From: Owenia fusiformis | Taxonomy: Eukaryota > Annelida > Polychaeta > Sabellida > Oweniidae | Assembly: GCA_903813345.2 (NCBI GenBank) | Contig: CAIIXF020000009.1 | Coordinates: 26,450,740-26,514,739, forward strand | Length of the DNA stretch: 64,000 nucleotides | Direction of reading: 5' to 3' | Part shown: piece by piece, positions 1 to 64,000 of the stretch | Layout of the letters: each line of letters opens with the position of its first letter | Position numbering within the stretch: position 1 is the stretch's first letter | Position numbers and translations under genes: made by a program | The notes under the pieces: model-generated | Database searches by the model: none | Told to the model about the DNA's origin: nothing | What the model saw: only the letters and a program-made list of their open reading frames with translations

Positions 1-512
1 TGTCTTCAAGATGCTATACTTACCCCTACTCAAATGAAGCCATAATCTAGCGTTTTGCCAGGTACCATATTTGCTATCTATCTCAAGATCCGGTCGATGG
101 ATTTTTATATTAAGCAGGATAACCAAAACCACGTTTGTATTCCCCTAGATTAAACCCCACTTAGGTAGCAACTGACAACACCATAGAATGAACTGTAGTT
201 TATTTTAAAGAATTTCCAGTTGTACTAAAGGAAGTGTACATTCTTTTTCTGTTTTTCTTAAGAATGGACACTCTGCAAGCTATCTAATTCCAATGTGGCA
301 CAAAAGACAAATGACAGTTGGGTTTCCATCATTTAGAAACAATACCCTACAAATGTCCATTCACTCTTCTTTTATTACTGTGTATTCTTTAAAATAAAAC
401 AATCCTAAATCAATTTGTATTGCTACGTGTACCTACAGTATTGATTTAAGATCATGTCACCATAAATCATGAGATATCCTGTTAAAATGCACGTCCATGA
501 AATACTAACTAC
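1..512. other. no recognised feature
   Basis: AT-rich sequence without a supportable coding region, RNA gene or terminal repeats. The stretch ends at the TA target dinucleotide (513-514) of the MITE that follows. Confidence 0.6.
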
Positions 513-514
513 TA

Positions 515-1431
515 CAGGGTGTTAAAAAAAACGCAACCCAAAGAAATCGCTATATCTCGAAAAATACTGGTTCAATTATGTTCATATTTTCAGGAAATGA
601 AGAAGAGACTGTATATGTTTAGCTCCTGTAAATGGTTAGTTGGAATACATGATCCCTTGGACACCTGCTCAAAAGACAGTTGTACTAGGAAAATACGAAA
701 AACGCAGTCAGCGGTGACTGCAACTGCAAAAAACTAAATTACTTCCTAACCATAGTGTTCTGGCTCTTCAAATTTGGCACATATCATCTTCATTCACTGT
801 TTGGTGAATCTGTAAAGTGAAATCAAAATCACTTCAGGGACTTTGCAGTCATGGTCAAAATTCTTTCAAATAGCAGTCAAACGCCCTGGTTCAGGCAGAC
901 TTAAGAAGGCATTTTGACCATAACTGTAAAGTCCCTTAAGTGATTTTGATGAAACTCCACAAATTCACCACACATTGAATGAGGATACTTTGAGCCAAAT
1001 CTGAAGTGCCAAAACACTATGGTTGGAAAGTTATTTGGTTTTATTGCTGTGGCAGTCACCTCTGACTGCGCTTTCATATTTTCCCAGTACAACTGTCATT
1101 TGAGCAGGTGTCCATCAAGGCATCATGTTTTACAACTTACAGACAACAGGAGCTATACATACACAGTCTCTTCTTACTTTCCTGAAAAAATGAAAATAAT
1201 TGAATTAGTATTTTCCAAGATATAGTGATTTTCCATTAGCGTTTTTCGTATTTTGCTAGTACAACTGTCTTTTGAGCAAGTGTCCAATACATCATGTTTT
1301 ACAACTAACTAACAACAGCGGCTATTCATACACAGTCTCCTCTTTCTTTCCAGAAAATATGAACATAATTGGATCAGTATTTTCCAAGATATAGCGATTT
1401 AATTGGGTTGCGTTTTTTTTTGAACACCCTG
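515..1431. mobile_element. TA-flanked mariner-like fold-back MITE
   Basis: The ends are inverted copies of each other: CAGGGTGTTAAAAAAAACGC at the left, and at the right a reverse complement starting CAGGGTGTTCAAAAAAAAAC. Both are bordered by TA (513-514 and 1432-1433), the target duplication of the Tc1/mariner superfamily. The inside is a long imperfect palindrome: the left half (about 540-740) recurs inverted at about 1060-1410. The right half itself contains a diverged duplication (about 1070-1230 against 1245-1410). The small open frames on both strands here are by-products of the palindrome. No transposase is visible, so this is a non-autonomous element. Superfamily assignment rests on the TA target and the CAGGGTG terminus and is inference. 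Confidence 0.8.
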
Positions 1432-1433
1432 TA

Positions 1434-2419
1434 TGATAAAGAACACATCAACATTTCCCGTCTCGTTGAACTATTCACAAACATCCCCAGCCAAACATAA
1501 GGATGCGATAATAGCACACCTGGGGATTTTCTAAAGATGTTTCTAAATCAAGAAAACCTGCTTTGTGCCAAGATCGAAATGACAACATAAGAATTAATCA
1601 TAAGTCACTATAGCAACACCTCCATGTTGTCACCTCTATCTCACCATGGTAATGTGACTTTAATTTCGAGGAACATGGCATCGTCATCAATGTGACATCT
1701 GTGCTCATGCTGATAAGTTGCATATGAATAATGATAGTCATAGGTCATGTTGTTGTGATTGCACAACTACGACATCAGGACACTCCGCAAGGGCATGATT
1801 GCAAGATCATAGAGAAATCAATCGATAATAGATGACGCCAGCACTCTTGTGTATGTTTTTTTGCCGTTTGATAACATATTACAAAATATTCCTAACAATT
1901 AGGCATTGATTCTTCCAGCGAGGCATGTGTGTGCAAATGAAATAGTTTTAGTTTGGTCAGCATGATGTATTTACGTTTTTAAAAAAACCGTTACCCATCT
2001 AATATTAAATATGTCCTTAACCAATAAGGTTTGATTGAAGAAAATTTGCACAATAAAGGTAAGTTCAATGTTCTTTAAGTTGACAAAGTTTCATTAATAC
2101 AGCATATGTATGGTCTTCTTGCTTGCAATTCAAATAATGTGCTCCAAATGGGCACCGTGCAAAAATTAGGCACAGGGAAATTAAATGATTAGGAACCAAC
2201 TGACCAAAATCCCCTGAAATTCAAAGAAATTTCCCTGCTGAGGAACCATCATATTTACTACTTGGAACCCTAAGCATTGATATTACTCTACCAATTCATG
2301 TTGTTAAAAAAAGCAAATTGCTTGGAGTTTTTAAGTTATGGAGAATTACAGCAATGGGGCATTTCCATTATTTCAAATCATTTTTATTTCTAAAAGAAAT
2401 CTACACACAGTATATAGAG
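1434..2419. other. no recognised feature
   Basis: About 1 kb of AT-rich sequence in which I see no gene, terminal repeat or tandem array. Confidence 0.5.
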
Positions 2420-2562
2420 ATTATCCTATATGAGGTTCAGGATATTGGGATTATCCCGAGGCCAATAAAATATATTTGCCCGAGGGCCGCAGGTCCCGAG
2501 GGAAAATATATTATATTGGCCAAGGGATAATCCCAATATACTGAACCGACTATAGGATAATA
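2420..2562. repeat. near-perfect 143-bp palindrome
   Basis: The left arm from ATTATCCTATA through GGATTATCCCGAGG and GCCAATAAAATATATTT is matched by the right arm read on the other strand, with the centre near 2488-2492 (GGGCCGCAGGTCCCG). A few mismatches separate the arms. It would form a long hairpin. It may be a short MITE or the terminus of a larger element; no target duplication is clear. Confidence 0.7.
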
Positions 2563-2850
2563 TGTTTATCCCATACCAATCTTGGTCATCTGGTTAACAT
2601 TGTTCAATCGTGGAAATATTTTAGAATATTCATGTCCAGTTTTGTTTTCTTGGCCGTGGGCGGATTTTCCTGTTCTCTCAAATATTCCCACATTTATTTT
2701 CCCAAATTTCTGATTGATTAAGTGGATGCTCCTTCTCTTTTTTAAACCATCAAACAGATCCCGATTGTCTTTGTTTTCTCCACTGTCGTTTACAGTCATT
2801 ACGCGAACGTTACAAATTATGAACAAATATGCGAGCAGCGATTGTGACGT

Positions 2851-2910
2851 AGCGGGCAGATATACTATATCTGCCCGCTCGGAGCGGGACGTAAAGCTAT
2901 ATCTGCCCGC
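2851..2910. repeat. GC-rich inverted and direct repeats (AGCGGGCAGATAT)
   Basis: AGCGGGCAGATAT is followed at once by its inverted copy ATATCTGCCCGCT (2867-2879), and ATATCTGCCCGCT recurs at 2899-2911. The GC content is far above the surroundings. It sits about 290 bp from the 2420-2562 palindrome, which has similarly GC-rich CCCGAGGG blocks, and both may belong to one degenerate element. Function unknown. Confidence 0.55.
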
Positions 2911-2911
2911 T

Positions 2912-4328
2912 GATGAAAATATAAGTTTTTACAAACCGGCTTTATGCACCTGTAACACGTCCAAGTATGGGATAAACACAATTATTTCACTTATAATATC
3001 GTTAAAATGTCAGAAAAATATAGGATATCGACTGTTGCAATCATTAGATGAAATAATGAACTATATTTTCAGTTTGTGGTGACATATTGTAATGGTCTCC
3101 GTTTTTTTTGTGACGGCGGTTGGTGGTTGGCGTCTGTAACAAATTCTAAACTTCCAACAACTTAACAAATACTGTTTAGACTGACTTCATTTTTTCAAAA
3201 TCATCTACAAGTTCTCAGAAGTTCAAATCTGACTTTAGATTTGAGATTTTACCTTCAATGACCTTCTGAAGGTCAAAGGGGGGTTGTATAATTGTGTAAT
3301 ACATCTCAATAATATATCTCATAATAATACATCTTAAAAGATGCCTCGTCTGCCTCTGGCTACGCTAGATCAAATATTTACTGAAATGTGCCTAATTAGA
3401 ACATCTCTTTTTTATCAACTATTATGCATTTATCTCGCGCAAATGATTGCAACCTCGACAATCTTGCTATCAGGTTTATTTCGAAAATTTAAAGCAAATG
3501 TATACAATATTAGGTGTCCATGGCAATAGACATTACAAAATGTTCGAAAATCATCGTCTGCAAATAGGATAATTGGCGCGAAATGAGATTGCGTGATATT
3601 TTTTAGTATCTGTAAAATCGCCATTTGGGCACGATTGGCTACAATTATGTTGTTAAACATAAAACCGAACAAACGATAAAGATTAGATACCGAGACAAAT
3701 GGTTTTCGAGATGAGACTAATTGACTATTTAGGTTATAAATTAAGGAATTCATTTTTTATCAATAATTCGACAAGTTGGAGCCCCTAGAGGATCGGCCCT
3801 TTAATGGGGATCAATTGGTGAAATTCTGAGAGGTTATGATATCCCCATAACTCATATTTAAGATGTGACCGTTGGGTAGACTTAACTACAATTAACATGC
3901 TTGTGGCAAGTTTATGAATACGATAAGTCAAAAATAGTTTAGCAAGTTATTTCCGCACAAATATTTTCTGAACATCCTCCTTCACAAGTTTCAGACTAAT
4001 TATTTTTTAGTATGTGTTGAAAGCTGATAGAAATAACTAAGACCAACATTTGAACACAAAACGGTAACTCTGTTACGTTCCAAGTAGCATGGATCATTGT
4101 GCAACAGCATCTCCACGTCTTTTACTACGTTTTATTGTACGCAATTCTAAAAGTTGCTCTATTTAATTAACTATCGGAGGTATAACTGTATCAAACTTTC
4201 TAAAAGTAATAATGGCAGGGCCAAAGTACACATACACGTAGGCTGTTGTAGAATCCATACATAGTAGGTAATTTAAGATACCTCTAAAGCCGGCCTGTGG
4301 AATTAATGTAAAACATTTTCAAAGTTAT
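2912..4328. other. putative first-intron sequence of receptor copy 1; no exon recognised
   Basis: This is downstream, in the minus-strand sense, of the first receptor exon, so it should be intron if the gene continues leftwards. I looked for TM4-TM7 coding sequence on the minus strand (W in TM4, FxxCWxP, NPxxY) and recognised none. The minus-strand frame at 3430-3753 does not resemble a receptor. Exons too short to stand out cannot be excluded by eye. Confidence 0.4.
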
Positions 4329-4334
4329 ACGTAC
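4329..4334 (-). other. splice donor of receptor copy 1 exon (GTACGT)
   Basis: On the minus strand the exon ends ...GGA ATC GAT CG and continues GTACGTATAA. Taking GTACGT as the donor leaves a phase-2 intron inside the Arg codon of DRY. The other copy has AG followed by GTACGTATG at the identical codon, which supports the choice. Confidence 0.8.
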
Positions 4335-4837
4335 CGATCGATTCCTATGGCCATATTAGTATAGACGCTGACACTGACGCTAAAGACGCTCATGAAGAGC
4401 ACGATCGGGCACATGTACGTACCAAACACCCAGCGTCCAAGCATGGACATCGTGAAAGTAAACGGGATGCAGAAACTCGCCATAAAGATATCACTAATGG
4501 CTAAATTAACAAGAAAAATACTCAAGTCTGTTTTTGAGCGGTGTCCACACAGGAGAACTATGATAACGACAGCGTTCCCAATAATCGCCAAAAGAGTGGA
4601 CGCCGAGTACAAACTCACGAGTACAATCTGTGAAAGCTGATCTACCTCGAGAGGAAATTCAAAATCTTTAAACATAAATGAGAAATTGTGAGTTTCGTTT
4701 GAATAAAAATTTGGATGCAACAAACTGTACATATCATCGGATAAATCCAAATCCATCGGCTTATCATATCCAAATAGCACATTGGCGTTTCTCGTATCAT
4801 TTTCAACATCATATCCAGGCATGCTATAGTTATCCAT
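4335..4837 (-). CDS. neuropeptide-type class A GPCR, first coding exon (copy 1: N-terminus to TM3)
   Basis: Encodes 167 codons plus two bases of a rhodopsin-family receptor. An acidic extracellular N-terminus of about 67 residues carries sequons (NYS, NDT, NET, NFS). TM1 contains the GN motif (AIIGNAVVIIVLL), TM2 reads FLVNLAISDIFMASFC with the conserved Asp, the first extracellular loop has GRWVFG, and TM3 runs from the disulfide Cys in TYMCPIV to GIDR. The start chosen is the ATG at 4837 (MDNYSM): it has a purine at -3 and G at +4 and matches the start of copy 2 (MDNF). An in-frame ATG at 4846 has a weak context. The exon ends in the Arg codon of DRY at a splice donor, an intron position known from many neuropeptide receptors. 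The features resemble the NPY/NPFF/tachykinin-like group, but the ligand cannot be told. TM4-TM7 exons are not recognised in the window, so the entry is partial. Confidence 0.85.
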
Positions 4838-5465
4838 GTCTGTCATATATCTAGAGTCCAAAGTTCAGATTTATTCAACTGTAGTAGTCCTACCAGCTCC
4901 AATAAAACAATATATTTCCATTATCATTATATGATGTCAATCCACCAATCTACAACCCAGTATATGAAACATTTTAATCTAATTAGCCACCGTAAATTTA
5001 TGTCCGAATCGTGAGTTGTAAATTAAATAAGTATAGTATAGTTTTCTTGTTGCACTAGCGAGTTGCTGTGTGGTTGCAATAGAGTGATTGCATCCGATGA
5101 AGAACGCCAGACTTATGCTTAGGCCTAATACTAATTGAAGTAAGACAGATAGCTTAAACTGATTGGGTAATGCAGAGATATTTATATATGTAATAATTAC
5201 ATCGATATTCCACCACATGGTTGCTAATTAAAATAGGGATTAATATGTAAACAAAGCGAATAAAACAATGATAAGTGTCTCCAAGAATCCTTTTATATAA
5301 TATAAGGCAAACTCGCAAGTGAGTGTAGCGTTCACACCGTGGTTTAAACTGAACACAAACGTAATCAAAGTGTCCATCAAAAAGGTGTTCGTCCTTTTGT
5401 TATGGGAATTAAAATTAAAACCATTGCTTGGGTTTATATTTATTACTTCATTTAAATTTACAATA
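4838..5465 (-). other. 5' flank of receptor copy 1, diverged duplicate of 35793-36215
   Basis: Upstream of the start codon this segment shares recognisable blocks with the flank of the second receptor exon, in the same order: AATAGAG followed by GAAGAACG, a block around GATTGG.TAATG, a block around TAATnATTACAT, and GTAAACAAAG. The duplication therefore included upstream DNA that probably carries the 5' UTR or promoter. No TATA box or initiator can be assigned. Element R1 begins about 630 bp upstream of the ATG. Confidence 0.55.
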
Positions 5466-7951
5466 ATACCCCCCTATGGCACCAAACTAGTTTTCAGCCG
5501 TTTTTTCAGGTCCTACAAAAAGTCATAAAACGGGCTAAATCTGACTGTGGTCGGGAAATAAGTCAAAAATGATTGGCTACTTCGTTGATAAATAGTCTTT
5601 AATACGTCCATCATTCGCAGTTCGTTCAGATTGCAGCATGTCAGTGTGCACACGTATGTTGCAATTCATATCCCATTGCACAACGTCGTAAATAGGCAAT
5701 TCCTGGTAGGGTCGAAGTATGGCAATAGACTAGATGCGAGTAGAAATAAATAGAGGATGTTCCTTTTATTCCATAGTTAAAGTCATCATCAGAATCGTCG
5801 GAAATTAAGTTATTTAATTCGAATTTCCAAACGATCCGGCGATGTTGACTCTTAGCCTCGTTTTGAGTCTGAAGTAGCAAAAGTCCATAAACCATCGCAT
5901 ACGGTCGTATGTCATGGCTAAAAAACCGTATGTTATGGTTAAGTGAAAATTTGTCAAAAATATCATATTTTACTACTGATTACAAAAATACCGTTTTTAT
6001 TTTCACATGTTATCCTATGAATATCATGCTAACTATGGAATAATCTTGATTTACGTCATTGAATATTCAAAATTCTGTCAAAGTGATGTCATATTTGAAA
6101 TCTAAGCTATTAGTAAAAGTGCTAGTACACAAAAAATATGGTTTTGAATTTTTTTTATCAACTTTAAACAAATTTAATTTTCTTGAAAATGTGACTTCTA
6201 GTTCGAGAGATTCCCTCTGGACCACATGTTATAAAATACAACAAAAAGTTAAATATATTTTCTTGTATTGGACAGATAACATTTTATTTTACTGGACACA
6301 TTTTAATTTGCATAACTATATGATACATAAGGGTGATATGAAAATTGAACCACTAAAACAGATGAATATTAAGTTAAAAGGAACCCTCTACTATACCCGC
6401 CATGCTATCTGACCCGAACGAACCACTTGTGGTGAAACTGGCTGGCTACCTACTACCTACTCGCAGATACGCTCGTAGTCTAGTTGGTCATCTCGTTTGA
6501 AGTACGTTATCATACGATCTAATTACAGAATGGTTCAAAATTGCACGTTCATAAATAGACCGTAGAAAGTCGCACATAGTTTGAAACCAGTACGGCAACG
6601 TTTTGAAGAACTCAGAACTAATATGGTGTGATAGCTATATTTGCAAACTCGTTCATTAGCAGCCTCTATTCCGTCTACACAATGTACCCAAGCAGTTCTA
6701 TTACGTCCTTAATCAGTTTAATTTCCTGGTGGCCGTCATGTTGCAATCAGAACGGCTGGCAGTACTGGCAACGTACGTGTAGTTATGACGAGCTTGCATA
6801 CTACGAACGGAACGGTCGTACCTCAATCCTACAGGGAAGTATTATTACGCTGTGTAGCCAGGCGTGACTAATGAAAAAATCGCACAGGGTATTATTGCAA
6901 TTAGGATATGAGCAAATTATAAACATGTACGAATTAGGGTATTTTACCATTTAACACATTCATTGATGCGATAAACGATGCCACGCGATGATGCATGAAA
7001 CTGTTGAATTTACACATTCTTCATCAGTTTTGCTTATTGTAAATAATTTTCTAGTGGTTTTAATTGTTTAATTTTACTATTTGGTCACTTTCATTGCTGG
7101 ATCATGCTAGAAATTTAACATTTTGCCTTAAATCACCGCCCCATTAGCGGGCCCACAAGCAGCAGCTACACACTCTCTCTGAAGTATATAACAGTTCTTG
7201 GAGGTGGCATGTACAGTACTGGTATATGCCATATAAGCCAGATATTTTTTCATTCTATAATTAGGATGTCATTTTTATCATAAATTGTAGCATACGGTTT
7301 CGTAGCCTTTTACGTTAATCTTAAACTCATTTTGCAATACGCATTACCTATACGCATCCGTGACAAACACACGGATAGGGATAGGTACACGCTAATCTTA
7401 ACCTCTCTATTCTGTAGACGAGATGAGCGCGTACGCCTAATTTAACCCGATCTAAACTTGATAGCAACGTACTGCATAAGTATTATTAAAAACTACTTAT
7501 AAACAGTTAGCAAAAATATTTATCACACCAAACCAGTTTTAATTTGTTCACTTTCTGCAAAAAGTTTTCGAACAGGTTTTACAACTGTGTGAGAACGGAA
7601 TTAACGTTGCTGCAACTTTTTACGGTCTATTTATGAACTTCATAGGGGTGCTCGTACTGGAAGATGATTAAGAATTTTGAACCAATTCAAAATTCGATGG
7701 CGATGGCGACCATACCGTTCTGTAATTAGATCGTGTGATACATACTTCAAACGAGATGACCTACTAGACTACCAACATAATTGCCGTTTCGACCCTACTG
7801 GGGACGCGTTATCGACGTTGCCATCGGGTATCAATTGCTTATGCCTGGGTCACATTTGCTCCGATTCATAGGCCGGCGCCCGGCCGATTGAGTATTCTGG
7901 TCAAAACTTACAATTTTGAACAACGGTTGAGAACTAGTTTAGTGTCATAGG
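5466..7951. mobile_element. fold-back inverted-repeat element, family R copy 1 (R1)
   Basis: The left end contains GCACCAAACTAGTTTT (about 5477) and the right end its inverted counterpart GAGAACTAGTTTAGTGTCAT (7929-7948). Internally, 6478-6640 (TCTAGTTGGTCATCTCGTTT onward) recurs inverted at about 7520-7770, giving a long stem. The same terminal sequence bounds a second copy at 43923-51350. The 5' part (5500-5640) aligns with 43950-44021 joined to 50672-50730, and provides an empty site for the 6.65-kb element there. No protein is recognisable. The exact outer ends and the target duplication are uncertain because this copy is diverged. Confidence 0.65.
7836..7915. mobile_element. end fragment of the Harbinger-like family found at 12944-14622
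   Basis: TTA followed by TGCCTGGGTCACAT and GCTCCGAT..GGCCGGCGCCCGGCCGAT matches the left end of the 12944-14622 element, including a TTA just outside the terminus. Only about 75 bp remain and no right terminus follows, so this is a truncated copy lying inside R1. Confidence 0.6.
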
Positions 7952-10187
7952 GGGCCAGCTACGCAATCTGCACAAAGTAGTTACGTCACATACCCTTTGA
8001 CAGAAAGAAGGGATCGTTTCATTGAACAGGGAAGCTCATATTTCATCGCTACTCGGGAAACACAGGGAGAAAGACGATACTATGTTTGATTAATGCAATA
8101 AATTAATAAATACTATTTATCTAGCACCCTCAAGCCTTGTATATAAAAAATATTATATCATAAAACAGTATGCAACAAAATACACCATTGAATGCAACTT
8201 TGGATGCGTTGTTTGTTGCTGCTATCATAACGAATAGTACCGTGCGTACTGGGCTTGAATGGTGTAGCTCAAAAAAAGAAAAGTGAATGATAGCTAAAAT
8301 GGATGACAATAAAAAAGCAGAAAGATAATTTTGTAGAAATTTTTACAAAATTATTTGATAAAACTATTATGACCTGTGACGTATGTCTTAACAATTTACT
8401 TATAAAGTTATAAAGTCCAAAAGTGAATTTTCCGCGACTAAAATCGTTGCCATATTTACAAAATAGATGAGCTTTTGAACCGGGACTTTTAAGGGATTTC
8501 TGTATTGGATCCGGATGAAGAAGAACCAAAATATCTTAAAACGGGAATCCTATCGACCCAGGCTTTTAAGCGTGTCAATTTTGTTATTACTGACGGAGAG
8601 ACAGATAAACAATTCAAATCAATGACCGACAATAATTTTAAGATGACTTTACAAAATTATCTCACGAAACTACTCTTTACAGTGACTTTGGGTTTTTAGA
8701 ATGCAAGTCACGAAAGACTATTGTTATTGTTGACTGACAGATGGACATGGGTGTTAATAAGTAAATTTTGAAAATATATTTTTGTCATTCATTAAGATAT
8801 GTATTTATATTTATTTATTTTGAAAAAAGGTTTCAGTTTGAAAACAAGTACTTTTAAAAACATTTATCTATTACTATTTAAATGATTCGACATTTTAACA
8901 ACAAAGGCTAAGAATTTCATTCAGCAAACTTTCCACTTTATTTACTCTGTAAAACACCATATTCGATTTATCCATCCAATGTAGAGCTAAGCCTCGTAAT
9001 CAGGAAGGTTTCTCGTTTATGATGGCCTTATTGAAAGGCTCACATACAAGAAACTTCTTAGCACAAGTGGCAAGGGGAAAGGACCAAAAACTGTAAAGAA
9101 ACCAAGCGAGAAAGGGAAACTCTGAGTATAAACCTGTATGATGTAACGTGAAAAGAAATAATGTCTAATACCTTTTTTTCTCTCCAATCGAAATTCAATA
9201 TCGCAAGGCCAGGACCAGCAACACCAAGGGACATTTCATTCATACTTTAATCATTACAACACACGTTGAAGAACTAATTGATAGTTGAGATTTTTTATTT
9301 TGTTCATGTTTCATTACTAATCTAGTGATCCTTATCATCAAATGTGTTCTTGCTATATATATACTACAATGTAATATGTAATGTGGTGTAAACTGCACAG
9401 TATACGCCAAGCGTCTTGTGCAAACCTTGTTATTCAAATTGTAATAATTATAATATGAAAATAAATATAACATAACATAGCCAATATAATCATAACATTA
9501 AAAATAGTTGTAGATACTGGAACTCCTAAAAGAGCATTCTGATGTGGGTAGGTGAAATCTAGTCTCCAAGGCCATAGGCAACTCAAAGGGTTAACATCCA
9601 TTCGCATAGCCGTCCATGAAACACATTCAAATAATTCACCGAATTGTCACATGGACAAGTGAAAAGTGCCAAGTGAAAACATTATGAGTTCAACTCGTTC
9701 AAGAAATCCACCTCAATTTCTGATTGGCCAGACAAGATACAACATCATATTAATTGAGTGTGATGGGAAACATGTACTTGATTGGTCATGATCAAGGATA
9801 TCAAGATATCCCTTGAAAAATGAAGCAGAAATGCCACTGACTCAGACTTAAGATGGTGTCTAAGCATGAATTGGTACAAATATAAATATATAAATGTACC
9901 ACAGGTTATAGTAACTCAAAAATGTTCAAGAAGTATTGTACAATTCTTTAAAACAGTCAATATTGAAATATTTAATATTTAATTGTTATAACAATCATAT
10001 TTAAAAGTGTAAAACACATGGTGATGTACCATTTCAAAACCAAAGGTGGAATCAAACAGTACCCTCCTGCAAAATCCGCACGATCCAGTTAAAATCAAAT
10101 ACAGGTACAATAGGTCATAAAACTGCATGTCTAAATCATAATTTACGAGAATTATCCTCTCTGTTTATGGTATATTAAGTCCAGTGG
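7952..10187. other. no recognised feature
   Basis: AT-rich DNA. Small open frames (for example 8505-8699 on the plus strand, which begins at TTG, and 8269-8529 on the minus strand) lack family features, and I do not call them genes. No terminal repeats found. Confidence 0.45.
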
Positions 10188-10385
10188 CTGATCAGGGGGG
10201 CTCAACAATTTTGTAGGGCCTCAAAAATGGACCTCTCGGGCTAATTTATCACAAATGGGCCTTAATGTTTTCAAAATTTTGGCCCAGCTTTTGGTTATAG
10301 TGGCCCAAATGTTTTTTCGCGCACACGCAGATTTTTTTCCAAACTCAAAATTTGGGCCCCTCCCAAATATTAACACATATTAACC
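10188..10385. repeat. diverged, one-ended copy of the 11249-11445 MITE family
   Basis: Begins CCAGTGGCTGATCAGGGGGG and contains GGGCCT/GGCCC-rich blocks with TTCAAAATTTTGGCCCA, like the element 1 kb to the right. The matching right terminus is not visible, so the end is approximate. Confidence 0.5.
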
Positions 10386-11243
10386 TACCTACCCACTGAA
10401 CAGCTTATCTGAAGTTTCTTCTTAAACTGGCACACAGTTGAGATGTCAATTTGTGTGTAGTCTCACCAACAATATAGAGGCATGTGTAAGTATCCTAAAA
10501 ACACAGATGATGTGAAACACATTCCGCTAGCTGAATATACTAACAAGAATAAGCTAGGTCGATGGACTACGAGATAGAGCCTTCGTGAAAAAATTTCCAA
10601 AATCTAACGATTTTTTACCGGATTGTGCGGATTTTGCAGGAGAATGCTATTTGATTCCTACCTGTGAAAACAAGGAAGTTTGAATCCGTACATTGCAATG
10701 ATGCTATCAAGTACCCTTAGAATGATATAAGCTATAAAACTAACCCAAAACTAAATTGCCCGACTTATTCTGTTTAAATCGAAGCCATTAAATGAGACAG
10801 TTGTCTTGCAGCATTTACCAGACGCCTTCCTGATCAGACATTGTCGCGTACTAAATGATTTCATGTATGTCATTAATGTAATCCCAGGTGGCTCAATTTT
10901 CTCGTACAGTACGTTGATAAAATATAAGGCAAATTATGCAGTGAAACGTAAGATTAAAATGAGTGAATGTCATAGAATGTCCATGTAATATGGACATATC
11001 AATCAAAGGCTATCGATATCGCATGGTAACGAACCAGTGTTAGACTGTAAAGCAGAAGATTTATAGCTAATTAATACGGGAGTACACATCGAATATATTC
11101 ACAGCGGTACTCTTTGAAACTTTGATCTGAAATATTTTCAAAATGTAAATGGTGAGACCAATTCTTGACCGTATTGTTATTTCTATGTGAATTAGTTATA
11201 ACGATCCTGATAGCTAGCAACAGCACGACTACCCTAACTTATA
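10386..11243. other. no recognised feature
   Basis: No gene or terminal repeats recognised. The words TTTACCAGACGCCTTCCT (about 10815) recur near 38197, which may mark a short dispersed repeat. Confidence 0.4.
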
Positions 11244-11248
11244 GCTTC

Positions 11249-11445
11249 CAGTGGCGGATCCTGGAACCAACAGGGGGGGCCCAAATTTGATGTCAGAGAA
11301 AAAACCTCCGCAAAAAATTTTGGGCCCCTAAAACGGAAAAGTGGGCCCAGATTTTGAAAATTTGAGGCCCATTTTCTTCAAAATTTGGCCTAAAATTAAA
11401 AAAATAAGGGCCCGGGCCCCATGCCCCCCCCCGGATCCGCCATAG
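11249..11445. mobile_element. short MITE with CAGTGGCGGATCC-type ends
   Basis: The left end CAGTGGCGGATCC is answered on the right by GGATCCGCCATAG. The pentamer GCTTC flanks both sides (11244-11248 and 11446-11450). Alternatively ATAGCTTC and ATAGGCTTC could be an imperfect 8-bp duplication, which would fit a hAT element better. The inside is a run of GGGCCC, AAATTT and TTTTGGGCC words without coding potential. Confidence 0.7.
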
Positions 11446-11889
11446 GCTTCGTTAACAAGGTCGGTAGAACATTGAGCTTCGGATCTGAGGACCTTAGCTT
11501 CGATGGTCTTTGGTAACTACATAATTTCGTTCATGTTTGTATCTGGCTTTAGACACCATGCTCTGCATTGGTCATTTACCGGAGCGCACTCTCGGGTTAT
11601 TACATCGGTGTCGGAAGATAATTTTAATTCATTCTGTCATTTTGGCCTATATGTGTGACTTGGTCAAGGCGTAAAATGATAACACTTAAGGATTTAAGCA
11701 CTGGCCTCGATTCTGTATTGGTTAACACAGCGAGCCTATTGGATCGGCTGGACGTCTGTCCGTCCGTCGGTCCGTAAATATTGACTGCACAAATAGAACT
11801 GACCTGTTATCGTCATTTCCCAATTTCGTCTTGTTTCCGAAAAATTGCCAGTTTTGACGTAAAGACAATGTTGTTACAATTTACTGTGT

Positions 11890-12145
11890 GAACACGTTCA
11901 ATAACCAATTTTATAAATATCTCATTTGGCATTGAAATGGATCTCAGAGCCATTGTTTTATGAATATTGGATCGAGTAACTTCAATAATGTTACCATAAT
12001 TTTGAAATGAAGATGTTAAACTGATGTTAATTTGAAATAAACACCATCTCCGGGATTTCAAATGCTACTTTGCGCATGCGCGGCCCTGAGAGAACAACTG
12101 CTCGTGATTGTTCATGTTATCACATCCTGCAATTTGATTGGACAT
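11890..12145. repeat. dispersed repeat, second copy at 59204-59466
   Basis: From CACGTTC through GAAATGGATCTCA, GGATCGAGTAACTTCAATA, TGCGCATGCGC and CAATTTGATTG, this stretch aligns nearly end to end with 59204-59466 with scattered substitutions. The small minus-strand frame over it is not conserved as protein. Element type unknown. Confidence 0.7.
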
Positions 12146-12194
12146 TATATACTGATGGGTGTGATTTAAATAAATTATGTTCATGAGTACGAAA

Positions 12195-12252
12195 GAATAT
12201 GATAGTAGAGAGATTTCGCACATAAGTGAAGTACAACTTATACGTATACGTA
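12195..12252. repeat. left arm of an inverted repeat enclosing the 12.8-14.7 kb nest
   Basis: GATAGTAGAGAGATTTCGCAC followed by GAAGTACAACTTATACGTAT is the inverted counterpart of 14694-14757. The two arms flank the MITE-Harbinger nest, which suggests an older fold-back element that received later insertions. Confidence 0.55.
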
Positions 12253-12943
12253 TACTTTAAAGGGTCATGTAGAGCTATTATATTTACTAAAATCAATTTC
12301 AAAATTGTACTTAATGGAACATAACTATTGTCGATATAGAAAAACTCCATCAACTAGAGACTGTGAATGCACTGTCATCTGCACGTGTAGATTATGCACA
12401 TTATACTTAAATGCTTGCTTCCGTGTCCTAGTAGTTGTAGTGTATTATAAACACGATCCTTTAAAGTGAGTCATGATCCTTTAAAGCGAGTCATTACATG
12501 AACAAGTTGATTATTTCAAAGTTTTCATGATCAGTATAAGTTCAATGAACTTACAAAACGGTATATATACGAGATGATAAACGTATACAGTTGGATCTCC
12601 GTATAAAGCTTTGCCTGCATGTGTGTGGAACAATTGACCGCAAGCATTTTTTAAAAACAATTGGCTGAGTAGGAACAGTATCCAATCAAATACTGTAACC
12701 ATCAATTTGAAACACCAATCAAACCAGTAGGTTCTAGCAATTCCTGGAAACGACCCATTCAGTAGCTCAACAAATGACATACAGGGTGTTTCATAACGAG
12801 CATCTCAAAAAGTCAATTTGAGAAGGGATAGGTCTATAACATACGTACTATATATGAGCCTATTTTATTCTAGACAAACACATTTGGATCAACTAAACAT
12901 GCTACAATTCAAGAAAGAACAAATAGCATCCCTTTGACCTTTA

Positions 12944-14622
12944 TGCCTTGGTCACATAGGCTCCGATTTTCACTACGGCGCCCGGCCGATGAGTATTTTG
13001 TTCAAAATGGGCCGGTGAGCCCGGGCATCGTACGGGCGCCGGGCGATGATCGCCACTCATCGGCCGATTTTTAGACATCGTACGGGCGCCGGCAGAGTTT
13101 TATTGCGGAGATAAAAGTTGCCGATGTCTTGGCGATTTTTTCTCAACCAAACTCATCGGTACCTACCCGGCCGTGTCCCGTCCGGTCATCGTACGATTAT
13201 CTTACGGCGCCCGGTGGCATCGCACGGTCATCTTGGGATTTTGCGTGCTGATTTGTTGATAAATCTTAATAATGATTACTTAAAAAGTGATATAACGGTT
13301 TTAGAAATAATGAGGTAAGGAATCATAATTACTACACACTGTCAGAGATTTTTTATAAAACATAAATGGAACGATTAGGCTTACTGTAAAACAATGACAC
13401 ACATTTGAATGACTGGGTGGGTGAGTAGGTTGATCTAGTCGTTCTTATATTGACATTAATCGTGTATGTCTGTCATACACATTGAATAGAGTGATACATT
13501 TTTATGCGTAAATTCACTCATCTTGGGATTTTGCATATTTGTTTATATGAAAGATCTAAAAATGAATTAATACCATTACAAATCATTTATTTTAAAAATC
13601 TTCTGAATGTTTTTGTGAGTACAGTATTTTCAAGGGTCACAATTTTAATACGAAAGTTTACTGTCTCAATTACAGTTAATATGCCAAAGGCTAAGGATAG
13701 AGGGGATAAGGCCAATGGACCATATATGAGGAAGGCCTTGGGAAGACAAGTGGAAAAATACATTAACAATGCTAGTGAACTGGTGGATGATGAAGATTTA
13801 GATGTGTCTAGGGAAGAGGGTTTTCCTTCTGAAATAACAGAAAAAATTGCCAATTCTTTTTGATGATAGGCCATATTTTTATGATCAACCAAATTTACGA
13901 GAACAGACAAAAGAAAGATGCAGAAATAGGGAATTTTGCTAATAGCATCGGATGGACAGGTAGCCATCATATTTGTTTATATGAAAGATCTAAAAATGAA
14001 CTAAGGCCAGGGTGCACTTTGATGAAAAGACCACGTGCAGTATGGCAAGTGATTTTAGACGGTCATATCTTTCACCATGAGTACTTTCTGGGCATAAATA
14101 CAGTGTTTTTATTAAAACAATATGTTTTCTTTTAATTGAAGTATCCATGATAGTAAAAATATCAATCAAACAATTTGAAAAATTAGGAATAGGGACCCAT
14201 GTCAGCATTTTTTTCTAAATATTGAACCTATTTAGAGGATCTTCTTTTTCTGATTTTTATTGCATGAAAACATTATTATCCTGGAAGTCCTGTCTATCGA
14301 AGTATTTCGTTTTCAAATCTTGCATTCATGCCATGTGGAACAGTCAAACTGGGTCATACAAGAATTTAGTATAAATCTAGAGGCCTGTAGATCGACCGAT
14401 GTCCTGGCGGGTGCCGTACGGCCATCGGCAGATAGCCTTGCGATTCCCGTGCGATGTCTTTCAGATTCAATTGATTGCGGGCGCCGTACGATGCCTGTAC
14501 TAATGTGACCATACTCACGATTAGATCAAGACATCGGTGAAAAGTCACCGGCGCCCGGTCGATTTATAAATCGCCCGATGACTACTCATCGGCCGGCGCC
14601 CGGCGGCTATGTGACCTAGGCA
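12944..14622. mobile_element. Harbinger-like DNA transposon remnant with TTA target duplication
   Basis: Terminal inverted repeats TGCCTTGGTCACATAG (left) and TGCCTAGGTCACATAG (complement of the right end) are flanked by TTA at 12941-12943 and 14623-14625. A 3-bp TTA/TWA duplication is typical of PIF/Harbinger. The subterminal regions are strikingly GC-rich (GGCGCCCGGCCGATGAG, CATCGTACGGGCGCCG) and repeated in both orientations. The interior (about 13500-14200) is AT-rich and contains a broken MADF-type gene, which fits the second, DNA-binding protein of such elements. No DDE transposase is recognised. Confidence 0.75.
13681..13975 (+). pseudogene. broken MADF/Myb-like protein of a Harbinger-type element
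   Basis: An ATG at 13681 opens a frame starting MPKAKDRGDKANGPYMRKAL and ending after KIANSF at a stop near 13860. The next base frame continues DDRPYFYDQPNLREQ and KERCRNREF to a stop near 13943, and a third frame then continues ANSIGWTG. Joined conceptually, the order (Ile/Ala-rich helix, RPYFYD, K-R-C-N, FA..IG..G) resembles the first two helices of a MADF domain (rPxLYD ... W..IA..lG..G). Each break coincides with a run of T (CTTTTTG, AATTTTG), so each looks like a one-base insertion. The words CATATTTGTTTATATGAAAG occur both upstream (about 13534) and right after the break (about 13969), suggesting a further rearrangement. The C-terminal helix is missing. Non-functional as it stands. Confidence 0.55.
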
Positions 14623-14693
14623 TTATTTATAACAGTTCGAGAAGATCTTTCCTGACGAAAAGCCCACATTATGAAACACCTTGTACTTTTGGT

Positions 14694-14757
14694 TATAAGT
14701 ATAAGTATACGTTATAAGTTGTACTTTCACGCCGTGCGAAATCTCTCTAGTATTATG
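14694..14757. repeat. right arm of the inverted repeat paired with 12195-12252
   Basis: TATACGTTATAAGTTGTACTTTC..GTGCGAAATCTCTCTAGTA is the reverse complement, with small indels, of the left arm. It lies immediately outside the right end of the TA-flanked MITE. Confidence 0.55.
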
Positions 14758-16061
14758 AGAGCTACTTACTATCACACTTTCCTACCACGTGACCACGTTT
14801 AGAAGGGATACAGGCTACCGTGAAGTTGCAAATGGAGGACGCAGGCTTATTTCCATATTTCAGAACGTAAACTAGATTTTACATATATTCCAAGTATTCT
14901 ACTCTACATTGTATAGACTCATCGAGCAGTTTGCAGAACATTAATATTACCAAAATACCCAATAGACAAAGATAGAGTATTATGGAAACAGTAAAGTAAA
15001 GATTACAGGATACTTTTTAGTATATCCATTTACACGGGTAGTATCTAAAGCCCCGCTATGATTTAGAAGTCGCGAGCAAATACCCGCTGAAATCGCGAGC
15101 AATTAAAAGAAAAGAAGGGTTATCTTTTGTTTACTTAAATTGTATGTTATAAAAAGCGTTTTCATTTAATTTTACTCAATTATTACATGGTATTGATACT
15201 AAAAAGCAACTTCTGCAAAAAAGGATCACGAACTGATGTTCTGAGTTTTGTTCTCCGATAATTGGAGAGAGAATGTATCATCATGAATCTTTATCTTTAT
15301 ATTTCTATATTTTATAGCTGAAGAAGGTCATTGCCCTTCAGTTGAAATGGTCATAGTAATATGAAATGAAGGTATTGTGAGTTTCACTTCCTAAAGTTTC
15401 ACAAAAAATTATATATTTCAATTTTAGCATATCCCTTGAGGCCCCGCTTCTATCATGAGCAATAAACTAAAGATCCCGCTGAAAACATGAGGAGGCCCCG
15501 CTGAAAACATGAGGAGGTCCCGCTGAAATCAGGAGCAAGTGGCTCTCTAAAATGGGGTGAAGACCAATTTGACTTTGCAAATCTGCCACGACTGTAGTAA
15601 TAAATATATTAATTATTGATACTCTACAGAGCACATATATATCATATATCATTGTCATTGTTATTATCGGTTCGAGCAACCCCCCCCCCTTACCAAAAGC
15701 TGGCTACGAGCATGATTCCAATAAAACCATTTCACTTAATGTATTTCGACCTGACTCCATCGAAAAATTTACCAAGAGAAGATTTAAATCCATTCCACTA
15801 CTTTTGACAAGTTTCAAAGAACTCGTTCTTCTTTGTATGCAATATATTTATATTTCACTGAAGTTACATTATACTGTAGTTCAGTATATTACTACCTTAG
15901 AGGATTCAGCACCAATGGCGCACACGTTTGAAAAGGCAATTTATGGATCAACTGCTAGATGTAAGTAACAAAGGAGTACATCATCCGATTATGAGTCCGA
16001 AATAATAATAATCAAATAATTTCATCATTAACAATTAATCGTAGGTTATGTTAAACGCACG

Positions 16062-16778
16062 TGTTACGCGGAAAACATGATGCAAATATGTGTCATATTC
16101 TGCAATAAATATGGCATATTCACTTGCGGTGTATGACAGATTCAGCTGCAGTATATTGCATACCCACTAAGCAATGAGAACACGATACAGAAGTACGCAA
16201 TTGTCAATTGCATTGATTAAACAAACGGGTAATCATTGTGTCATTTTCACCTGCGGTATATGACATATTCGGCAAGTGAGTATGACATATTCTGCAGGTG
16301 ACTATCAGGTATTCACTGAAATCAATGTATCGCATATTCACGGCGCAATATCGCATACTCACCTGCGGAATATGCCATAAACTGCAGGTGAGTATGGCAT
16401 ATACTGTATACCCGTATCACAAATAACACGCAACCATAAATGTATGCCATACTCCGCGTAACATCGTATGTGTTACGCGGAATATGGCATATATTCATGG
16501 TTGCGTGGTATTTGTGATATGGGTGTATATGCCATATTCAGCTGTTGTATATGGCGTATTCCGCAGTTGAGTATGGCATATTCCGTATTGAATATGTGAT
16601 ACATTGATTTCAGTAAATACCCCATGCTCGCAGAATATGTCATACTCACTTGCAGAATATGCCTTACACCGCAGGTGAGTATGCCATACCGCAGGTGAAT
16701 CTATCATACTCCACAAGTGAATATGCCATATTCATTGTGGAATATGACATATATTTGTATCGTGTTTACCGCGTAACA
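16062..16778. mobile_element. GTTACGCGG element with palindromic CACCTGCGG repeats
   Basis: The outer ends are TGTTACGCGG (16062) and CCGCGTAACA (to 16778), followed inwards by AAACAtGATgCAAATATG in both orientations. The interior is an irregular array of palindromic words, alternating CACCTGCGG-ATATG and CATATTC-GCAGGTG, often joined as CAGGTGAGTATGNCATA. Internal CGCGTAAC..GTTACGCGG near 16457-16480 suggests two units fused tail to tail. Related copies lie at 38608-39430 and 40149-40639. Small open frames over the array are repeat artefacts. Confidence 0.7.
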
Positions 16779-17269
16779 ATATGTCCAGGAAAATGGCTTA
16801 TGCAGGACATACGATTTATATGTCCCGGATCCTCGTTTGAGCGGGACATACGAAATATTTTTGCGCGGATATGGAATATATTCCCGGTTGATATGTCCCT
16901 GAAAATTATCAGGTATGGAATACAAATCATCATTATTTTAATAAATATTTAAAAACAAAAACTTGAATGTTATTGTTAAATGTTATTGTTAAATTATAAA
17001 AGTAGAACCTGAATTATCATGGAGACTTTGTGGTTCTCCTTTCTCTCTAAATTTCATCTTCTTGCAACTTGGGGTGTCTTTGTTTAATACAAGACTCATT
17101 ACCCTGAACCTCAGGCTTCAATTAAGTTCATTCTTGAAATGATATCCACCTTTCTCCTATACATTTTGATATGGATGTAACTCTATAAAATGTTTGACGA
17201 AATCTCTGGTGGCTTGAAGTTGGAATGGAAACATTAGAAACCTGGCCCTAGAATGAAACAGTATATATA

Positions 17270-17912
17270 CAGGGTGTCCCGAAAGTATGGGGCCCCCCCT
17301 AGGCAGACATATTCCAGTGTCCTCATAGTATGTGTCATATGTCATTTTAAAGCTTATCCAAAGTTACATTGATTTGCCAAGTATCATGGTTTAACTCCCA
17401 AATGGGAAAAAGTTACAGGCATTTCAAAATTTAGTGTTTGGTCAAAATTAAGTTCAATTTTACACCAAATCACTCGTTAATGTGTCCTCCTGGGCCATTT
17501 TAACAGCAGCTATTTTTTTCTGGTCGGATGGATATTGAGTTGGAAAAAGAGAACAGTGAGGGTAAAAACTCTAAGGAAACTCTTCAAAAGTCCCTTAACA
17601 GGTTTCAATAGGGTTATAAAATTCCACACCCCTATTTTAAGGGCTTTTAAGGTCATATCTGAAAATAATTGCTGCTGTTAACATGGCCAAGGGGGGACAC
17701 ATTGACTAGTAATGTGGTGAAAAATTGAACTTTATTTTGACAAAACACTAACTTTTAAAATGACTATAACTTTTTCCCATTTGAGAGTTAAACCATGATA
17801 CTTTTCAAATCAATGTAACTTTGGATAAGCTTTAAAATGATATATGACACATACTATGAGGACACTGGAATATGTCTGCCTAGGGGGGGCCCCATACTTT
17901 CGGGACACCCTG
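17270..17912. mobile_element. TA-flanked long-TIR MITE, family shared with 62317-62941
   Basis: Left end CAGGGTGTCCCGAAAGTATG; the right end is its complement (CATACTTTCGGGACACCCTG), with TA at 17268-17269 and 17913-17914. The inverted match extends over about 170 bp per side (AGGCAGACATATTCCAGTGT, AAAGTTACATTGATTTGCCA and others), so the element folds almost completely. The centre contains GTTAACAGCAGC-type sequence in both orientations. No coding sequence. Confidence 0.85.
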
Positions 17913-18502
17913 TACAGTAATTATTAGAAATACTTAACTTGGTCTTTCGTGTACGTTTATTTGAAGAACCTCAATATTTTATGTAATAGTAATGAGCTTT
18001 CCTCGTGATCGAAGCGGGTACTCGTGATATCTGCTCCTGTTTTCAGCGGGACCTCCTCATGTTTTCAGCGGGGCTTCCTCATAATTTCAGCGGGGCCACT
18101 GGCACACCTTCAATGATGTATTTCACCCCCTACAGTGGATGTTTTTGAAAACAAACTTATCAATACATACAATGTTGGTCCAATATTCATAATGATGTAT
18201 GTATATCGTAGTTCTTGTCTCTATTTTAACCGTAAAAGTAATATGTTAACAGTAAATTATGCAAACGTGCATATTGACGCCCGTTTCTTCCATGCCAGTA
18301 AAAATAGTTATCTTTCATGTCATTGTTTGTGAAGATATACCTGTTCTGAAAGTATACCTAAAGTATCAAAGAACAGTAATGCGTATTCTTACCTTTTTGG
18401 TCCATATTTCCAGATGAATTAAATAAAAAGGACTTTGCTCGTGATTTCAGCGGGAACTTGCTCGCGATCTCTCAATTATAACGGGGCTTTGGATACAACC
18501 CG

Positions 18503-20250
18503 TGATTTATGTACAGGGCACCTATCTGAGTTACCTAAACTATGTAATTTATTTTGACATTGATATGCAACAAAATCATCCGTTAACTTTTATTTATCTT
18601 TCATATATATTGCATGTGAGTGCTTTAAATGTAGATACATTTTCTAGTTTGTGATTTAATTGTATTTTTCTGAAGAAATTGAGTTTCCTAAATTTCAAAA
18701 TGAATAAAAAGTCCCAGAAATGTAACTTTATTTTAGATGCCCTAAGGCAAAACATATTGTAAAACATTTTCCTCGTGTCACAAAGAGGAGAATGCTTGTT
18801 TTGAGGTGCCTGGCGATGAGCGTTCCAGGGTTGATCATAATCCCAAAACATCAGACATTCAACAAATCATGTCAGACCACATCTTCCTGGTAATGGTTTG
18901 TTATATGTGTATTGAGATGTATTATGAACCCATAGATATATTGGCTAGCTTGATTGATGATGTCATAGGTTGTATTTTAAGGGCGGCGTCATTCTTAAAG
19001 GTCCCATAAATGATTGTAACTACACGCGTTGCGGTTGCTAGCACAGCACTTAATGAGCCTTGCCAGCAGGTATCAAGAAAAACGGAATTCCATTTGGTGA
19101 ATTCTCAAGAAATCATCAAGACAGCAGGATGATCAGTCAAGAGCATTGCATAACACGTGGTTTCAAAGTCAAATATTCAATAATGAGTTGAACGAGGAAG
19201 AAATGAGAACTCGTAAACACTTGAATGGAAAAAGTGATCAGCTGACACTTATCTATATCTAGGGAGGTTTCTAAAATGGGGGCATGAGTACACCTGAAAG
19301 CTCTGTGTGATTGCATTGAACGCAGTTCCAAGATATAACTCAGAAGGTGCTAGGATACTTCCTCATTAATGATAACAACCTCTATATTCACAAAAAGGAC
19401 TAACAAGAAGGTTAGAGAATGCGATGGGTTAAAACAAACGATCTGTAACCTTTTGGTTGACACGGAAATCTTACATATTTCTCTTTTTTGGCCACCCTCC
19501 TTGTTTCAACACCAATTATACAGCGCATATAAAAAACGCAACAAACAAAAATTAAATCGTAAAAACCATCAATGACTGCATCATTTTCTGTATCACGAAG
19601 CCATGTTTCCTTCCTTATCAATGATATTATTTGCATGGACTCATGGTTGGCTGAATAATTATTCACTTCGCACGATGCAAACATTGGTTTTGAACCAAGC
19701 TTTAGACTATGACAAAGCTACTTAGTCTTGCTTCAAGACACTGGACTATCTACTCTAACAACTGTGTTGTCAAACATGTACAGTCAAACATGTACAGTCT
19801 TGATGCAGAACTAGGTGCTGTTTGAAGATCCCCTGACCTGACCTGTGACTTTTTCCTTTTGGCTATCTCAAGAGCGAAGTGTTAACCACCTCACAAAATT
19901 GTAACACATCGACAAGCAATTACCAATGTTTGAAACCCACAAATGACTCAAAGAGCCATGCAACTAATGGAGAGGTTAGTTCATCACTGTGTAAAGGGGT
20001 ATAATGCAATCTCCTTATGATTATGAGTATGAACACTTAACTGTGTTATGATGTCACCATCTGCCACACCTTCTTCCAGTAGAACCTGGGGTCGTGAACT
20101 ACTTGGCATTAATTGTTATGTCTGAAACTTGGTCTCTAGTTGATTTTGACTGACTGTGCAAAATGAATTAAAAAACACAGAAACTCCACAGAGTAGCAAA
20201 TCCCGGCGAACAAAATATTTTTTGATAAATATCGGTCATCTTAAAAACAA
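18503..20250. other. no recognised feature
   Basis: About 1.7 kb with no gene or element that I can support. The small open frames have no family features. Confidence 0.45.
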
Positions 20251-20321
20251 GCGAAGGGAAGGACGAAGAAACAGACGGATGCCTTCTTTATATCCCTACA
20301 AACCTCGTTCGATGGGATAAT
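20251..20321. repeat. dispersed repeat end (GACGGA ... TATATCCCT ... GGGATAA)
   Basis: The order GACGAAGAAACAGACGG, TTTATATCCCTACAAACCTC, GTTCGATGGGATAA is shared with 34523-34608 and 58671-58739, all on the plus strand. This looks like the conserved end of one dispersed repeat family; its class is unknown. Confidence 0.5.
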
Positions 20322-20830
20322 GCTTGTTCAGCCAACCATGTATGACCCCATGTAAATAAATAACATGTGATAAAAAATGATATTGACAAATTGATAAGTA
20401 ATATCTTGTAGTCCATATTGATTTTAATTCAGTGATTCGAATCTAGTACAGTACAATAACCTTAACGTTAATCCTTCGTAGAAATGTTGACTGGAAAACA
20501 CAATATGAAATAATTAGCTGGAAAATTGTAGACATGCAACACATGTCATGCATGCTAGTCACCGGATGGGGATTATTCAGAAAACAGGCAAATCAATCAT
20601 ATTTCTTTGTAGCATTTACCTGTGGATATTAAAGCTCAGTCTGAGAAAAGCAAAATCAGGCTTTTTGAAAAGATAATAATACAATAGATCATGGATGAAA
20701 TTGAAAGGCTAATAAAAGAATATTTGTATGTTTATATTTAGCGCATTTGTCTTGCATGTAGTGAAATGTATATATATATTAATATAGAAGATGACGCGGT
20801 ATCCAAACTGCGTGCATAATGCATATACTA

Positions 20831-21460
20831 CAGGGTGTCAAAAAACAACGACACCCCCCTCTACAGCAATAAGTACTTAATGTTACATGGTGTGTCATAT
20901 CTCATTTTAAAGACAATGTAATTCTGGAGTTACCTGAGAAATTTCAGCCTTATATCGTATAATTTTACAGATTTACAGCTGATTCTTAGTAGTTGGTATG
21001 ACCACCAGTTGCTGCTCGAACAGCAGCTTATCTGGATGGATATGATTTCAATAAAAATTCAGATAAAGGTGTAGCATTGCATAATCATCTCAGCACTTTC
21101 CTCAAAATCTTCAGAATTACATCCTTACTGTATCTTTTTTCAAGATCAGCTCTTTTTCCATTAATTCCTATACCCTGTTTTCAGAACAAGACCCATATGT
21201 TCAGTGCAGTTGAGATCTGGGCTAATTCTTTCATATTCCACTTCCTGAAGATTTGACCTTTAACCAGTAACAGAGCAGCAAACAAAGTACCGAAGTAGCA
21301 AACTTTGAAACAATGTAGCTTTTTTAATATAAATTTCTATTAAATGAAATTTGATGAGTAACTCCAGAATTAAATTATCTTTCAAATGAGGTATGACACA
21401 ATATGGAACACTCAGGACTTTTTGCTGTAGAGGGGGGTGCCGTTGTTTTTTGACACCCTG
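20831..21460. mobile_element. TA-flanked MITE nested in element A
   Basis: The left end CAGGGTGTCAAAAAACAACG and the right end complement CAGGGTGTCAAAAAACAACG are identical over this span and continue as CACCCCCCTCTACAG with one mismatch. TA lies outside both ends. The inner flanks are also inverted (ACATGGTGTGTCATA against a complement at about 21390-21410). The centre holds no gene. Confidence 0.8.
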
Positions 21461-21899
21461 TATATATGATACACTGACAAACTGCGCGCATATCAACATT
21501 GCATCATACAAGTTAGAGTTCAAACGTAGTATTAAGACATTTATTCTGCATTGATTTATAGTTTCATACATCCATTCGATGGTGATTATATGATTCTACC
21601 ATATGATAGCGAAAACAATGTCCAAATGAACGTAGGTCTTAAAATATAAGCAGATTAATAAAAATATTCCATCGGTTTTTCGATTACCGACACATAAGTT
21701 GATGTCGCACTTTTCACAGAAATAGAAAATACCTGGGTTCTGTTTCATAGGTAAATCTCAACCCAGTTCTCACGTACAATACAAAATATTTCGTATTAAA
21801 TCAGATGATCGTGAGACAAACGGACATTATATGATTCAACACTGTATATTGAGATTATTAGGTTTACATTGGGGAAAAAATTGAGGGCTAGTTGTAAAA

Positions 21900-22494
21900 G
21901 AAATGGAAAAGAACTTGTAAAAGGGCTAAGAAAATGGTAATAAACTTAGAAGTTATAGACTCCATAAATCTCGTTTTCATACCGAGGAATATGTTGAGAT
22001 GTATTTACCTAGGATTTACAGACAAGCTCTGGCAAAACTTAGGTGTGGTGTATTACCTCTGAGGGTAGAAACGGGAAGATATAATCCCAAATTAGACCTT
22101 CATGACAGAATTTGTTTAATGTGTGATATGCAGGAAGTTGAAAATGAAATACACTTTCTAATAGATTGTCCATTGTATAATGATTTAAGATATGATGTTT
22201 TCACTTACATGTCATCATTGCATCCTTCTTTTGAAAATTCAACAAATTTAGCAAAATATTGTTTAATTATGTGTGATTGCAATGTTTACATGCTAGCAAA
22301 GCTAGTATATTGTATGTTTAAACGACGTAAATTATTTTTATTGTAAATTTTATTCAGTGTCTCATAAGTCGGCAACGGCTGGACGTGTACATATTATTCT
22401 TTTACCTCTACATGTGTATGTATATTTTAATTGTTTTTTAGTGTAAATTGTATACGTGTGACACTTAAATAAACTATTTTAAACTAAACTAAAC
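21900..22494 (+). mobile_element. 5'-truncated LINE fragment (3' end of ORF2 plus 3' UTR)
   Basis: This block is missing from element A copy 2. It is flanked by short near-duplicates TGTAAAAG (21893-21900) and TGTAAAG (22495-22501), where the empty copy has TGTAAAG once. It contains the last part of a LINE ORF2 followed by a 3' UTR ending in TAAACTAAACTAAAC, a simple-repeat tail. It is a different LINE from the one at 23.7-28.7 kb, with a different tail and C-terminus. Confidence 0.7.
21921..22346 (+). pseudogene. C-terminal fragment of a LINE ORF2
   Basis: The frame is open from 21921 to a stop at 22346. It reads SYRLHKSRFHTEEYV, then ALAKLRCGVLPLRVETGRYN, then CLMCDMQ..EIHFLIDC. YR-[FL]-K-x-x-F-x-x-E-x-[YY], a KLR-G/S-x-x-x-L-x-[VI]-E-x-GRY block and a CX2CX9HX4C zinc-binding motif are usual in this order at the C-terminus of non-LTR retrotransposon polymerases, after the reverse transcriptase. 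The endonuclease and reverse transcriptase are missing because of 5' truncation. The visible part has no internal stop. Confidence 0.75.
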
Positions 22495-22685
22495 TGTAAA
22501 GTAACTTACGAGTAGTGTCCACATAACGGCACTCTCTGATTAACAAAACTAATCTTGTATTTCCAGTACTTTTCATCCTTAAGAGAGTCGTGTCCTCCCC
22601 GTCTGCCATATTAAATATGCACGCATTTTGTCAATGTTTAAAAGTGTGTGCATAGTGTGCACGCAGTTTGGGTAGCGCGCCGTGT

Positions 22686-23478
22686 AAAATGTCCATTCTT
22701 TGAAGAATGAACATTTTGTTTAATATTGCAGTGAGTAATTGACAGTGAAAACAATTGAGACTAAAAGTACTTACATTTGTTAGACTTTACATGACAATCT
22801 CAAGGTTTACTTTGTATTACTGTAATTCACAGTTTGTGGAAACAAAAGTACAATTAATAATGGGGTGCTCAATAAATCAAGGGACTACAATTTAATTATA
22901 GGGAAGCCGTCAGGATCCAAAACGCAAGGCAAATTTTAAATTGGGCAAGACAAATCTCCAGCGAAATATAGTACTTTCGTATAATTTTTATAGTTTCAAT
23001 AGTTGCAATCAAAAAAGTATCGAAAGGAAATATTTTCTGAAAAATTCTAGGGAGATATGGTCCAAAGATGAGAGTTGTGGGTTGTACTACCGACCGTGTT
23101 ATTAAAATCATAATCAACGAGGCACGAAGCATGTTTGACTTGTGAACAAGCTGAACATGAAATATTAAAATCCCATAAAACATGCCTAACACTAGGTTTG
23201 AACCAAACTTTGGATTCTAAATTATTTACAGTGTCACGTCGTTCCCCTTTCCCAATCATTCAGGATTTGCTAATTTATCAGTTTTAAGGTTAAAAGGACC
23301 GAATGTAAAGAGTCTGTAGAATATGGATTGCGTCCGGAATCTACAAAATATGGATTTTTTTATTTTTAGATAACAAGGTTTCCAACACTTGCATATTATT
23401 TGTATTATCAAAAATATTGACATCATGATGTGACACTGTACGCGGTGCAACATTTTATCATTTATTAAAAATGAGTAT
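22686..23478. other. no recognised feature
   Basis: AT-rich DNA. Minus-strand frames at 22896-23453 overlap one another and have no family features. GGTTTGAACC at about 23193 resembles a tRNA B box on the minus strand, but no cloverleaf forms. Confidence 0.45.
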
Positions 23479-23505
23479 TCAACATTTTAATATATGATTA
23501 TTTAC
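23479..23505 (+). repeat. 27-bp direct repeat, flank copy (source of LINE 5' filler)
   Basis: The 27 bases starting TCAACATTTTAATATATGAT are repeated exactly at 23726-23752, across the 5' junction of the LINE. Part of this copy (ATATGATTAT) also appears in the opposite arm of the inverted repeat near 30672-30690, which indicates that this copy is the original. Confidence 0.8.
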
Positions 23506-23519
23506 CAATGCTAGACTGC

Positions 23520-23730
23520 TATTCGTCGCGTGAGAATAACTTTGTACTAACTGCCATTTTCAAAAAAAATGAGATAGACATGGAATTTTACTATTTGACA
23601 CACAGGCTTTCATCTCAGATACATGCCCCATCTCAATTCCCTCTCATTAAGCTAGAATTCAGTGTGAAATTGTACCATCTCCAGACAAACAGCTTATTTC
23701 TAATTTCAAATTGTCATATCTGATATCAAC
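23520..23730 (+). repeat. inverted-repeat arm, left part (interrupted by the LINE)
   Basis: From CGTCGCGTGAGAATAACTTT to CTGATATCAAC this is the inverted counterpart of 30397-30672. The outer half is diverged (many substitutions and indels at 23560-23670) and the inner 45 bp are nearly perfect. The arm resumes after the LINE at 28659. Confidence 0.7.
23723..23730. repeat. target site duplication of the LINE, left copy
   Basis: ATATCAAC, identical to 28659-28666. The empty site on the opposite arm has the word once (30397-30404, inverted). Confidence 0.8.
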
Positions 23731-23740
23731 ATTTTAATAT

Positions 23741-24829
23741 ATGATTATTTACAAGGAAGTTGCCACTTTGAGAAAACAACTTGTAAATAAGACAGTTTCA
23801 CCCCCAAATGACAATGTGAAATCCCTTCTTATAGGATCATCAATAGTTCGTGACATTGATGAAGCCAAACTGAACAATACGGAAGTTATATGCATACGAG
23901 GAGGAAAGATATCTGACATTCACAAGAAACTACTTACCATGAAGAGGGAGTTTGACCATATATACCTGCAGGTGGGAAGTAATGATTGTTCTGAGAGAGA
24001 AGACGTCAAGCTAATATCAGAAGATTATACCCTCCTAATCCGTACAGCAAAACAGTGTTCCAGTTCTGTCACTGTTTCTAGCGTAACACCGCGCATAGGT
24101 GCTACTCAAACCCAGGAGCGCATTGACCAACTCAATGGTTTCCTCCTTTGCCATTGCCAAAATGAGGATGTAATTTTCAATGACAATGATATCAACTTTC
24201 GGCTCAAGGATGAGTCAATCAACACTGGCTATATATGTGCCGACAAAGTCCACCTTAGTTTTGCAGGCACCAATAGCCTGGCCAAAAACCTCAAACTCAA
24301 AAGGAGTTGTGATGATGTCACCCTACCCAAGAATAAAAGGTTTGACCCTCTGCAGAAAAAATCACAGCAGCAGCCACAGAATAAGCGCCAAACACAGCAA
24401 CACCAGCCCAATGATTCAACAAGTCCAGTGACGCACACCCAAAGTGATATACCCAGACAATCCGGTTATAATAACACACGTAAACCGAGATCGAAGCAGA
24501 CTTATACCCCACAGCAAGAACGCCACTTTATTACTTCATCAAGGGACAATCTTGTATGCCTGAAATGTGGCGAGCCGGGTCATTTATCTGCCTCGTGTTG
24601 GCATCCTAACACAGTGCGGTGCCATTCCTGTCGGGAATTGGGACACAAATCCTCCAGGTGCCCCAAGTCTGAGGTTCCACCATTAATGACCAGACAATTT
24701 GCAAATACCAGAATTGCCAATGAGCGTGCTCCACCAATGACTCATGATTATGATGGTCATTACATTAAGGACTATGGACATGGCAATAATAACTTTAGGA
24801 ATAGATTTGCTGTTCTTGAGCATTATTAG
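23741..24829 (+). CDS. LINE ORF1: SGNH hydrolase domain plus two CCHC zinc knuckles
   Basis: 362 residues. An SGNH/GDSL-type esterase fold occupies about 26-185: GSS (32-34) with the nucleophile Ser, GSND (79-82) with the oxyanion Asn, and DKVH (168-171) with the catalytic Asp and His. A basic, Gln-rich linker follows (about 186-265). Two CX2CX4HX4C knuckles come next (C273-C286 and C294-C307), as in nucleic-acid-binding Gag-like proteins. The family role is RNA binding and assembly of the retrotransposition particle; the esterase role in such ORF1 proteins is unsettled. The apparent start (ATG at 23741) lies within bases copied from the flank, so MIIY is not original sequence and the true N-terminus is lost. 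The frame ends at TAG, directly followed in the same frame by ORF2. Confidence 0.88.
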   Translation: MIIYKEVATLRKQLVNKTVSPPNDNVKSLLIGSSIVRDIDEAKLNNTEVICIRGGKISDIHKKLLTMKREFDHIYLQVGSNDCSEREDVKLISEDYTLLIRTAKQCSSSVTVSSVTPRIGATQTQERIDQLNGFLLCHCQNEDVIFNDNDINFRLKDESINTGYICADKVHLSFAGTNSLAKNLKLKRSCDDVTLPKNKRFDPLQKKSQQQPQNKRQTQQHQPNDSTSPVTHTQSDIPRQSGYNNTRKPRSKQTYTPQQERHFITSSRDNLVCLKCGEPGHLSASCWHPNTVRCHSCRELGHKSSRCPKSEVPPLMTRQFANTRIANERAPPMTHDYDGHYIKDYGHGNNNFRNRFAVLEHY

Positions 24830-27800
24830 ATGTACGGCAATGAGTCAGCCTTACCCCCCAAAATCCAGAAATGTTTTGCCTCACCCCCCTTAAGCCATAA
24901 TAATGTCACTTCTTTAAAACATAGACCTCATAGAAGGTCCAAACGGAAACGCTCTCAGGGTGAATGTTTGAATTTAAAATTTGCTTTTAATAATGTGCAA
25001 AATTTAGGACGGGCTAAACAAAGTGAATTGAAATATCTGCTTGAAAATAATGACATTAAAGTAATGGGCTTAACAGAAACATTTTTCAATGAAAATCGGT
25101 CAATGATGGTAAAAAGTGATAAACATGAATGGGTACATAAAAATAGGGTAAAACGTGAAGGAGGTGGCGTGGGCTTTTTTATTAAGACAAGCAATGAGAT
25201 TAATATTTTGAATGATGACCTATTAAATTCCAAGTCAGACGATTTTGAGAGATACTGGATAAGATTGAGAATTAACGGTGAAACTTTCAGTATCGGTATT
25301 GCATACTATCCTAATGATGGTAAGCATACTGATCTGAGTAACTCACTTACAGATGAACTTATTTCAAACGTGGCCTCGCTAGAGGAATCTGGGGACTTTA
25401 TCATTTTAATGGGAGATTTCAATGGAAGAATAAAGCAATTCTCAAAAGATGGCATTGCTAGCACAAATGGGAAATTGATTGAAATGCTCAGCGAAGTAAC
25501 AGATATGAATATATTAAATCTTTCAAGCAAATGTAATGGTTCTTATACTTGGTTTAGAGGAAGTCAGACTTCAACTATAGATTATGTTTTATGTAATCAA
25601 AGTTTATATGATAAAATGACATCAATGAATATTGATGAAGAATGTGAATATTCTATTGGGAGTGATCATTGTATGATTCTAATTAACTTTGCTTTTGTAA
25701 AACATACCAATCACTCCAGAAAATCTAAAGTAAATCTCGATTGCAATGCTAAGCTTTGGAAAATGAACGACCAGACAAACTGGAAAGCCTTCAAAACAAC
25801 TCTTTCTTCTGAATTTGAACATTGGAATCCTACAGATTTCTCCTCTCCTGAAGAAATGTGGACTGATTGGAGAGAACGCGTTCTCAATGTTGGCAATAAT
25901 GTGATCGGTCATTTTGAAATTTCACAAAAGTATAGAAGCTTTTGGGATGATGAACTGAAAAAACTAATCAAGAGCCGTAAGGAGGCTAGCCAGTTCTGTA
26001 GATACTGGCGTGCCTCAGGTCTTACAGATCTTGATTCTTTCGATGAACTATGGAAAATATATCAAATAAGGAAGGAAAGAGTTCATGTTTATATAAAAGA
26101 CAAAATGGTCAAACGTCATATTAATATTTTGACTAGAAATGCATCCAAAAAATCGTCCAGTTCAAGGTCATACTGGAGAACCCTTAATATGTTTAACAGT
26201 AATAATAACACACCCATAAGAATCCAACATCCTCTCCACCCTGACATAATTGTTGATGATCCAAAACAAGTATCTATTCTAATGAAAGATTATTGGTCAA
26301 AAGTGGGAATAAAAAACAGAAATCAAAAATCGCCTGATTTGACAGCAAATGAAATTAAACACTCTCAAATTCTGGCGAATATGGAATTTAAACTCAGTTC
26401 ACCAAATGAAAATGACTCGGATATCTTTGATCAAGTTATTTTGGACAAGGATGTACTAACAGCCCATTTAAGGCAACTGCCTAATGGTAAAGCAGTGGGC
26501 ACTGACCTTACACCGTATGAATTTTTGAAATATGGGGGCCCCACTATTGTCAACACTTTGCTTCATTTGTTTACAATGTGTAAGACCCATGAATCATTCC
26601 CTGAACAATGGAAAGAAGGTTTATTAAAGCCACTTCATAAAGGTGGCGCAAATGGCTCCTTAGATAATTTTCGAGGTATTTCTATTACCTCTAATGTATT
26701 TAAACTTTTTTGCTCCATAATCAACAAGCAAATGATGGCTTTCTGTGAAGATAAAAATATATTTGGTGACTTCCAAGGAGCGTATAGAATCAAACAACGT
26801 TTAGAAAATCATGTATTCAAACTTAAGTCTCTATGCAGTCTAAGGAAAGATAAAAATCAAAAGACCTACTTGGCTTATTTGGACATTTCAAAGGCCTTTG
26901 ACGTAATGGACAGAGACCTTATGTTCATAAAATTATGGGAGAAAGGTGTCCGCGGTAAATGTTGGAGACTCATAAGAGAAATGTACAGAGGAATAAGGAC
27001 CAAGGTCAAATTATCTAATAATTGTAATGAAAACCTCATAGATAACGACAATAAAAATGGCTCTCAAAATGAAAATAATAATAATAATGGAAATACCCAA
27101 TGGTTTAATACAAAATGTGGAGTCAAACAGGGCTGTACCTTATCAACTACTCTATTTTCAATCGTCATGACTGACCTTCAAGATGAACTTTTAAAATCTG
27201 ATGTAGGTATTACATTTAATAACTCAAAATTCCCTAGCCTCATGTGGGCCGATGATATAGTACTTTTAGGCAATTCTGAAAATGATCTCAATAAGATGCT
27301 CAATGTCACTAATGATTTTGCTATTAAATATGGTTTTAGGTTTAGTGAGAAAAAATCAAAAGTCATGGTTATAGGCAAGAAGATTGATACGAACAAGTTA
27401 TGGAAATTAGGTGATCTCAACTTAAATGAAGTCCAAACCTATAAATATTTAGGTATTCATATTGATCGATCCTTGAAAGATAACTTCCACATAATTGATC
27501 AACAAATTCAAAAGTCAAAGACTCTGAAGAACTTTATTACATTTATACTGAGCAAACATTTAAATGCTAAACGTATTGAATTTGGTAATACGCTTTATAC
27601 AACAAAATTCCTCTCGGGGCTGTTACATGGCTGTGGTGTTTGGGTTACGAATACCAAGACCATCCTTGATAAACTCCGGACAATGCAATATGACATGGCC
27701 AGGGGTATTTTCAATATAAAAAGTACCCCTGCATATGTTGCTATCATTAATGAACTTGGTTGGACACCAATTAAGTACATAGTCCTCAAGCGACAAATCC

Positions 27801-28489
27801 AATATTTTCTCCATTTACAGACTCTTGATCAGGGGTCATTCATAAGATTACTACTAACTAGAATGCAAGAACGATTTGCATGTAACAAATCAAATAGTTG
27901 GAAATATGTCGAGCACATAAATGATATCTTTAAACTGATTGACCTTGAAGGCATTGACAATAACTTAAATACTTTGACAGAAAATTATGAATCTTCTATT
28001 CAGAAGACATGCGACTCCGAGATACAAACTGAAATGAATGGAAAGTCTTCCTTGACACTGTGTAGACAGCTTATTGATCTTAAACATGAAGGTTTACAGT
28101 ACTATTTAAGAAATGATTTTGATTTTGCAAGCGCACGATTAAAATTTCTTGCCCGGACCGGGAAACTAGGTCTTAAAGGTGAAACATATAAATGGGCAAA
28201 TGTACAAGTTAATAGCCCATTATGTGATTTTTGCTCTGATAAAGAAGAGAATATAGAACATAGATTACTATTTTGCTCTAATTTTGCAGGGGAAAGATCC
28301 AAATTTTATAAAATACTTGAGGATAAAATTCCCATACATTTAACAGGGATATTCTTTAGCGCCCCAACTGACACAAAATTGAAATGGTTACTGGGAGATG
28401 AGGCATACATCTTTGGGGGGCACGAATATGGTGTTTTATTCGACTCTTTAGTAAAAAGCTTTTTAAATAAGATTTTAAGTAAATATTAA
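24830..28489 (+). CDS. LINE ORF2: AP-type endonuclease and reverse transcriptase
   Basis: 1219 residues, uninterrupted. Endonuclease at about 45-290: LTETFF, MGDFNGR (194-200), TIDYVL and GSDHCM (277-282) are the Glu, Asp/Asn and Asp-His blocks of the exonuclease-endonuclease-phosphatase fold that nicks the target. Reverse transcriptase at about 540-880: LLKPLHKGG, NFRGISITS, LDISKAFD (catalytic D685), GVKQGCTLSTTLF, MWADDIVLL (catalytic D808-D809) and YKYLGIHI. The box before the catalytic aspartates is WADD where YADD or FADD is usual. A C-terminal CX2CX8HX4C motif (C1132-C1149) follows. It carries out target-primed reverse transcription of the element RNA. The ATG abuts the ORF1 stop (TAGATG) and is in the same frame, so translation by reinitiation or readthrough is likely. 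A short Asn-rich insertion (about residues 725-762) lies between the LDISKAFD and GVKQGC blocks. Confidence 0.93.
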   Translation: MYGNESALPPKIQKCFASPPLSHNNVTSLKHRPHRRSKRKRSQGECLNLKFAFNNVQNLGRAKQSELKYLLENNDIKVMGLTETFFNENRSMMVKSDKHEWVHKNRVKREGGGVGFFIKTSNEINILNDDLLNSKSDDFERYWIRLRINGETFSIGIAYYPNDGKHTDLSNSLTDELISNVASLEESGDFIILMGDFNGRIKQFSKDGIASTNGKLIEMLSEVTDMNILNLSSKCNGSYTWFRGSQTSTIDYVLCNQSLYDKMTSMNIDEECEYSIGSDHCMILINFAFVKHTNHSRKSKVNLDCNAKLWKMNDQTNWKAFKTTLSSEFEHWNPTDFSSPEEMWTDWRERVLNVGNNVIGHFEISQKYRSFWDDELKKLIKSRKEASQFCRYWRASGLTDLDSFDELWKIYQIRKERVHVYIKDKMVKRHINILTRNASKKSSSSRSYWRTLNMFNSNNNTPIRIQHPLHPDIIVDDPKQVSILMKDYWSKVGIKNRNQKSPDLTANEIKHSQILANMEFKLSSPNENDSDIFDQVILDKDVLTAHLRQLPNGKAVGTDLTPYEFLKYGGPTIVNTLLHLFTMCKTHESFPEQWKEGLLKPLHKGGANGSLDNFRGISITSNVFKLFCSIINKQMMAFCEDKNIFGDFQGAYRIKQRLENHVFKLKSLCSLRKDKNQKTYLAYLDISKAFDVMDRDLMFIKLWEKGVRGKCWRLIREMYRGIRTKVKLSNNCNENLIDNDNKNGSQNENNNNNGNTQWFNTKCGVKQGCTLSTTLFSIVMTDLQDELLKSDVGITFNNSKFPSLMWADDIVLLGNSENDLNKMLNVTNDFAIKYGFRFSEKKSKVMVIGKKIDTNKLWKLGDLNLNEVQTYKYLGIHIDRSLKDNFHIIDQQIQKSKTLKNFITFILSKHLNAKRIEFGNTLYTTKFLSGLLHGCGVWVTNTKTILDKLRTMQYDMARGIFNIKSTPAYVAIINELGWTPIKYIVLKRQIQYFLHLQTLDQGSFIRLLLTRMQERFACNKSNSWKYVEHINDIFKLIDLEGIDNNLNTLTENYESSIQKTCDSEIQTEMNGKSSLTLCRQLIDLKHEGLQYYLRNDFDFASARLKFLARTGKLGLKGETYKWANVQVNSPLCDFCSDKEENIEHRLLFCSNFAGERSKFYKILEDKIPIHLTGIFFSAPTDTKLKWLLGDEAYIFGGHEYGVLFDSLVKSFLNKILSKY

Positions 28490-28658
28490 CATACCTGTAC
28501 CTATGTTTTAATTCTTTTTAAGACTCATTTTAGTTTGATAAAATGTTGTTTTTAACCAACATGGCATTTTGGATATTTTCGATTAGATGCACCTTAATGT
28601 AAGAGTGCCACTGTTAAAAAAGTGTATATCTAAATAAATAAATAAATAAATAAATAAA
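28490..28658 (+). repeat. LINE 3' UTR and (TAAA)n tail
   Basis: About 140 bp of AT-rich 3' UTR run to an uninterrupted TAAA-type repeat (28631-28658), directly followed by the right target duplication. Such simple-repeat tails mark the 3' end of many LINEs that do not end in poly(A). Confidence 0.85.
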
Positions 28659-28805
28659 ATATCAACTGTTTCAACCAATCAACTCTCTAAGAATTGGTCA
28701 TGTGACTTGCAAAACATGGAGTTATAAAAATCTTATATTAAAACGAAGTATGCCAATATGCATGTTATTGTATCTAGAATGAAATAATGTTTTGTAACAC
28801 AATAC
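28659..28805 (+). repeat. inverted-repeat arm, right part after the LINE
   Basis: ATATCAACTGTTTCAACCAA through GTATGCCAATATGCATGTTA to AATAATGTTTTG is about 95 percent identical to the complement of 30289-30404. The match stops abruptly at about 28798-28805. Together with 23520-23730 this forms one arm of the inverted repeat. Confidence 0.85.
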
Positions 28806-30284
28806 CATGCCAGTTTGCATGCCTGGCCTTTCATGTTTTAGTTTTAGAACTATTACAAGTAGATCAAAAAAATAAAATGATACAGTATGTGTAATCCCAT
28901 GCATATTCAAATTATATGCCCTCAATTACTCTTTGTATTATGGATGCTCATTGGATTATTCATGGCCGCATGATATGAAATAGAATTACTAATTTCCTCG
29001 AAAACCTAAATCCTTGCTACCAGGGAAGATGAAAAGTACAAATGACCAGTTAATTAGATCATGTGAGCAGTCAAAAGTACCCTTTATCTTCCCTGCTACC
29101 AGGTCTTATAGGGGTTTGAATGGCCAAATGCAATAGAAATGCATATACGAAGCTGTCATCATTAAATGTTGAAAATGAAAGACTACTTATTTGTTTCTTC
29201 AAATAGAGTACATAATAATAGGTTATATACTAGATATAGTAATCAAAACAAATAGTAACTGTCATATTTTGCACTACATTGCTCAAAGGCAATCACTGTC
29301 TGTATACTATTGAAATCTCTTTCAAAATGATGTTTTATAGTTTGTGGAAAAAAGCTAAATCTATTTAAACTAGCTTTAACTTTTACTGACCATACACTAT
29401 ATCAATAAGGTGTTATCTTTATGTTAGTATAGTCCCTTAAAAAACTTATTTTATTTTCTCTTCATCTATGATTTACTTTGCGCTTTTCACTGAACATCTG
29501 GGATCTTTTTAGTTATTTTATTACTAGTATGTTTTTCAGATTTGTCCTTTCTTTTGCATTTTTGGGATCATTGTTTTTAGATCATCTACATTTTATTTTG
29601 GAAAAGTAACAAATTGGTTCAATTTCTTTACAAAGACACACTCTTAGTCTCCACTTCTACAATTGCTTCAATTCCCAATTGTACTCCACAGAGTAGCAAA
29701 CAACAGAAAATGAATGGATAATGATAGCTGCATCCCAATGAACAAAATGTGATTACCTAAATCGAGGTTTCATCACTTTCATTAATCTAAAATGAATTAG
29801 AAATTATTTTTCTTTTCAAATTTCTTCCATGTGCATGTAATAAAAATTGGTTATGTCTTAGGCCCTAAGGATCTGAAACCTGCTGGTCAAAATGGAATTA
29901 CGGACCAGTTGCAATGTTATTCTCCTATACCCAGTGAAAAAATCAACTGGTCTGTATCAAAAATAACCTGATTATGACCAGTGGACCGTCCCTTAGGGGC
30001 TACATTGTAATGTGCTGTGAGGTTTAGGCTACAGGGTTTATACCGAGGGAAATATGTGGGGAACCGTATTGGCATCATTGGTTTCAATGCATTGTACTTC
30101 TGCCTTAGTTTCAAAGGCAATAAATTCTTTTTGAAGGGTGTCCTGAGATTCCAAAATTAAGAAATAATTGTACTTATTTGAGAAATTGATTTTAAAGTTT
30201 TATAAATTGAATTTTCTTTATTTTATTAAATAATATTCTTTGGATTTTGAAGATTTTTTTACAAAGCAAAACATTATTTTTCAT
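28806..30284. other. spacer between inverted-repeat arms; no recognised feature
   Basis: 1.48 kb of AT-rich DNA between the two arms. I see no transposase. If the arms are termini of a transposon, this is its degenerate interior; otherwise the arms are an inverted duplication. ACTCCACAGAGTAGCAAA at about 29683 also occurs near 20186. Confidence 0.4.
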
Positions 30285-30672
30285 TCTAGATACAATAACA
30301 TGCATATTGGCATACTTTGTTTTAATATAAGATTGTTATAACTCCAAGTTTTGCAAGTCACATGACCAATTCTTAGAGAGTTGATTGGTTGAAACAGTTG
30401 ATATCAGATATGACAATTTGAAATTAGAAATAAGCTGTTATTCCGGTGGGAAATTGTATCAACTCCATTTCCATAGTTTTAAAAAAGGATCTTGTAAATT
30501 GTTTCAAGGTATGATATTTCATATAAGATATCTCTAGGGTGAGACCAGGTGACATACAAAAAATCAAGTTTCACATGGCAATACTAAGTAAGATACAGAC
30601 CTCTAAACTTTCAAACCTTGATTTCTCAGTTCCGTAAAAATGTGAGATAGTACAAAGTTATTCTCATGCGAC
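30285..30672 (-). repeat. inverted-repeat arm carrying the empty LINE target site
   Basis: Read on the minus strand, this joins the two sides of the left arm without the LINE: GTCATATCTGATATCAAC runs straight into TGTTTCAACC. It therefore preserves the pre-insertion sequence, with a single ATATCAAC. Confidence 0.85.
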
Positions 30673-31395
30673 GTATTATAATCATATCTTTGTATTTTCG
30701 GAACAAAAACTTATTGAAATAATGTCTCATTTGGCAATTGTCACAAACATTATAATACGTACACCTCAAATCAGGGATCAATTGATAAAAGTTTCTAAAG
30801 AGAATTTTTACCTTATTTTGTAGATACCCAATCATTTTATATGTTTCATCAAAACCACTTTGTATTGCTTATCGATTATTACTTTCTCGGTAGATCTCGA
30901 GAAAAATTAGGTATTGATGGCCATCTAGAACTTTTATAATACGTACATGTTTACATTATATATATATTTGGACATGTATAAGCCAAACTATTTTAAACTA
31001 AAAAAACTGTATATGCCAAATAAAGGTGACTTTCTCAGGGACTTTGTGATATTATATCATTGGCTTTGAATGTCCATGTTATAATCAAATAATTTCATAA
31101 TTCTCATGAACTTACATTGCACAGTATATCAGTGTATATGTAAACTGTGTAAAGTCGGCAGCATTTCACTTTCAAAATTCACCCAGGAATTGCCTCTAAG
31201 TTTATATGGCAGCTTTAAGACATTGCTATATTAAGAACACATCTGGTGTTGGGTATGATATTCACTTTATCAATGATATTTGTATATAATAGCAGTAATG
31301 GAATGCCAAGATTATTTTCATGCCGAAAGGCTGAAACGATCTAAATAGAAGTGTCACACTGGATGTAATAGATATGAGACTAGGCTGCCCTACTA
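30673..31395. other. no recognised feature
   Basis: AT-rich. CTATTTTAAACTAAAA at about 30988 resembles the tail of the LINE fragment at 22.47 kb and could be a very short 3' remnant, but the match is too short to call. Confidence 0.4.
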
Positions 31396-32051
31396 CACGG
31401 TGCGGTATCGAAACTGCGTGAAATACTGACAAACTGCGCGCATATTAACATTGCATCATACAAGTTGGAGTCTGTGTTTTCAAATGTCATTTTAAAACAT
31501 TTATTTTGCATTATTTTATACAAATTTGTAGTTTCATAAGTCTATTCTGTGGCGATTATATGATTCTACCATGTGATAACGAAAACTATGTCCAGATGAA
31601 CGTAGGTTTTAAAAATAAGCAGATTAATAGTCATCTGTTTTCGATTACCGACACATTAGTTGATGTCGCACTTCACAGAAATAGAAATATTACTTAAATC
31701 ATATGTAGCAATCCTATATCTTTCAGTATATGCAAACACAAGGGCTGAATAAACTTCAAACTACGACAAACAGACATTATATGACGCAACACTGTATATT
31801 TTGAACACGAAAGCTCCTTAGGAACCTTATATTGAGATAACTAGGTTTACATCAGGGAAAAAATCGAGTGATACTTGTAAAGTAAGTTAGTCTCCACATA
31901 ATGGTACTGTCTGATAAACAAAACTAAACTTGTATTTCCAGTACTTTTCATCCTTATGAGAGTCGTGTCTGTCATTTTTGAACATGCACGTAGTTTGTCA
32001 GTGTTTCAAAATGCGTGCATAGTATGCACGCAGTTTGGATACCGCCCTGTG
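31396..32051. mobile_element. TIR element family A, copy 2 (uninterrupted)
   Basis: The ends CACGGTGCGGTATCGAAACT and complement CACAGGGCGGTATCCAAACT continue with CTGCGTG in both. 656 bp without coding capacity. It serves as the empty reference that reveals the two insertions in copy 1 (20791-22685). It has its own small insertion near 31796-31835 relative to copy 1. Target duplication uncertain, so superfamily unknown. Confidence 0.75.
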
Positions 32052-34522
32052 TTCTAGGAAGGAAGGCACAAGTGCTAAGTAAAACACCTATAAAATTCTG
32101 CCTGTGAAATACCTAACCCACCAATTTAAAGGAAAGATTCAGCGCCACCTATTCCCCCATTCCATATCAGACATGGACACATCTTTGCACCACTACAGAA
32201 ATACAAAATAACATTGCCGTTGAAATCATAAAACTGAAAGAGGAATACTATCTTCGATCTCAAATGATGTAAAAATAGACAGTCAGCAAATCAATTCAAT
32301 TTAGTGACGTTGATGAATCAAGGATTATCTTGTTCAAGAACTCGATATAGTAAATGGTTTTCAAAAGAACAAACATTGCCAGTTTAATGTTGATATTATG
32401 AAAATATCAAAGATCTTATCTTGTTTATTTATGAAATCAGAAAAATATCAAAGTGAGCAATAGATTGCCTTTGAATAACTATTTCACAACTCACTACATA
32501 TTTCTCTAAGCAGATGTAAAAGCTTAAAGTAATGTGGAATGGATGAAATGTTAGTTCAACCTACATATGAATAAGAAAAACTGAATCCCAAAGCACATTG
32601 GTACATATAAACATCGTTTTTACTGACCTTGGTTGTGTTTTGACTTCACAATTCAGCGTTTTCAACAGAAATAAATTTGTTCACACTTGCACATTGTTTG
32701 GGATTCCCTAGTCAAAGGTCATGTGACTAATAATCAGAACGAGGCTATGACCTGTGAGCTATTCCAATTGAGAGGTTAGGAGAATTTTTTCATATTCTAG
32801 GTTCCACTTATTTCTGACGGTTTTCTACACAATCACTGAATCTCTTTCTTGCAAAAGAATAACTATTATATTAGGAACACATAATTAATAAAACATTATG
32901 TAATCACTATGTACAGAACACGAAAATTACTCTTTTCAAAAGTAGGTCACATTTTCTCCCAAGTTTTATATGCAATATTGCTCTGAACGAAATGCAAGAA
33001 AATGTGTAAACAAACATACTTTGGTGACGTCATCAACTTGAGTGCAAAATTCGAAGTGGACGATGTGAAATCAAATTCAATGTACCCACTTCAATATGAG
33101 AAATCTCCGCTATCCTTGAGTAATATGAGCTGAAGTTACCCCAGTAGCAAGGTAAGACATTGCTCTTCGTGTGATATTCAATAGATTTTGCTAAAAATGC
33201 CTTAAACGAAGGCCATATCACTTTAATGAGTACAAGATCTCGTTAAGTTGCTTTATAAAACTTAGCAAAACTTAGTCTTATAAATATTTGAGGAAAATAG
33301 ATTTCCTTCCATTTTTGCGACATTACTGCTGGTAACCATCAGCTTCCACATCAGCTTCCAGCTGGTAATGAAAAGCAAATCATGTATAGGGTCATGGTAC
33401 GATGGGAGGTTATTTCGCCCTGATATAGAATATAGATATTCATGAATATTCAATTGGCCAAAAATAAGCCCATGTGACCAACAATTCTTACCTAAGCAAG
33501 TTACACGGGTATTGTTGTACCAGTACGGTATTAGTGCCATTTTATTCATTTCATGCTTGTTAACTTTTTCACTCGTTACTTATGTCTTTTTTGAAAGCTT
33601 GTATGGTTTACGGGGCAATTACCAAAAGGATTATCACATATTAAGGAACAAAGATGGAACCCAGGGGATATACTTTTGTCAAAATGGTTGTAATAACGAA
33701 ATTGCGTTAACATCGAGGTATTCCATCGATATGAAAACGCAAGCAATAAATCAATGTGTCACTTTGGTTTCATGACTTTAACCCTTCAATGATACCTTTA
33801 AAGGCGTATTACAAGAATAATTTGGGATAAATTTATTACAAGACTTTTCCTGGCAAAATGATGAAAAATGTACATCTATTTAACTGTCGTCTTAAGTTTA
33901 ATCAGTATTGCCTTTGATATCATATGTGTGATACATTTTTAGGAATATTGAATCAAATTTGATAGTGAATTAGGTATTAATGTCACGCAGGCAATTCTGT
34001 TGATGATATATAGGGGACACACCATTAATGATGTCAGGTCGTTATGGTTCTCTAACAAAGATGCCAGGGTACAGCGCCATGATTGTCTATAATTACGTAA
34101 GCAAAGACGAAGGAAATCAATGAAATCACAAAATTAAAGAATCAAATATCAACCAATATATATTAAAAGTATACATCAGAGATATATCAAATATAAACAT
34201 TTGGGTGACAATTCCTTCGATTTGAGTTTAATATAGTCATGCTTTGAAGATATTCCAATTAAGGGGCCAATTTGAATTGAACAAGGCCTGAATCGACTAA
34301 AGATACAATAATCGCATCCTACTCTAAATTTTCTTTCATTTGAGTATAATAAAGCTATACTTCAGAAGGATGTCAGAATTAACAAAAAGTAGCGGAAATG
34401 CCAAATATTCCCTCCATAATAAATGGCAACCATTCAAAAAACGTTTTTGCGTAAAATTATCCACCATACAACTTTCCTCCAAATATAAAGCAAATCCATC
34501 CACTAGTATTTGAGTTATCTTC
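32052..34522. other. no recognised feature (possible intron of receptor copy 2)
   Basis: Downstream in the sense of receptor copy 2. The plus-strand frame 33512-33775 begins with a hydrophobic segment, and several small minus-strand frames exist, but none matches a receptor exon or a known family. Confidence 0.4.
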
Positions 34523-34608
34523 CGCACGGACGGACGGACGGACTGACAAACGGACTGAGGGAAGGCTTCGCTATATCCCTACCGAACTCCCTTCGTTGGC
34601 ATTATAAC
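34523..34608. repeat. dispersed repeat end (GGACGGACGG ... TATATCCCT)
   Basis: CGCACGGACGGACGGACGGA followed by GCTTCGCTATATCCCTACCG and CTTCGTTGG. Same family as 20251-20321 and 58671-58739. Confidence 0.5.
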
Positions 34609-35274
34609 AGCAAAATCTTTTCATGATCAATAACAAAATGTGTACTCTTACAGGTAAAGAATCATTAAGACAAAATAATAAAATCTCAATTAAAACAGAA
34701 AAAACATTTACACTCAATCCGCTTGTTGAATCCTGCTCCATTCATGAACATATATGGCGGGATAACTATCTTGATTAAGAAAGAAGCCGAATTCACAGCC
34801 ATTCACAGTCATTTATTTCTTGAGATATCGCAACTTTTATTTCTTGAGATATCTTTATTTTCATTTAAAAAAATGATGTTACTAGAACAGCTCTTAAATG
34901 TCGGGTCGATGAACTTACATGCTACATGCTATGTTACATGCTATGCGTCGCATATTCACTGACCTGTTAAAATTAGTACATTCACGGTCTTCGGAGACAA
35001 TGTAATCACTTGAATTGAAGACAAGAGTCACTCTCAAAATATTGGTTTTCATCAAAAGATGACCCCTAAAGTCAATCTGTCTCCTTTCGACAAAACTTGA
35101 TACACACTCTAAGAGTTTAATAGCAAGCTTTCCAATGGAACCATTGGATAAACAAATGGAACCATGGGATATGATATAATTCTATTGAAGATTTTCAAAT
35201 GACAAAGAAGTTCTTGCATGCTTCTGAGAGGGGTTCTGTGTATTAGAGCGCCTGGGCCTGACACGTTAAAACAT

Positions 35275-35280
35275 ACGTAC
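35275..35280 (-). other. splice donor of receptor copy 2 exon (GTACGT)
   Basis: The minus strand reads ATT GAC AG then GTACGTATG. CAG/AG before GT is a good donor, and the phase equals that of copy 1. The open frame beyond it (YVCFNVSG...) is intron read-through and should not be included in the protein. Confidence 0.85.
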
Positions 35281-35792
35281 CTGTCAATTCCTATAGCCAT
35301 GTTGGTGTAGACGCTGACACTGACGCTAAAGACGCTCATGAAGAGCACGATCGGGCACATGTACGTACCAAACACCCAGCGTCCAAGCATGGACATCGTG
35401 AAAGTAAACGGGATGCAGAAACTCGCCATAAAGATATCACTAATGGCTAAATTAACAAGAAAAATACTCAAGTCTGTTTTTGAGCGGTGTCCACACAGGA
35501 GAACTATGATAACGACAGCGTTCCCAATAATCGCCAAAAGAGTGGACGCCGAGTACAAACTTACAAGTAAAATCTGTGAAAATTGGTCTACTTCCAGGGG
35601 AAATTCGAAGTAGACATCTTTAGAGCTTGATGAGAAATTGTAAGTGTCATTTTCGGGAAAGGTCGGATGTAGCAAACTGTACATATCATTAGATATATTA
35701 AAATGTGTAGCTATGGTATATCCAGTTGGGCTACTAACGTTTCTGCTGTTGTTATCCGTACCATATCCCCAAATCTTTCTAAAGTTATCCAT
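35281..35792 (-). CDS. neuropeptide-type class A GPCR, first coding exon (copy 2: N-terminus to TM3)
   Basis: Encodes 170 codons plus two bases. The N-terminus (about 70 residues) starts MDNFRKIW at an ATG with G at -3 and +4, and carries sequons NNS, NVS, NIS, NDT and NFS. It keeps the words NDMYSLLHP, NFS, FEFPLEVDQ and SQI of copy 1 but is otherwise diverged. TM1 (GNAVVIIVLL), TM2 (NLAISD), GRWVFG, TM3 with MCPIV and IDR are the same as copy 1 apart from a Leu/Val change just before TM1. The exon ends in the DRY Arg codon at a GT donor, phase 2. Orientation and exon structure equal copy 1 at 4335-4837, so the two are a same-strand duplication. No TM4-TM7 exons recognised in the 30 kb that follow on the minus strand; partial entry. 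Confidence 0.87.
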
Positions 35793-36215
35793 TGCTATTT
35801 TAGATTTCAAATCCAAAATCCAGAGTTACGAGCTTTACATCAATCCTTCTTACATTCAGTTTAGTATATACATGTTCTATTTAATCCCAAGAATATTTTT
35901 GAAAATTGATAGCAAAACGATGTCCAACTTGTAGAGTTGTAATGAAGTTAAGTACTGTACGTGTATTGTGCTGCTTCCTCGTTACCTTGTTTAGAGCTTT
36001 TTGCCTTATTAACTGATTTTGTTGTGCGGTAATAGAGATGACTCTCACTGAAGAACGTCTACAAAGGGCTAAGCCCTAATGATTGGATAATGTGACGACA
36101 CTCGTACGTAATGTAATGATTACATTGTTGTTTTATTACATTATTGTTAACTAAAGCAGGAATTAACTTGTAGTTGTAAACAAAGGGGAAAACGATTTTA
36201 GCCCCGCCCTAGATA
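35793..36215 (-). other. 5' flank of receptor copy 2 (duplicate of 4838-5465)
   Basis: Shares ordered blocks with the flank of copy 1 (GGTAATAGAG, GAAGAACG, AAGCCCTAAT, GATTGGATAATG, TAATGATTACATTG, GTAAACAAAG). Likely 5' UTR and promoter region, although no core promoter motif can be fixed. It is bounded upstream by a MITE that copy 1 lacks. Confidence 0.5.
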
Positions 36216-36692
36216 ACGGAACGTCAATGTAACAAAATGGATGAACTTCCTGGATACAAATTTTTCGTTTTCTCGATTTAAACTTAAGTATAAGTCATGT
36301 TGCGGGTTATAATTTGGCACAAAGTTACACAATATAGTCTAGCTTTTAGAAATGCTCTCGGTTCGGAATTTGATTTTTAAATAAAGCTGTAATTTATGCA
36401 TTTAGACCATCGCTTTTGTTACATTGGCGTAAGTCGTCAAAGTAACATACAGTACATGGTTTTATAACGGACTTTCGTCAATGTTACAATAGCGAGGGGC
36501 TAAATATATGAATTGCAACCTTTATTTACAAAACAAATTCCAAAATCGAAGAAGGTTATTAAAACTACATTTATATTTTCGAGCTTTAAGGAAACTTATA
36601 AACTGCAACTTGACTTATAAGTAGGTTTAAATCGAGAAAATAAAAAACTCGTAACCAGGAAGTTCATCCATTTTGTTACATTGACGTTCCGT
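36216..36692. mobile_element. MITE with 38-bp perfect terminal inverted repeats
   Basis: 36216-36253 (starting ACGGAACGTCAATGTAACAA) is exactly the reverse complement of 36655-36692. The inverted match continues less perfectly for about 50 bp more (TTTTCTCGATTTAAAC, TATAAGTCA). The centre has further inverted words (TGTTACATTGGCG against CGTCAATGTTACA). No coding sequence. It lies about 420 bp upstream of the receptor copy 2 start codon. Confidence 0.75.
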
Positions 36693-38607
36693 CAAAGTAA
36701 CTAGTTGTGGAACAGTGAATAAGCTGACATTGATTGCTAAAGGACATTCACCTGTGAAAAATACAAATTGCAACTTTTAATTGTGTTGGATTATCAACTG
36801 CTTGTATGAAATTAAATAAATGTTTACCATGTTACTAGTATTCTAATGGTTTGTTAGCTATGTTATATAGAATTTACTATATATTGTTTTTTAAATTGTA
36901 ATTGCAAGCTAAACTGCATTACATGTCAATATACCTCGTGATGAAATAGACAATATGGCAAATAGAATCATTAATAAAAACCAAATGACGAGGCCACCCG
37001 TCCCACACAGACTCGGAATGATGCACAAAGCATTACCTAATATCGAGACATCAAATGAAAGTTTATATTTTGCCGGATATTAAACTAATGTTACTTCACA
37101 CCTCAAAATCAGAATCGCCATATATATATCTATAAAGGTAATAATATCTAATCAAATATCAAATAAGATTGTAAGAGGAGATTGAAACGACAGCCACTTT
37201 GAAGGGTTGATTATTGGATGCAATTGTCACTCCATTATATAAAAAACAATTTCATTTATATTCGTATATTGCTGGAAATTTCCGATTACGGTTAAATAGT
37301 TACGAATAGAATGATATTTGTTCATGGTATTTGCAAGAGATATTTGATGTTATATTTCAATTGTGATATTTAACACAAATAAACGTGTCGTGTAAAAATG
37401 TTAAAACTGATACAATCATAGCAAAACGCAGGTTTGGGTACAGAGCAAGAAGGGTTTTAAATTCCATGATGCTGGACTGAATTGTATGACAATTAATTTT
37501 CATTTGTCAGTTAATATTCTAATTAGTCTTTGTCGAAACTTCAAAAACTGTCTTCTGTATTTTTCAAAATATTAGGTATAAACGAGTATTAGTACTTTTG
37601 CTAGATATAGAAGGAGTATACAATGAAAGTACTACTATACGGGTTGCTGATAATCCAGATATTATATTTATCTGAAGTATCATAGAAATGAATCGGATTT
37701 GTTTATCAACAATAGTTTCAACTCGGTTCTTTCATTTCTTTGATTTCGATAGTTTTCACTAAACATTTCCTTCCAGTTTAGATAAGAACTAGAGATACAG
37801 ATACCCACTTCACCAAACATGCAGCCGTTCTAACTTCGGCTTTTATTCTCATTCAGAGTCTAGTTTTATTTGTTTCTGTTTGTTATCATCAATAATGTAA
37901 ATAGTGTACCCTTGCTTGCCGTTAAACATCATTTACAGGTCCACTACGTATTTGCCTATCGGCGTGCATTCTTCCGTCCATGGGCTCTAGTAACTCCCAA
38001 GTTCAATAGTCAGAGTACAAGGTCGTATTGACAACTAGACCATGAACAATTGCTTTGGCCTTCCACATAGACATAACTAAGGTGTTACTATGCCTTAATG
38101 ATGATAGAAGTCTAAAAATGGAGCTCAGAAACAATAATGAACTTTTGTGATTGTTTGAGTCGGGTAAATTAGAGGAAACAATTTTCTGACCTCATTTACC
38201 AGACGCCTTCCTGTGCAGATCTTAATACGGGGACAGGCGATGAATGTCCATTCGCGGGAATGCAGTAATATTTTTTTAATATGGCTTTTTTGTTACACCC
38301 ATCATTTCCGTATCTTGTTCATTATCTACTAGTCTAAAGTAGATGTTATTATTAACTGATTAATGTACATCTAGTAAAGTACATATAAACAAATCAGTAC
38401 CCCAAGCGACATTTTGAAAATGAAATATCTCATTCCTTGGAAGATGAGGGGATATAAGCAAATCCTACATATAGTTTATCAGCAGTTGAACTCATAATTT
38501 AATTACCCCTTCTGCGTACGTACCACTTCGTCTGTTGAAAGAATGCTACCATTATTATCTGAAACTACACATTTTAATTGAAGCAATCATATTTCTAAAA
38601 GGATGGG
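36693..38607. other. no recognised feature
   Basis: About 1.9 kb of AT-rich DNA upstream of receptor copy 2, without genes or terminal repeats that I can see. Confidence 0.45.
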
Positions 38608-39430
38608 TGTTACGCGGTAAACACGCTACAAATATACGTCATATTTCGCAACGAATATGGCATATATGCAATATATTCACTTGCGGTGTATGACAGATTC
38701 ACCTGCGTTATATGGCATACACATTAACCAATGAGAACGCGATACGGAAGTACGCAACTGTCATTTACATCGATTCAACGAACGGGTTAAATGTATAAAT
38801 TATAAAAATGATTACTGAATCAACAGGTTCGTGCATTGAATATATGAACCAATACAATTGAATAGCATACACCAGTGGTACCTGTATTGTTTGATGTTGT
38901 TCTATATATGTGTTACACGCAAAAACACACTTCAGGGGAAACATCATTACACATAAATAAACGAACCTGCGTTCGTGAAGCTTATGAGTGACTTTTACAA
39001 CCAAATCAACAGTTTACAAAGACCAGATAAAAACCTGAAAAACACGAGTATTTGATCACGGTTTATGTGTTACTGATATTTTCAGAAGTATCATTTACCG
39101 ATCACATTTAATAAACTTACCCAGTCACTCCAGGACTCATAGTTTATTGCTCGAAGCGGTAAACACGATGGCAATCTATTAAAGCTTTACATTTAGTGTT
39201 GATTCTCTAAACCAATCATCAAATCAAGGGAATTTTCTATGGCGTTCACAGCGCGGTAAATGCCATATTCCGCAACGTGTATATCATATTCTCCGAGTGA
39301 ATATGTCATATTACGCAGGGGGATATGAGGTATTCACTATATCATATTTCAATGCGGAATTTGCGATACTCACATGCGATATATGTCAGATACCGCAGGT
39401 GAGTATGCCATATTCACTTGTATAATATTT
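38608..39430. repeat. GTTACGCGG element, degenerate copy
   Basis: Begins TGTTACGCGGTAAACACGCTAC and contains TATGGCATA, TTCACTTGCGGTGTATGACAGATTCACCTGCG and, near 39270-39425, ATATTCCGCAACG, CGCAGGTGAGTATGCCATATTC. The sequence at 38670-38790 closely follows 16120-16230, including ACCAATGAGAACGCGATACGGAAGTACGCAA. The right GTTACGCGG end is not clear, and 38800-39240 is non-repeat DNA inside it. Confidence 0.6.
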
Positions 39431-40148
39431 TATAAAACTGTTTTTGTGAACATTTTTTTGTTTTTTTAGTGCAATTGCTTTCTACCAATTCTTGAGAATG
39501 AAATAAAATATCTTTTCGAACCTTGTTGGAACAAAATAGCATATACAACATGTTTTTAGACCTCTCAATATTACAGTTATACAAAGGAGTTTTTGGTTGA
39601 TTTAAAAAAAGTATTCAAAAAATTAAAACAAAATCCCTCCAAAATAGATAAAAATCAAGATAAACCTTTTATTTCAGTAACAAGATACTTTTTTAAAATC
39701 AACCAAAATTTCCTTTGTACAATTACAATATCGAGAGACCTAAACATGTTGTTTGTATGTCGTTTTGTTCCAATGAGGTTCGGAGAGATGTTTCATTTCA
39801 CTCTGGAAACATGATACCAAGAACAAAACAAGTGTTTGATCTGTTTTCTAAAACAATATAGATGAAAGTATATATTTCAAATTATATTGTTACAATTCAA
39901 AAGATGACCATTAAATTGACGATGTGTTAAATTTTTAGATTTTTTATTTTAATTTTTTTACATCGTGCATTGCTTGTTTTAATGAGTGTACTCAAGTCCA
40001 AAGGGAATAAACTAAAAAAGAGCAACCAATCATAAGAATTTTTTCACATTCGAAAACACGTTGGTCAACACCATGGGAACCAAGTATCTGTCACATTTGC
40101 AAAACTACTATCGTTCGAAAGATTATTGTTCAATTTCGTGATATAGCA
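39431..40148. other. no recognised feature; short inverted repeat
   Basis: Around 39505-39600 and 39660-39790, words such as GAAC..GTTGGAACAAAA, CATGTTTTTAGACCTCTC and their complements (TTTTGTTCCAA, GAGAGACCTAAACATG) form an imperfect stem of about 280 bp. This is a possible small MITE without defined ends. Otherwise AT-rich. Confidence 0.4.
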
Positions 40149-40639
40149 TGTTACGCGCTAAACACGATACAATATGTCATATTACAGTCAATACCCGACA
40201 CTCACTGCAAAATATGTCATACCCTCCTGCAGAATATGGCATACTCACATGTGGAATATGTCATATACCGCAGGTAAAACACGAAACAAAATGCCTCGAT
40301 TTGATCGGTCGAAAGAATCGAATCTAAATGTAAAATAACGTATACGTTGGATTATCAATATTGTTAGCACTTCGAGTATTAATATATGAAACCTGGATTG
40401 ATTAAGTACGTTAACTTTATTTCGTGTAATTACTGAATGATATCTCTGATTCCGCAGGTGAGTATGACATATTCCTCAGGTGAGTATTGGGAATTCACTG
40501 AAATCTATGCGTCGCATATTCACTGCGGAATGTGTCATACTCACCTGCGGAATATGCCGTACATACCGCAGAGTATGGCATATTCATCCATATCACAAAT
40601 ACCACACTACCATGAATATATGCCATATTCCGCGTAACA
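40149..40639. mobile_element. GTTACGCGG element, short copy
   Basis: Left TGTTACGCGCTAAACACGAT, right CCGCGTAACA (to 40639). Both ends are followed inwards by the palindromic array (GCAGGTGAGTATGACATA, CTCACCTGCGGAATATGCC, ATATGCCATATTCCGCG). About 200 bp of non-array DNA lies in the middle. Confidence 0.65.
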
Positions 40640-41670
40640 ATAGCAACTATATAAATTGTGATGTAATTGTACAGCATCACTACTTGTATGCAGTAATTGT
40701 GCATTCTTCAATATTCAAGAATTAGCCCTGTGAACAGAAATAGAACGCTTCCATTCATAATGATTTATGTCATTAATATGATTTAGTTCTTTGTTTTTCA
40801 AATCATACACAGCTTTTGTGTAAAGTCGATTGCTAATCAATTTTCAGGTGTTACGGCGATCGCGGTCTGAGGATCGGGTAGGCTAGGTGAGATCTATTGT
40901 CATATTAACCGGATGTTTTATGGTACCCTGTTGCTTCGTACAATTAAAGTCAGACAAAGTCTCAGTTTTTATGAAAGCCGTGTGGTGTTATGAGTTTTTA
41001 ATATCAATTGAGTCGAATGAACTGATGAAGAAATAATCACAGTTATTCATAAATCATTCAGACGCCTTCGTCTTTCAATTATCCAGTAGCAATGATCTAG
41101 CCAGGGATATAACAATTGCACTTTCATTTCTTAGAGTCATTTCCAAACGATTGTTTTAAAAAAGAAAGCAGGGAGAGCGTAATAATACTTTACATAATAC
41201 TTTAAATGTAGTACCAGGATTGCTGTCAGTTAAAACCTCATATTACAGAATCTAGACAGTAGCCGAGTATATTTTCCAGCTCAATTTATTGTTTTGAATT
41301 CAATGACTCCGTAATCCAGGTTATAATCTGAAGGATTAGAGGTATTACACGAAACTACTCTTAATGGTTATGAAATAAATTACTTTGTACTTCATCGATG
41401 ACAAAGCTCTAATGATTTATTCAACCATTGATCAAGGTTAGCCATGTATCAAAACATCATAGCCCCGACAAAAGCCATGAAAACATGTCCTAAGCTCCAG
41501 TGAAAAAAAGATAAATATAGCGCATTGTAGTATGAGGTTAGATTCAATGGTTGATTTTGTATATCGTATGTATACTCAAGTGAGTATATGATATATTCAC
41601 GAGTGACCCTACGTCATAATCACACACACCCTACCTGTCAATCAATAAAAGTTTAATCTAAATGTAAATT
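40640..41670. other. no recognised feature
   Basis: No gene or element recognised. A short inverted word pair CTCAAGTGAGTATATGATATATTCACGAGTG lies near 41575. Confidence 0.4.
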
Positions 41671-41790
41671 GAGCAGTGGTATATCAAGTCGAAGAGTTGT
41701 ATATGCTGCCCGGGAGTTGTATACGCTGTCCAGGCGTTGTATATCGTTCCCAATGGTTGTATACGATGAGTGTTGGTTTTATATTGCAGT
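41671..41790. repeat. 20-bp tandem repeat, six diverged units
   Basis: Six consecutive 20-mers in exact register share the centre GTTGTATAYG-N: GAGCAGTGGTATATCAAGTC, GAAGAGTTGTATATGCTGCC, CGGGAGTTGTATACGCTGTC, CAGGCGTTGTATATCGTTCC, CAATGGTTGTATACGATGAG and TGTTGGTTTTATATTGCAGT. The flanks of each unit vary while the core is kept. Confidence 0.75.
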
Positions 41791-41830
41791 TATACAATGC
41801 TTTTATACAATCATATACAGCACTTAGGGT

Positions 41831-41985
41831 GGGATAATAGGGAGTTTAAGCTAGCAATGTTTTTCACAACCTAAACGTGAACGGAAAATATTTAAGTGAT
41901 GCATCTGTATGGGCGATTGGTCATACGTATAGATTGACGTATCGATTGTATATGCTAGCTTTGACTCCCTATTATTATGTACAAT
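41831..41985. repeat. inverted repeat next to the 20-bp array
   Basis: GGGATAATAGGGAGTTTAAGCTAGCA at the left is answered by TGCTAGCTTTGACTCCCTATTATT at the right, enclosing about 100 bp. Probably a small fold-back element. Confidence 0.55.
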
Positions 41986-43922
41986 CATTTGTTATACTAA
42001 CGTCAAAATTTACAGGATTATTGAGGTAGACCTTAATGCATAAACATGAAAACGTGCACACCTGGGCGGACTGGAAAGTTTAAGTGTAATTGTTTCAAGA
42101 AGCAACTTTTCAATAAAAAAGTAAAAGTTGAGCAGAAATGTTTCTTCATTGCTCTTGCAAATATTACTTAATGAAATTATCTATGTATAGACCTTTTACA
42201 ATACATTATGAGAACTGCAAGAAATCCAGTTTTTAATCATGTTTTATATTGTACTTCTTAGAAATAAATCAAAGTAAACACAAGAATTCAATTAGCGAAG
42301 CTGTTAACTTCACACTGTGGCTTATTCTTGTAGTATGTCTTTTTTTATAGGAATGAGAATTATCATCAAACTTAACGTTTACGAGTAGAAGATAAAATAA
42401 TTTCCTTGAAGCCAATCAAGGTAGTCCTTCTTCATGCTGTTCGTACCTGGTTTGTAATGTTTAGAAGGTAACGCAGTGATTCCGATCAGTAATTTGATTC
42501 AGAAGAGTTCAATAGTATGGTATGACATCCTGGTCATTATGGCTATTTAGTTTGCATTATTTAGCCATTATTTAGCCATCCAAGTTAATGCCAAAAACGT
42601 TTAGTCCTCTACAAGAAACTGGCTATTTTGAAAATTAGTCGGCCATTTTGTATTTCCTTTATATGTGCAAGGATCCATTTAACTCCGCCAAAATGGTATG
42701 GCCCTATATTAACCTTTTAAAACCCGTAATTTGTTACAAATAGCACCATTGCCGACTTCTATGGTACACAATACAAATGAAATGTATGCTATAATTTGTC
42801 ATAGAAATAAATAGAATTTGTGTTTTGGAAAGACGTATTATGATCGAAAACAGACAAACGCAATAATTAAACACTGGTATCTTGAATTGAAACCAGACTC
42901 CCTCAAAATTGATCATTCATAAACTTATATAAAAAGGATCATTTTAGAAATATAAAATGAAGGGGTAAGCGTTTTGTACTTGCTCGCGATTTCCATTTGT
43001 CATAAGTGTTATTTCGCTAATTTCAAATGTTGAATATTTGGATTCATAAAACTTGACAAAAAATTAGCATCAATGGTTTTAGGATTCGTGTTTTTAAGAA
43101 TAATAAATTGAAATTATGCTGTATAACACATTGCAGGTATAAAATGATGTGAGACAACCTGGAATAGAGAGATCTGGTGTTTGTTATACTATGATAGATT
43201 ACCAATTTTCGTAAATAAAACGGATATACGAGTAGTAGCATGGCGAACAGGATTAATAAACATCAGTTTTTAATGAATTGGTGACCCATGAAAACAGAAC
43301 TTCCCAAACAGTTCCTAAATATCAATGCAGTAAATCGTTAATCCTCTGTCTTTTTTAAAATATCCTAGACCATATTTGATTTTTACGCTTTAACATGCAT
43401 TGTCAATTACCTTCAATCACATCAAAGATATCTAGCGAATATGCATTCTTATTTTGAATGTTATGGCATGCTCTGTTGACCCAAAAATTCAATGTAAGCT
43501 TTTAAGGCACTTCGAGAAGATTACGTAGTAGGCTGTATTGTATGTTCATACATTAAAGAAAAGAAATCCATCAGTTGCTCTATTTGACCTCAATTTCTCC
43601 AAGAACTAGTTCTTTATTATCGATGATGAGTGTTTTCCATAAAGGATGCTAAGTTGTTAACCCCTTATAATAACACTCATACTTGCAAATCTTAACAAAT
43701 ATAAACGATAATATTGACAAGACCATCAGTATTACAAGGAAAGTAGAAAATAATCCCTCATTGCGATGCATTAATGAAACAAGTATTATACTTCATTCGA
43801 CCAATGACATAAAATTACTATGTACATTGTACTAGTGTCAAAGATGTTCATCTGTTAGTTCTGAGGAAGGATGTAGTCACATCCGAAAACTATGAAAGAA
43901 AGTAAGTTATTCAGGTTACCCC
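41986..43922. other. no recognised feature
   Basis: About 1.9 kb of AT-rich DNA. No genes, tandem arrays or terminal repeats that I can support. Confidence 0.45.
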
Positions 43923-44689
43923 TATCACACCAAACTAGTTCTTACCCGTTCTTGCCAGTCCTACGAAAACGTCGTCAAACGGGCTCAATATGTCTAAAAT
44001 AATTAGCTAATTCATTCATAACACCCCAGTCACATTTCCTACGGCGACCTTGCGGTCTATCATTTCTGCGGCCAGTAACATTTCTACGCTCGCCGTGGAA
44101 TTTCTGCGCTCTCATACGTTTGCAGTCACATTTCCCACGGCAGCCGCACGGTGAATTTTAAATGTCTGTTGATAAATAATACTTTTTTCATTTTATTTAC
44201 ATCAGAACAATTTATAAATGTTATTCATAGTGCTAGGATGTAATATCAAATGAAAAGTGATCGTGAAACATTGACAAATAATGATTCAATCTTGTTGAGC
44301 CAATTGATTTCTACGGGGACCTCAGAAATGAACAAATATTATAACTCCGAGTTATAATTTCTACGCCTTCCCTGCGGCCTGTAAAAATCTGCATACGCCG
44401 TACGGAGGCCGCAAGGCGAGCGTAGTTTTTCTACGCTCGCCGCAGAAATTCACCGATTTAATTTACTCGGGGTGGAAAATTTTCTAAGAGGCTCCGTTAA
44501 GGAAAAAATGACTTTTTGAGCTGGATGGAATTTCTGTGTATTTTCTATTCTATTAGGGTGTCCTGCATAAAGGATTTCGCCTGCGAAGCATATAACTCTT
44601 GCGAACATATCTAAATACTGGTCCGAAGCAGACATACCTTGAATTTTTTAGAAAAAATTGGCTAAAAATGGAAACTACAAGAAGTCAAA

Positions 44690-46100
44690 ATGTTCAACTC
44701 AAACAAAGTTGTAGCTATTCTATATCAATATTTTGTGTTATGTAAGGTTTCTCAGATGTTTCAAGACCTTCATTAGTATACTTGTGTCTAGAAATGTGAC
44801 ATTTAAGGACAAAATTTGGCATTTTTAATCATTTTCGCTTTCAGCATTTACATATAGTTCCTTATATCTCAAGTTTAAATGCTGACTGGTTGTTGCTTTT
44901 TTGATTAAATCTGTGCTTGTACATGTGTTCTTCCATTTAAGGTATAGAAAATGTATAGTGGACAACCAATGCTCGTATGAGAGCTTTCAGATCTCCCCTA
45001 CCCCATTTATTATGGAAAATTGCCGAAAAATATGAAAAAATAAAATAACTTGAAATTATAAACTTTAACAAAGTTGTAGCTATTCTATATCAATATTATG
45101 TGTTTTTTAATGTTTTTAAGATATTTCAGAACCTATATCGGTATACAAGTGGCTAGAAATGAGACATTTAAGGACAAAATTTGGCATTTCTTTCTATCAT
45201 TTTCGCTTTCAGCAGTAATATATAGTTCCTCATATCTTGAGTTTTATGCTGTCTGATTGTTGCATTTTCAATCAAATCTGTTTTTGTACATGTGTTCTTC
45301 CATTTAAGGTATAGAAAATGTATAGTAGACAAACAATATTCATATTAGAGCTTTCAGATCTCCCCTACCCCATCAATTATGGAAAATAAACGAGAAATAT
45401 GAAAAAATAAAATAACTTGAAATTATAGACTTTCATGATGTTGTAGCTATTCTATATCAATATAATGTGTTATTTAATGTTTTTCATATTTTTCAGAACT
45501 GTTATTGGTATTCAAGTGGCTAGAAATGAGACTTTAAGGACAAAACTTGGCATTTTTTAATCAATGCTGCTTTTAGCAGTAACATATAGATCCTGATATC
45601 TTGAGTTTTATGCTGACTGGTTGATGCATTTTTGATTAAATCTGTTCTTGTACATGTCTTATTCCATTTAAGGTACTGAAAATGTATAATGGACAAACAA
45701 TGTTCATATATTTTTATTTTTTTTTAAACATATTATTTATTTCATTAGTATACAGGTGTCTAGAAATAAGATAATTAAAGACAAAATATGGCATTTTTGA
45801 TCATTTTCGCTTTCAGCAGTAACATATAGTTCCTTATATCTTGAGTTTAATGTTGACTGGTTGTTGCAATTTTGATCAAATCTGTTCTTGTATATGTCTT
45901 CTTCCATTTCAGATACGAAAAATGTATATTGGACCACCAATGTTCATATTAGAGCTTTCAGATCTCCCCTACCCCATTTATTAGGGAAGATGACCGGAAA
46001 ATATAAAAAAAATAACTTCAAACTACCAGTATAAACTTTAACAAAGATGTAGCCATTCTTTATGTGTTATTGAATGCTATAATTATTTTTTCAGGACCTT
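44690..46100. repeat. 365-bp tandem units, left arm of the 6.65-kb element
   Basis: The word GTAGCTATTCTATATCAATA starts at 44711, 45076 and 45443, with a diverged fourth (GTAGCCATTCTTTATG) at 46049. Each unit also has TCAGATCTCCCCTACCCCAT, ACATTTAAGGACAAAATTTG and TTCCATTTAAGGTATAGAAAATG. The minus-strand frame at 45737-45940 over the array reappears in the other arm; it is a by-product of DNA identity and not a demonstrated gene. Confidence 0.8.
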
Positions 46101-46771
46101 CATTAGTATACTAGTGTTGAGAAATTAGACATTTAAGAACAAAATTTGTAATTTTTCATCAATTTTTCATCATTTCAACTTTTAGCAATAACATATAGGT
46201 CCTTATATCTTGAGTTTTATGCTGATTGGTTGATGAATTCTTGATCAAATCTGTTCTTTTGCCTGCCTACTTTGAAATCAAGGTATTTAAAAATGTATAT
46301 TGGAAAGCCTGTTCAATACTAAGTATTATTTGATATTTTTCAGATGTGTCAGAAACTTCATGAGTATACAAGTCTAAAAATTAGACATTTAAAGTTGAGT
46401 TGCAAATGGGGCGGGTATTCTCTATCTTTATCCATTGGGCTTTTCTGGTTATAATATGTTGCAAACTGCTCATGAATCTATGCAATTATAGTAGAACACT
46501 TGGAATATATTTAAAGTAGTGTGATAATTATAACCAGTGATCAAGCTATGTTGGTTGAATTCCCTCATATCAATTGCAATGTTGTCAAAGACTTGGTGAT
46601 TTCCATATTACACCTAAGTGTGGTGTAATTAGGAAGTTCATGATGGATATTGGGCTTGGGGATATTTTGGTAAATGCAAACATTGTGAAATGAAGAACAG
46701 CCAACAAGATGATTTTGGAAAGTATTTTAAAATAGTAAGCTGTCTTTGCTTTGTGAAGCAATGTTACTGTA

Positions 46772-47816
46772 CAGGGTGTCCGGAAAGTAAAGATACAAAT
46801 GCTCTAATTGCAATAGATTTACCTGTTGTAAGATGAAATTGCTACAGATTATAGAATGACATTATAACAATTAATCCTGCAACTGTCATGACAATTTGTT
46901 TCAAAATGAAAAAGTTATGGCTGTTATGGTAACGGTAGTCCCTGGTATGTGGAGCAGCGTCACAATTATATTTTATAATTTTTTTCTCCTGCTCATATCA
47001 TCTTGACACTCCATCATCTGTTGCTATTATACATCAAATTATGTACCACAACAGCAAAAGAAGTAGTACTGTAAGAGCTGATGCTATTTGGTCATTTAAC
47101 ATTACTACGTTTATCCAGTATTATGTATTTCCCAACATAATCTAAACATTCATGGTGCATCTTGACCAGAGATTTAAGACCTGACAATACCGCTTATGTC
47201 CATCTCTCAGATTACTGATAAAATAGGCTTCAAGCAGTCTCATTTTCTTGTTGAACTTCTAACAAATATTGCTTTAAGATTTTCATTAATGTCGGAGTCC
47301 AACGGGACCTTCTCAGTGTAATATGGGCCATTGTACAAAAAGGTTTAATGTCAAGACATTCAATTGTAAGGTTTGTTTTCTTTGCTTTGTGAATTGGTGC
47401 ATTCAGGAGGTGCACTATTGACTTTCCTATTAATCCAGGGACCTTTTTTCTAAGCACTTAAATAATATTTCTTTGATTATACTGGTTAGTGACTTTATAT
47501 AGTTATGATATGCATCAGTGATATCATTAGTCTAAAGAGAATACTATGGCAGCAAGAATACAATATTGAACAAAACAAAACATTGATAGGAAATACAATA
47601 ATAAACACTGTTTCAAATGGTTAAATTCTAGCAATTTATGACAATTTAGCGACATCATGGAACTGCTCCGCATACCCCTGACCACCCCTGACCACCGTAA
47701 CCATGACAATCGTAACTTTAACACGTTTATGTTACAAAAGTTGGTAGATGAATTGTAATCTAAACCTAAATCTATTAAAATTAGAGTGTTTGTATCTTTA
47801 CTTTCCGGACACCCTG
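46772..47816. mobile_element. TA-flanked MITE nested in the 6.65-kb element
   Basis: CAGGGTGTCCGGAAAGTAAA at the left is exactly matched by the inverted right end TTTACTTTCCGGACACCCTG, and the match extends through GATACAAA and CTCTAAT. TA on both sides (46770-46771 and 47817-47818). 1045 bp. A minus-strand open frame at 47230-47457 (RRSRWTPTLMKILKQYLLEV) may be a piece of a DNA-binding or transposase protein, but I cannot identify it. Confidence 0.85.
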
Positions 47817-47889
47817 TATCTCTAAATTATGGGATGAATTTCACTTATGGCAGAGCTGCTATTTAACTTTGCAAAACTGATAGTTGCAA

Positions 47890-48057
47890 CAATCTCTCAA
47901 ATACTGATCATGAAGAAGTTGACACTCTCCTTATAGCCCATGTCTACTACAGTGCTGCAGACAAGACAAAGGAATTCAATGTTGAGAGAATTTGTATTCA
48001 GTCTGATGATACAGAATGTTGCTTGCAAAGAAGGATGAGAGTTAAAAAGAGCTCTTA
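47890..48057 (+). pseudogene. remnant with an HEEADT-like motif
   Basis: One frame reads NLSNTDHEEVDTLLIAHVYY, then ADKTKEFNVERICIQSDDTE, and stops at 48057. The spacing of HEE-x-DT, a hydrophobic-x-H and a later I-[RQ]-S-x-D-T block resembles a recurring segment (HEEADT ... hydrophobic strand ... S.DTD) of large, uncharacterised, often multicopy invertebrate proteins that I associate with mobile elements. There is no start codon and both flanks are non-coding, so it is a decayed piece. A cysteine-rich frame 250 bp downstream may be its far end. Confidence 0.4.
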
Positions 48058-48123
48058 AAGTTTTTTATGTCTTTCAAGGTAGCATTCTAAATTACTATAT
48101 GAATCTCAAAGTGCAATACCTAT

Positions 48124-48321
48124 TTGAAGATATATCAAAGATGGGTGTCTTGTACCAGTACTCACAAACAAACCTTGAGCAACACAAGACACCATATGTC
48201 CTTGGCAATTCGCAAATGTAAAATGGCAAAAGGCAGGGAAAATTGCAAATACAAAGTTTCTAGTCAAGGGTGTATGGCTACTTGTCCATGTGGCAATAAA
48301 CAACATAGTGCCCATCGTTAG
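48124..48321 (+). pseudogene. cysteine-rich coding remnant
   Basis: The frame ends KMAKGRENCKYKVSSQGC, then MATCPCGNK, then a stop. CX7-8C-x-x-x-CxC is reminiscent of the Cys-rich C-terminal tail of the HEEADT-type proteins, but the match is weak and the upstream part of the frame has no similarity that I recognise. It lies in the centre of the 6.65-kb element. Treated as a possible remnant only. Confidence 0.25.
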
Positions 48322-48950
48322 ACAATATTTTAGGATGAGGTTCTCAGAACTATAAAAATCATTTAGAGATCTTACATATCTGAATATATAGCTATAGCTT
48401 GTGGTGTCATGAGCAACTTAGACATTTAAAATGACTTAAATGCAGCTCTAACATAGAACCAGGGAGATTTGAAAAATCAGGCTGTTGCTGGATGAAGTTC
48501 GAGAGTTGTGAACAATCATCTTTATATATAGACATATCCTTTGATTCATATGAGAGTAAACTGTGAAATAACAAAATTATTTCGCACTATTCTATTTTTG
48601 AGTAATCTTTTAAAAATATGGTAGTGTAGTAATTTTATCTTTCATATGTACATTTGTGTTTAAAACACATTTTCCATGCTTTGAAGATAACAAGACACAT
48701 TATTGAATATATATGATCTAAAATATGTCAACTAATCCCCATTCAACTAAAAATATAAACAACTATGGCTGAAAGTGAAAAATTGGTCATTTTGCCCATT
48801 TATGTGTCATTTTTTGATTTTAGTGTGCTAATAAATGTGCTAAACTTTTGAAAAGTTTAAGCATATTAACATACAATAATAACATTTGTGTTGGTTTTCT
48901 TATTAAATGGTGGAGGGCAGATCTTAGCCCTCTAATAAAAACATTCGTTG
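48322..48950. other. interior of the 6.65-kb element; no recognised feature
   Basis: AT-rich DNA between the coding remnants and the right tandem arm. Confidence 0.4.
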
Positions 48951-50450
48951 TCTTACATACATTTTCTTTAACTTAATCAAAGAAGACAGATTCAAAATAT
49001 GAATCTATCATCAAAGAATTATAATTGTGGAAAATTATATGCTACTGCTAAATGCAGAATGCTAAAAATGCCAAATTTTAGGCACATGTAATCAAATGAA
49101 GGTTACATTAAATAATACATAGTATTGATAGAGAATAGCTACAATTTTGTTAAAGTTTATGTTTTGAAATTACTTTTTCATTTATATTATAAATGGGGCA
49201 GGGGAGACATGAAAGCTCTAATATCAACATTGGTTGTCAAATATACATTTTTTCTATCCTAAATGGAAGAAGACATGTACAAGAACAGATCTGACCAAGA
49301 ATGCACCAACCAGTCAGCATAAAGCTCAAGATATAGGGACCTATACGTTATTGCTGAAAACGAAAATGAAAAACTGAAAGCTCTACTATGAACATTGGTC
49401 ATCCATTATACATTTTTTATATCTTAAATGAAAGAAGACATCTACAAGAACAAATTTGACTAAGAATGCACCAACCAGTCAGCATTAAACTTAAGATATA
49501 AGGACCTATATGTTATTGCTGAAAGCGAAAATGGTAAAAAAGCCATGTTTTGTCCTTAAATGTCTCATTTCTAGACACTAGTATACCGATAAAGGTTCTG
49601 AAATATCTTAAAACATTAAATAACACATAATATTGATATAGAATAGCTACAACTTTATTAAAGTTTATAGTTTCAAGTTATTTTATATTTTCATATTTTT
49701 CTTATAATTTTTCATTATAAATGGGGTAGGGGAGATCTGAAAGCTCTAATATGACCATTGGTGGTCCACTATACATTTTCTATACCTTAAATGGAAGAAA
49801 ACATCTACAAGAACAGGTTTGATTAAAATTGCAACAACCAGTCAGCATAAAACTCAATATATGAGGAACTATATGTTACTGCCGAAAGCTAAAATGATTT
49901 TAAAAAATGCCAAGTTTTGTCCTTAAATGTCTCATTTCTAGGCACTAGTATACCAATAAAGGTTCTGAAATATCTGAAAAACATTAAATAATACATAATA
50001 TTGATATAGAATAACTACAACATTGTTAAAGTTTATAAATTCAAGTTATTTTACATTTTCATATGTCTCAGTAATTTTTCATAATAAATGGGGTAGGGGA
50101 GATCTGAAAGCTCTAATATGACCATTGGTGGTCCAATATACATTTTTCGTATCTGAAATGGAAGAAGACATATACAAGAACAGATTTGATCAAAATTGCA
50201 ACAACCAGTCAACATTAAACTCAAGATATAACGAACTATATGTTACTGTTGAAAGCGAAAATGATCAAAAATGCCATATTTTGTCTTTAATTATCTTATT
50301 TCTAGACACCTGTACACTAATGAAGGTCCTTAAACATCTGAAAAACATTAAATAATACATAGTGTTAATATTAAATAGCTTGAGTTTTGTTTGAGTTGAA
50401 CATTTTGACTTTTTGTAGTTTCCATTTTTAGCCTATTTTTTCTAAAAAAT
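48951..50450. repeat. 365-bp tandem units, right (inverted) arm of the 6.65-kb element
   Basis: Inverted counterparts of the left-arm units: ATTGATATAGAATAGCTACA-type words occur near 49127, 49632 and 49998; ATGGGGTAGGGGAGATCTGA near 49722 and 50090; AAATGGAAGAAGACAT several times. The plus-strand frame at 50125-50355 equals the minus-strand frame of the left arm almost residue by residue, because the DNA is nearly the same. Confidence 0.8.
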
Positions 50451-51131
50451 TCAAGGTATGTCTTCTTCGGACCAATATTTAGATATGTTCGCAAGAGTTC
50501 TATGCTTCGCAGGCGAAATCCCTTATGCAGGAAACCCTAATAAAATGAAAAATACAGAGAAACTCCATCCAGCTCACAAAGTCATTTTTTGCACAATTCT
50601 CACACCTTCAACCCCGAATAATTGATCTGCGGTCGACTTGCGGCCGCCGTGCGACAAATGTGACTGGGGTGTAAACAGTCTTCAATACGTCCATCTCATT
50701 CATTCGCAGTTCGTTCAGGTCGCACCACGTCGGTGTGCAACGTCCGCGTCCCTTAGTCTAGAAGGTCATCATGACCTGATTACAGAACGGTATGGTCGCC
50801 ATCGAATTTTGAATCGATTCAAAATTCTAAATCACAGTCCCCGTCCGGGAAAGTCCATGAAGTTCGTAAACAGACCGTAGAACGTTGTAGCTACGTTCAT
50901 TCCGTTCGCACACAGTTTAAAACCAGTTTTGAAGAACGCAGTGGCAACTTGTTTGGTGTGATAGCTATATTTTTGCTAACTCGTTCATAAGCAGTCTTTA
51001 ATACGTTCTTAATCAGTTTAAACCCATTTGCAATTAATTCTATCTCGTTCTCAATACGTCTTCAGACAGTTCAACTCGTTGTTAAAACGTCCCTAGTAGG
51101 ATTGTAGTACGACGGTTCCGTTCGTAGTACG

Positions 51132-53001
51132 TCCAGCTCGTCGTTAGTACGTTGTCACTCGTTCTAATTGTAAAACGTGACGACCACGAGAACATTTTGA
51201 GCATGTTCTAAGTTCTAGAGGATCTACCCGTTCGAGTACGTTCGATGAAGTTTGTAAATAGACCCTAAACGGTTCTAAATAAGTCCAGTCCGTTCGTGCA
51301 CAGTTGAAGCCCGTTTTCGAGAACGTAGTGAGAACTAGTTTGGTGTGATAGTAGGGTTAATTAGAGGAGCCATAACATTGTACTCTCTGTCAAGTTAAGA
51401 TATAAGTGAAGTTCAAAAATTCAAAATCTCTGAAGCTAGTTCTCCTATGATAAAACAAAAAATTGATATGAATCATGGGGTTTCAATAGAAGGGTAGGCA
51501 ACTTCCAATATTTCATACACAAGCGTTGTCTTGGATTTTCAAAATTGGAGAAGAAATGCTTCCTGCACACATTCAAAAGAACATCTTGTTTTGTGCTTTC
51601 ATGTATGATTTTAAGAATTAACCAAAAAGTAAAAACATGATTATCTGCATATATGTTGATTATTCAATAGAAAATGGAATCCATGATAATTATGGCAATA
51701 ATGAACATTCTCCCACAAATTATATTTTTTATTTGGAATGTGTTCTTGAATAATTCCAGCTCGTCGTTAGTACGTTGTCACTCGTTCTAATTGTAAAACG
51801 TGACGACCACGAGAACATTTTGAGCATGTTCTAAGTTCTAGAGGATCTACCCGTTCGAGTACGTTCGATGAAGTTTGTAAATAGACCCTAAACGGTTCTA
51901 AATAAGTCCAGTCCGTTCGTGCACAGTTGAAGCCCGTTTTCGAGAACGTAGTGAGAACTAGTTTGGTGTGATAGTAGGGTTAATTAGAGGAGCCATAACA
52001 TTGTACTCTCTGTCAAGTTAAGATATAAGTGAAGTTCAAAAATTCAAAATCTCTGAAGCTAGTTCTCCTATGATAAAACAAAAAATTGATATGAATCATG
52101 GGGTTTCAATAGAAGGGTAGGCAACTTCCAATATTTCATACACAAGCGTTGTCTTGGATTTTCAAAATTGGAGAAGAAATGCTTCCTGCACACATTCAAA
52201 AGAACATCTTGTTTTGTGCTTTCATGTATGATTTTAAGAATTAACCAAAAAGTAAAAACATGATTATCTGCATATATGTTGATTATTCAATAGAAAATGG
52301 AATCCATGATAATTATGGCAATAATGAACATTCTCCCACAAATTATATTTTTTATTTGGAATGTGTTCTTGAATAATTCCAGCTCGTCGTTAGTACGTTG
52401 TCACTCGTTCTAATTGTAAAACGTGACGACCACGAGAACATTTTGAGCATGTTCTAAGTTCTAGAGGATCTACCCGTTCGAGTACGTTCGATGAAGTTTG
52501 TAAATAGACCCTAAACGGTTCTAAATAAGTCCAGTCCGTTCGTGCACAGTTGAAGCCCGTTTTCGAGAACGTAGTGAGAACTAGTTTGGTGTGATAGTAG
52601 GGTTAATTAGAGGAGCCATAACATTGTACTCTCTGTCAAGTTAAGATATAAGTGAAGTTCAAAAATTCAAAATCTCTGAAGCTAGTTCTCCTATGATAAA
52701 ACAAAAAATTGATATGAATCATGGGGTTTCAATAGAAGGGTAGGCAACTTCCAATATTTCATACACAAGCGTTGTCTTGGATTTTCAAAATTGGAGAAGA
52801 AATGCTTCCTGCACACATTCAAAAGAACATCTTGTTTTGTGCTTTCATGTATGATTTTAAGAATTAACCAAAAAGTAAAAACATTATTATCTGCATATAT
52901 GTTGATTATTCAATAGAAAATGGAATCCATGATAATTATGGCAATAATGAACATTCTCCCACAAATTATATTTTTTATTTGGAATGTGTTCTTGAATAAT
53001 T
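51132..53001. repeat. 623-bp tandem triplication
   Basis: TCCAGCTCGTCGTTAGTACG begins at 51132, 51755 and 52378; the period is 623 bp and three units end at 53001. The units are almost identical; the one difference I noticed is G to T at 52885 in the third. Each unit contains the last about 220 bp of element R2, with its right terminus AGAACTAGTTTGGTGTGATA, plus about 400 bp of flanking AT-rich DNA. The duplication therefore happened after R2 inserted, and very recently. Confidence 0.9.
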
Positions 53002-54363
53002 TCCCACAATGCAACACCCGTAGAGAAGATTCTACTACCTCTTTCCCTTATGGGTCTTTACTTTAAATGAGATTAATCATGTTTCATATTTTAATCATAT
53101 TCAAACTTGAATGCTAAAAACATATACTTTAATCAAATTATTTTTGAAATTTTTCTTATCTAACACACACATGGTCGTACATTGTAGACTTTGTAAAATG
53201 GTAAAGTAAAATTTACTGATTTAGATATGGGAAAAGATGCCTGATTGATAAGTCAATTATTAACAAAGAGTCTCGGTCCTGTACATTTAATTTAAAGTGA
53301 TATAATACTCTTTTTAATAAAATAATATATTGGCAATGGTAGGATTGATGATGAAATTGTGGCATTGAGTACTGCAAAAGACATACTGAACGAACGTGTG
53401 GGACGTACACACGCCATTGTTCAATAGTTTCAAAATAATCAAAACAGATGTCATTGTACCTAGTGATCTTGTAAGATGTGAATGACCATCCGTGATATTT
53501 CATGAATGTCTAATATTATCTATAAGGATAGCAGAGACACTTAAAAATATCCGCTTATCTTAATTGTTATCCAGTGCGTAGGAAGTCAATTACAATCCGC
53601 CTGAAGGTGAATGACAGTCGTTTCTTCTTAGAATAAAAAGTGACGGAGATAAAGGAAGTGTTTTATGTGTTTTTTAGAGAGCTATGGCACTACACATATG
53701 AAAACTGCAAAGAAGGATTTAATTCCATGCGAGATTATTTTGGACGTGATACAATTCTTGGAAGAATGACATTTACCGCGCGGCGTTGTAATTAATCTTC
53801 TGTAAGTTGTCATGCATACGATCTAAAAGTGTCGTGTAGGCTTCGACATTTTATCTACGACGCATCTTAATTGTCATATTAAAAGTGTTAAAAATCAAAT
53901 TCCATGTTAATTAAAAACACATCTGTCTCTTTGAAGTGTTTCATCGCACTGAAGTGCATATTTGAGTCCCATACTGTTAAAATTACTTTATGTCTTGATA
54001 TGTTTTGACACGGGCATAATTTTTTTTTATCATCTTTCGTATTTATTGTAAGCACAAGTCATTTAGATACAATAACAAGGGGCAAAGCGCTGTAAGCATT
54101 AGATGTCCCCTTATATAAATAAACAATAAAGTACAATATTCATCTTAACCTGGATGTCACCTGTAAATGGTAGAATGCCTTGCAATGAAACAAGAGATAG
54201 GAGGGCTGCTGATATCCTGGGGGGGATAAACACGGGCATAATGAACTGAACCTCTTGGTGAGTATGGTTCAGTTTAATCAGTAACTCTACTTCCAAATAC
54301 ATTATCAGACAGATAGATCTACGAGTATATTTCATATCCTACCAAAGTCGAAATTTTTTCTTA
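53002..54363. other. no recognised feature
   Basis: AT-rich DNA without genes or terminal repeats that I can support. Confidence 0.45.
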
Positions 54364-54368
54364 TAAAT

Positions 54369-56364
54369 CAGGCCCGTCAGATGCGACCGCACCCCCCTTT
54401 GACACCCCCCAAAAAAATTTAAAAATTAAAAAAAAAAATTTTGAAAAATATTTTTTTTGTAATTATTTTTCATCATCTCATACACTTTTAGAGTGCCCAG
54501 AAAGCATCAAATAGCATCTTAAAATTGTAAAATTTTCTAGAGGGAGTGGGTCACCCCTCACACCCCCTCAATACAATGGAAAAGTTCTGAATTTATTTTA
54601 TGTATTGTCTCAGACACTTTTAAAGTGCCCAAGTGCCCAGACTTCATAACATAGCTCCTTGATATAGTCAATGTTTCTGGTGGGGGACAAACACATGCTC
54701 CCCTTCGGGATCCCCACCCCAACCCACCTCCCCCTCTGGCACCCTCGGCCCTCGCCCCCTGGACACCCCTCCAAAAAATTGTGATTTTCTCAAATTTTTA
54801 ATTGACTCATACACTTTGAAAGTGCCTAGAGAGCACTAAATAGCGTTTTAAAATTGTAAAACTTTCTAGGGGGAGTCGGCCACCCCTCACACCCAAAGCA
54901 AAATTGAAAAGTTCTGAATTTATTTTATGCATCATCTCAGACACATGTAAAGTGCCCAGACATCATCAAATAGCACCTTGATATAGTCAATGATTCTAGG
55001 AGACTAACACTTACTCGCCCTCTTGCATCCCCACCCCACCTCCCCCTCTGGCACCCCCTCCCCCTTTGACAACCCCCAAAATATTGTGATTTTTTCAAAT
55101 TTTTTATTGAGTCATACACTTCGAAAGTGTTCAGAAAGCACCAAATAGCATCTTAAAATTGTAAAATTTTCCAGGGAAGTAGGCCACCCCTCACATCCCC
55201 CACAAAAAATTCTGAATTTATTTCATGCATTGTCTCAGACACTTTTAAAGTGCCCAGACTTCATCAAATAGCACCTTGATATGGCCAATGTTTCTGGGGA
55301 CAGATATTGGGGAAAAACATTTGCTGGCCCTCTGGCACCCTAATCTCACCTCCCCCTCTGGCATCCCCCCTCTGGCATCCCCCTTTGACACCCCTAAAAA
55401 TTGAAAAAATGTAATTGTTTTTCAATTTTTTTTCGATTGACTCATACACTTTAAAAGTGCCCAGAAGCACCAAGTATCATCTTAAAATTGTAAAATTTTC
55501 ACCCCTCACATCCCCCACAAAACAATTGAAAAAATTCTGAATTTCATGTATTGTCTCAGACATTTTTAAAGTGCCCAGACATCATCAAATGGCACTTTGA
55601 TATGGTCACTGTTTCTTGGGAACAACCCCTTAATGCTCCCCCTCTGACACTCCACCCCACTTCACCCTTTCATTCTCTTTGACATCCCCAAAAAGAATTT
55701 GAATTTTTTTTATCGACGACTCATTCACTTTAAAAGTGCCCAGAAAGCACCAAATGGCATCTCAAAAGTGTAAAATTTTCTAAGGGGAGTGGGTCACTCC
55801 TCACAAGTTGCATTTGTTAATTTTAAACGCTTTAATTTTAAATTTAAAGTGCCTAGAAGTCACCAAGTGACATAATGAAATCATAAAAACATAAAAATTT
55901 CTGGCAGCCAACCCCAAAAACAAAAGCATTCATTTACTGAAACACATTAAAAGTGCTCAGAATTAACCAAACAGCATCTTGAATTTGTAAAATTTTCCTT
56001 GCTGCCCCCCTAAGAAGAAAATGATTGAAAAAATCTGAATTTCTTATAAATAGATTCTGTTTCAATTAAAACACCTTGAAAGGATCCAGAATTCACTGAA
56101 TGTGATCTTGAACTGGTAAAAGTTCTCGGGCATTTATGCCCTTCTAGTACACCCTCCCCCTATTCCAGTATTTCTCCAAATTGCTCATACAATATTTAGT
56201 CTAAAAACAATACGAAAACAATAAAATACTACAAAATATAGGGAGTAACCGACCCCCCCCCCCTTGACTTACGCAATTTGATTTACGCGGCAAAAAATTG
56301 ACAATTTTATTTTCTCTTTAGTTAAAACCGCACCCCCCTTGGAGAAAAGTGTCTTACGGGCCTG
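54369..56364. mobile_element. 2-kb tandem-repeat element with CAGGCCCGT ends and TAAAT duplication
   Basis: Left CAGGCCCGTCAG and right complement CAGGCCCGTAAG, with TAAAT on both sides (54364-54368 and 56365-56369). The interior is a decaying array with a period of about 300-330 bp. Words such as CATACACTTT.AAAGTGCCCAGA, GCACCAAATAGCATCTTAAA and TTGTAAAATTTTC recur near 54480, 54810, 55110, 55443 and 55720, alternating with CCCC-rich blocks (CACCCCTCACACCCCC). Each period holds two half-units. The last 500 bp are the most diverged. Small minus-strand frames rich in Gly and Arg are by-products of the C-rich blocks. Confidence 0.75.
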
Positions 56365-56369
56365 TAAAT

Positions 56370-58080
56370 ATGTTAAGAATAACAAGTCATAGTTAAAATG
56401 ATGGCATCAATGAATTGACAGCATCGATGGCATTAATCCACCTTACAAAGAAGTAGTAGAGTGACTTTCAGCAATGCATGAATCTTACTTGTGTTACTCA
56501 ACACAAGGCTTACGTCACATAAAACAGAAAGACTTCATACTTATGCCTTTGAATAAGCAATTTCAATTTTTGTCAATAATTTGCTATTTTCGGTAATGAA
56601 TTCGATTTACACTTTGTAAAGTAATCACAATTATGTCATTAAGTTAAGTCCAAGTTTAGAAAATATTCTAGATGATATTTGTTTGAATTGATTATTTTTA
56701 TCTGAACATTATTCAGATACCACCAGTTACTATATATCTTGACATAGTGTTTGTGTTTGACCGCGTACCCCATAAACCCCTATGATATTAAAAGGAATAT
56801 GAATACAAATGCTCAATATTTTAACATCACATTTTACTAATGGATAAATTGCAACGTGGATTTCTAGAGACATTTCTTATTATTTTGAAACTGTAATACA
56901 TCGACTGTGGCATTTCCCGGGGTTCAGTTCTAGGCCTGATTTTATTTCTTTGATATATCAACAACCTTGCTGATAATTTGGATGGATATTACTATTAATC
57001 CCTTTACCCAAACACAAAGCGAAAGTGTATTTTCATTCTAATACAACTGACAGAAATGATATCTTAATGATATGTTTATGAAAAATATAAGTTCACCTGA
57101 TAATTCAAATGGAATGAACTGCTTTAATTATTGCATTTATGTGTACACTGGTATCTAGTTGACCAATATTCATCACACTATTGATGCAAGTCAATATTGG
57201 AATATGAAGTACAAGTGTGCTTTTTTGTCAGACAAAATCCATTTGCATCTTACGAATCCCTACATCTTATCCAAACACATTACTAGTTAGTGATATACAA
57301 TTTATAATCTTTAGTTTATAAAGTTGTATATAACATTTGATCGGCGTAAAAGTTGATTGCGAGCATTTTCGATGTACACTTTTTGTGACTACAAAGTCAC
57401 AAAACCTCACAGAAAAATGTCATTGAATAACATTTTCCCCATTTTCCCCTCAACAACGAACCCCACAATTTTTATAAAATGACATGACGTTTTTTGCGAT
57501 TTAAGCATTGTTTATTGTTATCCTATGTATTTGATAACACTGAAATGAATTTTAAAGATTTCACCATTATCGAAAAACTAGAGATTACAATTTTTGTTTT
57601 TCTCTATCATTCAAGCAAGTCTTCACTTCCCTTATGGAAAACACATGTATACTTCGATGACGGTCGCTCTATTTACTGACTCAGCTCTGGTCAATTAATC
57701 TTATTAGTAGGACTCCGTAGCTATAATGCACTTATAGTATATTTCAAGTATGTTTATGAACTAGTTCTTGGATAGTAGATACTTCCCTAATTAAAAACAA
57801 AATACGGTAATTAGTTCCGAACATCAACAGCACGTTTTCCGTTAACTGAGGACAATGGCATGTGAAACAAGACTTGCATCGTGTAGAGGTAAAATCCATC
57901 GTTCATACCAAATGGCATTTATAATGTGACAATATATCGTACGATAACATATTTAAATTGATGTTCTAGGTTGACTTCTCAGATGCAATCAATTACAATT
58001 TGCCCAGCATACCATACCTGCTAAATAAGATTTTTATAATATCTATCTATCTATTATATCGAATGTAGCAAATGATAAAT
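56370..58080. other. no recognised feature
   Basis: AT-rich DNA. GTGACTACAAAGTCAC near 57386 is a small palindrome. The frame 57494-57679 has no family features. Confidence 0.45.
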
Positions 58081-58299
58081 TGAAAATGTGTCAAATGGCA
58101 ACCATGTTTTTAAAAAATAAAGATCGGGGTGCTGATGATCAATCAAAATAATTGAACTTGATGAGTTGATATAATATAAATATAGCTGTGTGATGTAGCT
58201 GTGTTACATTATTATTACATTATTAAAAATGTTTAAAAGAAACAAATATGACCTGAATGAAATCTTTATATCAAGGCATCGGGTTATAAACTTAAAACC

Positions 58300-58739
58300 A
58301 AATCTGTCCACTGGTGCTTGAGTTATCAAAGAGTACATTTTTTGCAAAAAAACTGTGGCCATTTTGAATTTTGGTCGACATCTTGAAAATGTCTTCTTGA
58401 GTAGAGCTCCCATGTCTCTAGGCACCAGCATATAAAATTTGAACCAAATCAATCAACCGTTTTTGAATAATTAAAGATTATATTTTCAATGAAAAATGGC
58501 GGCAATTTTGAAATTTAGTAGGTATCTTGAAAATACCTTTTTGAGTTGAGCTCTCATGTCTTTAGCCATCAGCATATAAAATTTGAACCAAATCCATGAT
58601 CTGGTTTTCAGTTATCAAAGATTACGTTCTGTTCAACTTTGAACTAAATCCGTCAACATGTATTTTATTGCCCGGACACACGAACGGACGGACGAGCGGT
58701 TTTCCTATATCCCTTTCCAACTTCGTTCGGTGGGATAAC
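58300..58739. repeat. dispersed repeat with an internal duplication and GGACGGACGAGCGG end
   Basis: GAGCTCCCATGTCTCTAG..CAGCATATAAAATTTGAACCAA (about 58404-58450) recurs as GAGCTCTCATGTCTTTAG.. at about 58549-58595, so about 145-bp units are duplicated. The right end CGAACGGACGGACGAGCGG, CCTATATCCCTTTCCAAC, TTCGGTGGGATAA matches 20251-20321 and 34523-34608. Confidence 0.6.
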
Positions 58740-59203
58740 TAGCTGTAGAACTTGGTGCCCCGCTAACATGTTTTACGAACTTCTAAAATAGCTAACAGAA
58801 AATAAGATGGCCGCTCAAAAGTTAATTTGTAGTATAACGAATTTGAAAAAAAACAATGGGCGGTTTTCTAACATGACGAATACAGTCTTTTTCGAAAAAC
58901 TTCTAAAACTGGAAACAGAAAACAAGATGTCCGTCTAAAAGTGAGACAGCTGTAGAACTTGGCACAATATTACAAGTGTACGAACTTCGAAAATGACAAG
59001 CAGAGAACGAGAAAATGTCTATCAGGTGTATAATTTGGTACCCTTAACATGCGTAAAGATTCGAAGAAAATTCGCCATAACGATATCCTTAGAAGCGCGA
59101 TAATAACATTTCGAAATTATTCTCACCTCGTTTCCATCCTGTCTAGTTCCTTTAACGTGTGTCGGGGGGGGGGGGAAATTTCCCAAAGATGCCCTATCAT
59201 ATT
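58740..59203. other. no recognised feature; poly-G tract
   Basis: Contains a run of 13 G at about 59164-59176 (TCGGGGG...GAAATTTCCC) and a weak duplication around GAACTTC.AAAAT..CAGAAAACAAGATG. No gene. Confidence 0.4.
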
Positions 59204-59466
59204 AGCACGTTCGGAAACAAATTTTATAAACAGGCCTCAATTTGCCGTTGAAATGGATCTCAAAATATTCACTGTAGTTTTATGAGTATTCTCTACAAGT
59301 ATGGATCGAGTAACTTCAATAGTATTACCGTAGGTTTGAAATGATGATGTTGAACTGATGTTAACGCCATTCCCATGATATTAAATTTAACTCTGCGCAT
59401 GCGCACCACTGAGAGAGCACGTGCTCATGATTGTTCACGTGATCGAATCCTGTAATTTGATTGTAG
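59204..59466. repeat. dispersed repeat, second copy of 11890-12145
   Basis: Matches from CACGTTC through GAAATGGATCTCA, GGATCGAGTAACTTCAATA, CTCTGCGCATGCGC and GAGAGAGCACGTGCTCATGATT to TAATTTGATTG, same strand. Confidence 0.7.
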
Positions 59467-60258
59467 ATGATGCAAGAGATGATGTAATGGGGAATCCCCG
59501 AATACGATAGCATATGAAAGAATTATGGGAGCTACTCACTCCTCCTGAACGTGTGTTATAAAACTAGTTACAGTAAATTATAAACGTGGGAAATATAGGA
59601 AAAATAAAAAGTCAATAATTTTGGTCTCAATTATCGACCTATTTCAAAACAGATTTTTAGATCACAAGAAATATCTTGATGATAGAACAATATTTTCAGT
59701 TTTTGAAAGGGCCTTAAAAAGTAATAAATAATACATGTATGAAATCTGAAAATGTAAAAGGCAATTGAGTATTGAGTAACAGCCATTAAAGCAGTAAAAC
59801 TTTAGTCTAAACAAAAGACTATGACCTGACGACTATTCTTTTTTTGTTCCACTTCCTAGAACCGAGGTGTTGTCCATTTGGAACTATTGCTTAGGTAGTG
59901 ATTTATTATTATGCTAATCTTCATTATGAATGATAATAAAATACAGATCTGACACTTCTGTTTACGAATAATTACAAACATTTAAGTGTAAAAAATGTGA
60001 AAATTATCAAATTAATTAGAAATGTTGATTAATTTGATATTTACATGAAACTATGTAATGCCCCCTCGCGTACCCTCTTTTTGTAACTAATCGAATGTGG
60101 GGGTGGAACGATCTATCGATAACAAGTTCTTAATTCTTTTATCTCCTAGATTGCTCTATATCATACTATTGTGTGCAAATGACGGGTTTCCAATTCAATA
60201 TTGTCATTTTGGGTAATATAATTTGACCTGTCCCGATCCATAAAATAGTTCTGATTTA
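59467..60258. other. no recognised feature
   Basis: AT-rich DNA. AAATTATCAAATTAATTAG..TTGATTAATTTGATATTT near 60000 is a short AT palindrome. Confidence 0.4.
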
Positions 60259-60430
60259 CAGTGGAACTTGTATATACGAACACCTCTCTCATTCGAACAC
60301 ATCCCAATATGAACACTTTTTCTTGGTCCAATTTTTATCTCCCATATTTATAAAACCTTGAAATATGAACACCTGCTTATTCGAACACATTTGACAGGTC
60401 CCAGAGGCGTTCGGAATAAACAAGTCTCGC
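60259..60430. mobile_element. pogo/Tigger-like MITE, degraded right end
   Basis: Begins CAGTGGAACTTGTATATACG after TA and continues with repeated TTCGAACAC and ATATGAACAC words. The right part AGAGGCGTTCGGAATAAACAAG is the inverted counterpart of CTTGTATATACGAACACCTC. CAGTGGAACCT-type ends with GAACACC repeats are usual in pogo/Tigger-derived elements. The final bases of the right end are not recognisable. Confidence 0.5.
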
Positions 60431-60584
60431 CGTATATGATTGCTAATATCGATATATACGTGACTTAATCTAGTTTTGTTCCCACTTATATCGCGAAGCA
60501 ATGTTATTGACAACTGGCTCTATTATCTTTCTTGTTTCCAATGCACTCGTTCCTGTACTTGTATTCTACACTAGCATTATTCAT

Positions 60585-60842
60585 TAGTAGCCGAGACAAC
60601 ACAAGTAAAAAATGTTGCATTTGTGGCATAAAATGGCAAATTTTGATTATAGACCAATAAGGATCAAATGTTCCCCTATATTTAACGAATAAATGATAAA
60701 TGATAACTAAAGCAAATAAAATTCTATGTTAGGATTTCTCTCGGAAATGTGTATACAAAATGCGGGGCATTAAATCTTTATTTAGTGAAGAAATGAGAGA
60801 AAATACATACAGACTTGGGATTTGTGTTGTCTCGGCTACTAC
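60585..60842. mobile_element. short MITE with TAGTAGCCGAGACAACAC ends
   Basis: The 18-mer TAGTAGCCGAGACAACAC at 60585-60602 has its exact complement GTGTTGTCTCGGCTACTA at 60824-60841. The inside (about 220 bp) has no coding sequence. Target duplication not clear. Confidence 0.7.
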
Positions 60843-62314
60843 TGTATATACTTACATACACAAGCTTCATAGCAAGTCTAATGTAAGATAAATTTCTTTA
60901 CGGAAAATGTCAATTTCCGAACTCTACAACTTTATCCAAAAGTCATCAAGCGTTCATCTATTAGATCATTATAAATATAAAAGATCATTATATTATACAT
61001 TTCAGATTTAACCTACTTATGAATATCTAATCCTCGCTTTTAAAGTGTAAAATTTAATTTGAAAATCATCAATATCGAAAGCATTTGCTGTAAGATTTGA
61101 CACAGGATCAATAACGTTTATGCCAAACTGCAGCTGATGAATGCTAAGACGGTTTGTCCACACGATTCGGAAAATCCGAATATAAGGGCATTTTATTTGA
61201 AAAGACCTATGGCCTTTCTGACATTTTGGGTAATGAAGATCAATGAACGCTGCTCTGTAGTGATTTATCGTATCCTAATATACCACCTAACCCAGTTGGG
61301 ACCAAGGAATTACCATAATCCTACTTGCAATTTTTCACCTTTTACATTTTACAGAATCCTGCCCCTTTAATTTGTCTCCTCTCTAATCGAAAGGTTTATA
61401 TGAGTGCTTTGTATTATACCTAGTTAAAGGCTACATGTATACATGGCTGTTCTTACAGGAATTTGAAGGGAATGTATTAACAAGGCATTGACATACAGAT
61501 TATCACCATCTGCCATTTGTTGCAGACACCGAGCCGAATACCAACCTCCGAACACCAACCGCCAAACACCGTCCACAAAAATATGTCACTACGTCTGGCG
61601 AAGACATAAAAATCATGCTAATGCCGGCGGTTTCCTTACAATCTCCATTGTATTTCCCATGAAACGAATAAAGATTATACACACATTTTATTCAAGATTA
61701 AAGAAAATAATTAAAAAAAGGAATGTCTCTTTAATTTTGCCAGATTTGTGACTCCTAACCTTTAAATCGATGAATTAGTCAAAATTGTTGCACTCTTTAG
61801 ATATTAACGGTAAGAGCAAGAAATATTGCCCTTATCAATTCTAATCGCTTTAAACTCATCAGCGATATATAGATAGAAGGCCGGGAAACAGGAAAGGGAA
61901 ACTCTATGTGAAATATTGTTTGTGATACGATCAAATGTCAAGCCAATCTAGTCGACAAAGACGGCCTATGAGTAATATCCTCTATCGGCAATTGATCGTA
62001 TTTTGTCTCCTAAAAATGGTTCAACCTTTAATCAAAACAAAAATAGACAGTACTATCTCATCCGAATCAGGTCATTCCCACGTAATGTATCCCGACGGTC
62101 AAAACGCCTTAGCAATCGCTCTTTAAGGCCGCGTTCCCAGTAACATTGGCCACGGCATATCTCATACGTTATGACAATATCAGCGCGCGCATAGCCATAT
62201 GGTTAGATAAGTAGCTTTTAAAACCTTAAGCGGGGTGAAATACCAAAAAGTTGACCCAAAGGCATTATAGATCGAGTCATTGATTCATTTTTACTTGTGT
62301 CTGCAATCATAAAG
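60843..62314. other. no recognised feature
   Basis: About 1.5 kb. Three plus-strand frames (61137-61370, 61488-61751, 61935-62126) were examined; they have no family features, no splice-supported extension and no repeat relation, so I leave them as non-coding. Confidence 0.45.
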
Positions 62315-62316
62315 TA

Positions 62317-62941
62317 CAGGGTGTCCCGAAAGTATAGGGGCCCCCAAGGCAGACATATACCAATGTCTCCATAGTGTTATATATCATTTAAAGCTCATTC
62401 AAAGTTACATTGATTTGCCAATATCATGGTTCAACTCACAAATGGGAAAAGGTTACAGGTATTTCAAAATATAGGGTTTAGACAAAATTAAAGTCAGTTT
62501 TACACCAAAATAATAACTCTATTTGTCTCCTAGGCCATGTTAACAGCAGCAATGCTTTCCATATATGACCTTAAATGCGCTTGAAATAGGGTTGTGGCAT
62601 TTTGTAATCCTTTAAAACCTTTTTAAGGCATTTTAGAAGAGTTAACTTGGAGTATATACCCCCAACGTCCTCTTTTTTAACACAATATCCATCCTATCTT
62701 CGACAATATTTTAGGTCACATTCAGGTCAGGGCTGTTTCCAGGATACTGAATTCAACTGTATTTTTGGCCAAACGCTAAGTTTTAAAATGCCTGTAACTT
62801 TTTACCATTTGTGAGTTGAACCATAATACTTGGCAAATCAATGTAACTTTAGATGAGCTTTAAAATGATATATGACAGATACCATGGAGACATTGGTGTA
62901 TGTCTGCCTAGGGGGAGGGGGCATACTGTCGGGACACCCTG
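62317..62941. mobile_element. TA-flanked long-TIR MITE, same family as 17270-17912
   Basis: Ends CAGGGTGTCCCGAAAGTATA and complement CAGGGTGTCCCGACAGTATG, TA at 62315-62316 and 62942-62943. Shares with the 17.3-kb copy AGGCAGACATAT, CCAATGTCTCCATAG, AAAGTTACATTGATTTGCCA, CAAATGGGAAAAGGTTACAG and GTTAACAGCAGC. Confidence 0.85.
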
Positions 62942-62943
62942 TA

Positions 62944-64000
62944 GACACGACTATCTAGAAAGGGTCTACATGTAAATGGCTTGCTTGCAAGAGCCAATTG
63001 CAAAAAGTGAGATTCGAAAAATATCTTTTCTACAAGTAATTGCAGTAAGAATGAAAAATTTGCTTTGATATTGATATGTAATGATAGCCCATTAGGTTGT
63101 GGTAATTCTATTAAGAACAATTATTGTAGAAAATTAGGTATTTCTGGCCTTAAAATGTCCCTTTATTCAAAAGGTATTGTTGTCAATTCGAATTATATAA
63201 TTCCTATTTTACCTATTAAATGGTAATTGTACATCCCAATATCCATTATATTAGTTCTTGGCAAATTGTATGAATATAGGGCTCATAAAAATGTGGACAT
63301 AATAACAAAATAAATTGTAGTTAAATGCTTTATATATCCAGATGGAGACCAGGCTGATTAGATAATTGTATTAAATAAGATATTGCTGCTGAATAAAAAA
63401 AGATGAACATTATGAGCAACCTTTTTCAATTAGTGATTTTTGAAAACATGTGCCGACAGAAGTTTTGGTGATCTTCTGGACTTAGGCACACAATACAGGA
63501 ATACTGATGATGACTAATCACAATGTGCATTGGTACTGCCCCATTCGGTACCTTACCCTTATAATGTTTCACGCCATATGACATTAACAGTTACATGATG
63601 TGAATTTAAATGATATGACATTTACAGTTGGATGATATGCTTTTTACAGTACATTCGCTGTTAGATCAATCATCTCAATATTGACGATTCCTGTCGCATG
63701 GGTTCACTTGGAGAAATATATCACTAACACTTTTTCACAGGCGTGTAACGTAAATGTTACCTACTGTAGGGTGAGGTATAGATCCCAGCACATGTATCGC
63801 TATGTTTCCTTGGTCTAATAACGAACGATGTGACTTTAATCAATATACTGATGGTTCAATGAAATCATTCGTTAGTTGAAAGATGTTTTATAAGAGGGCA
63901 GCGCCAGATAGTACTAAGCAAATTTGGCAATATAATAAATTGCAATAAAACAGTATGTACATGTACGAGTATATACAAAAGTATTTACAAAAATTAATCG
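62944..64000. other. no recognised feature
   Basis: AT-rich DNA to the end of the window without genes or terminal repeats that I can support. Confidence 0.45.

Follow-up and report, generated by a model that had tools for sequence, protein, structure and literature searches.

Probable gene conversion between putative twin first exons of a class A peptide-receptor gene in Owenia fusiformis

Combinations of constant exons with variable first exons, or with large exons at the 5' side, are already known from the protocadherins, UGT1 and Gr39a, and conversion in such exons has been described as well. For the variable exons of the fugu protocadherins, a homogenised 3' part and a diverged 5' part are reported and read as regional gene conversion, with GC3 values of 54-69% in the homogenised part compared to 38-45% (PMC1852091). 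The protocadherin cluster of the anole is reported to undergo conversion at low frequency, hence the process is not universal in protocadherin clusters (PMC2764143), and the account given for UGT1 assigns gene conversion no predominant role (PMC1885805). Tandem exon substitutions are described as enriched in ion channels, in a study whose main text does not contain the terms GPCR, G protein-coupled or gene conversion (PMC9741552). No class A GPCR with duplicated first exons bearing transmembrane helices, or with conversion between such exons, was found among the best-ranked titles and abstracts of a literature search, which is weak evidence.

The window, i.e. the whole stretch of 64,000 nucleotides of Owenia fusiformis DNA analysed here, contains two homologous exons, termed 1a and 1b, which share with the fugu protocadherins the arrangement as tandem variable exons with putative constant exons, the diverged outer ectodomain and a discrete boundary to a homogenised 3' part (PMC1852091). 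The reading preferred here, gene conversion between two alternative first exons within a single class A peptide-receptor gene, is given a probability of roughly 0.75 for both of its parts together.

Both exons are encoded on the minus strand. The coding part of exon 1a (4335..4837) starts with the ATG at 4837 (MDN), encodes an extracellular tail and the transmembrane helices TM1 to TM3 and ends within the DRY motif in phase 2. That of exon 1b (35281..35792, ATG at 35792) likewise comprises an extracellular tail and TM1 to TM3, and both exons match PF00001. The start codon is located at the same aligned position (MDN) in both; a second in-frame ATG is present three codons upstream of 4837 in exon 1a, and the start at 4837 is an assumption resting on the MDN shared with exon 1b. 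The diverged tails, including the start of TM1, extend over 4616..4837 and 35562..35792 (minus strand) and carry N-glycosylation sequons at positions 3, 13, 47 and 51 in tail 1a and at positions 14, 18, 32, 48 and 52 in tail 1b. The predicted proteins are distinguished by their tails and by two residues just before the tract described below, the recovered part being otherwise identical. At the other end, a splice donor follows each exon (GTACGTAT; minus strand, 4327..4334 for exon 1a and 35273..35280 for exon 1b), with the eight intron bases common to both.

Within these exons, bases 4362-4615 and 35308-35561 (minus strand, TM1 to TM3) are identical at 254 of 254 positions in a direct comparison at an offset of 30946, exactly as the first-pass annotation of this DNA had stated. 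When the assembly, 498 Mb in 525 contigs, was searched with the tract as DNA query, these two loci were the only ones listed. On the donor side, the tract is followed by 27 exon bases (4335-4361 and 35281-35307, minus strand), of which seven differ, and the earlier claim that all seven are synonymous holds. For the seventh (position 4336, CG vs AG, where the intron interrupts an Arg codon), this applies if both exons join exon 2, since the putative common exon 2 begins with A. On the N-terminal side, 14 of the 53 adjoining bases differ. The codon alignment, from the MDN start to the donor, comprises 167 codons, not counting the interrupted Arg codon and three columns with gaps; residues differ in 33 of them, every one located in the N-terminal part (33 of its 74 aligned codons), and none of the 84 core codons of the tract shows a residue change. 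The sharp edges and the diverged N-terminus described previously are confirmed, with the refinement that divergence on the N-terminal side is graded rather than abruptly unalignable, with about 74% identity across the first 53 bp and gaps thereafter. At the offset of 30946, neither the introns nor the outer flanks can be aligned between the copies, and blastn found no match between the two introns within 4.3 kb. Since the introns do not align over this distance, the exon duplication is regarded as old.

An exon for the remaining helices, TM4 to TM7, was not found in the window or the 9 kb flanking each of its ends by tblastn with the frames of three related receptor loci (L005, L006 and L007), where the sole match was at chance level (E 0.29, covering the final 39 residues of the L006 frame). 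Searches of the genome located such exons further downstream: exon 2 (TM4-6) at C9:26401698-26402049 on the minus strand and exon 3 (TM6-7) at C9:26400724-26400948, just below exon 2 and on the same strand as exons 1a and 1b. Measured downstream, exon 2 is 53 kb away from exon 1a and 84 kb from exon 1b; the implied introns of 53,024 and 83,970 bp are long, though not impossible, which counts against the joins. With exon 2 as query, 34 matches were obtained in 498 Mb, none of which apart from exon 2 itself exceeds 39% identity; the best-scoring of the others is L005, with 36%. The best other match of exon 3 is 60% identical and probably part of the L005 gene, since it is located 17 kb from L005. 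No second copy of exon 2 or 3 was found within 132 kb, reaching from below exons 2 and 3 to above the window and containing 0 N. The idea that the window holds two complete receptor genes was rejected, as these searches found no TM4-7 exon there and a single one in the 132 kb.

The junctions fit a common exon 2. Exon 1a ends with GAT CG and exon 1b with GAC AG, and the first base of exon 2 is A, giving CGA and AGA; because exon 2 begins with A, the split codon would encode the Arg of the DRY motif in both joins. The donor phase is identical in both exons and in frame with exon 2, and joining yields open frames of 360 and 363 aa, with DRYW in both. A C-terminal exon probably follows exon 3, because the frame of the latter meets a stop six codons beyond a donor-like GTATGT; its likely donor is placed at C9:26400723.

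The DRY motif at the end of TM3 and the NPxxY motif in TM7 are marks of class A receptors. Here, GIDRYW spans the junction of exons 1 and 2, and NPIIY is encoded in exon 3. The joined exons 1a, 2 and 3 match PF00001 over positions 1-260 of 260 (E 1.1e-60) and also pass the cut-off for Srsx (PF10320), far more weakly (E 7.9e-09); the query used for both held one extra V and six read-through residues, which were corrected for the later joined frames. The best solved relatives in a PDB search are the receptors for prolactin-releasing peptide, orexin, neurokinin and NPY, none of which stands out as a single best subfamily; the joined protein matches the prolactin-releasing peptide receptor over most of its length (E 3.7e-50). 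TM1 to TM3 of exons 1a and 1b form a close pair in the genome, with the next-nearest relative at 53% identity. The nearest paralogue, L005 (53% identical in the protein core), is encoded 1.8 Mb away on the same chromosome and carries TM1 to TM6 in one exon. The L005/L025/L037 loci (C9:24652627-24653289, C9:24635221-24635436) have no intron at the DRY motif, and TM6-7 are probably encoded in a separate exon. Since L005 lacks an intron there, the DRY intron was probably gained or lost between L005 and the gene with exons 1a and 1b. About 20 kb below exons 2 and 3, two further receptor-like frames on opposite strands (C9:26378895-26381056, L020) were detected, for which reason receptor genes may be loosely clustered in this region.

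Several other features of the window are recorded as observations in their own right. The intron between exons 1b and 1a harbors a two-ORF LINE (23738-28489, plus strand), whose ORF1 matches a zinc knuckle and, below threshold, OSK, and whose ORF2 is an unbroken frame of 1219 aa containing an endonuclease and a reverse-transcriptase domain. At 51132-52677, a sequence of at least 300 nt occurs three times with 100% identity and at an exact spacing of 623. Tandem units of about 365 nt form two arrays (44503-46273 and 49177-50590), arranged as facing inverted repeats with 80-96% complementarity.

Upstream of both start codons, a promoter-like non-coding block of approximately 100 nt is conserved (5160..5256 for copy a, 36080..36185 for copy b, both minus strand), located 323-419 bases before the ATG of exon 1a and 288-393 bases before that of exon 1b. 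Local alignment of the 600 bp before the starts scored 48, the highest score among 300 dinucleotide shuffles being 31, and the main part of the block is the sole blastn match in 5 kb upstream (E 1.4e-4). It contains the motifs CCAATCA and TGTTTAC and the palindrome ATGTAATTATTACAT / ATGTAATCATTACAT, which we take to represent a CCAAT box and a forkhead- or homeodomain-like site. The 350 bp nearest to the start codons show marginal similarity only, the score being reached by 13 of 300 shuffles, which speaks against a duplicated promoter. The possibility of a dispersed repeat was rejected, as copy b used as DNA query against the genome matched itself only; this search also missed copy a and has little power for diverged copies. 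A duplicated putative promoter is the simplest reading of the block, and exons 1a and 1b are read as alternative first exons because of it.

Taken with the single matching exon 2 and exon 3 at the sensitivity of these searches, the in-frame joins and the common strand, on which the one-gene model is based, exons 1a and 1b are likely to be alternative first exons belonging to one class A peptide-receptor gene, the splicing being predicted from the sequence. The first-pass annotation had referred to paralogues, but an assignment to two paralogous receptor genes is not favoured: with a single TM4-7 part outside the window and matching phases, they most likely belong to one gene.

A rather unlikely variant of the one-gene model takes both exons as mutually exclusive internal exons, served by one promoter upstream of both and picked by splicing, in the manner of the Dscam arrays, which are internal exons with the choice made by splicing. 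The homology of the tandem exons and their identical donor phase would fit this arrangement. Candidate acceptors before the start codons contain up to 11 of 16 pyrimidines and are, by this crude count, no worse than the acceptor preceding exon 2 (9 of 16; 13 of 16 for exon 3); since the count does not discriminate, acceptor strength was dropped as a test of first versus internal exons. The start codon at the same aligned position of both exons and the conserved block some 290-420 bases upstream speak against internal exons.

It is unlikely that two receptor genes are present, with the TM4-7 part of exon 1b missing, unassembled or too diverged to be found, or that exon 1b is a dead partial copy; the tract would be due to conversion in this case as well. 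Gene models at the sequence level leave room for such an arrangement, as does a genome search that scores the best candidates only and stops short of proving the absence of a second TM4-7 part. Against it stand the 39% identity limit among the other exon 2 matches in the genome and the 132 kb free of N and of any further copy. Exon 1b does not look dead, because its frame is open, its donor intact, its 3' changes are silent only and its upstream block is conserved. Moreover, its AG end gives Arg only before A or G, and exon 2 supplies the A.

The case for conversion between the alternative first exons is carried by the silent sites, counted as codons for the same residue with a degenerate code (Met and Trp omitted). 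None of the 78 informative codons in the tract differs silently, compared to 19 of 47 elsewhere in the exon (Fisher 5e-10), the latter comprising 13 of 39 in the N-terminal part and 6 of 8 at the 3' end; restricted to neighbouring codons, the comparison is 14 of 24 to 0 of 78. With 19 silent changes distributed among 125 codons, an unchanged run of 78 was reached in 0 of 200,000 shuffles, a test that removes residue constraint and assumes a single silent rate along the exon. From 0 of 78, the 95% upper bound for silent change in the tract is 3.8% per informative codon.

The tract also differs in GC3, with 50 of 84 codons ending in G or C compared to 81 of 199 in exons 2 and 3 (a count that takes in seven codons probably past the donors) and 55 of 151 in the two N-tails. 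This rise, 59.5% compared to 36% here, is similar to that described for the fugu protocadherins (PMC1852091). When residue-matched codons were drawn from the remainder of the gene (with corrected exon ends), 50 GC-ending codons were reached in 0 of 20,000 draws. Compared to TM1-3 of other receptors in the genome, codon-matched, the elevation is modest (P 0.016; 0 of 17 as high); 18 loci were tried, of which L018 was dropped for lack of a usable frame, and in L011 the stretch was misplaced by the motif, leaving 16 sound ones. The GC3 of the nine unconverted 3' codons (0.556 in exon 1b, 0.333 in exon 1a) counts against the argument. Raised GC3 is a mark of repeated conversion.

Judged from the sequence, the best explanation of the 254-bp tract is very likely gene conversion. 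The first-pass annotation had proposed the same, and its reading is supported by the silent-site statistics, the sharp edges inside one exon, the non-aligning introns and, modestly, the raised GC3. Purifying selection at the DNA level (splicing enhancers, RNA structure or an overlapping code) might have frozen the 254 bp without conversion, which is considered quite improbable. Protein constraint is evident in both exons from the unchanged residues of the core and the silent-only changes of the 3' codons, and an open antisense frame of 100 aa (35311-35613, plus strand), taken as chance, covers most of the tract in exon 1b. However, such selection would have to freeze all 78 informative codons and yet free six of the next eight, and the protein core, 53% identical to L005, does not evolve particularly slowly between paralogues. 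RNA structure as the cause of the silent conservation was rejected: folding is unremarkable (z -0.33 and -1.15), and no Rfam family reaches the gathering score in the window.

A recent duplication of the whole segment was rejected as well, the introns being unalignable over 4.3 kb and the 5 kb upstream aligning in one short block. Conversion mediated by cDNA appears less likely, as judged from the end of the tract 27 bp before the end of the exon. An artefact of assembly or polishing, or an uncollapsed second haplotype, is most improbable, as the unalignable flanks argue against alleles, polishing would not be expected to create 254 bp of identity between exons otherwise so different, and the 132 kb around the locus contain 0 N.

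According to the mechanism proposed, an exon and its promoter would have been duplicated long ago, and the copies would have diverged. Later, and perhaps comparatively recently, conversion would have copied at least 254 bp, spanning TM1-TM3, from one of the exons into its twin. Today, the distal exon 1b and the proximal exon 1a on the minus strand, each with its own start codon and putative own promoter, would both be spliced to a single exon 2 (TM4-6) and a single exon 3 (TM6-7), which are located over 50 kb further downstream. Tail 1a or 1b would be selected by the choice of promoter or, with lower probability, by splicing, while exons 2 and 3 supply TM4-7. By erasing differences in TM1-3, conversion would keep helix packing matched to the common TM4-7, which is the probable selective reason. 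The diverged tail probably tunes ligand binding, or each putative promoter tunes expression.

It is conceivable, albeit doubtful, that the gene works as a GPCR counterpart of a small protocadherin cluster, in which promoter choice, conversion-uniform TM1-3 and tails kept apart by selection yield two receptors specific for ligand or cell type. If this were true, the locus would represent a natural tail-swap experiment, providing two receptors with one signalling body. Should the gene model hold, evolution would have changed little but the outer tail, with the helices kept constant by conversion, and a comparison of the isoforms would be a direct test of the part played by the N-tail in ligand choice of class A peptide receptors. 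The locus would also show conversion at work between alternative exons of one gene, an arrangement that annotation could misread as a near-identical gene pair or as one gene with a broken fragment beside it.

Gustatory receptors of insects are not counted among the class A GPCRs. For Gr39a of Drosophila and further gustatory receptor loci with alternative splicing, several large 5' exons are described, each of which can be joined to the same small 3' exons; six helices are encoded by the variable exon and one by the shared exons in Gr39a, compared to three and four at the locus described here (PMC2204066). Dscam is similar in having duplicated tandem exons in one gene, subject there to mutually exclusive splicing (PMC3236188). 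UGT1, as described, shares the tandem variable first exons with their own promoters and the common downstream exons, but encodes enzymes and follows birth-and-death evolution (PMC1885805, PMC3325998). Protocadherins differ in being cell-adhesion proteins with dozens of variable exons, whereas two exons of a seven-helix receptor are present here. Unlike in protocadherins, the common exons of this locus would encode half of the helix bundle, and the likeness is one of arrangement, with no homology of the proteins claimed.
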